From contig NW_002476434.1 of assembly GCF_000189635.1 (NCBI RefSeq), positions 124,001 to 188,000 of the forward strand: a stretch of 64,000 bases of DNA, read 5' to 3'. Of the stretch, positions 1 through 64,000 are shown piece after piece (the first letter of the stretch is position 1; the number at the start of each line of letters is the position of its first letter). A program made the position numbers and the translations under genes. Under the pieces are notes generated by a model that saw only the letters and a program-made list of their open reading frames with translations, was not told the origin of the DNA and searched no databases. Source of the stretch: Tetrahymena thermophila SB210. Taxonomy: Eukaryota > Ciliophora > Oligohymenophorea > Hymenostomatida > Tetrahymenidae.

Positions 1-3000
1 TAAAAGGATGCTAGAAATAGCTATGTCTTGATAAAAGTGAATAAAAAAAATGCGTTGATTTAAATTAACTTTAGGAGGAATAATATTTTGACTATTAGGA
101 TTAAAATGTAATATAATATAAAGAAAATATTTTGATGTAAAATAAGAACAAATACATTGGTTAGGCTACTAGCACATAATGCCTAAAATTTAATGAGCAG
201 TTATAGGTAGAATTTTTATCTTGCTTTGCTGATACTAATAATGATGTATGTATTGATCAATAATCATCAACCAGTTATTGCTTATCTATCACTAGTAAGG
301 ATAATGGTCCTATTGTAATTTTTATTTATTTAGAATTTTTTTGGTGATATTTAAAAAATTCAATAAGGGTAAAACAGAAGACAATTAATGTGTTTATAAA
401 GATAAGTACTACTAAAAAATCAAATATTGTTATTAAGATTCAGAAATTGATTATAAAACAAATTATTGCAAGTATTAAGACTTAACTCGAACCATATACT
501 AAGGTTAGTTTTTATGTGTAAACTTAGATGAAAATTAGTTTGGAGATAAAATTAAAGGAGCTGATATTAATGGAAACTGTATAACATATGACAGTGATAA
601 ATATCTTACGTAAATAAAAAAATAATAGTTTAATTATTATTTTAGTTTAAATTAACATTTTTTTTATTTTAAATAAAATAAATAGATGTGCTTTTGGATA
701 TTGCAAGATATTAAATAAATCATATTTATCTTAGTGTGTAAAGATTTCATTAGAACTAGATTCTAAAAAATAGCAAAATACAATTTCAAGTTATGGCTTT
801 TTTAGATATTGCGGAAGCGATGACAAAGAGTGGGCAATAGCATGTGCTACAGGATATTGTATTCCTAAACTAACCTCTAGATAATATGATTTCTACTCTG
901 ATTAAACTTAAAGAAAGTATTATTCTTACTACAGTTAGACTAAATGTGTGAAAATGAATAATTAATATTTTGGTAAAATATTTACAAATATTTGTTTAAA
1001 CTCTTATGATCCATCAAGTCCTTAAAGAGTAATTGAATGTTTTGGGGATTACTGTATTTAAACTAAAAGTAAGGGATCGAATATCTTTTGGTTATGTGCT
1101 TAGTTAGATAATAAAGATAAAAGTAGATAGGTAAAACTGTAAGATTAAACATGTAGTTCATATGATTCATAATTCATAGGTTTTAATTTTAGATTTTAAT
1201 TATAAAAATTTAATAAATTATTTTGTAAATAGATAAATAAAACATGTCATCTATGAGGTGTGTTTCTGATTTTACAAATTAGTCTTGTCTTTATCAGGAC
1301 TCTACATCTTCATTGCCTAAATGTATGTATTTTAAGTAATACACATTTTAGGATGCTTCAGGTAATAATATAAGTTAACCTGGATTAAGCTCCCTTAACT
1401 TCATAGGGAGGGCATTTGATGGTGGAAATTGCTAGTTATATTAAGATCCTTTAAAGTCTATTTACTGTGATAATACTTATTGTTTAAATAAAGAATCGAC
1501 TTGCTAGCCTTTTGATGTATTTTTTGTTGGAAAAAGTTTGGACACCTAGTGCTTAGAAGAAAGGGATATGAAAAAAGAAGCAGTTCTATGTGCAAATACG
1601 TAAAATTTACATTCATAAATTATTCTTTATTTTATTTTGATCATTTTATTTAAATTAGGCATTGTCTGTCAAATAACACAAAAAATCCGAATCAAGAGAG
1701 CGATAATTCAAATTCAGAAGATGATACACCACCAGACGAGTCTGATTTTGATTCATTTGGCTTTAGAATACTATAATTCGTTAATAAAGAATCTGAAACT
1801 TTAAAAAGTAATAGAATTCTATCTTCCAAGAAGCAAAATGGTGGTAGTAAAAATAAGCAAGATCCAAAAAAAGGAAATTAAAAAAACACTTATTTCTGTG
1901 AAAAAATCAGCATTGATAATAAAATTATTGGTAATTATTTTTTTTAATTTTATAATTAATAATTTTATTTTATTTTTTAGGAGTTGAAAAATAAACTGGC
2001 TCATGTATTTATCTAGGAACATCTGATTAAGATGCAGTAATATTTATTTTAGATAGTAATAATCCTAGTTAATAATTTTAAATTTAAGTAATATTGCATT
2101 GAAGGTGAGTATTGTCTTAAAGTAGGCCCAAATGGAAAAAAATAATGTGTACCAATGGTTGATGATATAATATGTACAGATGAAAAATAAAATTGCTTAA
2201 CAATTGCTGATGCGATAAAATGTAAAATGTGCAAGAAAGGTCAATGTTTACAGGTTGGAAATATCACATAACCATGTCTAAATTTTAACATTTTGGGTTC
2301 AAGTACTTGTATGGCTTTTGATGGTAATATAATCATAAAAAATATTTTTTAAGCTTTTTTTGTAATTAAAGGAACTTGTTAAAATTTTGATTCAAGAAAT
2401 TGTAGAGCTTGTCCTGAAGGCACGTGTCTTGATTTAAGATAAAGTAAGCATAAAATATTAATAAAAAATTCATTAATTGTCAAATATTAATATAGGGGCT
2501 TGTATTTACACTAACCAGTTTAAATTAAAATCAAACCAATGTTTAAAATTTAAAAATGTTGATGTCCCTTGTATATTATACGATCTAGATAACTATAATA
2601 ACGATCCTAAAATATAATGTACTCATCCTTCAGGAAGGTGCATAAATATGTTAGAGGATAAATCCGTTTGTCAGTCATGTCCTCGTTTTTACAATTAGCC
2701 AGGCGATAATAAATGTTATGGCTTAAAGGAATAAAATGAAATTTTAAATCATGATAAAGATAGCAGTTTAACTATTTTTAGTTTAAGCATTAATTATATC
2801 CCTATTAATGGATGTCCTTAGGGGTAATTTTATTTAATTTAATTTAAATTAATTTATTTATTAATGTTTTTTATTTTAGCTGCTATTTATGTGTAAATAG
2901 TAAATGGTGCACTTAATGCTAAGATGAATACATACTTTATAGGAATAACGATCTTAAAATCTAGTACTGTGTCCTTGTTAATATTTTGAATAGCTAGTAA

Positions 3001-6000
3001 GAAACTTATGAATTAAATTTTAAAACTAATTAAAAATAATAAATCTAAATTTAATGCGACATAAATTCGTTGTATCCGTAAATTTTAAAATTATTTCCTC
3101 TACATTTTTAAAATAAATATTTTTATTATTTATTTTTAGGCCTGGAAGACAATTTGTGTACAAATAAGATTACTTTTATTGCTACCATTTTATAGTTAAG
3201 TATTAAGAAGGTATAATAAGGTCTGCCAAAATATTCGAAGAAACTGTTATCCTTTAATTAAATAATGACTAAAATACATTATAAGCACTTTAAAATGATA
3301 AATAATTAATTTCTAATAAGTGTAAAAAATTATCAAAAGAGATATTTTTAATTTTATTTTTAATGATAAACAAAAGGTTTACCAGGATGTATAACATGTC
3401 AAGTAAAAGGCTCATAATCTATTTGCTTAAAATGTTAAGATGGATTCACTTTAGATTTCAAAATTAATTAATGCTAAAAGTGCCCTGACTAATGCCTAAC
3501 CTGTTTTTATGGAGGACTTTATAATTTACAGACAATAAATTGGTCAGTAGATTAAATTACTTTAAAGTCTTTAGATATCTCTAAGCTATCTGAAGAACAG
3601 TATAGACTCTTGTGTGATTAGTGTGAAGATAACAAAAGATTAGTTTTAAAATTAGATTTTAGTGGTTGTGAATTATGTGGTGATAATTGCAATATTTGCA
3701 GTTGGGGTAGATAGAATATTTTTTTAAATTAAATATTTAGTTAATAAAATCTTCAATTATTACAATAGGAAATCAAAACTATAATCTTACAAATTTGTTT
3801 GATCTTAATTAAGCTCTTTATTCTGGAGCAGGATTTTTGAAGATCAAGAAATGTGTATAATGTATAGATGGGTTCATTTTCAATATTGATTGTAAATATC
3901 TTTTTTTAATTGGCGAAATAAAATTGAATTTAATTAAATTTATTTTAGAAATAAGTTGTGTGAAAAAGCTATATGAAGATTGCTTGGATGAAATATTTTT
4001 TGAATCAAATACACCTCTAACAAAATAAAATGTTATTTATGAAATGAGACCATTTACTACTAATTAATGGTTTTACACAAATCCAAGTTACACCTATGCC
4101 TAGGGCTGTCTTGTGTGTAATTAATAAACTTCTATAATAACATTTTAGGAAGGATAAAATGCTACTCTTTGTACTAAGTTAGATTAATTTATAAAAGATG
4201 ATCTTGACAGTTATTTTAGTTATTGCAAAGTACCATTACTGTATATAGTTTACCCTACTGATAATACAAGTACCTTAGCCATTAAACCAATTTATGATAT
4301 CATTACTTGTTAAGAATGTCTTTAAAACTATAGCTTTAATTTTAACACATATAAATGTAATACTTTTTGTAAAACATAAGTATATGGGTGCTCAAAATGC
4401 TATAATTACAACAGCCAAAGTGATACCTTATTTTAGTGTACAGTATGTGAAAATAATTAAATTCCTACTTAAGGGGGATGCTAAGATTGTCCTGAGGGAT
4501 GTTAATCTTGTTTTGAGGGTGACTATATTGTAAACCTCACAAGGTAACTAACTATTATGAGACCATAAAATTCTCTTTTATAAAGGCTAAATTAGTTATA
4601 AGGTAACGATATAGGAATGATATGCACTTCCTGTACAGATAGCTATTATTTTGATTATAATAAAAAGAAATGTGTTAGCATTTAATGTGGTGAATTTTGC
4701 TTAGATTGTTTTCAATATAAAAAGCAAAGCAAATGTCTTAGTTGCAACAAAGTTAGTATCATGAAAAGAATAAGCTCTATCTTAGGTTACATTACAGATT
4801 TTTACTTTCAATAAATTATAAAGAATATTGATTAAATGATCAATTACAACGAAGAACATAATGACTGCTATATTTGCCCTCTTTCGTAAAATATTTATTT
4901 ATTTATTAAAATCTTTATTGTAAAAGAAAACTTAAAATTTATTTGAATTCAACATCTAGATTTCTTATCAATTTGAATCTTGAAATCAATAATAAATTTT
5001 CAATTTTTAAAATAATTTTAAATAAATTTAGATGTAAGGGATGCTAATACTATAAACTCACTAATAATCCATTAAGCTTATATAGCGCTAAGTGCTTAGG
5101 ATGTAATTAAAATATTTAGGGCATTAAAATAAGTGATGAATATCATTGGAGATATGACTAAAAAAATAAAAAATGTTTATTATGCAAAAAAGGTGATGTT
5201 GGCTGCTACTATGAAAAAAAGATAGAAGTTTATGTTGCTTGTGGCTCAAAAGAAGGTGCTATTGGATAAGGTTTAATGAGTAGTCCTTATAATTTGCAAA
5301 GAGCTGATGAAATTAATTGGGATAAAGTAATTGTAAATGAAGTTGATTTTTTAAGAGCAGTCGTTATCTACAATGAAATAGGATTACAAAAAATAGATGT
5401 GAAGCTGAATTTTATTCCTAGTAGTAGTGAGTGCTAAATTTCTTAAAATATCATTATAGAAAGCAATTTAATGCAAAAAGTATTCACGCTCAAAGAATTT
5501 GTCTTAACTCTTCAAACATTTGATCCAGCAAATCCTGATAAAACTGATCAGAGAAGAAAAATTTTGCTTGGAAGATAAATTAAATTTGTTGGCTTTACAG
5601 ATATTAACATTTAGAGAATAGATTGGAAACTTCTGCTTGAAGACTTCAAACCTACAGGATTTATATTTGATACACCATACATCAGAAGTGTATAAATAGT
5701 CAACACTACATTCTCTAACCCTTCAGGCCCTAATATTTTCTACTAAAATCTATTTGATCTTCAAATTTTTAATTTATAATAATAATTGACAATCTAAAAT
5801 ACTAATTTTACTAACTTTACATATCAAAACTTTGAACTGATCAAAATGTATTAAAAGTCATATTATGAGATGAAAAATTAAATAGACTTATAAAGATTTG
5901 ATGAAACTGACAATTTGAATGTTACTTTAGATAATTTGTGCATACAAAATGTAATAATTTTTTTGAAATTTAATATTAAAAATTGATTTATTTTTTTATT

Positions 6001-9000
6001 ATTAACAGAATACTTTTAAGGGTTCGAGCTTTATGAGATTCTCTTCATAAAAAATATTTTTAACCTTTAAGGATAGCCTTTTTTTTAACAATTATCTAGG
6101 CTAAAATAGTATATTTTTCATTTTAGATTAAAAAATAAATATTGCTGTTATTTCTATTTGGAGTGATATCATGATATTAAAAAATCTCTTAGAATCTTAG
6201 TTTTGTTTTTATGTGATTTAAACATTCATTAGGAATGAAAAAAGAAACATATAATTTTAAGAAAATAACATCACTAGTACAGATATCAAGCTTGGTATCT
6301 TTTAAGCTAATAAAATTTGGGTTCAAACATTATATTTGACAAAAAACACATTAAATAACTAAAATATATTCACTTATTTGCCTTAAAAACAAAGCAAAAT
6401 AATGTATGATCCAGAATATGAAGTGTTTGATAAATAATGGGAACCTATAATTGATGAATTTTATGATTAAGATAACACACTAGCTAATTCAGACAAAATA
6501 TTAATTTAGTTATTAGATATTTACTTATAAAATAATTTAATGAGTAGAGATGGTTCTTTGATTTTAGAGCTTACTGGGTAGACAAAAAAAATTGGTAAAG
6601 TGAATTTAAGAGGAATCAACTTAAGTTGTGATAATACTTTGCAACAAAACCAATTTTAAAATATGTTTTCAATAAAAAGAATCTATTAGTTGTATGTTGA
6701 TAGAATGGTAATTTGTAATAATGAAAATTCTAAGTTTCTGCTTATAAATGATATCAATATTGTAAATATCAATACCTTAGATATTAAATAGTAAGGTGAC
6801 TAAAGTCTCAATATGAGATATCCATAAATTTTAGTAGAGAATGTGAATTAATATATTCTTTTAAGAAATATTTCCATGAGAAAGCTACTAATTTAAGCTT
6901 GTTTAATAAAAATAATTACAAATAATGAAAATTTAGTAAGTGTAAATATTTAAAATTTTTAAGCACAAGACAATTAATTATCTATTTTTGATTAATCTGA
7001 AGAGGTTAATTTAATTTCTATCACATCTCACTCTTTCCTTAATGTAATCATCAGATCTTCAAAATTGGAAAATAACAATTTATCATCTCTTAAAAAAGTA
7101 AGACAATTTATTATTTATAAATTTTTAGAACTCCCTAATTTTTAAAATTGATTATTTTATCATCAATTAAATATAAATAAACCCCCAAAATTAATTTATA
7201 TCTGAAAAAATTAAAATTTTTAGTTAAATTTAATTTAAAATTAAAAAAAAATTTATTCAAAGATAGATTTTTAAAAGAATTATATTATTAATTTATTTAT
7301 TAAATTAATGCAAATTTTTATATTTAATAGATTTTTAAGTATTCTTCCAATGGTATTCTTATAAATTCAGAACAATCAAAAGTAACTCTAAAAGATGTTA
7401 CCGCTAATAATAACAATGCTTTATAAGGATATAGCTAATTTATAATCATAGCAAATGAAGTTTATATAGAAGACTGTTCTTTTGTAAATTCTAATTTCTA
7501 ATAAATAGATATGTCTAATTTCTTGGCTGAAATTTAAGGAGGAGCTTTTTATTGCTAATCATAGTTACTAAAAATTTCAAAATGTAGCTTTACTTAATGT
7601 TTTTCTTAAAAAGGAGGAGCAATCTATTGGTAACCAAGATATGATGCTGTTTTAAGACTAAATGACTCATAATTTAAAAATAATATTGCTCAACTAGAAA
7701 ATAAATATAGTGAAGGAGGAGCAATATTTATTGAATCTGGAAATTAGAATTAACTTGACATTTAATTAAACCAAGTTTATGCAGATAACAACCTTTCAAA
7801 TTAAAATGGTGGATTCTTAAGTATGAGTTACTCTCGTAGAAAAGTAGCAGTATTAATAAATTAATCCTAATTATCTAACAATTTTGCTATTAATGGAGGA
7901 ATAATTAACATAGATTCTGCAACAGGATCTAAAGGCTTCTTAATTTTAGATCAAGTGCAAATATTTTATGATTTAAGCATATTTGCAAAAACAGTTCAAA
8001 AAATTATTAATAATCTTAATAACATAAAATTAAATGAATTATCATAAATTTCTTTTAGGAACTTAAAGAGTGTAGAATTCAAAGAGGTATCTGTTACAAG
8101 TTCACCTTAATAATCTATAGATTAAAATATCTTCATCAACTAAGTTCTGTATTAACCATTAGTTTAGTTTTAATTTTTCACTTCTTTTTTCGCTGTGGAG
8201 TGTGTTTTCTAAGACATAGTTGTTTTCTAGACTTTTATTGAAGTTGTTCAAGCTAATTAAATTTTTATCTAACAAACAAAGTTTTTAAACATTTAAAGGT
8301 TAAAAGAGTACTATCTAAAAAGTCTTTAAAATGAGAAAAATTCTGAAATGACTGAGACTTTGTTAAAAAAGTAAGACTATTATTTGAATATTATTTCTGA
8401 TGCTAAGTATTATTAATAAGTAAAGAACTCCCTTGTTATTCTTGATGCAATCAATATAATCTAAATAAATCAATCAATATTTTAAAAAATGGTTTGTCCT
8501 GATTGTTTTTTAGGGCCTTTATTTTTGACGTCTTAGGTGGCCACTCTTACTAAAAATCAATTTTTTAATAATTAAGGAAAGAATGGAGGAGCAATTAATA
8601 TTTAATACTCTTAATAGAAGCTTATGTAGTAGTTTTAAACAAAATAAAGACTTTTATTTGAAAAATAAATAGTACAAAGTATAAAAACATACAAGATGAA
8701 AAATTTAGAATTATCTATAGCTTTTTAAAATAATTTATATTCAGTTAGCGATTTTGTGAATCTTCGCAAGGCAAGGTATTTAGAAGAATATAAAGTTATT
8801 GAAAATTCTGAAATATAATAAATACTTATAGACAATTGCTAATTTTAAAATAATTCAGCTTTTAATGGAGGAAGTATATATGCCAAAAATACTTATATAA
8901 AAATTCAAAATAGCACACTTACAAATAATTTAGCAGAAGGGTATGGAGGTGCTATATTTAATGATGACGGAGAGTTCGATTAAATATAAAATAGTATTTT

Positions 9001-12000
9001 AGAGAACAAATAAGAATAAAAAGATCAAGAGAGTAGCAATAATAAAATTCTTTACAATGTTGAGATACTATCAACATTAATATTGTATAATCAAGCAAAA
9101 AAAGTTAGTGGGGCTTTCCACTCTAATATAAGGTATCCTAATATGAACTAATATACAACAATCTATAGAAATATAGCAAATTAATATGGACCAGATATAG
9201 AAGTGGGTCCATGGAAAATGTAAGTTATGTATAAAGGTGAATAACTCCAAAAAAATTCTAAAATTATTTTAGAAAGTGGATATATTTAAGTTAAATATTA
9301 TTTATTTTCCTTTAATTATATTTTTAATTGTTATTTTTTTTTTAATTTTAGGATGAGTTAGTGATTTATTTACTTGGAAGAAGAAACGAACAATTCAAAT
9401 ATTTCACTAAAATTTCTGATGAGAAAGAAGAATTAGAGCAGGTTTTTTTAGAAATTTCTACAACTTCAAATTCATAAAATGTGTTAATTTAGCCTTTGAA
9501 AATTGAATTTAATCAAGGAATATTTAATTTAACAAAAAAATTGTAAATTTTTGGAACATTTGGGTCTTTAATTCATGTTAATTTAACTTGTTCAAAAATA
9601 AAATTACCGATTTATGAAGTAAAAACTCAAAAATTAATAGGTATGAATGATAATTACTATTTTCCTCTTTCATTTTAAATTTCAGAATAATGTTTGCCAG
9701 GTACCAAAGTCTAAAAGCAAGATGGAAAATATGATATTTGCTAAACTTGCTACTTAAAGACATACTCGCTAGAATATTAATCATAGACTTGCCATAAATG
9801 CCCAATAAGTGACGCTTATTGCTATAAAAACATCATTTTGATACCTTAAGGTTATTGGAGAAAAAATAACCAATCAAGTGATATAAGTGAATGTAGAAAT
9901 AAAATAGAGAATTGTCTAGGTGATTTAAATGTTACAGATTAGAATTTAGATTCACTTAAAAAAACTTTTTCTTGGTAAAATAATGCTTGCGCTGAAGGTA
10001 AAATTATTAAAAATACAATAAATTTTTTATAATAATAACGTAAATATAGGTCATATAGGAGCTTTTTGTGAAGATTGTGATTTGAAAGCTCAGTACTGGA
10101 TAAAACCTTACTAGAGAGTAAATACTTACAGTTGTGCTGAGTAAATTTATTTAATAAAATTTTATTTACTTGAATATTAACCTAATTTATTTATGTGAAT
10201 TTTAAATTTATACAAGTTGCACTCAAGTAACCTATAATTGGGTATTTGTCATATTGAGTAATGCAGGATAAATCGCTTTAATAGCTATAGTGGTATTTTC
10301 ATCTATAAACTACATTAAGTTGAAGATTTATGCTGAATACCTGATGAAAATGAAATTATTCTATTTCGGATCTTCATTTGAAGAGAGAAACAAATCAAAT
10401 CTATATATAAAGATACTAATAAATTATTTCTAGATTATTTCATGTCTGAGTACATTCAGGATAGATATTCCTAGTTAAATCAACTTCTTATATAAAACAG
10501 TAGGAAATCCTTTAGAAAATGTTCTATATGCTTAAGATTGTTTATTGATTTAGCATTTTATGAGCGTGGATCTTATTTACTATAGGCTTTTTGTTTCTCA
10601 TGCATAGATAGTTTTCTTTATTATTTGCCTTTTTATATGCTTATAGATTCAAAGTTGCATTTAGAAAACAAAAATGAATCTATCTATTATTGTTTGTGCT
10701 ATTAATTACTGCCTGTATGCTAATCTACCTTCTATGGTCAATCTTATTATTGGAACAGTAAGTCGTTATGATTATTAAATTTTACTTATTAAATTTAATT
10801 TAAAAATTAAATTTTTTATGAAAATAATAATAAATTATGAAAACAGTAAAAAGATAAATATTAATTTTTAAATTTTTAATCTTAAATAAAAAATGTTTTT
10901 TTATAAAATATCATAAAAAATAACATACAAATAAGATTAAATGTAGAGAGAAAATTTAATTTATTTTTATTAAATTTTAATTAGATTTCTTGTATTTAAG
11001 TTGGAGAAGATTATTATGTGAAGCTTTTTACATCTATCGAGTGTGATTCGAATCATTAAAAAAAACAAGTAATGCTACTTTGGCCTCTGCTTGGATTATG
11101 GGCAGTCGTTATACCTTTATTGCAATTTTTGATTTTGGTTATTAAAAGAAGAAGTTTACATACTATCAGTATGAAATTTTCCTTTGGATTTTTATATAAT
11201 GAATACTCTGAGAATTGCTTTTGGTGGGAGATAGTCAAAACGTTTTAGAAAATATTGATCATACTTGTGCTTAATATTTATGAATAGAGAGTTATAGTAA
11301 AAGGTTGCATTATTCTTGCAATTGTTTTTATGTAGATGTGCTTCTCATTAAATTGTAATTATTTTTAAAATTAACTCTCATTTAAATTTATTTTTTTAAA
11401 ATAGAATAACCTTATTTAATACCAGATCTAAATAAAACTGATTTTATATCATCTATTGTGTGCTGTTTAACAATATCACTGGGTATAATATTAAATAATT
11501 ATCATTAATCAAAAGCCTCTTAAATCATAATATACATATTAGTTGCAATTATTAATCTCGCTTTCATTATTTTCATTGCTAAAAAAATATTATCGCATTT
11601 TTTACTGAAAACTTAAAAAATGCTACAACCCTTGATAAAAAAATATTAAATTGCTATAGATAAAATGCAATTAACTTATTAGAGATTAAAAAGATTAAGG
11701 ATAATAATTCAAAAGAAAATTATTTACAACAAATTACAAGAACATTTATAATCTGAGAATCATATTTTCAATAAAAAGATGTTTTTTAAATTAAAAGATA
11801 TTTACAAAAAATTTAAAAATAAATTAGCTAAAATTTAATAAAAAAACGATTTACAAGTTAAATTACAAGGAAAATAATTTGTAAAAAATACTAAAAAAAG
11901 AATAAGTAAAAAGGAAAGAAGAGTAAGTATTGGCTAAAAAATTTTAGGATAAGGTAAATAAAAAAAATAAAGTAAAACAGGGTTTTTAGATATGACTAAA

Positions 12001-12767
12001 TTTGCTATTAAAACCTAAATTAAATAAATACAAAAAAGTTATATACCACCGTAAGTTAATCAAAATTTAAATTCTAATTTGCCTTCGTTGTAGTAAATAA
12101 GCCATATGGATTCTGTTCAACATTCTATTTTAAATAAAGATAAACTTTCATAATTTAATACCTAAAAATAATGTTAAATAAAAAAAGAGTTTCAATAATC
12201 TTAAGCAACCATACTAAATAAAAATCCAAGTAATGAATAGCCTATATAGAACGAAATATTTAATCTATCTAGTAGAGAATCTAGAGAGTAAAATCAAATT
12301 TATTTCTAATATATTTAATTAATTTTTTGAATTTTAACTAGAAATTCAATAGACGTCAAAAGAAGATGCATCCTCTCATTCAATATAATTAATTTCACTT
12401 AAGGAGATATTTTATCTTTCTAAAGAATTAAAAACTTAAAGTATGCAACTTACACAGAAGAATAATAGTCTAAGGCAATATTCTAGCAAATTAATTAAGA
12501 ATTAGATAAACTTAAATAAGAATATAACAACGAATAGTTAGTTTTACAACATCTTTCATTTTAAAAATAAGTAATTTCAGATATAAAATTTTTTTTGTTA
12601 TCACAAATCAAATCGAATAAGTACATTATAATTTATATAAATTTTTTAAATATTAGGAACTAAAAGATTTTTACAAGAAGCTATCAAAAAATAAGCAGTT
12701 TTCTAATTTAGTTTGCGTTTTAGGAAACATTTAGAGATACATGAATATTGAATTTAATTTATATTGA
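1..12767 (+). CDS. Giant Cys-rich, beta-helix-like, multi-pass membrane protein (5' end outside window)
   Basis: The frame is already open at base 3, so the start lies upstream. Read in the ciliate code, four zones appear. Bases 1-5270 hold dense Cys-x2-Cys repeats of the furin/EGF type. Bases 5270-9660 hold degenerate right-handed beta-helix-like repeats with recurring NGGAI and GGAIF turns. Bases 9690-10180 hold a second Cys cluster. Bases 10200-11620 hold several hydrophobic spans with the juxtamembrane motif KFSFGFLYNEYSEN. A basic, Q-rich cytosolic tail with a coiled coil runs to TGA 12765-12767. Many introns interrupt it; 1600-1658 and one beginning at the GCA before TAATAT near 2028 keep phase. 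The last exons splice around 12298-12349 and 12573-12658. Large surface proteins of this build are a known ciliate family, often annotated only as transmembrane protein. A surface adhesion or sensing role is inference. Internal exon borders are not all resolved. Confidence 0.75.
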
Positions 12768-12862
12768 AATAATTCATAATAATTTTTATTATTAATATAT
12801 ATATTTATTTATTAATTTTTATTTAATGTTTTAGCCAGATTTCTGAGAATTTTGTAGAATAA

Positions 12863-12937
<75 letters not shown>

Positions 12938-13102
12938 AATTATGTGAAAGTTTAAAATTTAGTTTAAAGGAAATTAACAAATGATATAAAATATTTGTTT
13001 GAAATTACATTAAAGAGATAAGATTAATTAGATAATTTAATATAAAGTATTATTTTTAATTTTATTTACTTTTTTTCGATTTACAATTTATAATTTAATT
13101 AC
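12768..13102. other. Convergent intergenic gap
   Basis: This 335-base gap separates the ends of two convergent genes. Apart from the microsatellite it is plain AT-rich DNA that must carry both 3' ends. I see no further gene. Confidence 0.7.
12863..12936. repeat. Compound tetranucleotide microsatellite (ATTG)n-(ATTT)n
   Basis: About seven ATTG units run directly into about eleven ATTT units, with no interruption except the G-to-T change of the repeat unit. The tract lies just after the stop of the giant membrane protein gene and before the 3' end of the convergent ABC transporter gene. Confidence 0.95.
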
Positions 13103-15160
13103 TCATTATAAAACTTTTCTTTTATTGTAAAAGATTATGAATGCTAAAGTTTGGTAACCAACGAAAAGCAAAGCTATATATCCCAAGCAATTCCATTTAC
13201 CTAAATTATAGTTACTTTATTATACAGGGTCAATAGGACCAGTAATTCCGTAAAATTCATTTGTTACAACACCTTCAGTGGAGTATGTGAGTGGGGATAA
13301 ATATTGAATCCACCCAATCCAAGAAGCAAAATCTTATCTATTTTTGTAAAACCCGCAGAAAAGATAAAAAGGAATTGAGAGAAGTGGTTGTACTGCAACA
13401 GCTGTACGAGGATCAGTAAAGAGATTACCACATAACAAACCTAATGCATTTCCACAATAACTTAGAGCTATTGAAACCAATAAGAAATAGAAGAAAAGAG
13501 AAGCTTCTTACTAGTTTAATCCAGTCATAAAATAAATAATTACCGTATTGATAATAGGATAAATAGTAATTTGGATAAATTCAAGTAAAAGACGACCTAC
13601 AATATAGGCATGAGCTGTATAATATTTAGAATTGCATTCCTTTAAGAAGACTTCACGTTCACTAGGGAAAGTAACCAAAACACCACTCATAGATTTCAAG
13701 AACATATTAAGAGTGCATAAGAAAAGCAAACTAATTCTGTCTTAAACATCACGGATAGGACTGTCTTAAGTGATTTTATTTTAATTTAGATATACTAAAC
13801 CAATAAATAAGGAGATAATTATAGTTTATATGACACGAGATTTGAGTAACATTGGATCACGTTTAGTAGATATGAATGTTCTTTTTGCTATTTTGCTAAC
13901 TTAGAACAAGAAACTAGTTGTTGTTGATTTTAAAGGTATGTCGTCTTTTAATAAGTTTTTATCGATAGTATTGTTAATATCATCCTTAAGATACATCTCG
14001 TATCCTTCCAAAAAAGAGGGTAATAGTGCATCATTTCTCTCAGAATGAGTCATGTATTACATTAAATAATCTCCAGGGCAAATGTATTTGGGACATTAGA
14101 AACCAATCTATGAAAAGTGAGAAATAATTTACTCTCTTGGTCCTTAGTAAATGAATTTACCCTAAACCATCAAATTTATATTATCAAAAAGATTCCAAAT
14201 ATCAGTATTAGGTGAATGAATACTCATAATGACAGTTTTTTGTTTTAACTTAGCAAAATCCTTTAAAATACTAATTACAATGTAAGCTGTGAAAGAATCC
14301 AAACCACTTGTAGGTTCGTCTAAGAAAATAACTGAAGGATCAGTAATTAATTCGCATCCAATATTAGCTCTTTTTCTTTCACCTCCTGAAACACCTTTGA
14401 TTAGCTTGCTACCAATAAGAGCATTCTAAATAAATAAATAAAATTAATTAATAAATAAATAAATTTATCTTCTCAAGTAAAATGTAAATTGTTTCCAAAA
14501 TATTTCTTAATTAAAATTAAAACTGTTAAAATCTATTTGCCTCAAATTAATTTAATAGGAAAAATTTATAAGTGTATAAACACTAATAAATAAATATAAC
14601 CTCTTTAAATTTGCAGAATTTTCTAAATAGAATTTAGCATATTTAATATAAAAAAGAAAAATGAAGTAATGTGCTTAATTAAATACCTAACATTTTGTGA
14701 GTTTCAATAAGCTTATCATTTCATTCACTTTTTCTAGCTTGTATTCATCTGTGCCAGATAATTTTAAGTCAGCAGCAAATTAAATGCATTCTCTTACTGT
14801 TAGACAACTAACTAAGATATCATCCTGCATGACATATGCACTAAATCTATTGAACTATTCATTGCTGAATTCATGTCCGTTGGCCATAATTTATCCTGTT
14901 AAGGTAACTTTTCCTCCATTCACTATTTTACCTGATAAAACATTAAGTAGAGAAGTTTTACCACCACCACTGGCTCCCAAGATTGCAGTTACAGTACCAC
15001 TCTAACAAAATCCAGATAAATCTTTAAGAATATCTCTTTAAGTTTTTCCTACTTGTACAGAATATTTGATGTTTTTAAAACTTATGTCAACGGGACCACT
15101 TCCTTTCTCTTACATTTAGATAGGAGAGATTTAATTTATATTAGTTTATGTGTCTGTCAT
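13103..15160 (-). CDS. ABCG-family half ABC transporter
   Basis: Two exons (14687-15160, then 13103-14425) joined across a 261-bp intron in phase 0 give 598 aa, the usual size of an ABCG/White half-transporter. The order is nucleotide-binding domain first, then membrane domain, as is typical for this subfamily. Walker A GASGGGKT is at residues 62-69, the ABC signature VSGGERKR at about 170-177, and Walker B VIFLDEPTSGLD at about 190-201. About six hydrophobic spans fill residues 340-598. Half-transporters work as dimers and export lipids, sterols or drugs; the substrate cannot be told from sequence. ATG at 15158-15160 is chosen because the frame begins shortly before the conserved nucleotide-binding region; the stop is TGA at 13103-13105. 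The catalytic motifs are intact, so it is probably active. Confidence 0.95.
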
Positions 15161-18100
15161 TTTTTTTAAAGAAGTATTTGAAAATCTAATTTTATTTAAT
15201 TTATTTAAACTTTTTTAATTATAAAAATGTATACAAAATTTAGTTTTATAACACCATTTAATGTTTCTGACCTATTATTAGATTAATATTAAATAATCAG
15301 GAAATTCCTTCAAAATTCTTTTTTAATCTTAATTTAGTAATCAATAGAAAGGAATGAGTTATTTAGTTGTTTAAGAAATTAACTATGATCTTATATTATT
15401 AATGATTAAATTATTTACAAGATTATTTTACATCTTATTTTTGCTGAATTAAAATTTAATTTTTACAAATTTCTTGTTACTCAAAAATTAGAGAAAAATT
15501 CTTAATTTCCTTTTACTTTCTGTAAATTAATTGCTTTACTTTCCCTTTTTTTTTTTTACATTCTTAATTTTTTACAAGTAATGATTACTTGCTTATTAAA
15601 TTAAGTTAAAATTTAATTTTGCAGAAACCTTCTAAATAAATCAAGTCTATATCAAACCTAATTAAAAAACTACAAAATAATAAGTCATACTAACACTTTT
15701 GTAAATTGATAATTACTAAATTACATAGGTAACACGCATTATCTTAAAATAGAAATATTCTTCAACTTATTAGAATTCCTTTAAGAGTTTATTTTAAACT
15801 CTAAAGTGAGTCATAACTTTAGAACTTTTAGTATTTTTTGATAAAAATATAAATAATAATAGAAACCTTGATTGATTTGCATTAAAGCTGTTTCTTACTG
15901 CATATTTTTTAATTATTTAAAAAATATTAACAAAAATTTCTGGAAAAAATCTAAATTAGTAAATTAGTAATAAAATAGTCATTTAATTATTATAGTATGC
16001 ATATAACTAATAAATAGAGGTAATCTTAATACTATTTAATTTTTCGAGTCCCACTTTAACCTAGTTATTTCTAAAAAATTATACATTAAAAAATAAAAAT
16101 ATTTCTTGCAGATGTTAATTTTAAATAGTTTTATAGAGAATATTATAATATTAAATTTAATGAAGCTAAACCTCATATTTTTAATTCATTTGTAAAAATA
16201 CATAGCTAAATGTAATTTAAATCATAATTTGCAATTACTCTATAAATAAAATTTAATTTTAATTTATTTTTCTTTACAAATCACTAATTATGGAAGCCAA
16301 TTTAAAATAATCTAAATTTAATCAATATTTATTTATTTGCTTTTATAAAATTAAAAATTATTAAATAATTTATATTCTAATCTAATATTACTATTTATTA
16401 AGTTACTATAGATTTAAGTGTGAATACATATCGAGTAACTATTACTTTCCCCTACTATTTAATTCATTACTAACTCAAGGAAAATAAAATTTAGTCAAGA
16501 GTTCCATAATTTTGATTTTATCAACAATTTAGTATTCCTTTTTCGGTTTTACAAATATTTAATTTAATATTATGTGACAAGTGTTTATATTAAATTAAAA
16601 AATCCAGACTTAAAAATAAATTTCAGATTTTTAACAAAATAATAATAAAATATTTTATTTTTTATAAAATGATGAATTTTATCAATTTGATATTAATTAT
16701 AAATAGAAAAATGTATTTTTTTATAATTATTTGTATTAATTTATATTTAACCATTTATTTTAATTTTAATAATAATATTGACAAAGATTTTTTGTTTAAG
16801 ATATTATTTTTTAAAAATTTTTGAAAAAAATGTTAATTTAAAGTTTAAATTTCAAATACTAATAAAATATTATAATAAATTTAATATTCTCTAAATATAT
16901 AATTGGCATTAATTGAAGAGTTTTTATATCCATTTCAAATTTTATTAAATCAGATAATTATTTTGATATAAATTTTGATAAATAAATAAATTTTATTAAG
17001 TTCTAAAAAAATTTTAAGAAGCAGATTTATTTTACTTAAAATCAAGATATATTTAGAGGATATTTAAAATCATTTAAAAATCTTTAAAAAGAAATTGTTT
17101 TTATTTTTTAATTTTTATAAAAATAGAATTTATTTATCTCTAAGGATTTCAAATATTTTTGACATATTAATTACTTTAGAGAAAAAATATAAAAATTCGA
17201 GTACTTAAAAAAAAATGAATATCTTTTTTCTTTAATTAAATTAGTAGTTAAATTTAAAATATCATAAAAATAATTTTGTGTTAAAAGCAACAATTTATGA
17301 TAATTATGCTGCTATTTAAAAGGTATTTTTTTATGAAAATTCTAATTACTTTATTTGAGATTAAAATATTTATAATCTATTAATCTTTTAATTTATATAT
17401 CTTTTTTACAATTTTTTAATATAATATTTCTAAAAGTAAAAATCAAAAAGAGAAATATATTTAAAATTAACTCACTTCTACTAAAATCATTTTTATTATT
17501 TAATATTCTTGTAAATAACACTTTAAAAATTTATTTAAATTTAATGAATTATAATTTTAGTAGATTTATATTTTAAATTAATAAGCCTAAAAATCATTAA
17601 GAAAACATATGATTGGCTTCTTATCACTTTTTTCAAAAATTTTTATTTTTAAGTTTTTCAATTTTAAATAAATGTCAAAACAACTTTAATTAATTTAAAA
17701 ATTTGTGTTCCAAAATATTTCTTTATCTTTAATAAGATATAGCAAAAAATTTAAACCAATTTATTTAGTAATAATTTATTATGAAAAATTTGATTTGATA
17801 AAATCCCTATTTTTTTTTTTTGTTTTATGAAAGAAATTTTATAAAAATATATTCATAAAATTTACATAATGCAAAATATTTTATTTTTTACCTTAGTATT
17901 TATTTATCTAAATTATTTTTTATACTTGTAGAGTTTTAGATATTCATAAAATATACTTATTTTCTTTACTGATAAATAAAAAAACTAATTAGCTGCAAGA
18001 CAGAGTTTTTAATATTATTTTTAAAAAGAAAATATTAATATTTCAATTTTATTTTAAATAATAGGAAAAATATAGATTAAAATTAAAAATTAAAGAATCA

Positions 18101-19460
18101 ATTAATATTTGAAAGTAGTTTTATTTAGGATTCATTAAAGCAGATGGACTACATAATATCAAAATTAATATGAACTAGCAACAAATCAAAAATGTTTATT
18201 ACTAGACTTTTAAGGTTTGTAAAAATATTAATTAATACTTTTATTTGAAATAATAACAAAAGAAAATTTAAAATAAATCAATTAAATCAGACCCTTAAAA
18301 GTAGTTTTATTTCAGCTTTGCAAAAATCAAGGAACAAAATAATATAATAATATAAATTTATACTTAGTTTAAAAAGTTGAAAGTCTAAATTTTTTAAATT
18401 TAGCTTATAATAAACAGAAAATTTTACTGAAAAGTATTATGATTATATTATTTTTCCAAAGATATACTTATCCTTAAACTTAGTGTATATATCATTTATA
18501 ATTAATTTTGGAATTAAGTAAATATATAGTAAATTTAATTCTTAAAAATTATCCAGTTAGCCTTAATTATTTTTACTATTATAAATAAATGTAAATAAGA
18601 TTTATACAGAATATAAGATTTCTTAATCAAAAATTTAAATATCTTTTATACAAATTGTTAATATTATTTTTTTTAAAAATGCAAAATTAATCAGAATTTT
18701 ACGTAATGATTATCAAATTAATCTGATAAGACCTCATAAGAAAATTTCTTTTCAATAATTCTGTACAAAAAAGATTAATTAGTCATTAATCCGAAAAATA
18801 TAAAAAATAAACCTCTATTTTATTCTTGTTTTTGTAGAACACTTTTCATAAGTTCTTTTAAATATGGATGCTGAAGTAGAAAATTCTTAGTAAAGAAGTA
18901 CAAATGCTATTTACTAAAATAAATAAATTTAGAAATGTTTTACTGCTAATCTTTTTATTAAAATATGTTTAACTGTTTAGTTGAGGTGAGGCTATAACTT
19001 AGCATACATTTGTTTTTCATAAGGTTTTGGTTTATTTAATTTCTTATGAGTACTAAAAAGTTATTTATAATGAAATGGGTTTATAAAAGCGATTAATTTT
19101 TTTAATTTGAGAATTAAATATATCAAAAAAATTTTACTTTGAATACAAAATATTATTTCATCTTTTTAATATAGCAGTGAATGCTATTTCTTTTACTGAA
19201 AAATATTATTTTAAAAAAATTATCACAATTCTTTGTCAAATAAATTGTTTAGCTAAACTAAAGAGTTTTTACAAAAAGACTAATGCAATAATTAATAATT
19301 TGACCAAAAATATTGTATTAATATAATAAATATTAATTTAAATTAGACAATCTTTAAGTTTTTAGTTTAAGAGATATTTTATATTTTATAATAATCAAAC
19401 TACATACATTTTATGTATACGTATTATTGACAAATTTTTAAATATTAAAAAATTATATTA
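15161..19460. other. AT-rich gene desert
   Basis: About 4.3 kb of extremely AT-rich sequence. Every open stretch is short and has the composition of background. One 42-codon frame (18864-18989, +) begins MDAEVENS, but nothing supports it. A 15-base direct repeat, AAAGTAGTTTTATTT, occurs at about 18112 and 18298. The 5' flank of the ABC transporter gene must lie at the left edge. I see no RNA gene. Confidence 0.6.
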
Positions 19461-19766
19461 TCAACATTCTAAGTTCTTAATTTCATATTCTTGGCTGCTT
19501 TCGACAACTTGACGCTTAATCAAAGCGACTTCATTGTGTTAAAGGCATCCAGTTTCATAAGTTTCATATCCATATTCAGTCTTGAAAGAGATTTGTAAGA
19601 CAAATTCAACAGGGCAGATGTTCTAAACGGCAGTTCCGAAAGAGTCATTAACAATGAGCTTACCACAGTCTGAGTAGACGTTTTCAACATTCTTCTTTTA
19701 GAGCAAAAAGACGGAAGTAGTAGCAAGGACAGCAAGACCTAAAAGGAGGATAGCAGCAATTTTCAT
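19461..19766 (-). CDS. Small secreted four-cysteine protein
   Basis: A single uninterrupted exon gives 101 aa ending on TGA 19461-19463. The first 20 or so residues (MKIAAILLLGLAVLATTSVF) are a typical signal peptide. The remainder has four cysteines at positions 34, 51, 74 and 101, the last being the C-terminal residue, a number that would allow two disulfides. Its codons are richer in C and G (ATC, GTC, CTC, TGC) than the flanks, as in strongly expressed Tetrahymena genes. I do not recognise the family. A small secreted or lumenal protein is the safe reading. The gene is alone in an AT-rich desert and next to the GC-richer island to its right. Confidence 0.8.
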
Positions 19767-20880
19767 TTTTTTTTTATTTTTTAACTTTAATTTTTTTTCT
19801 ATTAGTTTTAATAATTATTAAAATTATAAAGAAGTGTTTTTTTGCTTATGGTTATAAAGACGTCTAGGCTTAAATGGATAATTGTTATTTTGCACACAAA
19901 TTTAGTTTTTCTATGTTCATTATTAAATTGATGTATGCTATTTCATCTTTTTAGGCTTAATAATTAAGATACTTCATTAAAATTAGCCTTTCTAAATAAA
20001 ATAAACAAAGACATAATTTGCTGATCAGATTATAATTTTTACTATTTATTCACTAGACAAAATTTATCGGCAAAAACGATGGAATAAGTTATTCAAATTT
20101 CTTTTACACATTTAAAAATAATATGAATAAAATATACTTGAGAGATAAATTTATTTTCACTAAAAATCACCATATTTCAATTAGTTTATTAAAATTCAAT
20201 CATCTTGTTTATAACTTAAAAATATTTCATTTTGATATTTTTACTACAAGAAAAATACATTTTTTCAATTAATATGCGAATTCTTTATTTGCTTTCCCGC
20301 TATTTTAATACTTTTATTCTAAGGTTTTTCATCAAAAAAAATAAGATAAAAACATTACATACATATAATTATTATTTATTTGTTCTTGCTAAATGTTGTA
20401 AAATGCGTTAGAGTTTTGTATATTCACTCATTTTCTTTCTTTAAAACTAATATTTCCATATGGAATATAAATGAATATTTATTTTTAATATTATGAATTA
20501 CTTGTAAATAAAATATTTAAAATACTAACAATTATTTTTAATGTCAAACTTCAGTTGACAAAAAATAAAAGTATTTAAAAAATAATGAAAAATTATTTAA
20601 AAGTGTTGACAAAATTAATATATAAAATGTTTATGAAAATATTTAAAAATGATTATGATAATATTTTATTTTAAAATATTTAAAAATGCTTATCAAAAAA
20701 TATTTTATAAAAAAAGTTTTGGTTAGTTTGTAAAAAAATAATCTAATTTATTTATCTAAAAAGTAATAATTTGTTTACTAATTATTAATTTTAAAGAAAT
20801 AAGGTAAAGAAGTAAAAGTCTTATTATATTAATTAAATAAGAAAAAAAAGCTAATTTGTTTAGCTTTAGAAAACAAACAA
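19767..20880. other. AT-rich intergenic stretch
   Basis: Upstream of the small secreted protein gene. The stretch is AT-rich throughout, with no convincing frame, RNA gene or repeat. It should contain that gene's promoter, but no defined element can be recognised. Confidence 0.6.
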
Positions 20881-21309
20881 GTTTTTTATTTGCAATCCAA
20901 ACGGAATTCTGCTTTTCAGAGGTTACGAAGGGCATTTCGAGGGAGAATAGAATTCACTAATTTAAAAAACATGCGCCACGAAGTAAAGTGCTTATAGACC
21001 AGTCTTTTGGATACGTTCCCGTTCCAAATTGACTTAAACCCAAAATAAATCGATGCAAATCGTTTTATTATTAGATCCTTTGAGGGTGACCCTGGGTTCG
21101 ATAACTTGATTAATTTCGAAAGCATTATCAATTATTGACAGGGTCTGCCAAATTCTATATATAAAAGAATAGGCAAGGTCTGCACTCGAATCCCATGTGA
21201 ATTCTTTAGTATCCTAAGAGGCAAATACATTGACGTGAGCTTGCAATTGTATTTGGGTTGTCTTTTGTACGGAGTGCTGAATTCAAGGCAATACAAGAAA
21301 ACCCCCCCC

Positions 21310-21382
21310 GGAGAGATGCACCTTGATTAGCTGTAAATTTCAAAAAAAAAACCGGTTATTACAGCTAAATGAGCGCGTCTCC
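21310..21382. other. Candidate stem-loop RNA or DNA hairpin
   Basis: Two nested arms pair. GGAGAGATGC (21310-21319) pairs with GCGCGTCTCC (21373-21382), eight of ten positions including a G-U. AGCTGTAA (21329-21336) pairs perfectly with TTACAGCT (21359-21366). The loop holds an A10 run and CCGG. It sits directly beside the C8 tract. This is the only strong GC-containing hairpin I noticed outside genes; it could be part of a small structured RNA or the end of an element. Confidence 0.5.
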
Positions 21383-21693
21383 CACACTCTTTTCTGTTAG
21401 TTGCTCAAGGAATAGAAAGATTTACTATTACTTAATATCAATGGCTTTTTTTGGTAAGAATTCATTATAAAGACTCATTCTAAGAGAGAGATGAATTAGA
21501 TGTAAGGAGCAAGATAATGAAATTCACTGTTTGTTAACAGCTATATTGATTATTATTTAATTAGTAATTTCTCGCTATTACCTGGCAGTTCATAACATAA
21601 AAATTTTTTACTGTAAGACTGCTTCCAGCTTAAAAAAGAAACTATTTTTCATAATAGACCTTCTTTAGATAAAGTATCCCCCCAAGAAGCAGC

Positions 21694-21807
21694 ACAGGTT
21701 GTAAAAACATAAAAGCAAAAAAAATACTAAGAAAACATTAAAAGCAAAAAATCTACTAAAAACCAAATAGATCACATAAAAAGATCATACATTTTAAAAC
21801 AACCTGT
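21694..21807. repeat. Inverted repeat ACAGGTTGT / ACAACCTGT
   Basis: A perfect 9-base inverted repeat (21694-21702 and 21799-21807) encloses about 95 bases. The enclosed part contains two loose direct copies of an AAAAGCAAAAAA...CTAA motif. It lies at the right end of the GC-richer island. Confidence 0.55.
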
Positions 21808-21840
21808 TGTTAGTTCTGTTTTGGCAACGCCCCTTCTCTA

Positions 21841-22754
21841 TTCCAAATTATATAAAAAATAAATATATTAACTAATCATTCTTCTATTTAAAATTAAATA
21901 ACATTAAAAAGAAAGAAAGAAAAAAAAAAATTAAAAAAATCTTAACTGAAAAATTAAAAAAAACATAGAAAATAAATAAATCTAATTAAAAAATTGAAAT
22001 ACATTAAAACAAACAAATAAATTAAACTAACAAACAGATGAAAAATAAAAAACAAATAAAATAAAATTCATTCAAATATAAATTATTAATAAATATTTAT
22101 AGAGAACTTAACTGACAACATAATTTTATATCTTATTACTTATTACGAATTTTAAATTTAATAGTGCATTATAATTTGAATTTTTTTAATGAGATAATTT
22201 TTTGTAAATTAATGTTAAAAATGATATGATTATTTTCATCAATTATTTATTAATATCAAACAATATTTTAAAATGATTATGATAGTAATTATTAAATTTT
22301 AAAAATAATTAATTGTCATCAATTTTTAAACTTTTATTTGAAAATCAATTAATACATTTTTTATGTTTAAAAATTAAATTTTCATAAGAATAAAATAATT
22401 AAAAATATTTAAAATAGATAAAGATTAAAATAATTAATATTTTTTATATTTAATGCTTGCTGTTTAATAATAATTTCATTTTTAATTTTTTTTCTGTTAA
22501 AAATATATCAAGTTAATAATTAGTTTATTTTTTATTGATTTTTATTGATAGATCAAAAGACTATTTAATCAAAACGAATATCTTCTTAAAATTTGAATTT
22601 AAAATATGAAAAAAATTGAAGAAAATTACATTTGTTAATAGAAATGAAACAAAAGAGTAAAAAACGATCATAATTTACTTTAACTAATTTTGAGAAAATA
22701 ATTTTAATATATAAATGAATTCTTAACAATAAACAAAATTTATTTGGACAAATT
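21841..22754. other. AT-rich intergenic stretch
   Basis: This is the 3' flank of the nephrocystin-4 gene. It is nearly pure A/T with no convincing frame. A frame at 22586-22810 on the minus strand is only low-complexity read-through beyond the real stop. Confidence 0.6.
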
Positions 22755-25700
22755 TCAATATTAATTATAGTTATTTCTTCCATAATTATTATAATTTTAC
22801 TATTAGTCAAATTTCACCTTTTTGTTTTAGCGATTCTGCTATCCTTAATTATATTAATCATAGTTATTATTATTGTTTCCTTATCTAGCATTGTAATCAT
22901 CATAATTACTAGCACCTCCTCTTTAAAGACTTGGTTGGTTTCTTCCATAATCTTGGTATTAGTTGTCATAATTTTAATTGGAATTTCCTCTTCTTTTTGG
23001 ATTTTCATCATAGTTTTATTGATAATTGTATTAATTATTATTTTACCCATAATCTTAGTAATTTCCTTAATACCTTCTGTTATCTTCGTAATTGTTCTAT
23101 CTTCTCCCGTCGTTATAAAAGCTATTTTATCCATATCTACTATCATTTGGTTAATAATTTCCTTGATTTCCATATCCATCATCATTTTACCAGTTTGAAC
23201 TTGACTAGTAGTAAGGATCGTTATTATTATAAAAATTATTTCCTGATTAATAACCAATCTAATGTTATTAATCTTCTAAGTTCATGGATTATTGTGCTTA
23301 TTACTGCAAAATCATATCTTTTTGCTACTTTAGCCTATTAAAGGCTTGCAAGCTTTGTGCTTCATCATTAAAAATATACCTTATCCTGAATTTCATTGTA
23401 TCAAAGACAGTCTCATCGTAATCTGAAGCGAATATAATAACTTGGGCTTCAGGAGCTTTGTATTCTCTAGGAACGACTCTAACAGCTATTTCTTCTCCGC
23501 TATTACCAAGAATTTGTTTAGAGGGGTCCAAAACCTATTTTTTAATTAGTTTAGGATTAAAAATAGACAGAATTTATTATTTACTTCTAAAATTGATGGA
23601 TCTGAGGATAAGAACTAGAAAGTTTTAGTCTTTTGAGACTTATTTCTATATTCAAATACTTAAATAGACTCTTTTAACGCAGTTGCAGTTAATTCAAAAA
23701 CTTTATTGGGTTTTGGAATATCTGTCTCTATACGGACTATCCAAGAGTGTATAAGTTCGTTTGAATGAACATCAACGGCATTTACTTAGATTCTTTAAGA
23801 TCCTGTTGATAGCGATTTGACAGCTGTTTCTATTTATGTTATTTTTCCTGGTGGTAAAGTAAAAGTTGTGTCGTATGGAGAGCTAAACCAAAGAATATTG
23901 GTCATCGAACTGTATAATTATACTACTCTTGGGATATCTCCAGGTAAGTTTAATTTGAATTATGTTGTCTGACCCATATTTACATGAACATCAACCCTTC
24001 ATACATTTATTTAAGCTCAAATACCATTAATATTAAATATTTTTTAATTTTACCCTTCGAGTCCATGTAGTTCTACTTGAATATTAGACAATAAATTAGA
24101 GCGAAGGTCAGAGTTATACACTAAAATATTAAATCTCATTATTTTTGAAATGTTAGGCATTTTAGTATAAATAGCTATTTCTTGCTCGTTAACCCATTCA
24201 ACTGCAACTTTATTATCTGTTACATGCAAAGTAGGTCTTTATTTTAAAAATAAATTTAATTAAATTTGAGAAAAATAATTTGTTTTATTTTACTTTAGCA
24301 TTGGCGCTTAGTCTTTTAAATATAAAGGAGGAAGTGTAATATTAACAGTTTTTGTTGCTCTTTCATAGTATCTGAATATGTGATCTATAATCTATTGATG
24401 AGGCTCTACTTTTATTCTAAAACCCCCAACAATAGTTTGCTGTTTCAAGCTAAAAAATACATTAATTGATCTCGGATTGATGTGCTTTTATCTATATTCA
24501 GCATCCTATATAATAAAATAAACATTATCTTCTTATTAATTTTATCAAAAAAATTATATTTTACTCTTTGCTATGAAATTCTTTCTGCATCCTATTTATC
24601 TTTTAGCTAGGGATCAATATTTCTATATGTCATAAATTTAAATAAAACGTGCACTTTTTAGTTGGGCTCTAAAACCAAAGTATTTCCTTGAATAATATCA
24701 TAAGATGGTAACTCTGTCAAATTAAGTGCTGAAATCCAGTACTTCCATTCAGTTGAATCAGTAACGGGTTCAAACTCACTATGATTTAAGATGTCTTCAT
24801 CTGCATCTTCAATTATAATTGAGAAAGTTTAAATTGTGGCTGTAGGATTTTGTAATAAATAAGGAACTATTTCCTATCTTCCATATGAAACTGATAATAC
24901 TTTCTCTTCATTTAAGAATTTGCTAATAACACTCTTAACAAAATCTGGTTTTTTCCTTAAAAATAAAAATATTAATTTTTTGCTTATTTGTTTTTTTTAA
25001 TAAAATCTTTTTACTTGCTTTTTATCTCATCTATTTGCGTGATTCTGTGTTATGATAGTTCTTTGATTTTGCTGATATCATAGCCAAGAGATATTTTATT
25101 TAACATAGTTTAGTCATCTTCATTAAATAACATAGCAGCTTAGTTAAGAGTATTATTCTTGAACCTTTTTACTCTCTCAACCTTTCTAACTTACTCATCT
25201 GATCTTACACCTGCATCAGCATTATTTTAATCATCTAGTTTAGAAACTTTTGAAGCATTATTAGTTCTTTGATTCTTTATATAATTTATAGGAATTGTTA
25301 TCTGTGAATCAGAGATTACCTTTATCTTATCAGTTTACTTATTCTACCATTAATTTACAGAATTTATTTTATTCTCATATTCTTAATCTTTTCTTTTATT
25401 AGGGAAAGCCTCTTCTTTTCCTATATTATCAATTTATATCTGAATTGAACCCCTATAACCTACAAAATTAGGGTTAACAATATCGAGATCCTATTTTATT
25501 AGAATTAAAATTTCTTCAAATAAAATATCGAATATTTAATTTTATTTACTAGTTGAGTAGTCTTTTTATTTTGTCCTTATCTCCTAATTTTATGCAAAGG
25601 TATTTTAAAAGATCCATAGAGCATTTGAGTATCAGCATCCCAAATGTCAACATGAAGTTATTTTTTTATAAGGTATTTTATAAAGTCTTTAAACAAGTCA

Positions 25701-28700
25701 TTGTATTTTGATTTAGAGGGATCAATATCAAATTTGAATGACATGAACTTCTCTTCTTCACCTTTAAAGAAAGCTTCTCTATAAACAAGAAGAGGTGACT
25801 TATTCTCAATCATTTTTAAAATAGCATTTTAGTCATCTTTTGATTCATAAGAAAAGCTCTCAGTTTTATATTTAGGAAAATCAAAAAAATTAAATGTTAA
25901 AAACATTCTCTTTGGAAGACCCTAATAAATCTATATATATTTTTATAATTAATTAACATTTTTTATTATTTAAAAAAATATAAAATAATTAATCAATTAC
26001 ATCAGGTTTAATGGAAAATATTCTAAATATGACAGTTTAAGCTTTTAATTAATCTTTCATATCTTCTTCTAAAATAGTTTTTTCATCAGCATATTATTCC
26101 TTAGTATTCATAGGTGGGATATCATCGAGTAATCCAGTAACTCCTTAATTAATTAACTCGAGTTTATCTTTTTAAGATAATTCTCTTTTACCGTACATGG
26201 GTTAATTAAGGTGGATAATGAGGGGTTAATCTTTTTCTCCTTAGTATGTTACTTAAGATCTTATAGGATTAAAGTCTAGTTATCTTCCTTCAATGATTTC
26301 ATCCTCATCTAAATCATTTTCATAGTTATAGCCTCCCTACTATTTTTAAGGAGATTATCTAACAGGTTAAATTTTAGTTGCTTTTTTATAAAAGCCAGGG
26401 GCACTTGCACTTTATCTTGTTTTAACAAGTTCTTCTCTCATCATTTTGTATTCCTATGTAAGACCCATTTATATTTAATCTCTTTCTCTCTAAAATTACT
26501 CTATTTACTACTTCATCATCATTTCTTATTACTAAAGTTACTTTAAGTAACGCTCTTACTCGTTTCTTGGTTCCCAAGTTATCTATTGATAATCTTAAAT
26601 ATTGAAAGGTGCTCCACCTGCATTCTACAACTGCCTTCTTTATAAAATTTAATCATTAATCTGCTCCAATCTTCTCCTTTCATTCATCAACTATTAGTCT
26701 AACATCTAAAGTTATAAATCTGCCCCTGTTGGCATTCTATTTAACTGCTATTGAGGAAAAGGTAAAGGTTTTGCTTAATGTACAGGCTATCCAGGCTATC
26801 TGCTCTAATCCTATTACTAAAAAAAATAAATGATAAATTAATCTAATAAAATATAATAAATAAAATTGGATTGTTTCATATTTAGAAATAAAAATATTAC
26901 TGATTGCATTTACTAACTTCTGTAATCTTACTATACAACTCTTGCTTTTTGAATTTCTTCATAAAGATTATTCTCATTAGTTCCTGGTGGAACAACTCTA
27001 AATCCAGCAGATACTTAAATCTCAAACTCTTCTCTAAAAGGGAGAGATATCATTTTTTATCCATCAACACTCTTTCCTGGTCCATGAAGCATAACTTCTT
27101 GCACAATTAACTCAGATTAAGATTATAATTTTCCAGACACAGATATTGGGAGCCAGCTTATAACCCTTGTAGCAATTTACCTTGCTTAAGCAACATACTC
27201 TATATCATACTCTAATTAAAGAACAATACAACTTTAATCAGAATCAAAAACGTTGTCGATTTCATGCATACCACTATATTCTAAGCTGATAACATTAGAG
27301 TCTTATCCGTCTTTATTTTTTATGACTTCTTTAATTTATTGCTTTAAAGTAACTCTATTTGAGCCTCCACCTCTATTGACAAAATCCCAACCGTTATGAA
27401 AACCACAAATAAGTTTTTTTTCTTTGAAAATGACTTTATTATTGATTGATTTTGATACTTCTAAGAATTGTTAAACTTGCCTAACTAACTCTTTTTCAAC
27501 ATTATCTCTAATTAAGATTTATACATTTACGAGATATAATTTATAAGTAGGAAGCAGATCCATCATAATCTCAAACACTTGATCTATTTTAAGAGTTTAA
27601 TTTTCTTAAAACTATTTTTTTATTTTTTTAAATTGAAATTAATTTTTATTTTTAAATTTATCAACAAACATTAATAATAATTAGCAAACATAAATATTAC
27701 TTTTGTATCTAGCCATTATTCTGCTAATCCAGGAATAGGGTCATTAGTAGAAACTAACACACTCTCTGGAAAGAGATGTTTTATTTTTTATAGTAAAGGG
27801 AAATAATCTAAAATGAAATTAAATCTAATAGATGTATTAGCAATTCTCTATTCCTCAGTTGAAGCTTTGCTGACATATCCTCTCATCGTATCTAAATAAA
27901 TTCATTTCAAATATTTATGTAACTAAAATTTTACTTATTTTTAATATTTAATAGCTAACAAAATTCAAAATTTTTACTATTTTTTAAAGCCACAGATTAA
28001 GGTTCTTTTAGCAAGTTGTTAATGTTGATTTCACCAACACCACAAGAAAAAGTACTTAATATAATATCATGATTTCCTATTTCTAAGATATATGCCTCAA
28101 AAATAATCAAAGTAGCAGCTGATTTTTCAAGCTGTGTGTGGAAAAATAAACTGAAAGGATGGGAATATTCAAATTAATAATTGTATCCCTATTATTCAGA
28201 CCTAAGTCCATAAGCTCCAGTAAGGTAAGAACGACCAAAGAATTCTTTGAGTTAATTCGAATAAAATGAGAAATTAAATTTTATGGCCAACCTTTTCGTC
28301 TCTCTTGACTATTTGATTATTTATAATTTTAGTTAATAACATCCTAAAGTTAACTTTAATAGTGTGCTTTCAATCAAATTCATAAAATTATATCAAAAAC
28401 TTTAATTATTTTTGCTTATTATACCTTAGGTGAATAATTTAAACCATCTAATCCTTTAGGAGTAAGTCTGTAACAATCGGATTCCCTATTAGGATTTGTG
28501 ATTCTTAGTGAGTATGCAGGTCTAATTTTTACATCTTATCTTAACTTATTCCATTTGCTTATTGACATGAGTTCTAAATCATTAGGGTCGATTTTCTTAT
28601 TTAAGAAAAATAAAAATAATTTTTTGCTAAATAGAAAATAACATAATATGTAAATATTCAGTTTATTCAAATGAATTCCATATGCTAAAATGCAATCCAG

Positions 28701-28850
28701 TTATTGAATGCTTTATTTTGTTAATCTATTTATTAAACAATAAATGAACAAGTATCTTACAATTTATTTTTATTTTTGCTAAGGACCAGCTCCTTAATGA
28801 TTCCTATTATAATTTTACCCATCTTATGGGTTTCTAAAAGCTTAACTCAT
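22755..28850 (-). CDS. NPHP4: Nephrocystin-4, ciliary transition-zone protein
   Basis: Thirteen exons: 28761-28850, 28425-28595, 27960-28308, 27701-27891, 26901-27611, 26001-26816, 25550-25930, 25015-25490, 24565-24955, 24294-24505, 24054-24236, 23585-23996, 22755-23534. All phases close, giving 1720 aa against about 1430 in human. Collinear matches to nephrocystin-4 include FFGRSYLT followed by an FSCGVGEINI segment near the N-terminus, HLFPESVLVS...IPGLAEQ, ICGFHNGWDF, LHVDIWDADTQMLYGS, a Val-rich MSP-like stretch ending LFKFMTYRNID, and the C-terminal VIIFASDYDET...FRIRYIF. Nephrocystin-4 is known to act with NPHP1 and RPGRIP1L at the ciliary transition zone. The last ~190 residues are an extra Q/N/Y/G-rich tail absent from animals. 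The 272-codon exon at 26001-26816 is mostly a Q-rich coiled-coil linker. Assignment is firm; the exact first exon is slightly less so. Confidence 0.93.
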
Positions 28851-29500
28851 CTTATAATTAACTGTACTAACTTTAATTCAAAAACGTTTTATCTTTCTTC
28901 TTTGATACCCGTTTACAAAATTGACTATATATTTTGGTCTATTATATTAACTGGACTATATAAATTTAAGATTTAATTAAGATTTTGTTTGAAGATGTTA
29001 TATAAATCTTTTTGTTTATTAGTTAGTTTTTTAATTCAAAAATTTATTAGTAATAATTTGTATTCAAACAAAATTCATTATTTTTTAAAGATTCATAAAA
29101 TTTTATTATTTTTAAATAGAATATAATCATTTATTAATTCCATTCATTCTAACTATTTCACAAACACTTATATTTGTAAATCCATTATTTTGAAGTTTAT
29201 TTTATTTATTGCATTTTACAAGACATTTCTTAATAAATAATATAATATTTTTTTTCAAGTAGTAGAGATTTAATATGAATGACCATTTTATTTTGATGTA
29301 ATCAGTTTAATTTTAAATTTATTTTAAATATTTATTAAAAGAAAATAATTTATTGCTTGCATGAATTTTATTTATAATTTATTTAAAAGTAAACTAATAT
29401 GAATAATTGTGTAATAATTTTGATTTGTATTAATTTATTAGATATAGAATATTTAAAATATATATTTTAATGAAAATATAGATAATTTATTTAAAATAAA
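28851..29500. other. Intergenic gap
   Basis: About 650 bases of AT-rich DNA between the start of the nephrocystin-4 gene and the stop of the next minus-strand gene. It should hold the former's promoter and the latter's poly(A) site. No element can be named. Confidence 0.65.
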
Positions 29501-32500
29501 TCAGTTAGCTTATTATTAAGGAGATTATTTTAGTTAATTGAATATGTTATTATTTTTTTAATTGCTAGCTTTTACAGGGGATATTTGTTAGCTGTGAGAT
29601 TATGAGTAGTTAGCTGAGTCATTTAATTAACTTCTATAGGTAGTATTTAAAGTTATCCCTAAAGAATTCAAACCATTACTGCGAGTGCTACTTGGCATAT
29701 ATGATTATTTAGGTGCAAATATTCCATCAAAGTCTAGTATTTTCACCTCTTTTTTTGATGAAAGATTTTTAGATAAAGGAATTCCACTTAAAGTAGTTTA
29801 ATCGAAGTATGGATCATTGTTATTGTTGTTGACTTTATTATTATTATTATTTTCAGATATTTTTTTATTTGAATTGAAAGGAGCTAATTTAGGAAGTGTT
29901 GTATGATGTGAATTTTATTAAGAAGGATTATTTATCTTGGCAGTTTCATTCAAAAAGATATTTCTTATAAAAGGAGTAGAACTTGAATGAGTATGGAACT
30001 TATTATTATTTTTAGTGCTATTAGTTTTATTAAGTTATAAGAAGCTCACGTTTTTATTCATTTTTTTAGGAGCTTTTAGTGGACTTAATTTATTTAAACT
30101 TTTAATATTAATATTGTTGATTGAGTTGTTATGTGAATCAAAATCCATATCAATGTGCTAGAGAGATGAAGGACGATCATTTTACTTTCTGCTAGAGAAA
30201 GGTAAGGTTGAAGGCGCTGTTATTGAGTCATCTAGGTTGTTATAGTAGATACAAGATTAAGGTATTTTCAAAGTTTAGTCATTAACTTCGGTTTCATCAT
30301 CGCCTGGTAGGTTCGATTCTGATTAACGACAAATCAAATTTTCGTTTGTAAATTTTTTAACGTTGTTCTGTAAACGCTCAAATTGAGTATGTTTGAAAGG
30401 TAGACCTGGTTTCTTTTGAGTAAACACACTGTGAAAGCGTGCTTTTTAGTATTTAAATGCTGTCATAAAAGCATCTTCCTTTTCTACTGGTTTAGGCTTT
30501 GGCTTTCTGTTTAGGATTTACATTTTGTAATCAATTGCTCTATCTATTGTTTTCAACATAGCTTTGTTGCTGCTCTTTTCAAGGTTTTGCAGCTAACGAT
30601 CTCTTTCAGTCATAGGTTCACTATCATCAGGGATATTAGCTAAACTCTTAACCTTTCTTTCACTAAGTCTATCAAAATGAATTTTACTTTTATTATGTGA
30701 AGGTTCATAGTAATCGACTTAAATTTATACTCTTTTTTATGGATTAGCAGGAACGTTAAGGTTAATATTTGGTAATTATAAAAATTAATTATTATCTTTT
30801 TGATGTTCTTTGAAGTCAGTATGACATCTAAGTTATGGAGAATGAGATTTATTTAATTAGAGCAAAGACTTATTATTGTGTGGTTCATCTGAAAGATCTT
30901 CAGTATTAATGTTATTCATAGATTTAAATTTGTTGGTAATTATTGCTGGGGAATGATTATTTGGGATTATGGCTTCATCATTTGAGCTTGTAGAATCTTT
31001 TCTATTTTAGGACTAGTCTCTGCTTCTAGATACAATCATAGTCTTATAGGCGTTATCTAAAAAACTATTATTTTATTTACTTTTAGATTTTTGTCCATGG
31101 ATCATATAGGATAAAATGGGGTTATCTACGTTTACGTTTTTCTTTTTAGGAGCAGCTTTAGAGAAAATATCTTATATTTTTGATGTTGATTGCATATAAT
31201 AGTTTAATTTATTGTTTGTGGTGTCAAGAAGAGCTTTTTTCAGTTTTCCATCATATGTTTTTTCAACAATTTCTAAAAATAATGCACTTGGGATGTAGAA
31301 TAATAGAGTTTCGCCTGATTTTGAGGTGGCCCAAAAATTCCTGTTTTATTCTTCTGAAACACAATCTTCAAATCCAAGGAGTTACCCTTCACCAAGAAGG
31401 GCCAATTTAATCAAATTTTCTTAACCAACCTCGACCAATCCACTTTTAACAATATATATTTTATCTGCTTTCTCCTTAAGACGGAATATAGGTTAATTGT
31501 AGTCATAACTTTGAGTTTTGAAATCATAGGCAATACGCAAAAGAGATTCGTGTCTTGCAGTAGGAAACTATTTTTACAAGCTTCTAACAATGAATTCGGT
31601 TTTGGCGCTTTCTAGATCAAACATAGAAAGATATGCATCAGTGGAGATAGTAAAAGCCAATACTCTGTCTGTGTGAGCTACGGCTAAATATTCTAAGTAT
31701 TCATTTGAGAGGGCCTCTTTCTCTCCTATAAAATCACCTCTTTAGTGGTAGAAGATTCTCTTATATTTGCAGATATTTTCTGTCTTAAAATACCTTATTT
31801 CTTACAATTCAATTTCTTATTCTAATTAAGCTTGCAAAGTAGAAATTTGATTATTCTTTTCAACAAAATTAGAAATTAATTCATTATTTACTTTACTGCT
31901 TTATGGTGCAAACTAAGACAAATTAGATGCTTGGTTTTATGGTTATTATTGTTAATTAATGCTATTTTAACTATTCAGTTCATTTTTATCATAACAAAAT
32001 GTATTTGTATGGGTCATTTCAGGGCCAATAGAGTTTTAATTGTTTATTTTTCTTTTAGATTTTTGCATATGAGATTTGTAAGCATTCCTTCTAGCTACAA
32101 CTCGGAAAATGCTATCTTCTTCTAAATTACGCATTAAATCCAAGTTTTATTTTGCTTCTTCTCTCTTGTAAGCCTTTAATGATTTTTCAGCTATTTGAAT
32201 GAGCTTCTATTCATTGTTAATATCAGGGTCACTCTTTACTTACCACATAGAAATTTATCCCTCAACCACAAGAATAAGTTCATTAGCAAAAGACTACTAC
32301 CTAAAGAGAATATCTCCTTTAGTATATTTTCTTAGAACCATCTTTTTGCATAACTATTCAAATTTCCCCATTTTCTTTGATATTTGAATTAAGTTTTAAA
32401 AATGAGGAATCTCTACAACAAGATCGAATAGCTTTTTTCTCATATCTTTATCACCCTAAGGATTTTTTTGGCTCATTTGATTAAACCACTCATGACTAGG

Positions 32501-32578
32501 ATTTTGGTCATCGCTAAGAGGTCCATATAAATTTTCAATTCCTGTTCTGAGGTTATCAAAAAGTTAAGGGTCTATCAT
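29501..32578 (-). CDS. Protein with two cyclic-nucleotide-binding-like domains, intronless
   Basis: One uninterrupted frame of 1025 aa from ATG 32576-32578 to TGA 29501-29503, with many in-frame TAA/TAG. The first beta-roll begins YTKGDILF and runs to VVEGQISMW (residues 85-112). It is then broken by a charged and Q/N-rich insert of about 150 residues (116-265) and resumes at RGDFIGEKEAL...AVAHTDRVLAF (280-309), where the phosphate-binding cassette should be. A second roll spans about 345-445 (IFRLKEKADKIYIVKSGLVEV, then LLGEGQLLGFED). Neither has the full G-E-x-A-L...R-x-A signature, so true cNMP binding is doubtful. Residues 450-1025 are low-complexity, rich in N, S, Q and basic patches. 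Cyclic-nucleotide-binding-fold proteins are abundant in ciliates; the function here is unknown. Confidence 0.85.
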
Positions 32579-34075
32579 GTTGCTTTTTCAAAATAAAATA
32601 GATAGATAGGACTTATAAAATTATTGAAGTGATTGCTATGAAATGAGATGTAAATAAATGTAGATAAATAATTTGCTTATTATTTGTTTGTAATACTTTT
32701 ATTTTCTTAATTATTGTTTTTGTTTATCTAATTAATTACTTTAATAAATATTACTCTAAATGAATGAAGAACTAGTCTATTTAAAAAAAATTTTGATCCA
32801 GTTCATTTTTTGTGTTATAAAGATAATGAACTTATTTTTAGAACATTTGCCTAACATTTTCTTCAATAGATACAGCTTGGGCGAGCTAAATTCTATTTTT
32901 GATAATAATTTTATCATTAATTTACTTGCTTGAATGAATGCATATACATCATCTAGTGGAACAGCATTTCAAAAATTTTTTAATTATTAAAATAATCCTA
33001 TTAAAATATCTAGTCATATCCAAAATTTATTTTTACAAAATTGACTCTTCAATTTATTTATTGCTAATTTATATTGCCAGTGAAATAAGTAAATATTAGA
33101 GATTTTTATATTGATTCGAGAAGCTTGAAAATATATTTTTAAATATTTATAACCAAAAAAACTTAGAAGAGACAAAAAAAATTAAAAAATATTTAGAAAT
33201 TTGAAGTTCTACACAATAAAATGCAAATATTTTTTATAAAATCTAATTTTTAAAAGTTTGTAAAAATGTTTATTGTAATATTTCTGCTTCTTAAAAAAAC
33301 AATAAATTTTGTTTAAAATGATAAAATCAATTGAGAAAAGTATCAATTAATAGTAGCTGATCCTTTATTTTTAAGGTAAGCAAAAAATATGTAATTAAAA
33401 AAAGATATGAGCAGATTAATTAATTTTTTTCAAGTAAATTAATTTATAATTTTGAAAACTCAAATAAATAAATAATAATTGTATTTGTAAAATATAAATT
33501 CTAAATATTGTGAACATAAGTTTTTTATAATTAATATTTTTGAAGAATCTTTTTCAAAAAATAAATTTTATATAAAATTATTAAACAAATAAAATTAATT
33601 AATAAATAAATAAATAAATACTTATCTTTTACTTTCAATATAACAATCAATATGTTTATAATCTAACAAAAAGAAATGAGCAGACTGAATAAATTTTTTC
33701 AATTTAGATTAAATTATAGTTTTGTTTAGACAGTTCGTTTAATCAATTAAATAAATATATAAATTTTTATAGAGGATTAATTATAAATAGATTCTATGTA
33801 CAAATTAAAAAACAAAAAGATTATTAAATTTAAATTAATAATTAATTCATTATTTATTTATTTACTTATATATTTTCTTTCATTTATATTTTTTATTAAA
33901 ATTTTTATAAATATTTATTTAACCAAAATTCAAATAAATTTTTATTTAATTATTTAAAAATTATTAATTAATTAATACCTTTATTTATCATCTTTATCTT
34001 ACTTATTTACTTTATCTTTTTATTTTAATTGATAGATATGATAATCTTAAATTATATCACTTTTTATTGAGATTA
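32579..34075. other. Intergenic gap with (AAAT)n run
   Basis: About 1.5 kb of AT-rich DNA. A short AAAT tetranucleotide run lies at about 33598-33620. No frame with coding character was found. The promoter of the cyclic-nucleotide-binding-like gene must be at the left. Confidence 0.65.
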
Positions 34076-37000
34076 TCATTTTTCAAATATTACCTTGACT
34101 ATTATTTCTTACTCTTTTTTAATTTAAATGTGATTCCTATTTTATTAGAGAAAATGTGTTTAAATTTTTTAATAAAAAATCTTATTTACTAAAAATTATG
34201 ACATTTAGATTGCATCTTCTTTTATTTACACATATTAATTTAAAGCTTTCTCGTTTTTCTTTGTTAATAAATCAATTTTTTCTAATTCTTCTTCTAAGCT
34301 GCTTTAGTTAAGCTTTCCTTTTTCCCTTTAATAAGCTAGCTTTCTCCAGATATAGCTTAATTGTGTGTCCTAATTATTTTTAAGAAATATTATATGAACA
34401 ATCTATTTAAAATCAATTTATTACATTTTCTCTCATATTGTTTTATGACTAAGAAATTTCATTCTTAAAATTGTTCTTATCTTATTCAGCTTAAAATTTA
34501 TATTATTGGTTTTATTAATTAGTCTATTCATTTTAAACTACATTTGAAAGCGAAGTATGGATATTATTGTAATCATTCATTTGAGTATTTCCTCTTATAA
34601 ATATAGGGCTGTATGGATTATTGCTCTAACTTGATAAAGATTGGGGATGATAATTTTAATAGTTTCCAGACTATGAGCTTTAACTTATTTTAGGAGAATA
34701 ATTCTGATTTTATTGATTGCTCCTAAGACTTTTAAAAAATGTTATTTAAATAAAAATTTTTAACAATAAATTGTAAATTAATAAATTACTCTGATGACTC
34801 TATTTTAGTATGAGATAAATATTAAATTTTTTTGTCGATTTCTTGTGCATATTCATGTTTTTTATCGTTATAACTCACATTATACAAATCACCTTCTCTT
34901 ACTTACTTTTATTTGTCTATTTTTTAAATCAAAGAAAGATCATTTTGTAAATTACTTTTGTATTTATCAACATATATTTGGGATTTTTCTAGTATAGAAG
35001 CATTAAGAGATTGATTTGAAGAGTTTGTTGAATATATTTTACTTTTTATCTTAACTTTTTATTGTTTATTATCAACACTTGTATTAGCTACACTATACTT
35101 TTTATTATATCCACCATTATTAAAAGAATTATTAGTGATTTCACTATTAACGTATTGTCTCTAATATTATTAGAAAGATTTTCCTCTTTAATTTTATGGA
35201 ATGTCTTATTTGACAAATTTATTTTTTGTTGATTAATTTTAGTCTAGATTACGATTTTGAGAATTGTTTTCTACTTCCTTTAGAGGTGATTTCTAATTGT
35301 TAAAACCAGAATCCAAAACATTTCCTTAAAATTTTGATATTTTATCTTTACTTAGCAACTTTTAATCTAAATTATGTTAATAAGGCTGATGGTGTTGATA
35401 TTATTAAATCTAATCTGCTTCGTTGATGCTAAAATATTGTAAGCTAATATTATTATCTCTATCTGTATTTTTACAAACTAATGCAGGAGACTTTTTGCTA
35501 TCACCTTAATTTACTAAGCTAAATGAGCTATCAACTTGAGTTCTACACTATTTTCCTTAAATTTACTATTATATATTCAAATAGTTTTATTTTATCATCA
35601 ATGAATTATTTATGTAATTCTTTATAGCAGTGTTTGCCCCATTTTTTCTTGTTTTATATCCATTCCTGCTAGAGGATACTTTGCATTTCAGCAAAGGAGA
35701 GTTATTTATAAAATAAAATTAATTAGAATTTCCTCCATGTCTAGCGATATTTTCCTAGCTCTCAAATTATGTTTGACTGATATAAATTGGACTTTCGTAA
35801 TAACTCTCTCTTGGTGACAATTACTAATTACCATTTATTATTTCCATGTTTATTTTTGGAGGAATATCTGAAGCTTAAGTGTTTGATCTTTGTTTAAAAT
35901 TATAGTGGCTTCTTGGAGATGTACTTACAGCTTACGCTCTATTATTTTTGATTTGATCTTCTTGAGTATTTAATTACTAATTAACATATTATTGCTTATT
36001 TTAACTATATCTGATATTTTTTATTTTATTTTATCTCCTAGATTCGTTTTCTGGTTCTGTATGAAGTACCTTAGACTATTTATTTTCCTTTACTTTTAAA
36101 TTTCTATTTAAAGAATCAAGCTATTATTCACCTTATAAATGAGTATCTTCAGTATATGACTAAATTTTTTTTTATTCATCGTTATTTTATATAGTATATC
36201 CATTCTCTTCTTCCTTTTAGTTATCTAAATGTATAATCTGATCTTTATTTGGCTCTTTTTAGGTAAACTTTCCTTAAATATTATCTTAGTCTGAACCACA
36301 AGCTGTAATTTAACTTGAATTTAATCCTTTTTATTCACATGTTTCCTATTTTTTGTTGGCAAAAGCCTCTTCTTTTAAAAAGTTTTTCGCTTATTGAGAT
36401 GCACTTTTGACTTAATCAGTCTCATCAATATTCTCATTTTAATTTTTCATGGAATTATTTGAGTCTTTTATGCTTAAGTTTTCTTGAGATACTCTTGTTT
36501 GATAGTCTCTTTATTGAGTTGGTATTTTTTTTTATGATTAATCTGTTGATTCACTTGTAAATTAACTATTTGATTACTACTAAAATTTATCTTCTTTGAA
36601 TATACGATGAATATTAGCATTCAAAGAGTGCAAACGTAGCTTTTTTTGATTATTTGACAATTATTAAGATGTACGTGCTGTTTATGGATCTTTTTTTTAC
36701 TTACATTAAACGTTTAAAGCAGTTTATCCTGAATAATTACCTTAATTAAACATGTTTTCAGCTTCGCTTGCACTTATTACCTTCCTTTAATTGTGATGCT
36801 AATAATTTTTTCTATGCTAATTTTTATTTGAGTTACTATAATGTACCAAATCATTTGCTAAAGTAGCCTGACTTTGTTAAGGAGAAGAAGACTAAAAATT
36901 ATTACTGTTACGATGCTGATAGCTGTTATTTCGATTGTTGTTTTTAGATTAAATATATGCCATATTATCTTGTTAGCTTTGCTATGTATCTACATGAAGA

Positions 37001-37557
37001 AAATAAGAACTATTCATGCTATTTCTTCCTTTCTGTGACTAAAGTTCATTCTAATTTAAACTTTGTTAAGTTATTTTATGGATTTTTGGTGACATCGACT
37101 ATTAATAAGAATTTTATTTTTGAGCTGAAGAACTAGATATTGTAGAAGTATCATTATTAATATAAAACCCATTTTTGCTGCCAATTATAACTTTTTAATT
37201 ATTAATATTTCTTCTCCATGGACTCATATTTTATTTTTTAATGCTTTATTTTTTAGATAAAGAGTCATCGTAATTTTAATAATCTCTAATGCTAATCTAG
37301 CTATTTCGCTAGCTCACAGCTAATGTGAGACTGCTACCAGCTTATATAGACTGCTACTCAACATTTTAATCATATAAATTATCAACATTTGCTTTTCCTG
37401 GTGAGTTGCTACCTTAACCATAACATTGATAATGTTAAACTTGGTTAAATTAACCACTTTAATATTTTTATGAATTCTTTGTAGCTAGCTGAGAAGCTGT
37501 AAAATTTTAAACCTAATTATTAATATTCCTCTAGCTGCCCCCAAGAACTTGTGCCAT
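34076..37557 (-). CDS. Q/N/S-rich low-complexity protein with C-terminal coiled coil
   Basis: Three exons (34790-37557, 34425-34728, 34076-34369) keep phase and give about 1121 aa starting MAQVLGGSQRN. Nearly the whole product is glutamine, asparagine, serine and lysine in irregular order, with many of the glutamines written as TAA/TAG. The last ~100 residues become charged and heptad-like (SLEEELEKIDLLTKKNEKAL), a likely coiled coil. I recognise no domain. The two downstream introns were inferred because read-through would meet TGA; after both, the frame continues with the same composition. The final 30 codons are uncertain: an alternative donor at the GTAAATAAG just after the coiled coil would give a different short end. 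Such proteins may be structural or condensate-forming; that is inference. Confidence 0.7.
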
Positions 37558-39072
37558 TTAAAAAAATAGTAGCAAAGGATTCTTTAAACTTTTGTATGGT
37601 TGAAACAATTTTTTGTATAACTATTATAGTACTACTAATAAAGAGTATATTCCTTATTTTTGTTTTTGGTTCTCTAACAACAAAGAGTTAAAACTTTAAA
37701 TAAATAAATGTTTAGGGAGTCAAATAAATCCTTTGAGTTAATATTAAGAAGTATTCCTAACTTAAAATTCTAAGCATAACTTGAAATCACTAACTTTTAA
37801 TCTATGGTTGAAATAAAAATTTATAGCCAATCAAGATTATATTAATATTTACCTCTAATATTTCCATCCATATATGTATGTATAATACTTTAGTTACTAT
37901 GTTTCCAAGATTGCATAATATCAAATTATTATACCTCAAATCCATCCATCAAATATCTTCTAAATAACTTTTCATAGCTTTTACCCAAATAACAATTTAT
38001 TTATTTTATACTAATTAAAATTACTAAATTAAATAATATTTTATATTTTAATTTAACTATTTATTTGATCTTTTAAAAATTTCATTATTTTAAAAATATA
38101 TAAATTTTTTCTCAAAAAAATAAATTAAAGCAGCATTGACTAAATTAAATTTTAAATTCTTTAAAATAACAAACTAAAATTAAATATAAATAATTAAGAA
38201 AATAAATTTTAATTTTTAATTTCTTCATAATTACAGTTAAAGTTAAAAATAAATAATTAAGAAATTAATTTTAAATTTTTTGTTAATTCATCATTACAAA
38301 TTAATGCTTAAAATAAATTAATAGATGAAGAAGAAAAGAATATTTAATTCTTAAATTGTTTATAAATACTTATTAAAATTCGAAATAAATGAATTGTTGA
38401 ATTACAAAGTAACATTTAATTCTTATATTCTTTACAAATATTAATTAAAATTCGATAGGATAAAAAACAAAATAACATTTAATTCCATACAATTACTATA
38501 AAAATACTTTTTAAATTCTTTACAATTACAAATAATACTTTGAAATGATAAATAAATTTCCATTTTTAAATCTTTAAATTAATCAAATAAATAATAAATT
38601 ATTTTTTATTTTCATAACTCATTTTTTAAATTTAAAATATTTTTTTACAAAAATCAATAAATTAAATTTATAATTTAGATTTTAAAATATTTGAAATGAA
38701 AATTTATAAAAAAATAAATTCATAAAAAATATGAAGGATTTATAAATGATAAATGAATGTTATACTAAAATTTTGTCAAAATGTTTGTTTTTTAAAAAGA
38801 GGTAATTATTTTTTATTTATTTAATTAGGATTTTTTAATTTCTTAGATTGATTAATAGATAGAGAAAAAGTCTTTCAGATAGCAAAACAAATGTTTAAAA
38901 TATAGAGTAAATACTTATTTATAATTTAGAAAAATTGAAGAGTTTTGAAATTCAATCAGAAAGATATGATGTGCATTTGTTTGATATCAAAAATAATATC
39001 AATTGATAATAAATATATAAATAAATTAATTAATTAATTGTAAATTTTTTACTAAAGTTTATTAGGTTAGAA
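37558..39072. other. Divergent intergenic region
   Basis: About 1.5 kb between two divergently transcribed starts, so both promoters should lie here. AT-rich throughout; several poly-T/poly-A tracts; no frame or RNA gene recognised. Confidence 0.65.
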
Positions 39073-39705
39073 ATGAAATTCTTAAGCTTTGTCTTACTTA
39101 TTTGCGCTTTAACTGTGTTAGCCAAGGGGGAAGAAGAATTTGATAAATCATAATCATTGGAAGTAAAAGTTGATACTTACGATGACTTCCTTAAGTTAAC
39201 TAAAACTAATGATTATTTCCTTTTCTTTTACAGTCCTTCATGCCCTTACTGCCAAAGAGTTTATTCTGAATTGAAAAACTTGACTACTTTGATTCAAGAC
39301 TACAATAAAAATGTAGCTATTCCTTAAAAGAAGGCTGAATTAAAGTTAGCTCATATTGATGGTATTGAAAATAAAGCTCTTATTGATACTTTATCAGTTG
39401 AATTTTATCCTAGTTTTATCTATTTTATCAATGGATTTATTAGATTCTATCCTCTATCAAGTGAGAGAAATGCTAACAAATTCTTTGAATTTTACACTTA
39501 AGATTATATCAAGCATCTACCTGAAATCCCTGGACTTAAAAGAGACATTTTGACCAAGAAGGCTTTATGGTCTTTTTATAACAAGCTCGCTAATAAGTAT
39601 GAATAATTACCAGAACTTTTCTGGGCTGCTGGTGCTATCCTTGGTTTAGGTCTTCTCCTCCACCCTTTCCTTTATAGATAATTCCCATCAGAAAAGAAGT
39701 AATGA
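39073..39705 (+). CDS. Membrane-anchored thioredoxin-like (PDI-family) protein
   Basis: Intronless, 210 aa, ATG 39073 to TGA 39703-39705. Residues 1-17 are a signal peptide. A thioredoxin-like domain follows, with the redox motif CPYC at 57-60 in the context FFYSPSCPYC, and a later TLSVEFYPSF segment matching the cis-proline strand of the fold (Pro near 131). A single hydrophobic span lies at about 180-197, followed by a short basic tail ending EKKQ, reminiscent of but not identical to a dilysine ER-retrieval signal. The arrangement resembles small TMX-type disulfide oxidoreductases of the ER, which catalyse thiol-disulfide exchange on secretory proteins. CPYC rather than CGHC suggests a specialised or reducing enzyme. 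The codons are relatively C-ending, which suggests decent expression. Confidence 0.9.
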
Positions 39706-40651
39706 GATGAAGAAAAAATTTATCAAAAGATTAAAATTCACTTAGTGTTTTGTTTAATTTTAAAACTAGTTAGCTAGCTAAGTATCATTTGAGTATTATA
39801 ATTTTATTTAAATGATTGTTTTTGTATGAATGTATAATATCCTCAAATTAGTTATTCAAACTTTAAATTTTTATTTGATAATTTTTCTTTTTAAACTATT
39901 TTAGCTTTAAAAATATTTTTTTTTTCTCATGAAGTCCAATTGCTAAACAAACTTTATTTTACATATTTCAATAAATTATTACCAACACATAAGAAGCCAT
40001 AAAACTTCAACTATTTTTTTTTACTTAATTTGATTCAATTAAAAATTAAAAAAAGATACTCTCCAAAGATTAAAAATTGATAAATAGAAGGTTTTAAAAT
40101 TTTCTACGTTATTAATTTAGTAATTTCATAAAAAAAATTAATTTTTTAATTAACTATTTTTTTGGTAGAATTTATTTTATTGAATTTTAAAATGAAATAA
40201 ATAATTTATAAAAATTTTTAAGTAAATCAGTATCTTATTTAGTACTTCTTTCAATGAGAATAGAAAAAAGTGTATAAAATATAGAGAATTTGACAAATAA
40301 ATTAACATATAATACATTATTTTTAAGTTAACTTTTATTCCTTTTCTTAAATGAAATCAAGACATTACTTTATATTTTATTATTTATAAATCTAGTATAT
40401 GTCTATCTTTCACTCCATATTTTTAATCTAATTTATTTTTATATAAAAACATCTACAAGCTTTTATGATGAATTGTTAGGAATGTTTATTAAAAACATCT
40501 TCTACGAACTAAATAAGAAGGATTTCTTAGATATTAGATATAAAAATAAGAAGCAAAAAAGTAAAGACCAAGTTAAAACAAATAAATTAAATAAAAAGAA
40601 ACAAAATTAAATTAATTAAAGAGCAATATTAATAGAATATCATATATAAAA
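39706..40651. other. Intergenic gap
   Basis: About 950 bases between two plus-strand genes. A frame near 40462-40610 reads as a charged peptide (DELLGMFIKNIFYELNKKDF), but it lacks a convincing start and runs into the leader of the next gene; I do not call it. Otherwise AT-rich. Confidence 0.55.
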
Positions 40652-42293
40652 ATGGCTAATCAAATTGATAAGGTTTTGATTGACGAACTTGTAATTTTTT
40701 ATAATAGATTAAGTTTTATTTAATGCTAAATTAGAAGCAAAGCATAAAAGTGATTGATTTCAAATGGATTAAAATATTTTTGTTTAAAATAAATGTTATA
40801 AGCTAACATTTTTGCAAATTAAAATAAAATATAAAATAGAAGTTATGAATTTAACTAAACGTATTTATAATAATTGCTAAATATTAAGCTCAAACCATCT
40901 TGAAATCTTTCATAAAACTTTGAATAAAATTATTCCATGAATTTGTGATCCGCATTTATGAATTATTCTGATTTATTTGTTTAATAAAATAAATAGGTTA
41001 TCTTAAAGATTTTAAAGCACGCTAAATCAAGCGATGACAAAACAATTATTGGTTAATTACACGGTTTTTACGCAGATAATATTGTTGAAGTAACTCATAC
41101 TTATCCTCTTGCAGACTCTGTAATTATTAATAGATTAATTTAGCTATTTATCTAAAATTAGCTAAGCAATTTTAATAATAATTAATTTTTTAATTATAAA
41201 GTCAAGAATATCTATTTCTCAAGCTGACTATGATCATTAAATGTCAAAGCTTAGCGAAGAAGTTCATTTAGATAACAATAAAGTTGGTTGGTATCATGTA
41301 TCAAGCAAGAGCGATAACTTTGTTGCTTCTGATAGCTTTGAATAATAATCTAATTACTAAGTAATACTTTTATATATAATAGAATTTGTTAATTTTACAG
41401 CTTTTTGATGAAAATTGATTTATCTCCTTTAGGAAGCTTAAAATCATATCTTATTTAAATATTCAAAATCTTTATATCCTTGTAAAATAAGCAAATATTC
41501 AATATGCATAATAGATGAAAATAATCCCATTTACTAAAAAACCATTTAATAATTTATAGGTAAACAATCCTAATTGCATCTACTTGATCTACGACAATTT
41601 GGAAGCTTTAAGAGGTGTTAATAATCCTTACAAGGCCTACAGAGTTAGCGATAAATACATAGATTTGAGTGAACAATCTAAAGTTAGTGTTACTGATCTT
41701 AAGTAATTTAATACTAAGACTGATAAAATATTCATTCCCATCCCAGTCGAAATTAGAAGAAACCCTCTTGCTGCTGTAAATAAAAATATATATTTTGATT
41801 TAAAAAATAAGTCCCTTAATTTAATTATAAATAAATAAAAAATATAGGCACTTATTTCAGAATACACCAAATAAATTTCAAAGAAGTATGAAAATCAATA
41901 CCATTCAAGTTTGAATATCTCAAGTTTACTCCAAAAGAATGCGTAATATAATTTTTAATTTTAAAATTCATCATCATCATAAATTTAATTTTTTATACAA
42001 AGACACTACTTAAATGAATCTGTTGAACAATTACATGAAGCTAACACTAATATGAATTTAGAATTCATGAAAAAATCAAAGGAAAGTAAATATGAAAAGG
42101 TAAATAAATAAACAACAACTTTTGAAAAATAAACCTTGAACTTATTATATTTTTTTAAAATTAGGATATTGATCCTCTTAACTGGATTGATAATTTGTTA
42201 CTCTTAGAAAGAGTTCACACATTAGCAGATAATATTAACGATCAAAGTAAATTTGTTTCAGAAAGTACTTCTGCTTTGAAACATATTTCTTGA
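40652..42293 (+). CDS. EIF3H: Translation initiation factor eIF3 subunit h
   Basis: Seven exons: 40652-40690, 40997-41119, 41202-41360, 41560-41775, 41848-41942, 42003-42099, 42165-42293. All phases close, giving 285 aa (human protein about 350). The MPN domain occupies most of the protein: IDELVILKILKHAKSS at the start matches the family's IDGLVVLKIIKH, then VGWYHVSS (family HVGWYQST), then CIYLIYDN...KAYRVSDKYIDL. The metal-binding HxH of active JAMM proteases is missing, as in other eIF3h, so it is a non-catalytic scaffold. It belongs to the eIF3 complex that recruits mRNA and the initiation machinery to the 40S ribosome. The first coding exon is only 39 bases long, followed by a 306-bp intron. 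Confidence 0.95.
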
Positions 42294-42882
42294 AAACATA
42301 TAAAAATATTTAAATAAAATAATAAATAAATGAATAAGTAAATAACTTTTGATGTTTATAAATTTATATGCTGCTGAAATAATATAAAAATAATGCCAAT
42401 ATATAAAAGTAATCAACTATTCATTAACTCAAATAATTATAAAATTAATCATTAGCTAATCGGTTTAATAAGTTATTATAGAGTTTACTTTCATAAATAT
42501 AAAAATTTCTCTCTTTATTTGAATTGTAATGAATTTATTTAAATTCGCCTTCCATCATTCTTTATGTATTTTTTTATTTTGACTATCAATTCTATTTTTA
42601 ATTATTTTATTTATTCCCTAATTAAAAATAAATATGTAGTTGCAAAAAATTATTTTAATAAAATATTCATTCTAGAAATTATCTAAAAAACTTCATAAAA
42701 CTTTTTTTAATTAATTTACACAAAATAAAGAGTGGAATTTTATCTTATCAAGGAAGTAAGGTAACTTTTTATATTTTAATATATTTTATGAATTAATTTA
42801 TATCAAGTTTATTTCATTTATATCATTTTAATGAAGAAAATTTATAAATTTATATATATATATATATATATATATCCTTATT
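42294..42882. other. Convergent intergenic gap with (TA)n run
   Basis: Separates the ends of eIF3h and the S28 peptidase gene. It contains a TA dinucleotide run at about 42850-42876 immediately after the peptidase stop; the rest is AT-rich and featureless. Confidence 0.7.
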
Positions 42883-44765
42883 TCACAATCTTAACAATTA
42901 ACTTTTTACAAAATTAGTCTTTGTAATATTTAAGTTTTAGTTGCTTTTTTCAAGACTATCATAGTGTTCTTTGATCCATTAAGAAAAGTGTTCAACAATT
43001 TTTTCTCTAGTTTACTTTAATACAAGAGCATCTGTTTCTTTTGGAGTGTATAAATCTACACAATGAGCACAATCATCACAGTCAATAAGATAGCTTACTA
43101 TATCACCTGATGACTATTATAATCCAGCCCACCTCCAAGGATCTTCAATACCATTTGTTAAAATAAGATTAGTGGCCTTCAAATTAACTCCTCCATATTA
43201 AATATTTACTCTGCTTGGATTTGGAAAAATGTCTTGTGTAAAAGATTATTTACAGAAGTTTGTAAACATATCTAAATTAACTTCAGTGCTTCTAGATCCT
43301 GTTTAAGGATTAGAGCATGTTTAGAAAAAGCCAAATTCCGTACAATATTACCAAGTCCATTATCTAGATCCATCATTTTCAGGATCATATGTATCATTTC
43401 TAAGATAGTATGAACCATAATAGTTAACAGTTACGTTATTTTCCTATTTTATAAAAAAAATATATATAAATATATAATTTAAATTTTTTTGTAAAATTAT
43501 TTGAAAAAAATATGAAGTAATACCTTGGTATAGTTTAAAATAGATTGATATTATTACTCAATTGTTGGATAATTCAAAGTTTGATTACAAAGGACAGTAC
43601 GAGAACCATATTATACCATTCCAGTAAAAATATCAGTATAGAAGTAGAGGAATTCTCCATTATTTAAATGTTCTGCATTAAATTATTTTTTGATTTCATA
43701 AGCACTTGTTGGATTTTGTAATAAATTCTAAACATATATGTTCAGATCATGGATAGATTGAGCACATCTATTTAATTAAATTTGAAAATTTAAAGATCTT
43801 AATATAAAAATATTTGATGAAATCTTTAAAACAATAAATAAATAAAATTATATACCAATTTTAATAATTTTTAAGCTAATTCAAATATTAATTATTTAAA
43901 ATTTTAATTTTATCAAAAAATATAATTTTTATTTAAAATTAAAAATCAAGTAATTAAATTTATTTAAATTACATTAAAAATTAAGAAAATATCATCAATT
44001 AATTAGTAGTAAAATATTTAGCATTAATTCTAAAAAATAAATTACTTTTCTCCAGAACGAAGAGCTGAAAGAATTACCTATTAATCCATTTAGTAATAGT
44101 CTAAAATAGCATTAACAACTGCACTTGAGGCTAAAGCTCCAACAGTTAAATGAGGATATTTATATCTGAACCATGCTGACATTGCTCCTGGGTATGAACC
44201 TCCAATAGTTAACCTATTAAAAATTATGATATAAATAATGTTCGCTTTAAGCAGAATAAGTTATCTAAATTTCTAAATAAAATAAATATTATGAAAATTA
44301 ATTTAGCTCTTATTACCATGGAATATGATTTTGAACACCATGCAAATGATGATCTTTAACATAAGTGATAAAGTATGCTAAATCAGCCAAAGCTTAATCA
44401 ACATTCAATAAGTAAAGATTATGTTATTTCATAGATTAGTCTCCAAAAGGCATAGAGTTACCATAAAATCTGTGCTCAAGTACTAAAACTAAACTACTAA
44501 ATTTTTAAGCTAATAAAATAGGGAATTAACGCTCTTCAGGTATTCCAGGGCAAGTATATTCTCCACAAATATAAAGTAAAACTGATCCATTTTAAGGGTT
44601 ATAATATTAATCTAAAACCCAATATCTTTATGACCAAGTTCTATTGTTAGTAATATTAAAGTGGTCAGTCAACTAATAATCAAACCATAATTGAGTCTAG
44701 TTTATTGGTTAACATGCGCTGAAGCTGATTAAAGCCAATAGTATAAGTATTAATTTTTCTCTCAT
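42883..44765 (-). CDS. Serine carboxypeptidase S28 family, probably active
   Basis: Four exons (44317-44765, 44046-44213, 43524-43767, 42883-43443) close in phase to 473 aa, the family's normal length. A signal peptide covers about residues 1-18. Family landmarks are [13 protein letters not shown], a [10 protein letters not shown] helix, the nucleophile elbow GGSYPG with Ser156, NGIEDPWRW with catalytic Asp388, and CDDCAHC with catalytic His414. S28 enzymes (prolyl carboxypeptidase, DPP7, thymus-specific serine protease) are known to cleave after proline in lysosomes or after secretion, so a phagosomal/lysosomal digestive role is likely here. The start ATG directly precedes the signal peptide. 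The gene is in tandem with a divergent copy to the right on the same strand. Confidence 0.95.
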
Positions 44766-45222
44766 AATGATTAGATAAAATACTTTGGTTTAATTATTAT
44801 AATACTATATTATTTAATTTCACTAAATTAATAATAACTCAAAAATATAAAAGAAATAAATAATATTTTGATATTCATTCACTTTTAATGCTTACATTTT
44901 AAATTCTTGTGCTAAATAAATATCTAAATAAATAAATTTCTATGCATTTAATAAATTTTAGCAAACTATTTTACATACAAAATATATATTAAATATTAGT
45001 ATTTCAAATAAAGTAACTATTTTATTATTTTCTTAAATTATTCAAATTTTTAAAAAAAATATAAGGAATATAAAAATGTTAGAATAATATTTAAGTTGTG
45101 TTTACTTTAAATATAATATATAAAAAATGTATAAAATTTTTGATTTAATTATAAAAAATTTAATAATTTTGCATAAAAAATAAAAACAATTCTCTCAAAC
45201 GTTGTTTCAATTTTGTTTATTT
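44766..45222. other. Gap between the tandem S28 genes
   Basis: About 460 bases of AT-rich DNA upstream of the active S28 gene and downstream of its divergent copy. No frame or element recognised. Confidence 0.65.
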
Positions 45223-46780
45223 TCATTATTATTTTTTTTTTGTTGGTTTTTTAGGTTTTCTTTACTTTTTCTTATTTTTTTAATCTTTATGCTCATTTTA
45301 GTCCTTTTTATTTGTTTTATCTTTTTTAGCATTCTTCATAGAGATACAATCTGTCCACTAATAAATTGCTTTATTAATGTAATCAGCAATGTTTTATCCA
45401 TTTTCATTTAGGTTAAGACATCTTCTTACTTTATCATCATCAAACTTGACTTTATTTTTTTTATGATTTATCTATTATTCTGTACAATTTTTATATGCAA
45501 TAGTGCTTAGATTATCCATATTGTTAATGAAAAGAGTATTTTAATGATTAAAATTAATTCCTCCAAATAATTGCTAAAGTTAATCAACATTTTTATGGAA
45601 TGGCTAATTAAATAAAGTTTAACATATTTTTTAGAAGATATACTAAGGAATTTTCTTAAATATTGTACTCTAACTATTTTCAGTTACTTAATTAGAGAAA
45701 AATTTAGAAAACCCTAGATCTGAACATTACAAACGGATAAAAGGTAGATATTAGTTTTTTCTTTTGGTTTATGTTGCATTATTAGAATCAGACAAACTTG
45801 CAAATTCTTGGATATCAAACAAATTCTTATATTCTTATGAAGATTTTGAAACAATTTCATTTACTATTTAAGATATTGTTTTATTTTAAATTTAGGAGCA
45901 AAATTCTAAAATTTTGATTTTATTTTCTAATTCTTATTGCAACAAACCTTAAAAGTAAAAAATAAAAATATTCTAATCAATATTATGCTTGAAATCAAAT
46001 AACTCCAAAAGTTACTTTTTACTGCTCTGCTCTTAAATTTACTAGGTTAGATTTATCAATAATTCAGAAATTTATTGCTTACATTAAGGGTTTGTTTGTG
46101 AGAGTTATTAATCTAATATTTAATTGTATTATTCATAATTAATGTTCACTAATTAGCTGTTAAAAGCAATAACTCCATCTATTAAATGAGGATATTTAAT
46201 CCTAGTCCATGTTCCTATACTACCAGACCAATTCTATCCTACAAGTATGCTTTTTCGGCAGAATATAAAGAAATAAAATAACCAAAAGAAGTTTATTTTA
46301 ATAAAAAAATGCTTACTTTTTAGAATCGGAGGATACCATATTATCCTTTTTTAAAAATGAGACGAACAATGCTATATCTGCTATATTTTGCTAAATTGAT
46401 TAATAAGATAAATAGTCTATGCCTAAATATCTGCTGGAATAAGGCTGAGATTCTCCATAATACCTCATTTCTAGTAAGAAAATATTTACATCAGAATTTC
46501 TCCTTTAGCTATCAAAAAAAGGTGGTATGCAAGATAGGATATCATGAGTAAGGTCTTTGTCACAAACAAATATTATGTTAACTTTACCTAGCTAACCATT
46601 TTAAGATTTTTCATTTTTAGCAATAAAATATCTTTAGTCCCATAATTCAAAGTTATTTGAAAAATGATCATACCTCTATTCATTAAAATAATGCTCTTCC
46701 ATAAAGGATCCAAGAGCAATTGATAAAGATATCAAGAACACATAAAGATTATGGGCACTTAATAAATGTCTTCCTCGCAT
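45223..46780 (-). CDS. Divergent S28 peptidase homologue lacking catalytic residues
   Basis: Two exons (46317-46780, 45223-46249) close in phase to 496 aa. An N-terminal hydrophobic segment could be a signal peptide. Landmarks shared with the neighbouring active gene are LEMRYYGESQPYS (for LEHRFYG) and a Q-NIADIALFVSF helix. At the nucleophile elbow GGSYPG is replaced by GQNWSG, so the serine is Asn161. Around the catalytic aspartate NGIEDPW has become NNMDNLS, and the CAHC histidine site reads VRRC, so the histidine is arginine. The C-terminus carries an added Lys/Gln-rich tail (about 40 residues). The frame is intact with normal introns, so it looks like a maintained pseudoenzyme rather than a pseudogene. 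It probably arose from a tandem duplication followed by strong divergence. Function unknown. Confidence 0.88.
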
Positions 46781-47568
46781 CTTTTTTTTAGATTTAGACA
46801 ACTAAATTTTTCTTTTTTTATAATTGGAATCCTATCTATTTATCTACTTATGATTTTTAGTTTAATTAGAATAAAAAAGTTGATTTACTTTAAATAATTA
46901 TTGATAAACAATTATTTTACAAAGAACTGATTATTTAATTATGTTTGATGATAGTAAATGGAGATATTTTTTATATTATTTGCTTCTAAAAAGTATCAAT
47001 TATTAATAATTAATAAATTTTTTAATTCAATCAAATGAAAATAATTTTTAAATAAAACCTCAATTAATATATTTACAAGTTTTATATATTTGATTAAAAA
47101 GTATTTTATCTTAAAAAATTAAAAGAAGATAGTTTAAATTATAAAAGCAAGCAATTTATTAAATTAATTATGAGGCTTTAAAAATTTTAGCATGAAATAG
47201 ATAATATTAATTATAATAAAAACAAAAATTATATCAACTTTAAGTGTATTTTAAGAGAGAAATATTTTCATAAATCATATTACATTAAATTGAAAATAAT
47301 ATAGTGATGAAGTTTTTAATGTAGATGCACTTATTTTTGTTTGTCTCTCAAATTTTTAATAACAATTATAAAAAATTATAATATAGCGTTAAATATTTAT
47401 AAGCTTAATAGCAGAATTTACGCGCATATTTTGTGGAAGGTAAAAAATTAATATTTAGAATTGATATAAAATCTAATTATAAGAAGTGAAAAAAAATTTA
47501 AAGAAAAATAGAATCCTTTTTATAAAGTAATCAATTAGATTAAAATATTTAAGGATAATTAATAGAAT
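46781..47568. other. Divergent promoter region
   Basis: About 790 bases between the start of the divergent S28 homologue (-) and the B-box/HTH gene (+), so it must contain both promoters. AT-rich; no named motif can be supported. Confidence 0.65.
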
Positions 47569-50500
47569 ATGAGTAGTGAATAATCTAATTTAGCGAACAC
47601 ATAGACAAGCTTAAAAGTTATAGATAATCACTCTGAACTAAAGCAATTAAAAAATAGTAATTAGAGCTTAAATTCTGTTAAAAATCAGAATAGTTAAGTT
47701 CATTTACAGCAAGATATAGAAAAGAAATCCCATGTAGAAGGTATTTTTTTTTAAATATATTTTTTTAGCAATTTATTTATAAAATGGAGGATTTAAATAG
47801 ATAAATTATAAATAGCCTTTTATTTAATAAAAACGAATCATATAATTTTCTTCGAATATGCTTAAATTTAATTTATTTAAATAAAAAGGAACTTCTAATG
47901 GTGATAAAAAGCTTTTTAGTGATATCTAGAATTAAAGTAGCAATAATAGCATTGAAAGAGGGGGCGAGAAACATCATCACCAAAATTCTAGTTAGAATTA
48001 GTTAAAGCATTAGCATCATATAAATTATATGAGAAACGAATATGACTATTATTTTGGTAATAATAGTTACATTTCTTTTTGCAAAAATCACTCTACAAAA
48101 GAAGCTACTAAAATATGTTTGCATGCTGGTTGCGCACTTACTCGTGAAATATGTGATTATTGTGAAAAATAGTAACCACATGCCAGTCATCCTCAATCAA
48201 TAGTTGATGCTAAGAAATTTTTTGTAGATGTTGAATTAGGACTCAAATAATTTAGAATGAATTCTCCTTTGATGAATGCTTCTGAAATGCTTGAATAAGC
48301 GCGATAATTTATTTTACGCCACTTTTAGAGTATGAAGAATATGCTTGTTGAGAAGTCTCATAAATTAGTGACAATGTTAGCTTTAATAGAATAAACTGAA
48401 AGTGCGAAAAGAACTCCAATGAAAACTTATGAGTTGGAAAGATTCATTAGAGATGTAATGGACATATTTTAAATTCACAAATCTGGTAAACTAGAATCTC
48501 ATTATTCTCTACAATTGCTTGACTAAGATATAATCAAAGAAGAAATAAGTAGTGTTTTATTTATGATTAGAGACTTAGAGAATGTAGTAAGAGATTTGCA
48601 TGATGATTTTGCTAAGGCATTGAAATTTGGAGACTATGGCTACTATGCTGGATTAGAAAGGCATTCAAACCATGGAGGAAAACATTAAATTCAAAATTAA
48701 GAAAGCAAATAAAACAATAATTATAGCAACTAGGCATTCAATTAAAGCAAGTAACATTAATCTTTATTGATAAAATCCTTACAAATAGCTAATTAATTAC
48801 CCTTATATTTCTATATTATATTCTCTTTTATAATAAATCCCTAAATCATACATATAAATAGTTTTTTCTATTCTAACATTTTGTTGAAATGAATACTATT
48901 TATTTATTATTTACTAATTTTAAATATTTTTTATAAATAGCCATGGGCATCATGAAGGAAGAGAACATTCTAAATCTGTTTCAGACCATGCCAGCAAATC
49001 TTAAAATTTTAATGCTTTCTAAGGAAATGCTTCTGTATTTGGATAAGCTGCTATTAACCAACCAAGTAGCTACCCTCATAACTACGATAATCTTTAATAT
49101 AGTAAAAATAATTATAGTCAATTGGGTTAAAAAGACAATTCAGCAATAAAGACCTAAGGTAAATAGATATTTTAGAATTTTAAAGTGAAGTATATAAAAA
49201 ATATTTACGAAAAGGAAATTAGAAAGTATGGGGATAATAGCAATTTCATCCTAGTTCTTATAATATTTAAGCAGATATTGAAAATATAGAAGGTTCAAGC
49301 AACCATAATCAAAAAAAGAATACTACTAACTAGGTTACAACTATAGGATCAGCTAACTTAATTCCATAGACTGAATTTAATGCTGATGTCCTTATGGACC
49401 CAGCATTTTTAAAGCGTCCTAGAGGCCGTCCTAAAGGTAGTAAATGCAAAAGAAAAGGAAAATACAAAGGAAAATATACCGATGAAGAAAAATTATAAAT
49501 TTTATCAGAAGTAGGAAAAAGTAAAAGTGTCTAAGTTATTGCAGAAAAATACAGCATTTAGAATTCGTTGATACGCTATTGGGCAAGATAACTTAAATAT
49601 GAATTAGATCCTTAAACAGTTTCCTCTAGAAGACCTTATCGTACATTCTCTAGAGAGAAAAAAAAAGTAATTGTAAATGAGGCTATAAAAAGAAGAGATA
49701 TTGTTACGGTTGCTTAAGAATATGATGTAAATGCTTAAGTTTTAAAAAGATGGATTTTAAAGAGTGCTCAAGGTATTCTTTAGTCTTAAGAAATGAGATA
49801 AATGATGAACGCTGTTCCTAATATTGCTGGTGATGAAGAAGATGATAATAGTGGAGATGATTCTGATCTGCACTCAGATGAAGAAGATGATGATAGCGAT
49901 GATGATGAAGAAGACGATGATGACGAAGATGAAGATGAAATGGCTGATGAGTAAAACTAAAATAGGGACGAACAATTTTTTGGAAGATAAAATAACAGAA
50001 TATAAGATAATGATTCCTCTAACAATTAATTTAAACATGGAAAGAAAACAAACTCTCCTTCATAAAAACCAATTAAAAAATAAATGGAACCTCATGAAAA
50101 CAATACTAATAATAATAGTAACAGCTTTAATAATTTATACAGTCAAAATGAAGCTAAGCAAAAGGATGAAGTACTCATTGAAGATATTGAGGTTAAATAC
50201 GAAGAGAATAATACTTAAGAACTAAAAAATAGGTAGGATTAATAAATAAATTAATCAAACATGCAGTCATAAAACTAACAAAAAGAGAAGGATGTAAGAA
50301 AAAGAAGAAAATAGGAAGAAGATGAAAGTGAAGAAGATGACAGTGAAGAGGAAGACGAAAGTGATGAAGAAGAAGGTGATTATTCATCATCAGCTAATGC
50401 TCCCTCTAAAAAATTAAAAACAGAAGCAAGCAAAGGCGAAAATAATAAATAAAATATATCTCCTAACTAGTAAAATGGTTAAAGCAATAAAAATAGAAGC

Positions 50501-50782
50501 AATATGAATATAATTGATGCCAATATAAATGATATTTTAAATTCAGATATTTTGAAAACAGTAGGCTTAAAAAACCTAGATCTTTCAATGGATACTTAGG
50601 CACAGTCTGAATAATTACTTTTGATGCAAAAGAAAATTGAAGAAGAATTATTAAAAATGAAATAATAATAAATGGAGGCTAAGCTTAAAAAAGAAAAATC
50701 TGATTAAAAAAAATAACTTAACATAATTCACTAAAAACAAAACTAGCAAAATTAACAATAACCACAATAAATTTCAAAATGA
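47569..50782 (+). CDS. Nuclear protein with B-box zinc finger, AT-hook and tandem helix-turn-helix
   Basis: Four exons (47569-47740, 47889-48750, 48941-49158, 49227-50782) close in phase to 935 aa. A B-box type 2 zinc finger lies at residues 122-158, spaced C-x2-H-x8-C-x11-C-x2-C-x5-H-x2-H, followed by a helical coiled-coil region to about 300, as in TRIM-like proteins. After an H/N/Q-rich linker comes an AT-hook core RPRGRPKGSK (481-490). Two helix-turn-helix units follow: YTDEEKLQILSEVGKSKS...IRYWARQL (501-540) and a second ending VLKRWILKS (about 560-600), resembling the psq/CENP-B-like DNA-binding domains of transposase origin. Two long Asp/Glu runs flank a basic KRRK patch, and a coiled coil ends the protein. 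Binding to AT-rich nuclear DNA is the likely role. It is convergent with the piggyBac-derived gene. Confidence 0.85.
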
Positions 50783-51777
50783 AAGTAAGTGCCTTTATCA
50801 TTAATTATTATATAATGAAAATAAGTGATTTGCATAAAAAATATTCATTTTTATTAACTACTTTACGGATTATAAATATTCAATAAATTCTAACCCTTGG
50901 TTAAGAACTTAAAATTAAAATATCTTTAAATCTTTAAAATAAAAAACACTTTTATAAATTTTAAACAATATTATTACTTACTTATTTATTTAAACATTTT
51001 TAACTGTTAATCTTTTCAAATATTAAAGAAAAACAAACTAAAATGCTTAATTTTTAATTGTGGATTTTATTAATATTAAATTGATGCTTAGTTTCTATTA
51101 GCTTTTTGATATTTAAAAGAAAGAAAATATTTTGTTGAGCATTTCTAAATAATTTTATATTTTAATATTTTTATTTTGTATTCTTCAAGTTGATTCTAAC
51201 AATTAAAGTTTTTTAATTTTGTTTATTTTTATTTCATAAATTATATGTTATTAACATATTATAGATTTAAATATCAATAATTTGGTTTAGCTTTCATAAG
51301 ATTAGTCGTTCATTTAATATAAAAATTTCCTAAAAAATAAAAAAAATTTTTAATCTTCTCTTCTATTTTTAAAATTTAAATTGAATTTTTATATTTTTGA
51401 GGAAGTTATAAGTCCTCATTTCCGAAAAATATCATTTCTGCTTATCTTTAAAATGTATTAGCAGCTTTAAATGTCATAAATTTAAATAAAAAATAATGAT
51501 TTAGCTTTCATAAAAAGTTTTTGATATTAAAATTGTAAAATAATAAATTATCTAAAATTTAAATGAATGAGTTTAAACCTGAATTTATTTATATGTAAAT
51601 ACTTTTTAAACCCTTTTTAGTTATTTTTAAAATAAAATACCTTGAAATGAAAACATAAAATATTTTGATTAATTTAAATGAATGAAATGTTTGACATGGA
51701 ATATAACTACTAAATAATATAAATATATACTTACCAAATAAATTTTAATTAAATTTTCTTGTTTAACATTCAATAAA
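50783..51777. other. Convergent intergenic gap
   Basis: About 1 kb between the 3' ends of the B-box/HTH gene and the piggyBac-derived gene. AT-rich; no frame, terminal inverted repeats or RNA gene seen. Confidence 0.65.
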
Positions 51778-54700
51778 TCACTTTCTTTGAGTACCTACAC
51801 CTCTATATATTTAATTATTATTGTAATTATCTGCCCCTTGATAATTTCTGCCATATGCAGGATCTGAAGTAGTATATCCATTCATGTCAACTCCTCTTGA
51901 GTATCTATCATATCCATTTGTTGCATTATTTCCCATCCCTTATCCATATCCATTCATGTTGTTTGGCTATCCTAAATCAGAGTAACCATATTGATTTCTA
52001 GGTGGTAATTAGTCTTAGCCATGATTTAATTTCTTTCTGCCTCTTGTAGCAGGAATATAGCTTCTGTTTATAAAAAATAATTATTTGATAAATTTATAAA
52101 TATCTAAGAAAAATTACGAAGGGGCATCACTTCTAAATCCAGAGTCATCCAAAGCAGGTCCTCTTCTTTTTAAAGGAATTTATTATCCCATCATATTTCC
52201 ATTCATTTGAGGTGGTACCATTGAGTTAAAGGCAGGGCCTGAAGTTTCATACCCATCTTAAATATTAGCTGTTCTTCTTCTCCTCACTTAAGTTTATTAT
52301 GGTTAATATCCATTGTACCCATTGTTCATTAAAGGTTACTAAATAGGAGGATTAACCGTATTGTAACCTCCATTGAGTCCATTACTTCCATATCCATTTT
52401 ATAATGGCTTAGGTGCCATTTTATCTATTGGCTTTTTAGATTAAAAATATACATAAATATTCATTTTGAAAGGATGATTAAGTTTGTATTACAACTGTTG
52501 TAACTGAATTTTTTAGGGTGCTTAGCCTAGAGAAATTTTTTTTATCAAAGTTGTCTCTGTTAACATTTCTATTTCAAAAAATAAAATAAATAAAAATCTA
52601 TTAAAATAAATTTGATATTTATCATACATCTCTAAATGATATACTTCAAAGCACTTGTCACATAAATAAACTGGCTTTTTATTTTGTAAAGAGCATTCTT
52701 AGCATGTTATGAATGTATTATTTTAAATATTTTTTTCTTGTAAGCAAACTAAGCAAATACCTTACTTACCATCTTTTTTCTAGACATGAGTACCTCCTTG
52801 TCTGATATTCTAAAAATTATAATTATTTAATAAGATGTTCGTTTATTTTCTTAAAATTTTACTTAATCATTTCCCTAAAAGACAGGTGAATTAACTTCAT
52901 TCATTATGAACTATTCATTATTATCTGATGATTTTGGAGATTTAGAAAGAGCGTGAGTTTCAACATTTATTACACTTTCAACAACTTTATCTGTTTAAAC
53001 TTCAACATCAATTAGTTTAGATTTAACATTTTATAATTCCTCTTATTTTATCTTTTGTATTTATTTTTAGAGTAAATCTTATGCTAATTTAAATCTAAAT
53101 AGTCTGTAATCCATTTTTTCTATTTAAATATTTTAAAAAAATTTTTTAAATAAAAAAGATTATGGTTATTAAATTTTTTATCATTTTATTTACCTTTTGC
53201 TTGGGAATAAATTATATAAGAGTTTTAAATCGCTATCTCGGATAACTCTTCAAAGATAGATGTCGTATCATTATTGATACTTACAAACCTGTATTCTGTT
53301 AGTAGCATTCTAAGCTTTTAAGTTATTTTTTAAATTGCTTGCTTATGCTTTTCAACCATTTTATCTTATTTAACTGTACCACTGGTAGTTAAAAAGACTT
53401 CTTTCTTTAAATTTTCATCCGATTTAATAAGAAGCTAAGTTTAAGTCTGCCTATCAAATATAGTCTCACTGTTATTTGCTTTTAATGGTTTATTGTGGAG
53501 CATTTCATTTTAAAGAGATTATGGAAATTAGTCAAATTTGTTATTTAAAAAAGAACTTATGTGTATTTTGCTATTCAAAAGTTCTTAAATTTTTTCATAA
53601 TTAGAAAAAAATTCTTCGTTCTAAAAATATACATGATGGTTTTGATTAGTAAAACTCTCTAAATTTATACAAATTTAATTTGCAAAAGAACTCATATCTT
53701 TGACAACAAAGTAGCCAAAAACAAAGGCTGAACTCAACTCACATAAGAATATCTATGTATAAACAGAATTATTGTGAATAATTTCTTCACCAACTTTTCC
53801 TTTTTTTGATATTAAAACCAATTCTTAATCAGAAGTCTAGGAATTTTAAGCTCTCTAAACAAAGTCTTAAATAAGTTATTCATTATTTAAAATGTCTTTA
53901 TTTAACTCTCTTTCGCAATCAAGAAGGAATTAAAATCTATTTTTAAAACATTAAAATATTTTAAATATAAAATTGTAAAATTGTAAATTAGCCACCTTTC
54001 GTTTGTAAAGAGTTGGTGATATGGAGGAATTTTTTGAAGATCTTTTAGAAGGAAAAAGTCAAAATTGCTTGAGTTTTATTGTAAACCCATCAAAATTTTC
54101 AAAGCTTAATAGACTTGTATTTCTTCAATAGTATATTCCTTAACGTCATTTTATTTCTTGTAAATTTCTCTTAGCTTTACATTTGCTTTATTAAGCAGCT
54201 ATCTTAATATCTTAGTTCCCAAGAAATACATAAAAAGCCTGCTAGAATCATTGATGTTAGTCAATTGTAATGATTTGCCTCCCAAAAAATGACAAAAAAT
54301 ATTGGGAGACAATTCTGGTGGAAGTCTTTGAAATCTTTTATTATTTTCATCAGAAAGTATATTTAAAAGCAAATTATTTTCTTCTTTAACAACTTCCTTG
54401 TCATTTAAAGATTCTAACTGGTTCTCTTATTAATTAATTTAATTTGCTTACACTTCGATTTACATATCACTGTGAGCTTACTAATTTTATTAGCTGATAC
54501 TAATATTTTCCTTAAAAATTTAAGTTTAAGTTAAAAATAATATAAGTAAAATTAAAGAATACTTAATTTTCATGGAGTTAATTCTCCTCTTACATTTCTT
54601 CTCTTTCTTCAGTTTCTTCTTTTACAGCCTATTCCTATTATTATTGCATTTTATCATTTAAATGTTCTTACTCCATAAACGTGCCATCTTAGATGTAGTT

Positions 54701-55336
54701 ATTTTCTTATAGGCTATTCACTGAACCATTGACTTCTATCTAAACTAATTAATTTTAACCTTCTTAACTTTCAATTTAATTCATATTTTCTTAATCTTAG
54801 TTATGTTATTCATTACTATTATTATTATCAGGTAAATCTTTTTTATTGAAATTCTGATAATCTTCTTGTCCATCAAGTGCTTCTTTATTTTAAGATATAA
54901 TTTCTTCATTTAAGTTATCTTTTTGTACTTATTTATTTTCATTTATATTTTAATTAATTTAATATTCTAATTCTTAATTGCTTGTATCATGAGTTTCACT
55001 AGATTCCCTTTCTCGTTGTTGAAAGTGCTACTCTGTAAAATGTATAGTTTAGTCTTAATTATTTTCATCCTACAAGTTTTATTGAGGTTAAACCTATGTT
55101 TGATCGTTTCTTGGTAAGTCTTGCTCATTTGTATTTTATTATTGAAATTCATTAAAATCATTTTAAGTTAAATTATTTTTATTTGTTTAATGTTATTCTT
55201 CTACATTCTGATTTTGTTATTAAACATTGTCAAATTAAGAATTTTATTCTTCTTGAATATTAACCTCTTGTTGCATAGGAACTTCTTCCTAAACTATTGA
55301 TTGTGATGTATGTAAATCTGCTTCTCCTAATTCCAT
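51778..55336 (-). CDS. Domesticated piggyBac-type transposase with decayed catalytic triad
   Basis: Eight exons: 54563-55336, 53996-54480, 53194-53936, 52863-53119, 52628-52809, 52493-52568, 52118-52431, 51778-52063. All phases close, giving 1038 aa. Residues 1-258 are Q/N/E-rich. The piggyBac N-terminal domain shows EIQVYQALKILMGLQQ (378-393) then PYHQLFTNERF. In the DDE core, an Asp in SDQELVLISKKGK (Asp456) can align with the first catalytic Asp; the second site (family CDNWF) reads FQNEEFF with Gln525; no Asp is seen at the third. The core ends AIQNSYIIYSQ, matching the family's INSFIIYSHN. A zinc-binding cluster follows with C772, C775, C789, C792, C803, C806 and H811, as in piggyBac C-termini. 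A G/N/Y-rich tail with basic RRRR and KRRG patches closes it. In Tetrahymena, domesticated piggyBac proteins (Tpb2, Lia5) act in programmed DNA elimination; a similar non-catalytic, Lia5-like role is plausible. Confidence 0.85.
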
Positions 55337-56386
55337 TTTAAATTAATTAGTTTTCAAAGGGGATAACTTCTTAATGTTCTTTTCTAGGAAAATTAACTTT
55401 TGTTGTTTTTTTGTTAATTAAATAATATAATTTTTTGAATAAATTATAATTCAGTTTTGAAATAAGGGGACTGACTTCTTATAAATATTTAATTTACTTT
55501 CTTTTATAAACAATTAAAAATACCCAATTATAATTCTAATAATTTGATTACAAAAAAATTTTTTATCAAAAAATTAGAGTGATTTGGCTAAAATTTCTGC
55601 AGTCGATATTTTTCAAATATAAAAAATTTTAATAATCAACCCTCCAATTTATAAAAATTGAATTATTATTTTTATTTAAATAAATCTAATTGATAGACAA
55701 AACATAAAAACTTTAAATCAACGAATATTAAGAATTCTAAATATCTTTGAAATTAATTTTCACTTCTCTAATTTCTTTGAATAATAATAATAATTAAATG
55801 TAAAAAAGTTTTATGAATAAAAAATAATTTGGTATCCACAAAAGCATAAATACGTTGATAAATGGATGAATTGAAATATTTTAAATCATTAAATAATAAC
55901 TGCTAACTTATTTTATTTTGTGTTTGTTACATTATGGATAAAGTTATATTGATTTACTGGTTGAAAGTCAAAAATTTCAAATAATTTTCAATTGATAAAT
56001 TGAATTTGAAATGAATTATTTAAATAAGAATATTTTCTATGAATTATATTTAGAAATAATAAGCTATTAATAAACATAAATTTAAATTATTTCATAACAT
56101 GTTTCATTTCTAATTGTAAGTAAACTGTATTATTATTTCAATTTTAAGTTAATTGTTTAAATATTTATTATTAAAATTATTTAATAAATATGAAAAATAA
56201 TATTTTAAGAGAGCTCTTTATTTATGAAAAATACTTATTAATCAAATAGAAATAAATTTGCAAAATAATATTATAATTTTTATATAATTTCTTGGATATT
56301 TTCATATAAAAGGCATAATTTTATTTATTGAAAATGCCAGCTAATTATTTATTCTTTTTCAAAATTTAAACTTAAATGGAAAACTC
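55337..56386. other. Intergenic gap
   Basis: About 1 kb upstream of the piggyBac-derived gene and downstream of the MORN pseudokinase gene. AT-rich; no terminal inverted repeats resembling a piggyBac element were noticed, and no TTAA-flanked structure can be singled out in such AT-rich DNA. Confidence 0.6.
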
Positions 56387-59300
56387 TCAGGCAATAAACT
56401 TATTTTGGTGCCATTGTCCTTGTAAGACATCTCCATTTAAGGTATAGAAAGTTCCTGCACCATTAACAAAATCTTTATAGAATGTTCCAACAAACTTTTC
56501 ACCATTAGAGAGGAATAAAGTACCATATCCTTCTTTGTTATCATCCTTAAATTAACCTTCGTACTTTGTCCAATATTCTTCAACATTGTCAAAATCGCTA
56601 AAATCATAGGGTTAGTTTAAGGGAGCAGGATTTTCATTGTAAAGAATTCCAAAACCTTCGAATTTATCATCTACCCAGTCACCATCATAAGCTGGTTTAC
56701 CACTTGCATAGCTTAAAATACCCTTGCCATGCATCTTATTTTCTCTCCATTCACCATCGAAAAGACCACCATCTTAATAGTAGAACTTACCTCTACCATG
56801 TCTCATTCCATTGAGTTTTTCTCCTTCATACTTAGAATTGTTAGAATAATTTTCAATAACATACTCCTTTTCTAATATTTAAAAAATTCATTAAATAAGT
56901 TTAACATTTAAAAGAAAAAGTCAATAAATATTTACCTTCTGTTTAGTACTCGTTAACTAATTAGGTTTCCTATTAATAAGATTAAGGCTGAGATTATCCA
57001 AATGATTATTATATATTACTAATTTTTTAAATAAGTGTTAAATTTTTATTATTTTTTTCAATATATTTACTATGTTTAAGTGTAAGGACTACTATTTGTT
57101 GCTCCTAAGTTAGATGTACCTACTGTTGATGTTTAGTAGGTATTTGAAACCTAAGAAGGATTGAATTGGGCAGTGTATTAGCTTTAAACTTAGGATACTT
57201 GAATATTTGGGTTTTAGTTAATGTTAAGACCTTAAAATTGATTATTTAAACTCTCGATAGGTTTACTGATATCATAATTACCACCAATATTAGATAAGTT
57301 AGCTGTATAGGTTTATGATGGAGTGTAAGCTTGATAGGAAGGAGTGACTGTATTATTAGCAATAGTTGTTGTAGTAGTTGTTGTATAGGTATTAACACCT
57401 GCTAAATTTGTGTTATTTTATGGTGCATCTACAGAGTTGTTAGAAATTTTAATGTCAGCAGTGTTAGAACTTAAACCAAGTTAAGACATGGTTTCCTTTT
57501 AGTTTCTATACTTAGCAAGAATGGCTTCTATTTCATCTGAAGCTAATTTAATATTAAAGCAAATATTAAATAAATAAATTGAGTTAAAATATCATAACTA
57601 TATATAATTATTTCGTTCGTTCGTTCATTGATTAGTAATCAACCAACTAATTTATTTTTAATTAATATTTGAAATTAATTATGTTAAAGTAATAAGGAGG
57701 GAGGGTTTCTCTTTTTTTATTTTTAGGTAATCTCAATTTTTTTTTCAAAATCAAATTTTTTGGAAAATTAAAGGAGGGAAAGAAATATTTTAATAAGTAT
57801 TTTAAAATTACGCTTATATGCATCGTAGCCAGTATTTGAAGTAGTGATTGTTGTTACAGGATTACTGTTTTTAACTGTAGTAGTTGTGGTAGTTGTAGTT
57901 GTTCCTGTAGCAATGTTGGTTTAGATAGGAGGCTAAGTCAAAGTAGTAGTGATACTTGGAGTATAGAAATTGGATCCACTATTCTATGCAACTTATGCTG
58001 AATATGGAGAAGAAATTAATTCGCTCTTGAGAGGTGGAGGAGCTGAACGCTTAATAGCTTCTTCAATTGATTCGTCCTTTTTAAGAATATGAGAGAGAGC
58101 TGGGGAAACATAAGTATTAGTAGCTGTGTATGAAGAAGTTGAACCAGCAGGAACGGTAGTATTTACAATAGATTATTTGGTGACTACAGGTTGAGTGTTA
58201 GATGTTGAAGTTTAATTTACTGTAGTTAAAGCAGGAGTTGTTAATGCAGGTGATGCATTCTATACTGCTACATTAGTTGTAGTAGAATTTAATCCAATAG
58301 TACTTCCATATGTGTTAGCACTAGGACCTGGAATATAGGAAAAATTATTTTCTTTTAATCCATAAGAAGTAGTCTAGTAAGGCTTACTCAAATCGGATGT
58401 AAATTAGGTATTTGTGCTAGTAGTTTATGCAACTGGTTGATATAACTATTCTTTAGTAGAAACATAATAACCAGCTCCAGTATTTGTATTGGATACTTCT
58501 GAACCTTTTTAGAGTTCATAAGTGTTAGTTGGCTAGAAAGTAGATGAATACTTTGATGTCGAAGTTGCTGGAGCAACTGAACTAGAATACTAAGTAAGTG
58601 GAGTGTAAGGTGCAATATTGACAGTTGGGTTAGTGTATGTAACAGTAGTAGTTGTAACTGGAGAGGTATATTTGGCTGTGTAGTCTTAATTTAAGGGAGG
58701 ACTAGTGTATGTTTAAGTAACATATGTGTTGGTTTATGGAAGAACATAATTATTAGATGTTGTAACAATTTAAGGCTAAATGTCAACACTTTGCTATTAC
58801 TATTGATAATAAGTGTCTCCTCCTCCAATAGCATTTCCAATATTTTCATCTGGAATAGCATTCTTAGAGTTTTGATCCTTTGGAATAAAGGTGATTGTAC
58901 TACCTTTATCTTCAGAATCTTTGAACATGCCTGCAGAGCTATAACCAGTAGGTTGATTAGACATTTTTTAGATAACTATCTAAGGCTATTGTTGAATTTA
59001 AACTTAAACTTAACCATAATTTGGATTAGCAGCTGATCTCTTCACTACTTCTTCCTCCTACTGTTAAAATTAATAATTTCTTGGGAAAGCCCGAATAAAA
59101 TTTTTTGAAAATAAAAAAATTGTCAAGGGTTATTTTAATTAAAAGGACAACATTATATAATATACTTAATATATTAAAACTGTTTAAACTCAATTTTATC
59201 TGTAAAAAAATAAATTTAAAATTCTCAATATTATATCTGAAAACTTGTTTATTTTAAATTAATAATTAATTACTTTTGGAACTGTTGTAGTCTTGATAGT

Positions 59301-60964
59301 TTTAGTAGTAATAACTTCATAAGGTTAGTAGGCTCTTTCAGGTGATTTAGTTACACTAGTTTAAGTAGTAGTGTATTCAACCTGCTTTTGAATTTAAGCA
59401 GAAGTATTTTCAGCTTATTAGAAAGTAGCTGTTTCTGCATATTCCTACTAGAGATTAATTTACTAGTAAAAATAAGCAATATCTTAACGATCATCAGCAT
59501 TAAAATTGAGCATATGGTACAAGTATTAGTAGAGAAGATCTCCGTAATTTTCTCTTACTTGATTTAATCTTTCGTGGAGTAAAGCTTCGTTGATTTAGAA
59601 AGTTTTATAATCATATAAGTCATCCAAAGGTTAAAGAAGAGCTGCATGAAGCATACACATACCAATACTGAAAACATCTGCCTTTTGTTAGTTGTATACT
59701 GGATTATACTATTGTTGGTACATGTCCTATTTTTTATTTATTTTTTAATTAAATTACATAAAATAATTTATAAATAGTAAAAACTATAAAAGATATTTAT
59801 TTTGAAAAAAAATCAATTAATTTAATGATATGTTTTCTATAAAAAAACCTCATTTAATTAAATTATGCATAAGTGTTGTAAAAAAATAAATGAATAATTT
59901 TTTTAATTCTAAATGAGGTTATTAAGAATTAAAACTTTGGTTAAACATATTTTAAGCTCTATAATTATAGGGTATATCATTTTAATTTTTAAATGTCAAA
60001 TAGAAATAAGAAACTGAAATTTATACATTAAGTAGTTCTGGGGAGATGTAGATACCTTAAGGAACGTTATTGGGACTAGAAAGAGCAGCAGGATATAAAC
60101 CTTATTAAGAGAAAAGAGTAGGATCAGCTAATTTTACAATTCCATTTGAAGTAATGTAGATTGTAGAAGGACGGATATTATTGTTGCTGAGCTTATTTTA
60201 GTATAAGAAATGAGCTCCTTAGATGCAGCTAGTTAAAATATTCCACATTTCCTCTTCACTAAAAGGCTGCTTTTAATCCTTAGATCTTTCTTGAACTTCT
60301 TATTCGAGAGTATTTTTGACATATTCAAATACTAAATAGACCTTAAAGAAAGTAGAGCAGAATTGGCTTTCCTTATTTTGTATGCAATCTTTAATATAAA
60401 AGATATTATCAATAAATTAAAACTTAAACAGTTTTCTTTAAAAAGAGTAGTTAATTATCAATTAAGTTAATTTTCTATTATTAATGGTGCTTTTAATCCT
60501 TTTAGTGATGAAAATAGCAAATTTTTAAGTTAAAAGTTAGAAAAATAATTTATTTTTTTTATTTTTTGTTTTGAAATTTATCAATTTTAATGGTATGCTT
60601 CATTTCAAAAAATTTTCAAGGATCTTTCATATTTTTTGGCATAATATTTTAAAATTCAACTTGTTAGACTACGAAGAGATTATAAAAAATATAGCTTAAA
60701 GCTAATTTTTAAATTACTATGAAGCTTAATCAAATTTGGATTGTCAAGTGCAAGTTTAGGTTTGAATTTCTCTATAGTTTTGGCAAATTCACTTTCATCT
60801 GTTAGATTAAACTCCTTTAAACCAACTTAGTTATCAGAGGACTTATCTTTCAAAATCTAAATATCTCCAAAAGAAGGATGGTTTAATTTCTCTTGCTACT
60901 AGAATTTTTAAAGGACTTGCTCGATTGTGTTTTAATCTTCACCTTTTGATTGTTCAGCTCCCAT
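56387..60964 (-). CDS. Myristoylatable pseudokinase fused to C-terminal MORN repeats
   Basis: Seven exons: 60718-60964, 60027-60388, 59274-59726, 57812-59060, 57071-57542, 56936-57018, 56387-56871. All phases close, giving 1116 aa. The N-terminus MGAEQSK fits an N-myristoylation site. A protein-kinase-like fold covers about 28-300: the beta-3 lysine survives (VGLKEF, Lys50) but the glycine loop is absent, HRDLKPEN is replaced by NNNIRPST (151-158, catalytic Asp to Asn) and DFG reads DPT (171-173). The following ADVFSIGMCMLHA matches kinase subdomain IX. Residues 355-930 are a Thr/Pro/Gln/Tyr-rich linker. The end (about 970-1116) has five or six MORN repeats of the YEGEK...GKG type. The MORN exon has no start codon of its own before the first repeat, and the small joining exon reads open in the right phase, so I treat it as one gene. 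A membrane or cortex-associated scaffold is likely. Confidence 0.82.
57611..57627. repeat. Short (TTCG)n run inside an intron
   Basis: About four TTCG units in the 269-bp intron (57543-57811) of the pseudokinase-MORN gene. The same intron has purine-rich runs, GGAGGGAGGG and AGGAGGGAAAG (about 57697-57780), that are unusual for this AT-rich genome. Confidence 0.8.
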
Positions 60965-62291
60965 TTTTCCTAAAACTGTTAATTTAATTTTGATTAATTA
61001 TTATAAAATAAAAAAGAAAAGATTCAGTTAAAATATTTTAAAATTAACGCGAGAATGAAAAGTTTGCTAACTATTAATTTTAAAACTATAATAACTCTTG
61101 AATTATCTTTCAATAACTTATTATAACTAGTAGTAATATTTGAATTACTTTGCTTTCAATATGAGTTCTTAAATTCTGCTAGATATTTTACAATAATCTT
61201 TCTATTTATTTCAATGATTCTGATTTTTTAATTTAAAATTTTCTAATTTTTAATTTTGATTTTTATTATCTTTTTAATATTCTTTGATAGAAAATCCTTA
61301 ATTTATTTATTTATTTATTAATTTGTTTGTTTATGGTGTTCTATTTTTTATAGTTGATTTTTTGAATTTCATTTATGAGTAGATAGATAGATACATCCAT
61401 GCATTGATTAATTCATTTAATTATTCAAAACCACTCCTGATCTGTTAATTTTTATTTTTTATTTATTTATCAACCTCTTCCATATCTATTTTCAAAATAT
61501 TATTGAAATAAAATCAGCTTAATTTATATATTAATTAACTAAAAAAATTATCTATTTAATGGAAAAAACTATAAACTGCTTTCTTATATTCGTTTTCAAA
61601 TTCTTTTCATTTAATAATTAAGATATTTACAAATAATTTTTTCATCATGTGTTTTATATTTTTGAAATTAAAGATTTTTATTATTTTTGGCAAAATCTAT
61701 TAATAAATTATTGCTTAGTTCTGGAGTAGAAAATAATCAATATATTTTTACATTTTCTATTGATTTTAAATTTTTAATTTTTTTTAATGACATATACAGA
61801 ACTTTTATTTTTATTTATATTTTGCTAAAATTAATTTTTATTATATAAAAAATTTTATTAAAAATATTTTTAATTAATTTGTTTGTGACTAAAAAAATCA
61901 TAAATTTTAAAATCAACTTATTTATTTTGATGAAATAAGAATTAATTTTAATTTTTATAAAAATAATTTTAATTTAAACAATCAATAATTTTTCATTTTT
62001 TATTCAAATTTGATAATAATTTTTTTTATTAAAATTGAAAAAAAAAATACAACAATAAAACTACCTTTGAAAGAAAACCATTTACTGAAATACATTTGTG
62101 TATAAAAAGATTTTTTATAGCAATTAATTCTGATTATGTTTTTGATGCCTTATTATTTATAGTCATTAATTTTAAATTAATTTTTGATAATAAAACAAGT
62201 TTTCTACAAAATTTACTTGATTAGATTTTAAAAAAATAACTTTTTGAGAAAAATGATAGATTAAATATTATTTGCCTGCGAACTTATTAAG
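60965..62291. other. Divergent intergenic region
   Basis: About 1.3 kb between two divergent starts, so it should hold both promoters. AT-rich, with short ATTT runs near 61303-61320. No gene or RNA recognised. Confidence 0.6.
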
Positions 62292-63119
62292 ATGACTCAA
62301 TAGCATCTTCTAGATTAGCTTGACACAAAGAAGAAAATGTAATATAATGAAAACTATGAGAATGAAAAAAATACATAGAACATAACTAACATAAAAAAGT
62401 ATATCTCTTATTAAATTGAATAAGCTGCAATTATGATGAAAATAGTATAAGAAATTTAATAAAATGAAGAACTTTTGATCTAAAAAGAATAGCAATTATT
62501 TAAAGAGGCATTTGAAAAAGAATTTAAAGTCGAATTTAAACTTACAAAACTTGCTTACGATTTATCAGTAGCAAACTACGAGGATGTGTGCTTTAAAAAT
62601 TTTGGCAGTGAGTTTAGAGTAGCAGAATGGACTGATTTAGAGGATATATTTTATGATTTAGAGGAAGCTAAAATAGACAATTTCGTAGAATACTTAGGTT
62701 TTAACAATTCACAAAATGATTTTGCAATAAAATATAATGGAAATCACAAATATTCTCAATCTAGATTTTATTTTGTATCATGGCACAATCATAAGAAACC
62801 AGACCTTTATCTTGCTCATGAAAACATCGATAATTACCTTTTAAGTTTAGGTTCATGGGTAGGAAGCAAGAGAATACTATGTATTAAAAAGTTAAAAGAA
62901 GAAACATAAGAAAATGAGATGTAATTATATATATAAATTATTAGATTTGTAAATTTATTTTTAAAAAAAGATCTATTAACGAAGAATGATCTGACCTTTA
63001 TTGAGTTAATTTTAAGAACATTATACTTTCAAATATTTATTTAAAATAAGATAATTTTATTAAATTTATTGCAAAAAGCATTCTAAATCAAGTTATATGC
63101 TAGTAAATATAAGTTATGA
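62292..63119 (+). CDS. Hypothetical protein, unrecognised family
   Basis: In the ciliate code a single frame of 275 codons runs from ATG 62292 to TGA 63117-63119. Residues 1-75 are Q/N/E/K-rich and helical, with stretches such as IVQEIQQNEELLIQKEQQLF. The central part (about 80-205) has balanced, globular composition with Trp, Tyr, Phe and His in good spacing (EWTDLEDIFYDLEEAK, FYFVSWHNHKKPDLYLAHE, LLSLGSWVGSKR), which argues for a real domain, but I do not recognise it. The last 65 or so codons after KLKEET look like background, so the true end may lie earlier through an unseen intron near 62910. No neighbour hints at its role. Confidence 0.65.
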
Positions 63120-64000
63120 TTACTGGTAAGCTATTTTTAGTTAAAATTATTGTTCAACAAAAAAATAATTTATTATATTAAAAAACTAAAATTTTAACTA
63201 AGTTATAAATTTAAGTAATGAATTACTAATTTCTTATATTTTTTTGTTGTAAAAAATATTTCTTAGAAATTAAAAATATTCTTTTAAGAAATCTATAAAA
63301 ATTTTCCTATTTTATTATTTAAATAGTTGAAATATAATTTAAAGTAGAGTCTTAAAATATTAAATCTACCAAATCATTATATATAAATTTAAGCTCACAA
63401 AAATGATTTTTCGGATAAATTTAAAAATATTATTTAATGAAAATATAATTAAAATAAGAAATGAAAAATATTTAGTTTTTAGATTTTATTTTTTAAAAAA
63501 TAGAATTTAATCAATCTATTTTTATCAGAATTAATATTACCATTAATACAAATAAAATCTTATAATAAAATATTGATATCAATCTGTATAGATGATAGGA
63601 TAGTGTTAAATTTAGAATAGATTTAAATTCTGCAATAATTTAATAATGGCCTTCGATGAAGGTAAGTAACATCTAATCAAGTTATTAGAATTAATGCTAA
63701 ATATAAATTTATTAATTATTTAAAAATTATACTGAATTATATAAACATATAATTTTTTATTATTTACATAACTAAGTTAGTTTTGGATAATAGAAATATC
63801 TTAAATTTCCAAATCTAGACTTTAAATACTTAAAATTATTGTTACTTTAAAATACTGATACACATTTGATGATTGATTTTTAACTAAATTAATATTATTG
63901 CATTGATTTTATTGTCAAATTTAGATATATTATAAGAAGGTATTAATTTATTTTTTTAATGTTATTGTTGTAAAATTGTTTGCTAATATTTAAATATTAA
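63120..64000. other. Right edge of window, AT-rich
   Basis: Mostly featureless AT-rich DNA. It contains a possible first exon at 63646-63661, listed separately. Confidence 0.55.
63646..63661 (+). CDS. Possible 16-base first coding exon of a gene running off the window
   Basis: ATGGCCTTCGATGAAG is followed immediately by GTAAGTAA, a strong 5' splice site. The C-ending codons (GCC, TTC) stand out from the flanks. Tiny first coding exons do occur here (39 bases in the eIF3h gene). No following exon can be identified before the window ends, so this is only a suggestion. Confidence 0.25.

Follow-up and report, generated by a model that had tools for sequence, protein, structure and literature searches.

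LIA5 of Tetrahymena thermophila, a piggyBac-derived gene probably without catalytic activity, at a locus without detectable transposon ends

The LIA5 locus and its surroundings

The window analysed here, a whole stretch of 64,000 nucleotides from Tetrahymena thermophila, contains a gene on the minus strand whose ATG lies at 55336 and whose TGA ends at 51778. This gene (55336..51778) is LIA5. All 12 of the LIA5 primers taken from the Methods of Shieh and Chalker 2013 (PMC3775806) match the window exactly, each in one place and with no mismatch, once trimmed to their genome-matching parts (att, restriction-site and HA-tag letters were taken off before the search). Their positions are the expected ones, namely the upstream flank, the start codon, the exon 6/7 region and the downstream flank. 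Two of the primers were searched in the whole 101-Mb genome and found a single place each, at LIA5, the remaining ten being searched within the window; with the RT primers, 0 of 100 shuffles gave a match. Three further features point the same way when set beside the published account (PMC3775806): the spliced model has the published length of 1048 aa, intron 6 (52492-52432) is flanked by the RT-PCR primers in agreement with the published layout, and EcoRI at 49561 and PstI at 55597 lie 6,036 bp apart, the wild-type fragment in print measuring 6 kb. Among the features compared (primers, length, intron 6 and EcoRI-PstI fragment) we found no difference from published T. thermophila LIA5. The coding region and its parts are as follows.

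51778..55336, minus strand: LIA5 coding region, 8 exons, 7 introns, 1048 aa, ciliate code
54563..55336, minus strand: exon 1, Q/N/E-rich N-terminal region (gene model)
53996..54510, minus strand: exon 2, in which the DDE_Tnp_1_7 match begins, from aa 347 on (gene model and Pfam)
53194..53936, minus strand: exon 3, the three catalytic columns and the IIYS helix (gene model and alignments)
52863..53119, minus strand: exon 4, the part after the transposase core, and linker (gene model)
52628..52809, minus strand: exon 5, Cys/His cluster C782, C785, C799, C802, C813, C816 and H821, with upstream H771 (zf-Tnp_2)
52493..52568, minus strand: exon 6 (gene model)
52432..52492, minus strand: intron 6, between the published RT-PCR primers (primer matches and gene model)
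52118..52431, minus strand: exon 7, G/N/Y/P-rich tail, part one (gene model)
51778..52063, minus strand: exon 8, G/N/Y-rich tail, part two, ending in the stop TGA (gene model)

The seven introns measure 52-74 nt and were picked by hand, from splice sites and the open frame, with the published length already known. At intron 7 a second possible acceptor lies 3 bases downstream, and its use would cost one residue. An earlier, sequence-only reading of this DNA had claimed seven spliced introns, and the eight-exon model of 1048 aa, free of internal stops, bears them out. It had also described low-complexity additions at both ends, and these are indeed present: the N-terminus is rich in Q, N and E by inspection, while the last 199 aa contain 14% G, 13% N and 8% Y and are also rich in Q and P. 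The GC content is 27.3% in the exons, 12.1% in the introns and about 16% in the flanks.

Searches of the flanks gave no sign of transposon ends. The best flank-to-flank inverted match at LIA5 scored 46 and was equalled by 180 of 200 shuffles, so that terminal inverted repeats do not rise above chance, in keeping with the absence of flanking transposon ends asserted before. Inverted-repeat pairs number 126, and the 25 longest of them are rich in A+T, with 71-87% complementarity. The window contains no exact run of three GGGGTT, no Rfam match at the gathering score and, according to ARAGORN, neither tRNA nor tmRNA.

Several other open frames lie around LIA5. Beyond its 3' end, and convergent with it, a plus-strand frame at 48956-50779 (608 aa stop to stop) shows two HTH_Tnp_1 stretches in a direct scan (PF01527, E=2.6e-8) and appears by eye acidic and Q-rich; it reads as a transposase-type DNA-binding gene. 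Its 120-residue tandem region finds a single place in the species' own genome at E<=0.001. A search of the same genome with PF01527 returned no match, even though the direct scan hits this very frame, the genome search being the less sensitive of the two. Upstream of LIA5, a minus-strand frame at 56390-56887 carries four stretches of MORN repeat (PF02493, E=1.7e-22). Farther off, the minus strand at 43998-44819 matches serine carboxypeptidase S28 (PF05577, E=1.6e-29, profile positions 1-107 of 434) and is probably one exon, and the plus strand at 39007-39702 holds a thioredoxin-like frame (PF00085, E=4.5e-7) with a signal peptide and a membrane segment recognised by eye only.

A piggyBac-type core without the complete triad

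A profile search against the piggyBac family had been suggested as a check on the sequence-only reading, and it favours that family (DDE_Tnp_1_7). The Pfam profile matches Lia5 from aa 347 to 670 over positions 2-349 of its 349 (E=1.1e-57), and the proposed DDE_Tnp_1_7-like core holds over nearly the whole profile. The helix described as conserved, IIYS (aa 671), aligns with NSFIIYS of piggyBac (6X67), and the C-terminal C/H cluster corresponds to a match of zf-Tnp_2 at aa 766-822 (E=2.9e-17). Judged from its sequence, Lia5 keeps a transposase-type core together with a C-terminal Cys/His domain. The latter comprises the six Cys (C782, C785, C799, C802, C813 and C816), H821 and the upstream H771, and is a putative zinc-binding domain of the zf-Tnp_2 type. 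Its layout is similar to that of the Pgm type, upstream His included, but the last spacing is CxxxxH instead of CxxxH.

The relationship to solved structures depends on what is used as query. Alone, the Lia5 core retrieves nothing significant (best E=0.31, to an unrelated methyltransferase; piggyBat E=1.6), whereas a profile that joins Lia5 with two paralogues of its own genome matches piggyBat 9C0F (E=9.2e-42) and piggyBac 6X67 (E=2.6e-31), a signal most of which the paralogues may supply. Compared with these two transposases, Lia5 is without the triad and bears long low-complexity ends. Against a home-made profile built from four triad-bearing proteins, Lia5 not among them, Lia5 scored only 24.0 bits (bias 20.8; E=1.1e-9 in a one-sequence search), which makes it a distant relative of the four. 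When the 247 aa of exon 3 were folded by themselves, with no alignment as input, the model had a pLDDT of 35.6 and a pTM of 0.23, values too low to bear on an RNase-H-like fold.

We read the catalytic columns in three alignments: a profile, a five-sequence and a three-sequence alignment. Column 1 is alignment-dependent, with Asp466 in the five-sequence alignment, a gap in the profile alignment and Ser in the three-sequence one. Column 2 holds Gln535, in the motif FQN, by the profile and five-sequence alignments and is gapped in the remaining one. The sequence-only reading had placed a Gln at the second Asp position as well, and the residue stands in two of the three alignments; its number, Gln525, does not, being off by ten. 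At column 3, where no Asp had been seen, there is none in any alignment either: the profile puts Gln636 there, the five-sequence alignment puts Thr635, and the three-sequence alignment leaves a gap. The DDD triad of an active piggyBac transposase was thus not found in Lia5 by any of the three alignments, column 1 varying with the method, and an alignment check for all three Asp, also suggested beforehand, never recovers the full set. With no Asp at catalytic positions 2 and 3, Lia5p is most unlikely to cut DNA, and the absence of DDD is likewise published (PMC3775806). The proposal that this is a piggyBac transposase of the Lia5 kind, domesticated and probably dead as a catalyst, is therefore supported, and the gene proves to be LIA5 itself.

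The 2013 paper (PMC3775806) already reports that LIA5 derives from a transposon, has lost catalysis, encodes a zinc-finger domain and acts in development, and a follow-up appeared in 2017 (PMC5357732); among the matches listed in a search of the open-licence literature, no later paper is centred on LIA5.

Role of Lia5p in DNA elimination

According to the published work, LIA5 is expressed in conjugation as new macronuclei form, and its protein goes to the developing macronuclei. There the action of Lia5p is shown to fall between two steps, H3K9/K27 methylation beforehand and excision by the active transposase Tpb2p afterwards. Knockout of LIA5 gives no viable progeny (PMC3775806). Cells without the gene are reported still to make scnRNAs and H3K9/K27 methylation marks; unexcised IESs accumulate in them, IES circles are undetectable, gamma-H2AX is strongly reduced and Pdd1p foci are absent. 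The block is severe and incomplete, since later work than that of 2013 describes a partial loss of Tlr1 signal in 5% of cells. Lia5p is described as lying around Pdd1p foci and not filling them, and Pdd1p and Pdd3p as not co-precipitating with it. Literature later than 2013 also places it on IESs by ChIP and reports its co-precipitation with Coi6p and Coi7p, in low amounts and with no yeast two-hybrid contact.

Taken as a whole, the best explanation of the locus, to which we assign a probability of roughly 0.9, is that the gene is LIA5, derived from piggyBac, devoid of Asp at catalytic positions 2 and 3 and needed for IES excision. Against it count the 5% of LIA5-knockout cells with partial Tlr1 elimination, reported as a block that is not total, and the 24.0 bits (bias 20.8) of Lia5 in the home-made profile of four triad-bearing proteins. 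LIA5 illustrates clearly how a dead transposase can be retained by its host as an essential protein for programmed DNA elimination.

The likeliest mechanism, to which we would give about even odds, is that Lia5p serves as a non-catalytic partner helping Tpb2p to assemble or act on marked IES chromatin. The authors of the 2013 paper (PMC3775806) suggested as a possibility that Lia5p recruits Tpb2p, whether directly or not. A Tpb2p in which each Asp of the triad has been replaced is reported still to restore heterochromatin bodies (PMC3861120), and the LIA5 knockout is without foci, so the loss of LIA5 looks worse than the loss of cutting alone. In a comparison that runs across two papers, LIA5 loss resembles the absence of Tpb2p protein more than absent cutting, which fits a loss of Tpb2p loading. 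Other observations argue against such a partnership. No contact between Lia5p and Tpb2p is reported in the sources cited here, and the Discussion of PMC6143343 (2018) states that their interaction remains to be established; the low binding of Coi6p and Coi7p, the negative two-hybrid result and the failure of Pdd1p and Pdd3p to co-precipitate weigh in the same direction. Moreover, UV damage brings back foci in the LIA5 knockout, from which the authors concluded that DNA breaks lead to foci (PMC3775806), and this reading is in tension with the rescue of heterochromatin bodies by triad-replaced Tpb2p. In a more specific version, which we hold tentatively and just short of an even chance, Lia5p might be a structural subunit of a mixed Tpb2p-Lia5p complex, an excision machine assembled from live and dead transposases as with the Paramecium PgmL proteins. 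If so, its loss would mimic missing Tpb2p protein and not missing cutting. A mixed machine of this kind has already been hinted at in print (PMC6143343).

The main rival casts Lia5p chiefly as an insulator or a chromatin remodelling factor: it would bind IES DNA or chromatin and dampen the RNAi-heterochromatin loop, and excision would be blocked as a result of faulty chromatin. It is possible, and we find it somewhat doubtful. LIA5 loss is reported to raise late scnRNAs on IESs and on retained DNA, a restraint on late small-RNA production that is published as a separate effect; the co-precipitation with Coi6p and Coi7p favours it too, a review suggests that Lia5p may act directly on DNA as an insulator, and chromatin remodelling was also raised by the 2013 authors (PMC3775806). 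However, the elimination block of the LIA5 knockout is described as more severe than that of COI6 and COI7 mutants, ectopic elimination as not detectable in the knockout, and heterochromatin marks as forming without Lia5p. Very much less probable is a weak nuclease activity of Lia5p itself, with a rearranged site made of Asp466 and neighbouring acidic residues: a first Asp can be placed at Asp466 in one of the three alignments, but column 2 is Gln in both alignments that place it, column 3 is Asp in none, and cleavage by Lia5p was sought without success according to a personal communication cited in PMC3775806. That the locus is a decayed transposon copy and not a host gene, as membership in a transposase family might suggest, is scarcely credible given seven introns, an intact frame of 1048 residues, terminal repeats no better than chance and a published essential function (PMC3775806).

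Relatives of Lia5 and known systems

Two piggyBac-family paralogues of the same genome, those included in the profile above, have Asp in all three motifs.

G000:C411:156-4758: piggyBac-family paralogue (loci L003, L005, L006 and L008)
G000:C209:320800-322578: piggyBac-family paralogue (loci L001 and L007)

With approximate splicing, the C411 paralogue shows Asp spacings of 82, as between D297 and D379 of Tpb2p, and 99, against 116 in Tpb2p; in the C209 paralogue, spliced with the same approximation, the spacings are 84 and 114. Our guess from these sequences is that the C411 paralogue might be TPB2. The C411 gene starts roughly 1 kb from the start of its contig, which opens with apparent CCCCAA telomere repeats.

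Like Lia5p, Tpb2p of T. thermophila combines a piggyBac core with a Cys-rich domain and is reported to be needed for heterochromatin bodies and IES elimination (PMC3861120). In contrast to Lia5p, which is without Asp at positions 2 and 3, Tpb2p carries the triad D297/D379/D495 and cleaves DNA, according to the same paper. The PgmL proteins of Paramecium share with Lia5p a derivation from piggyBac and a part in the DNA-elimination machinery (PMC6143343). That source suggests Lia5p, together with Tpb7p, as possible functional homologues of the PgmL proteins; it regards the evolutionary relationship as difficult to judge and does not take a contact between Lia5p and its excisase as established.
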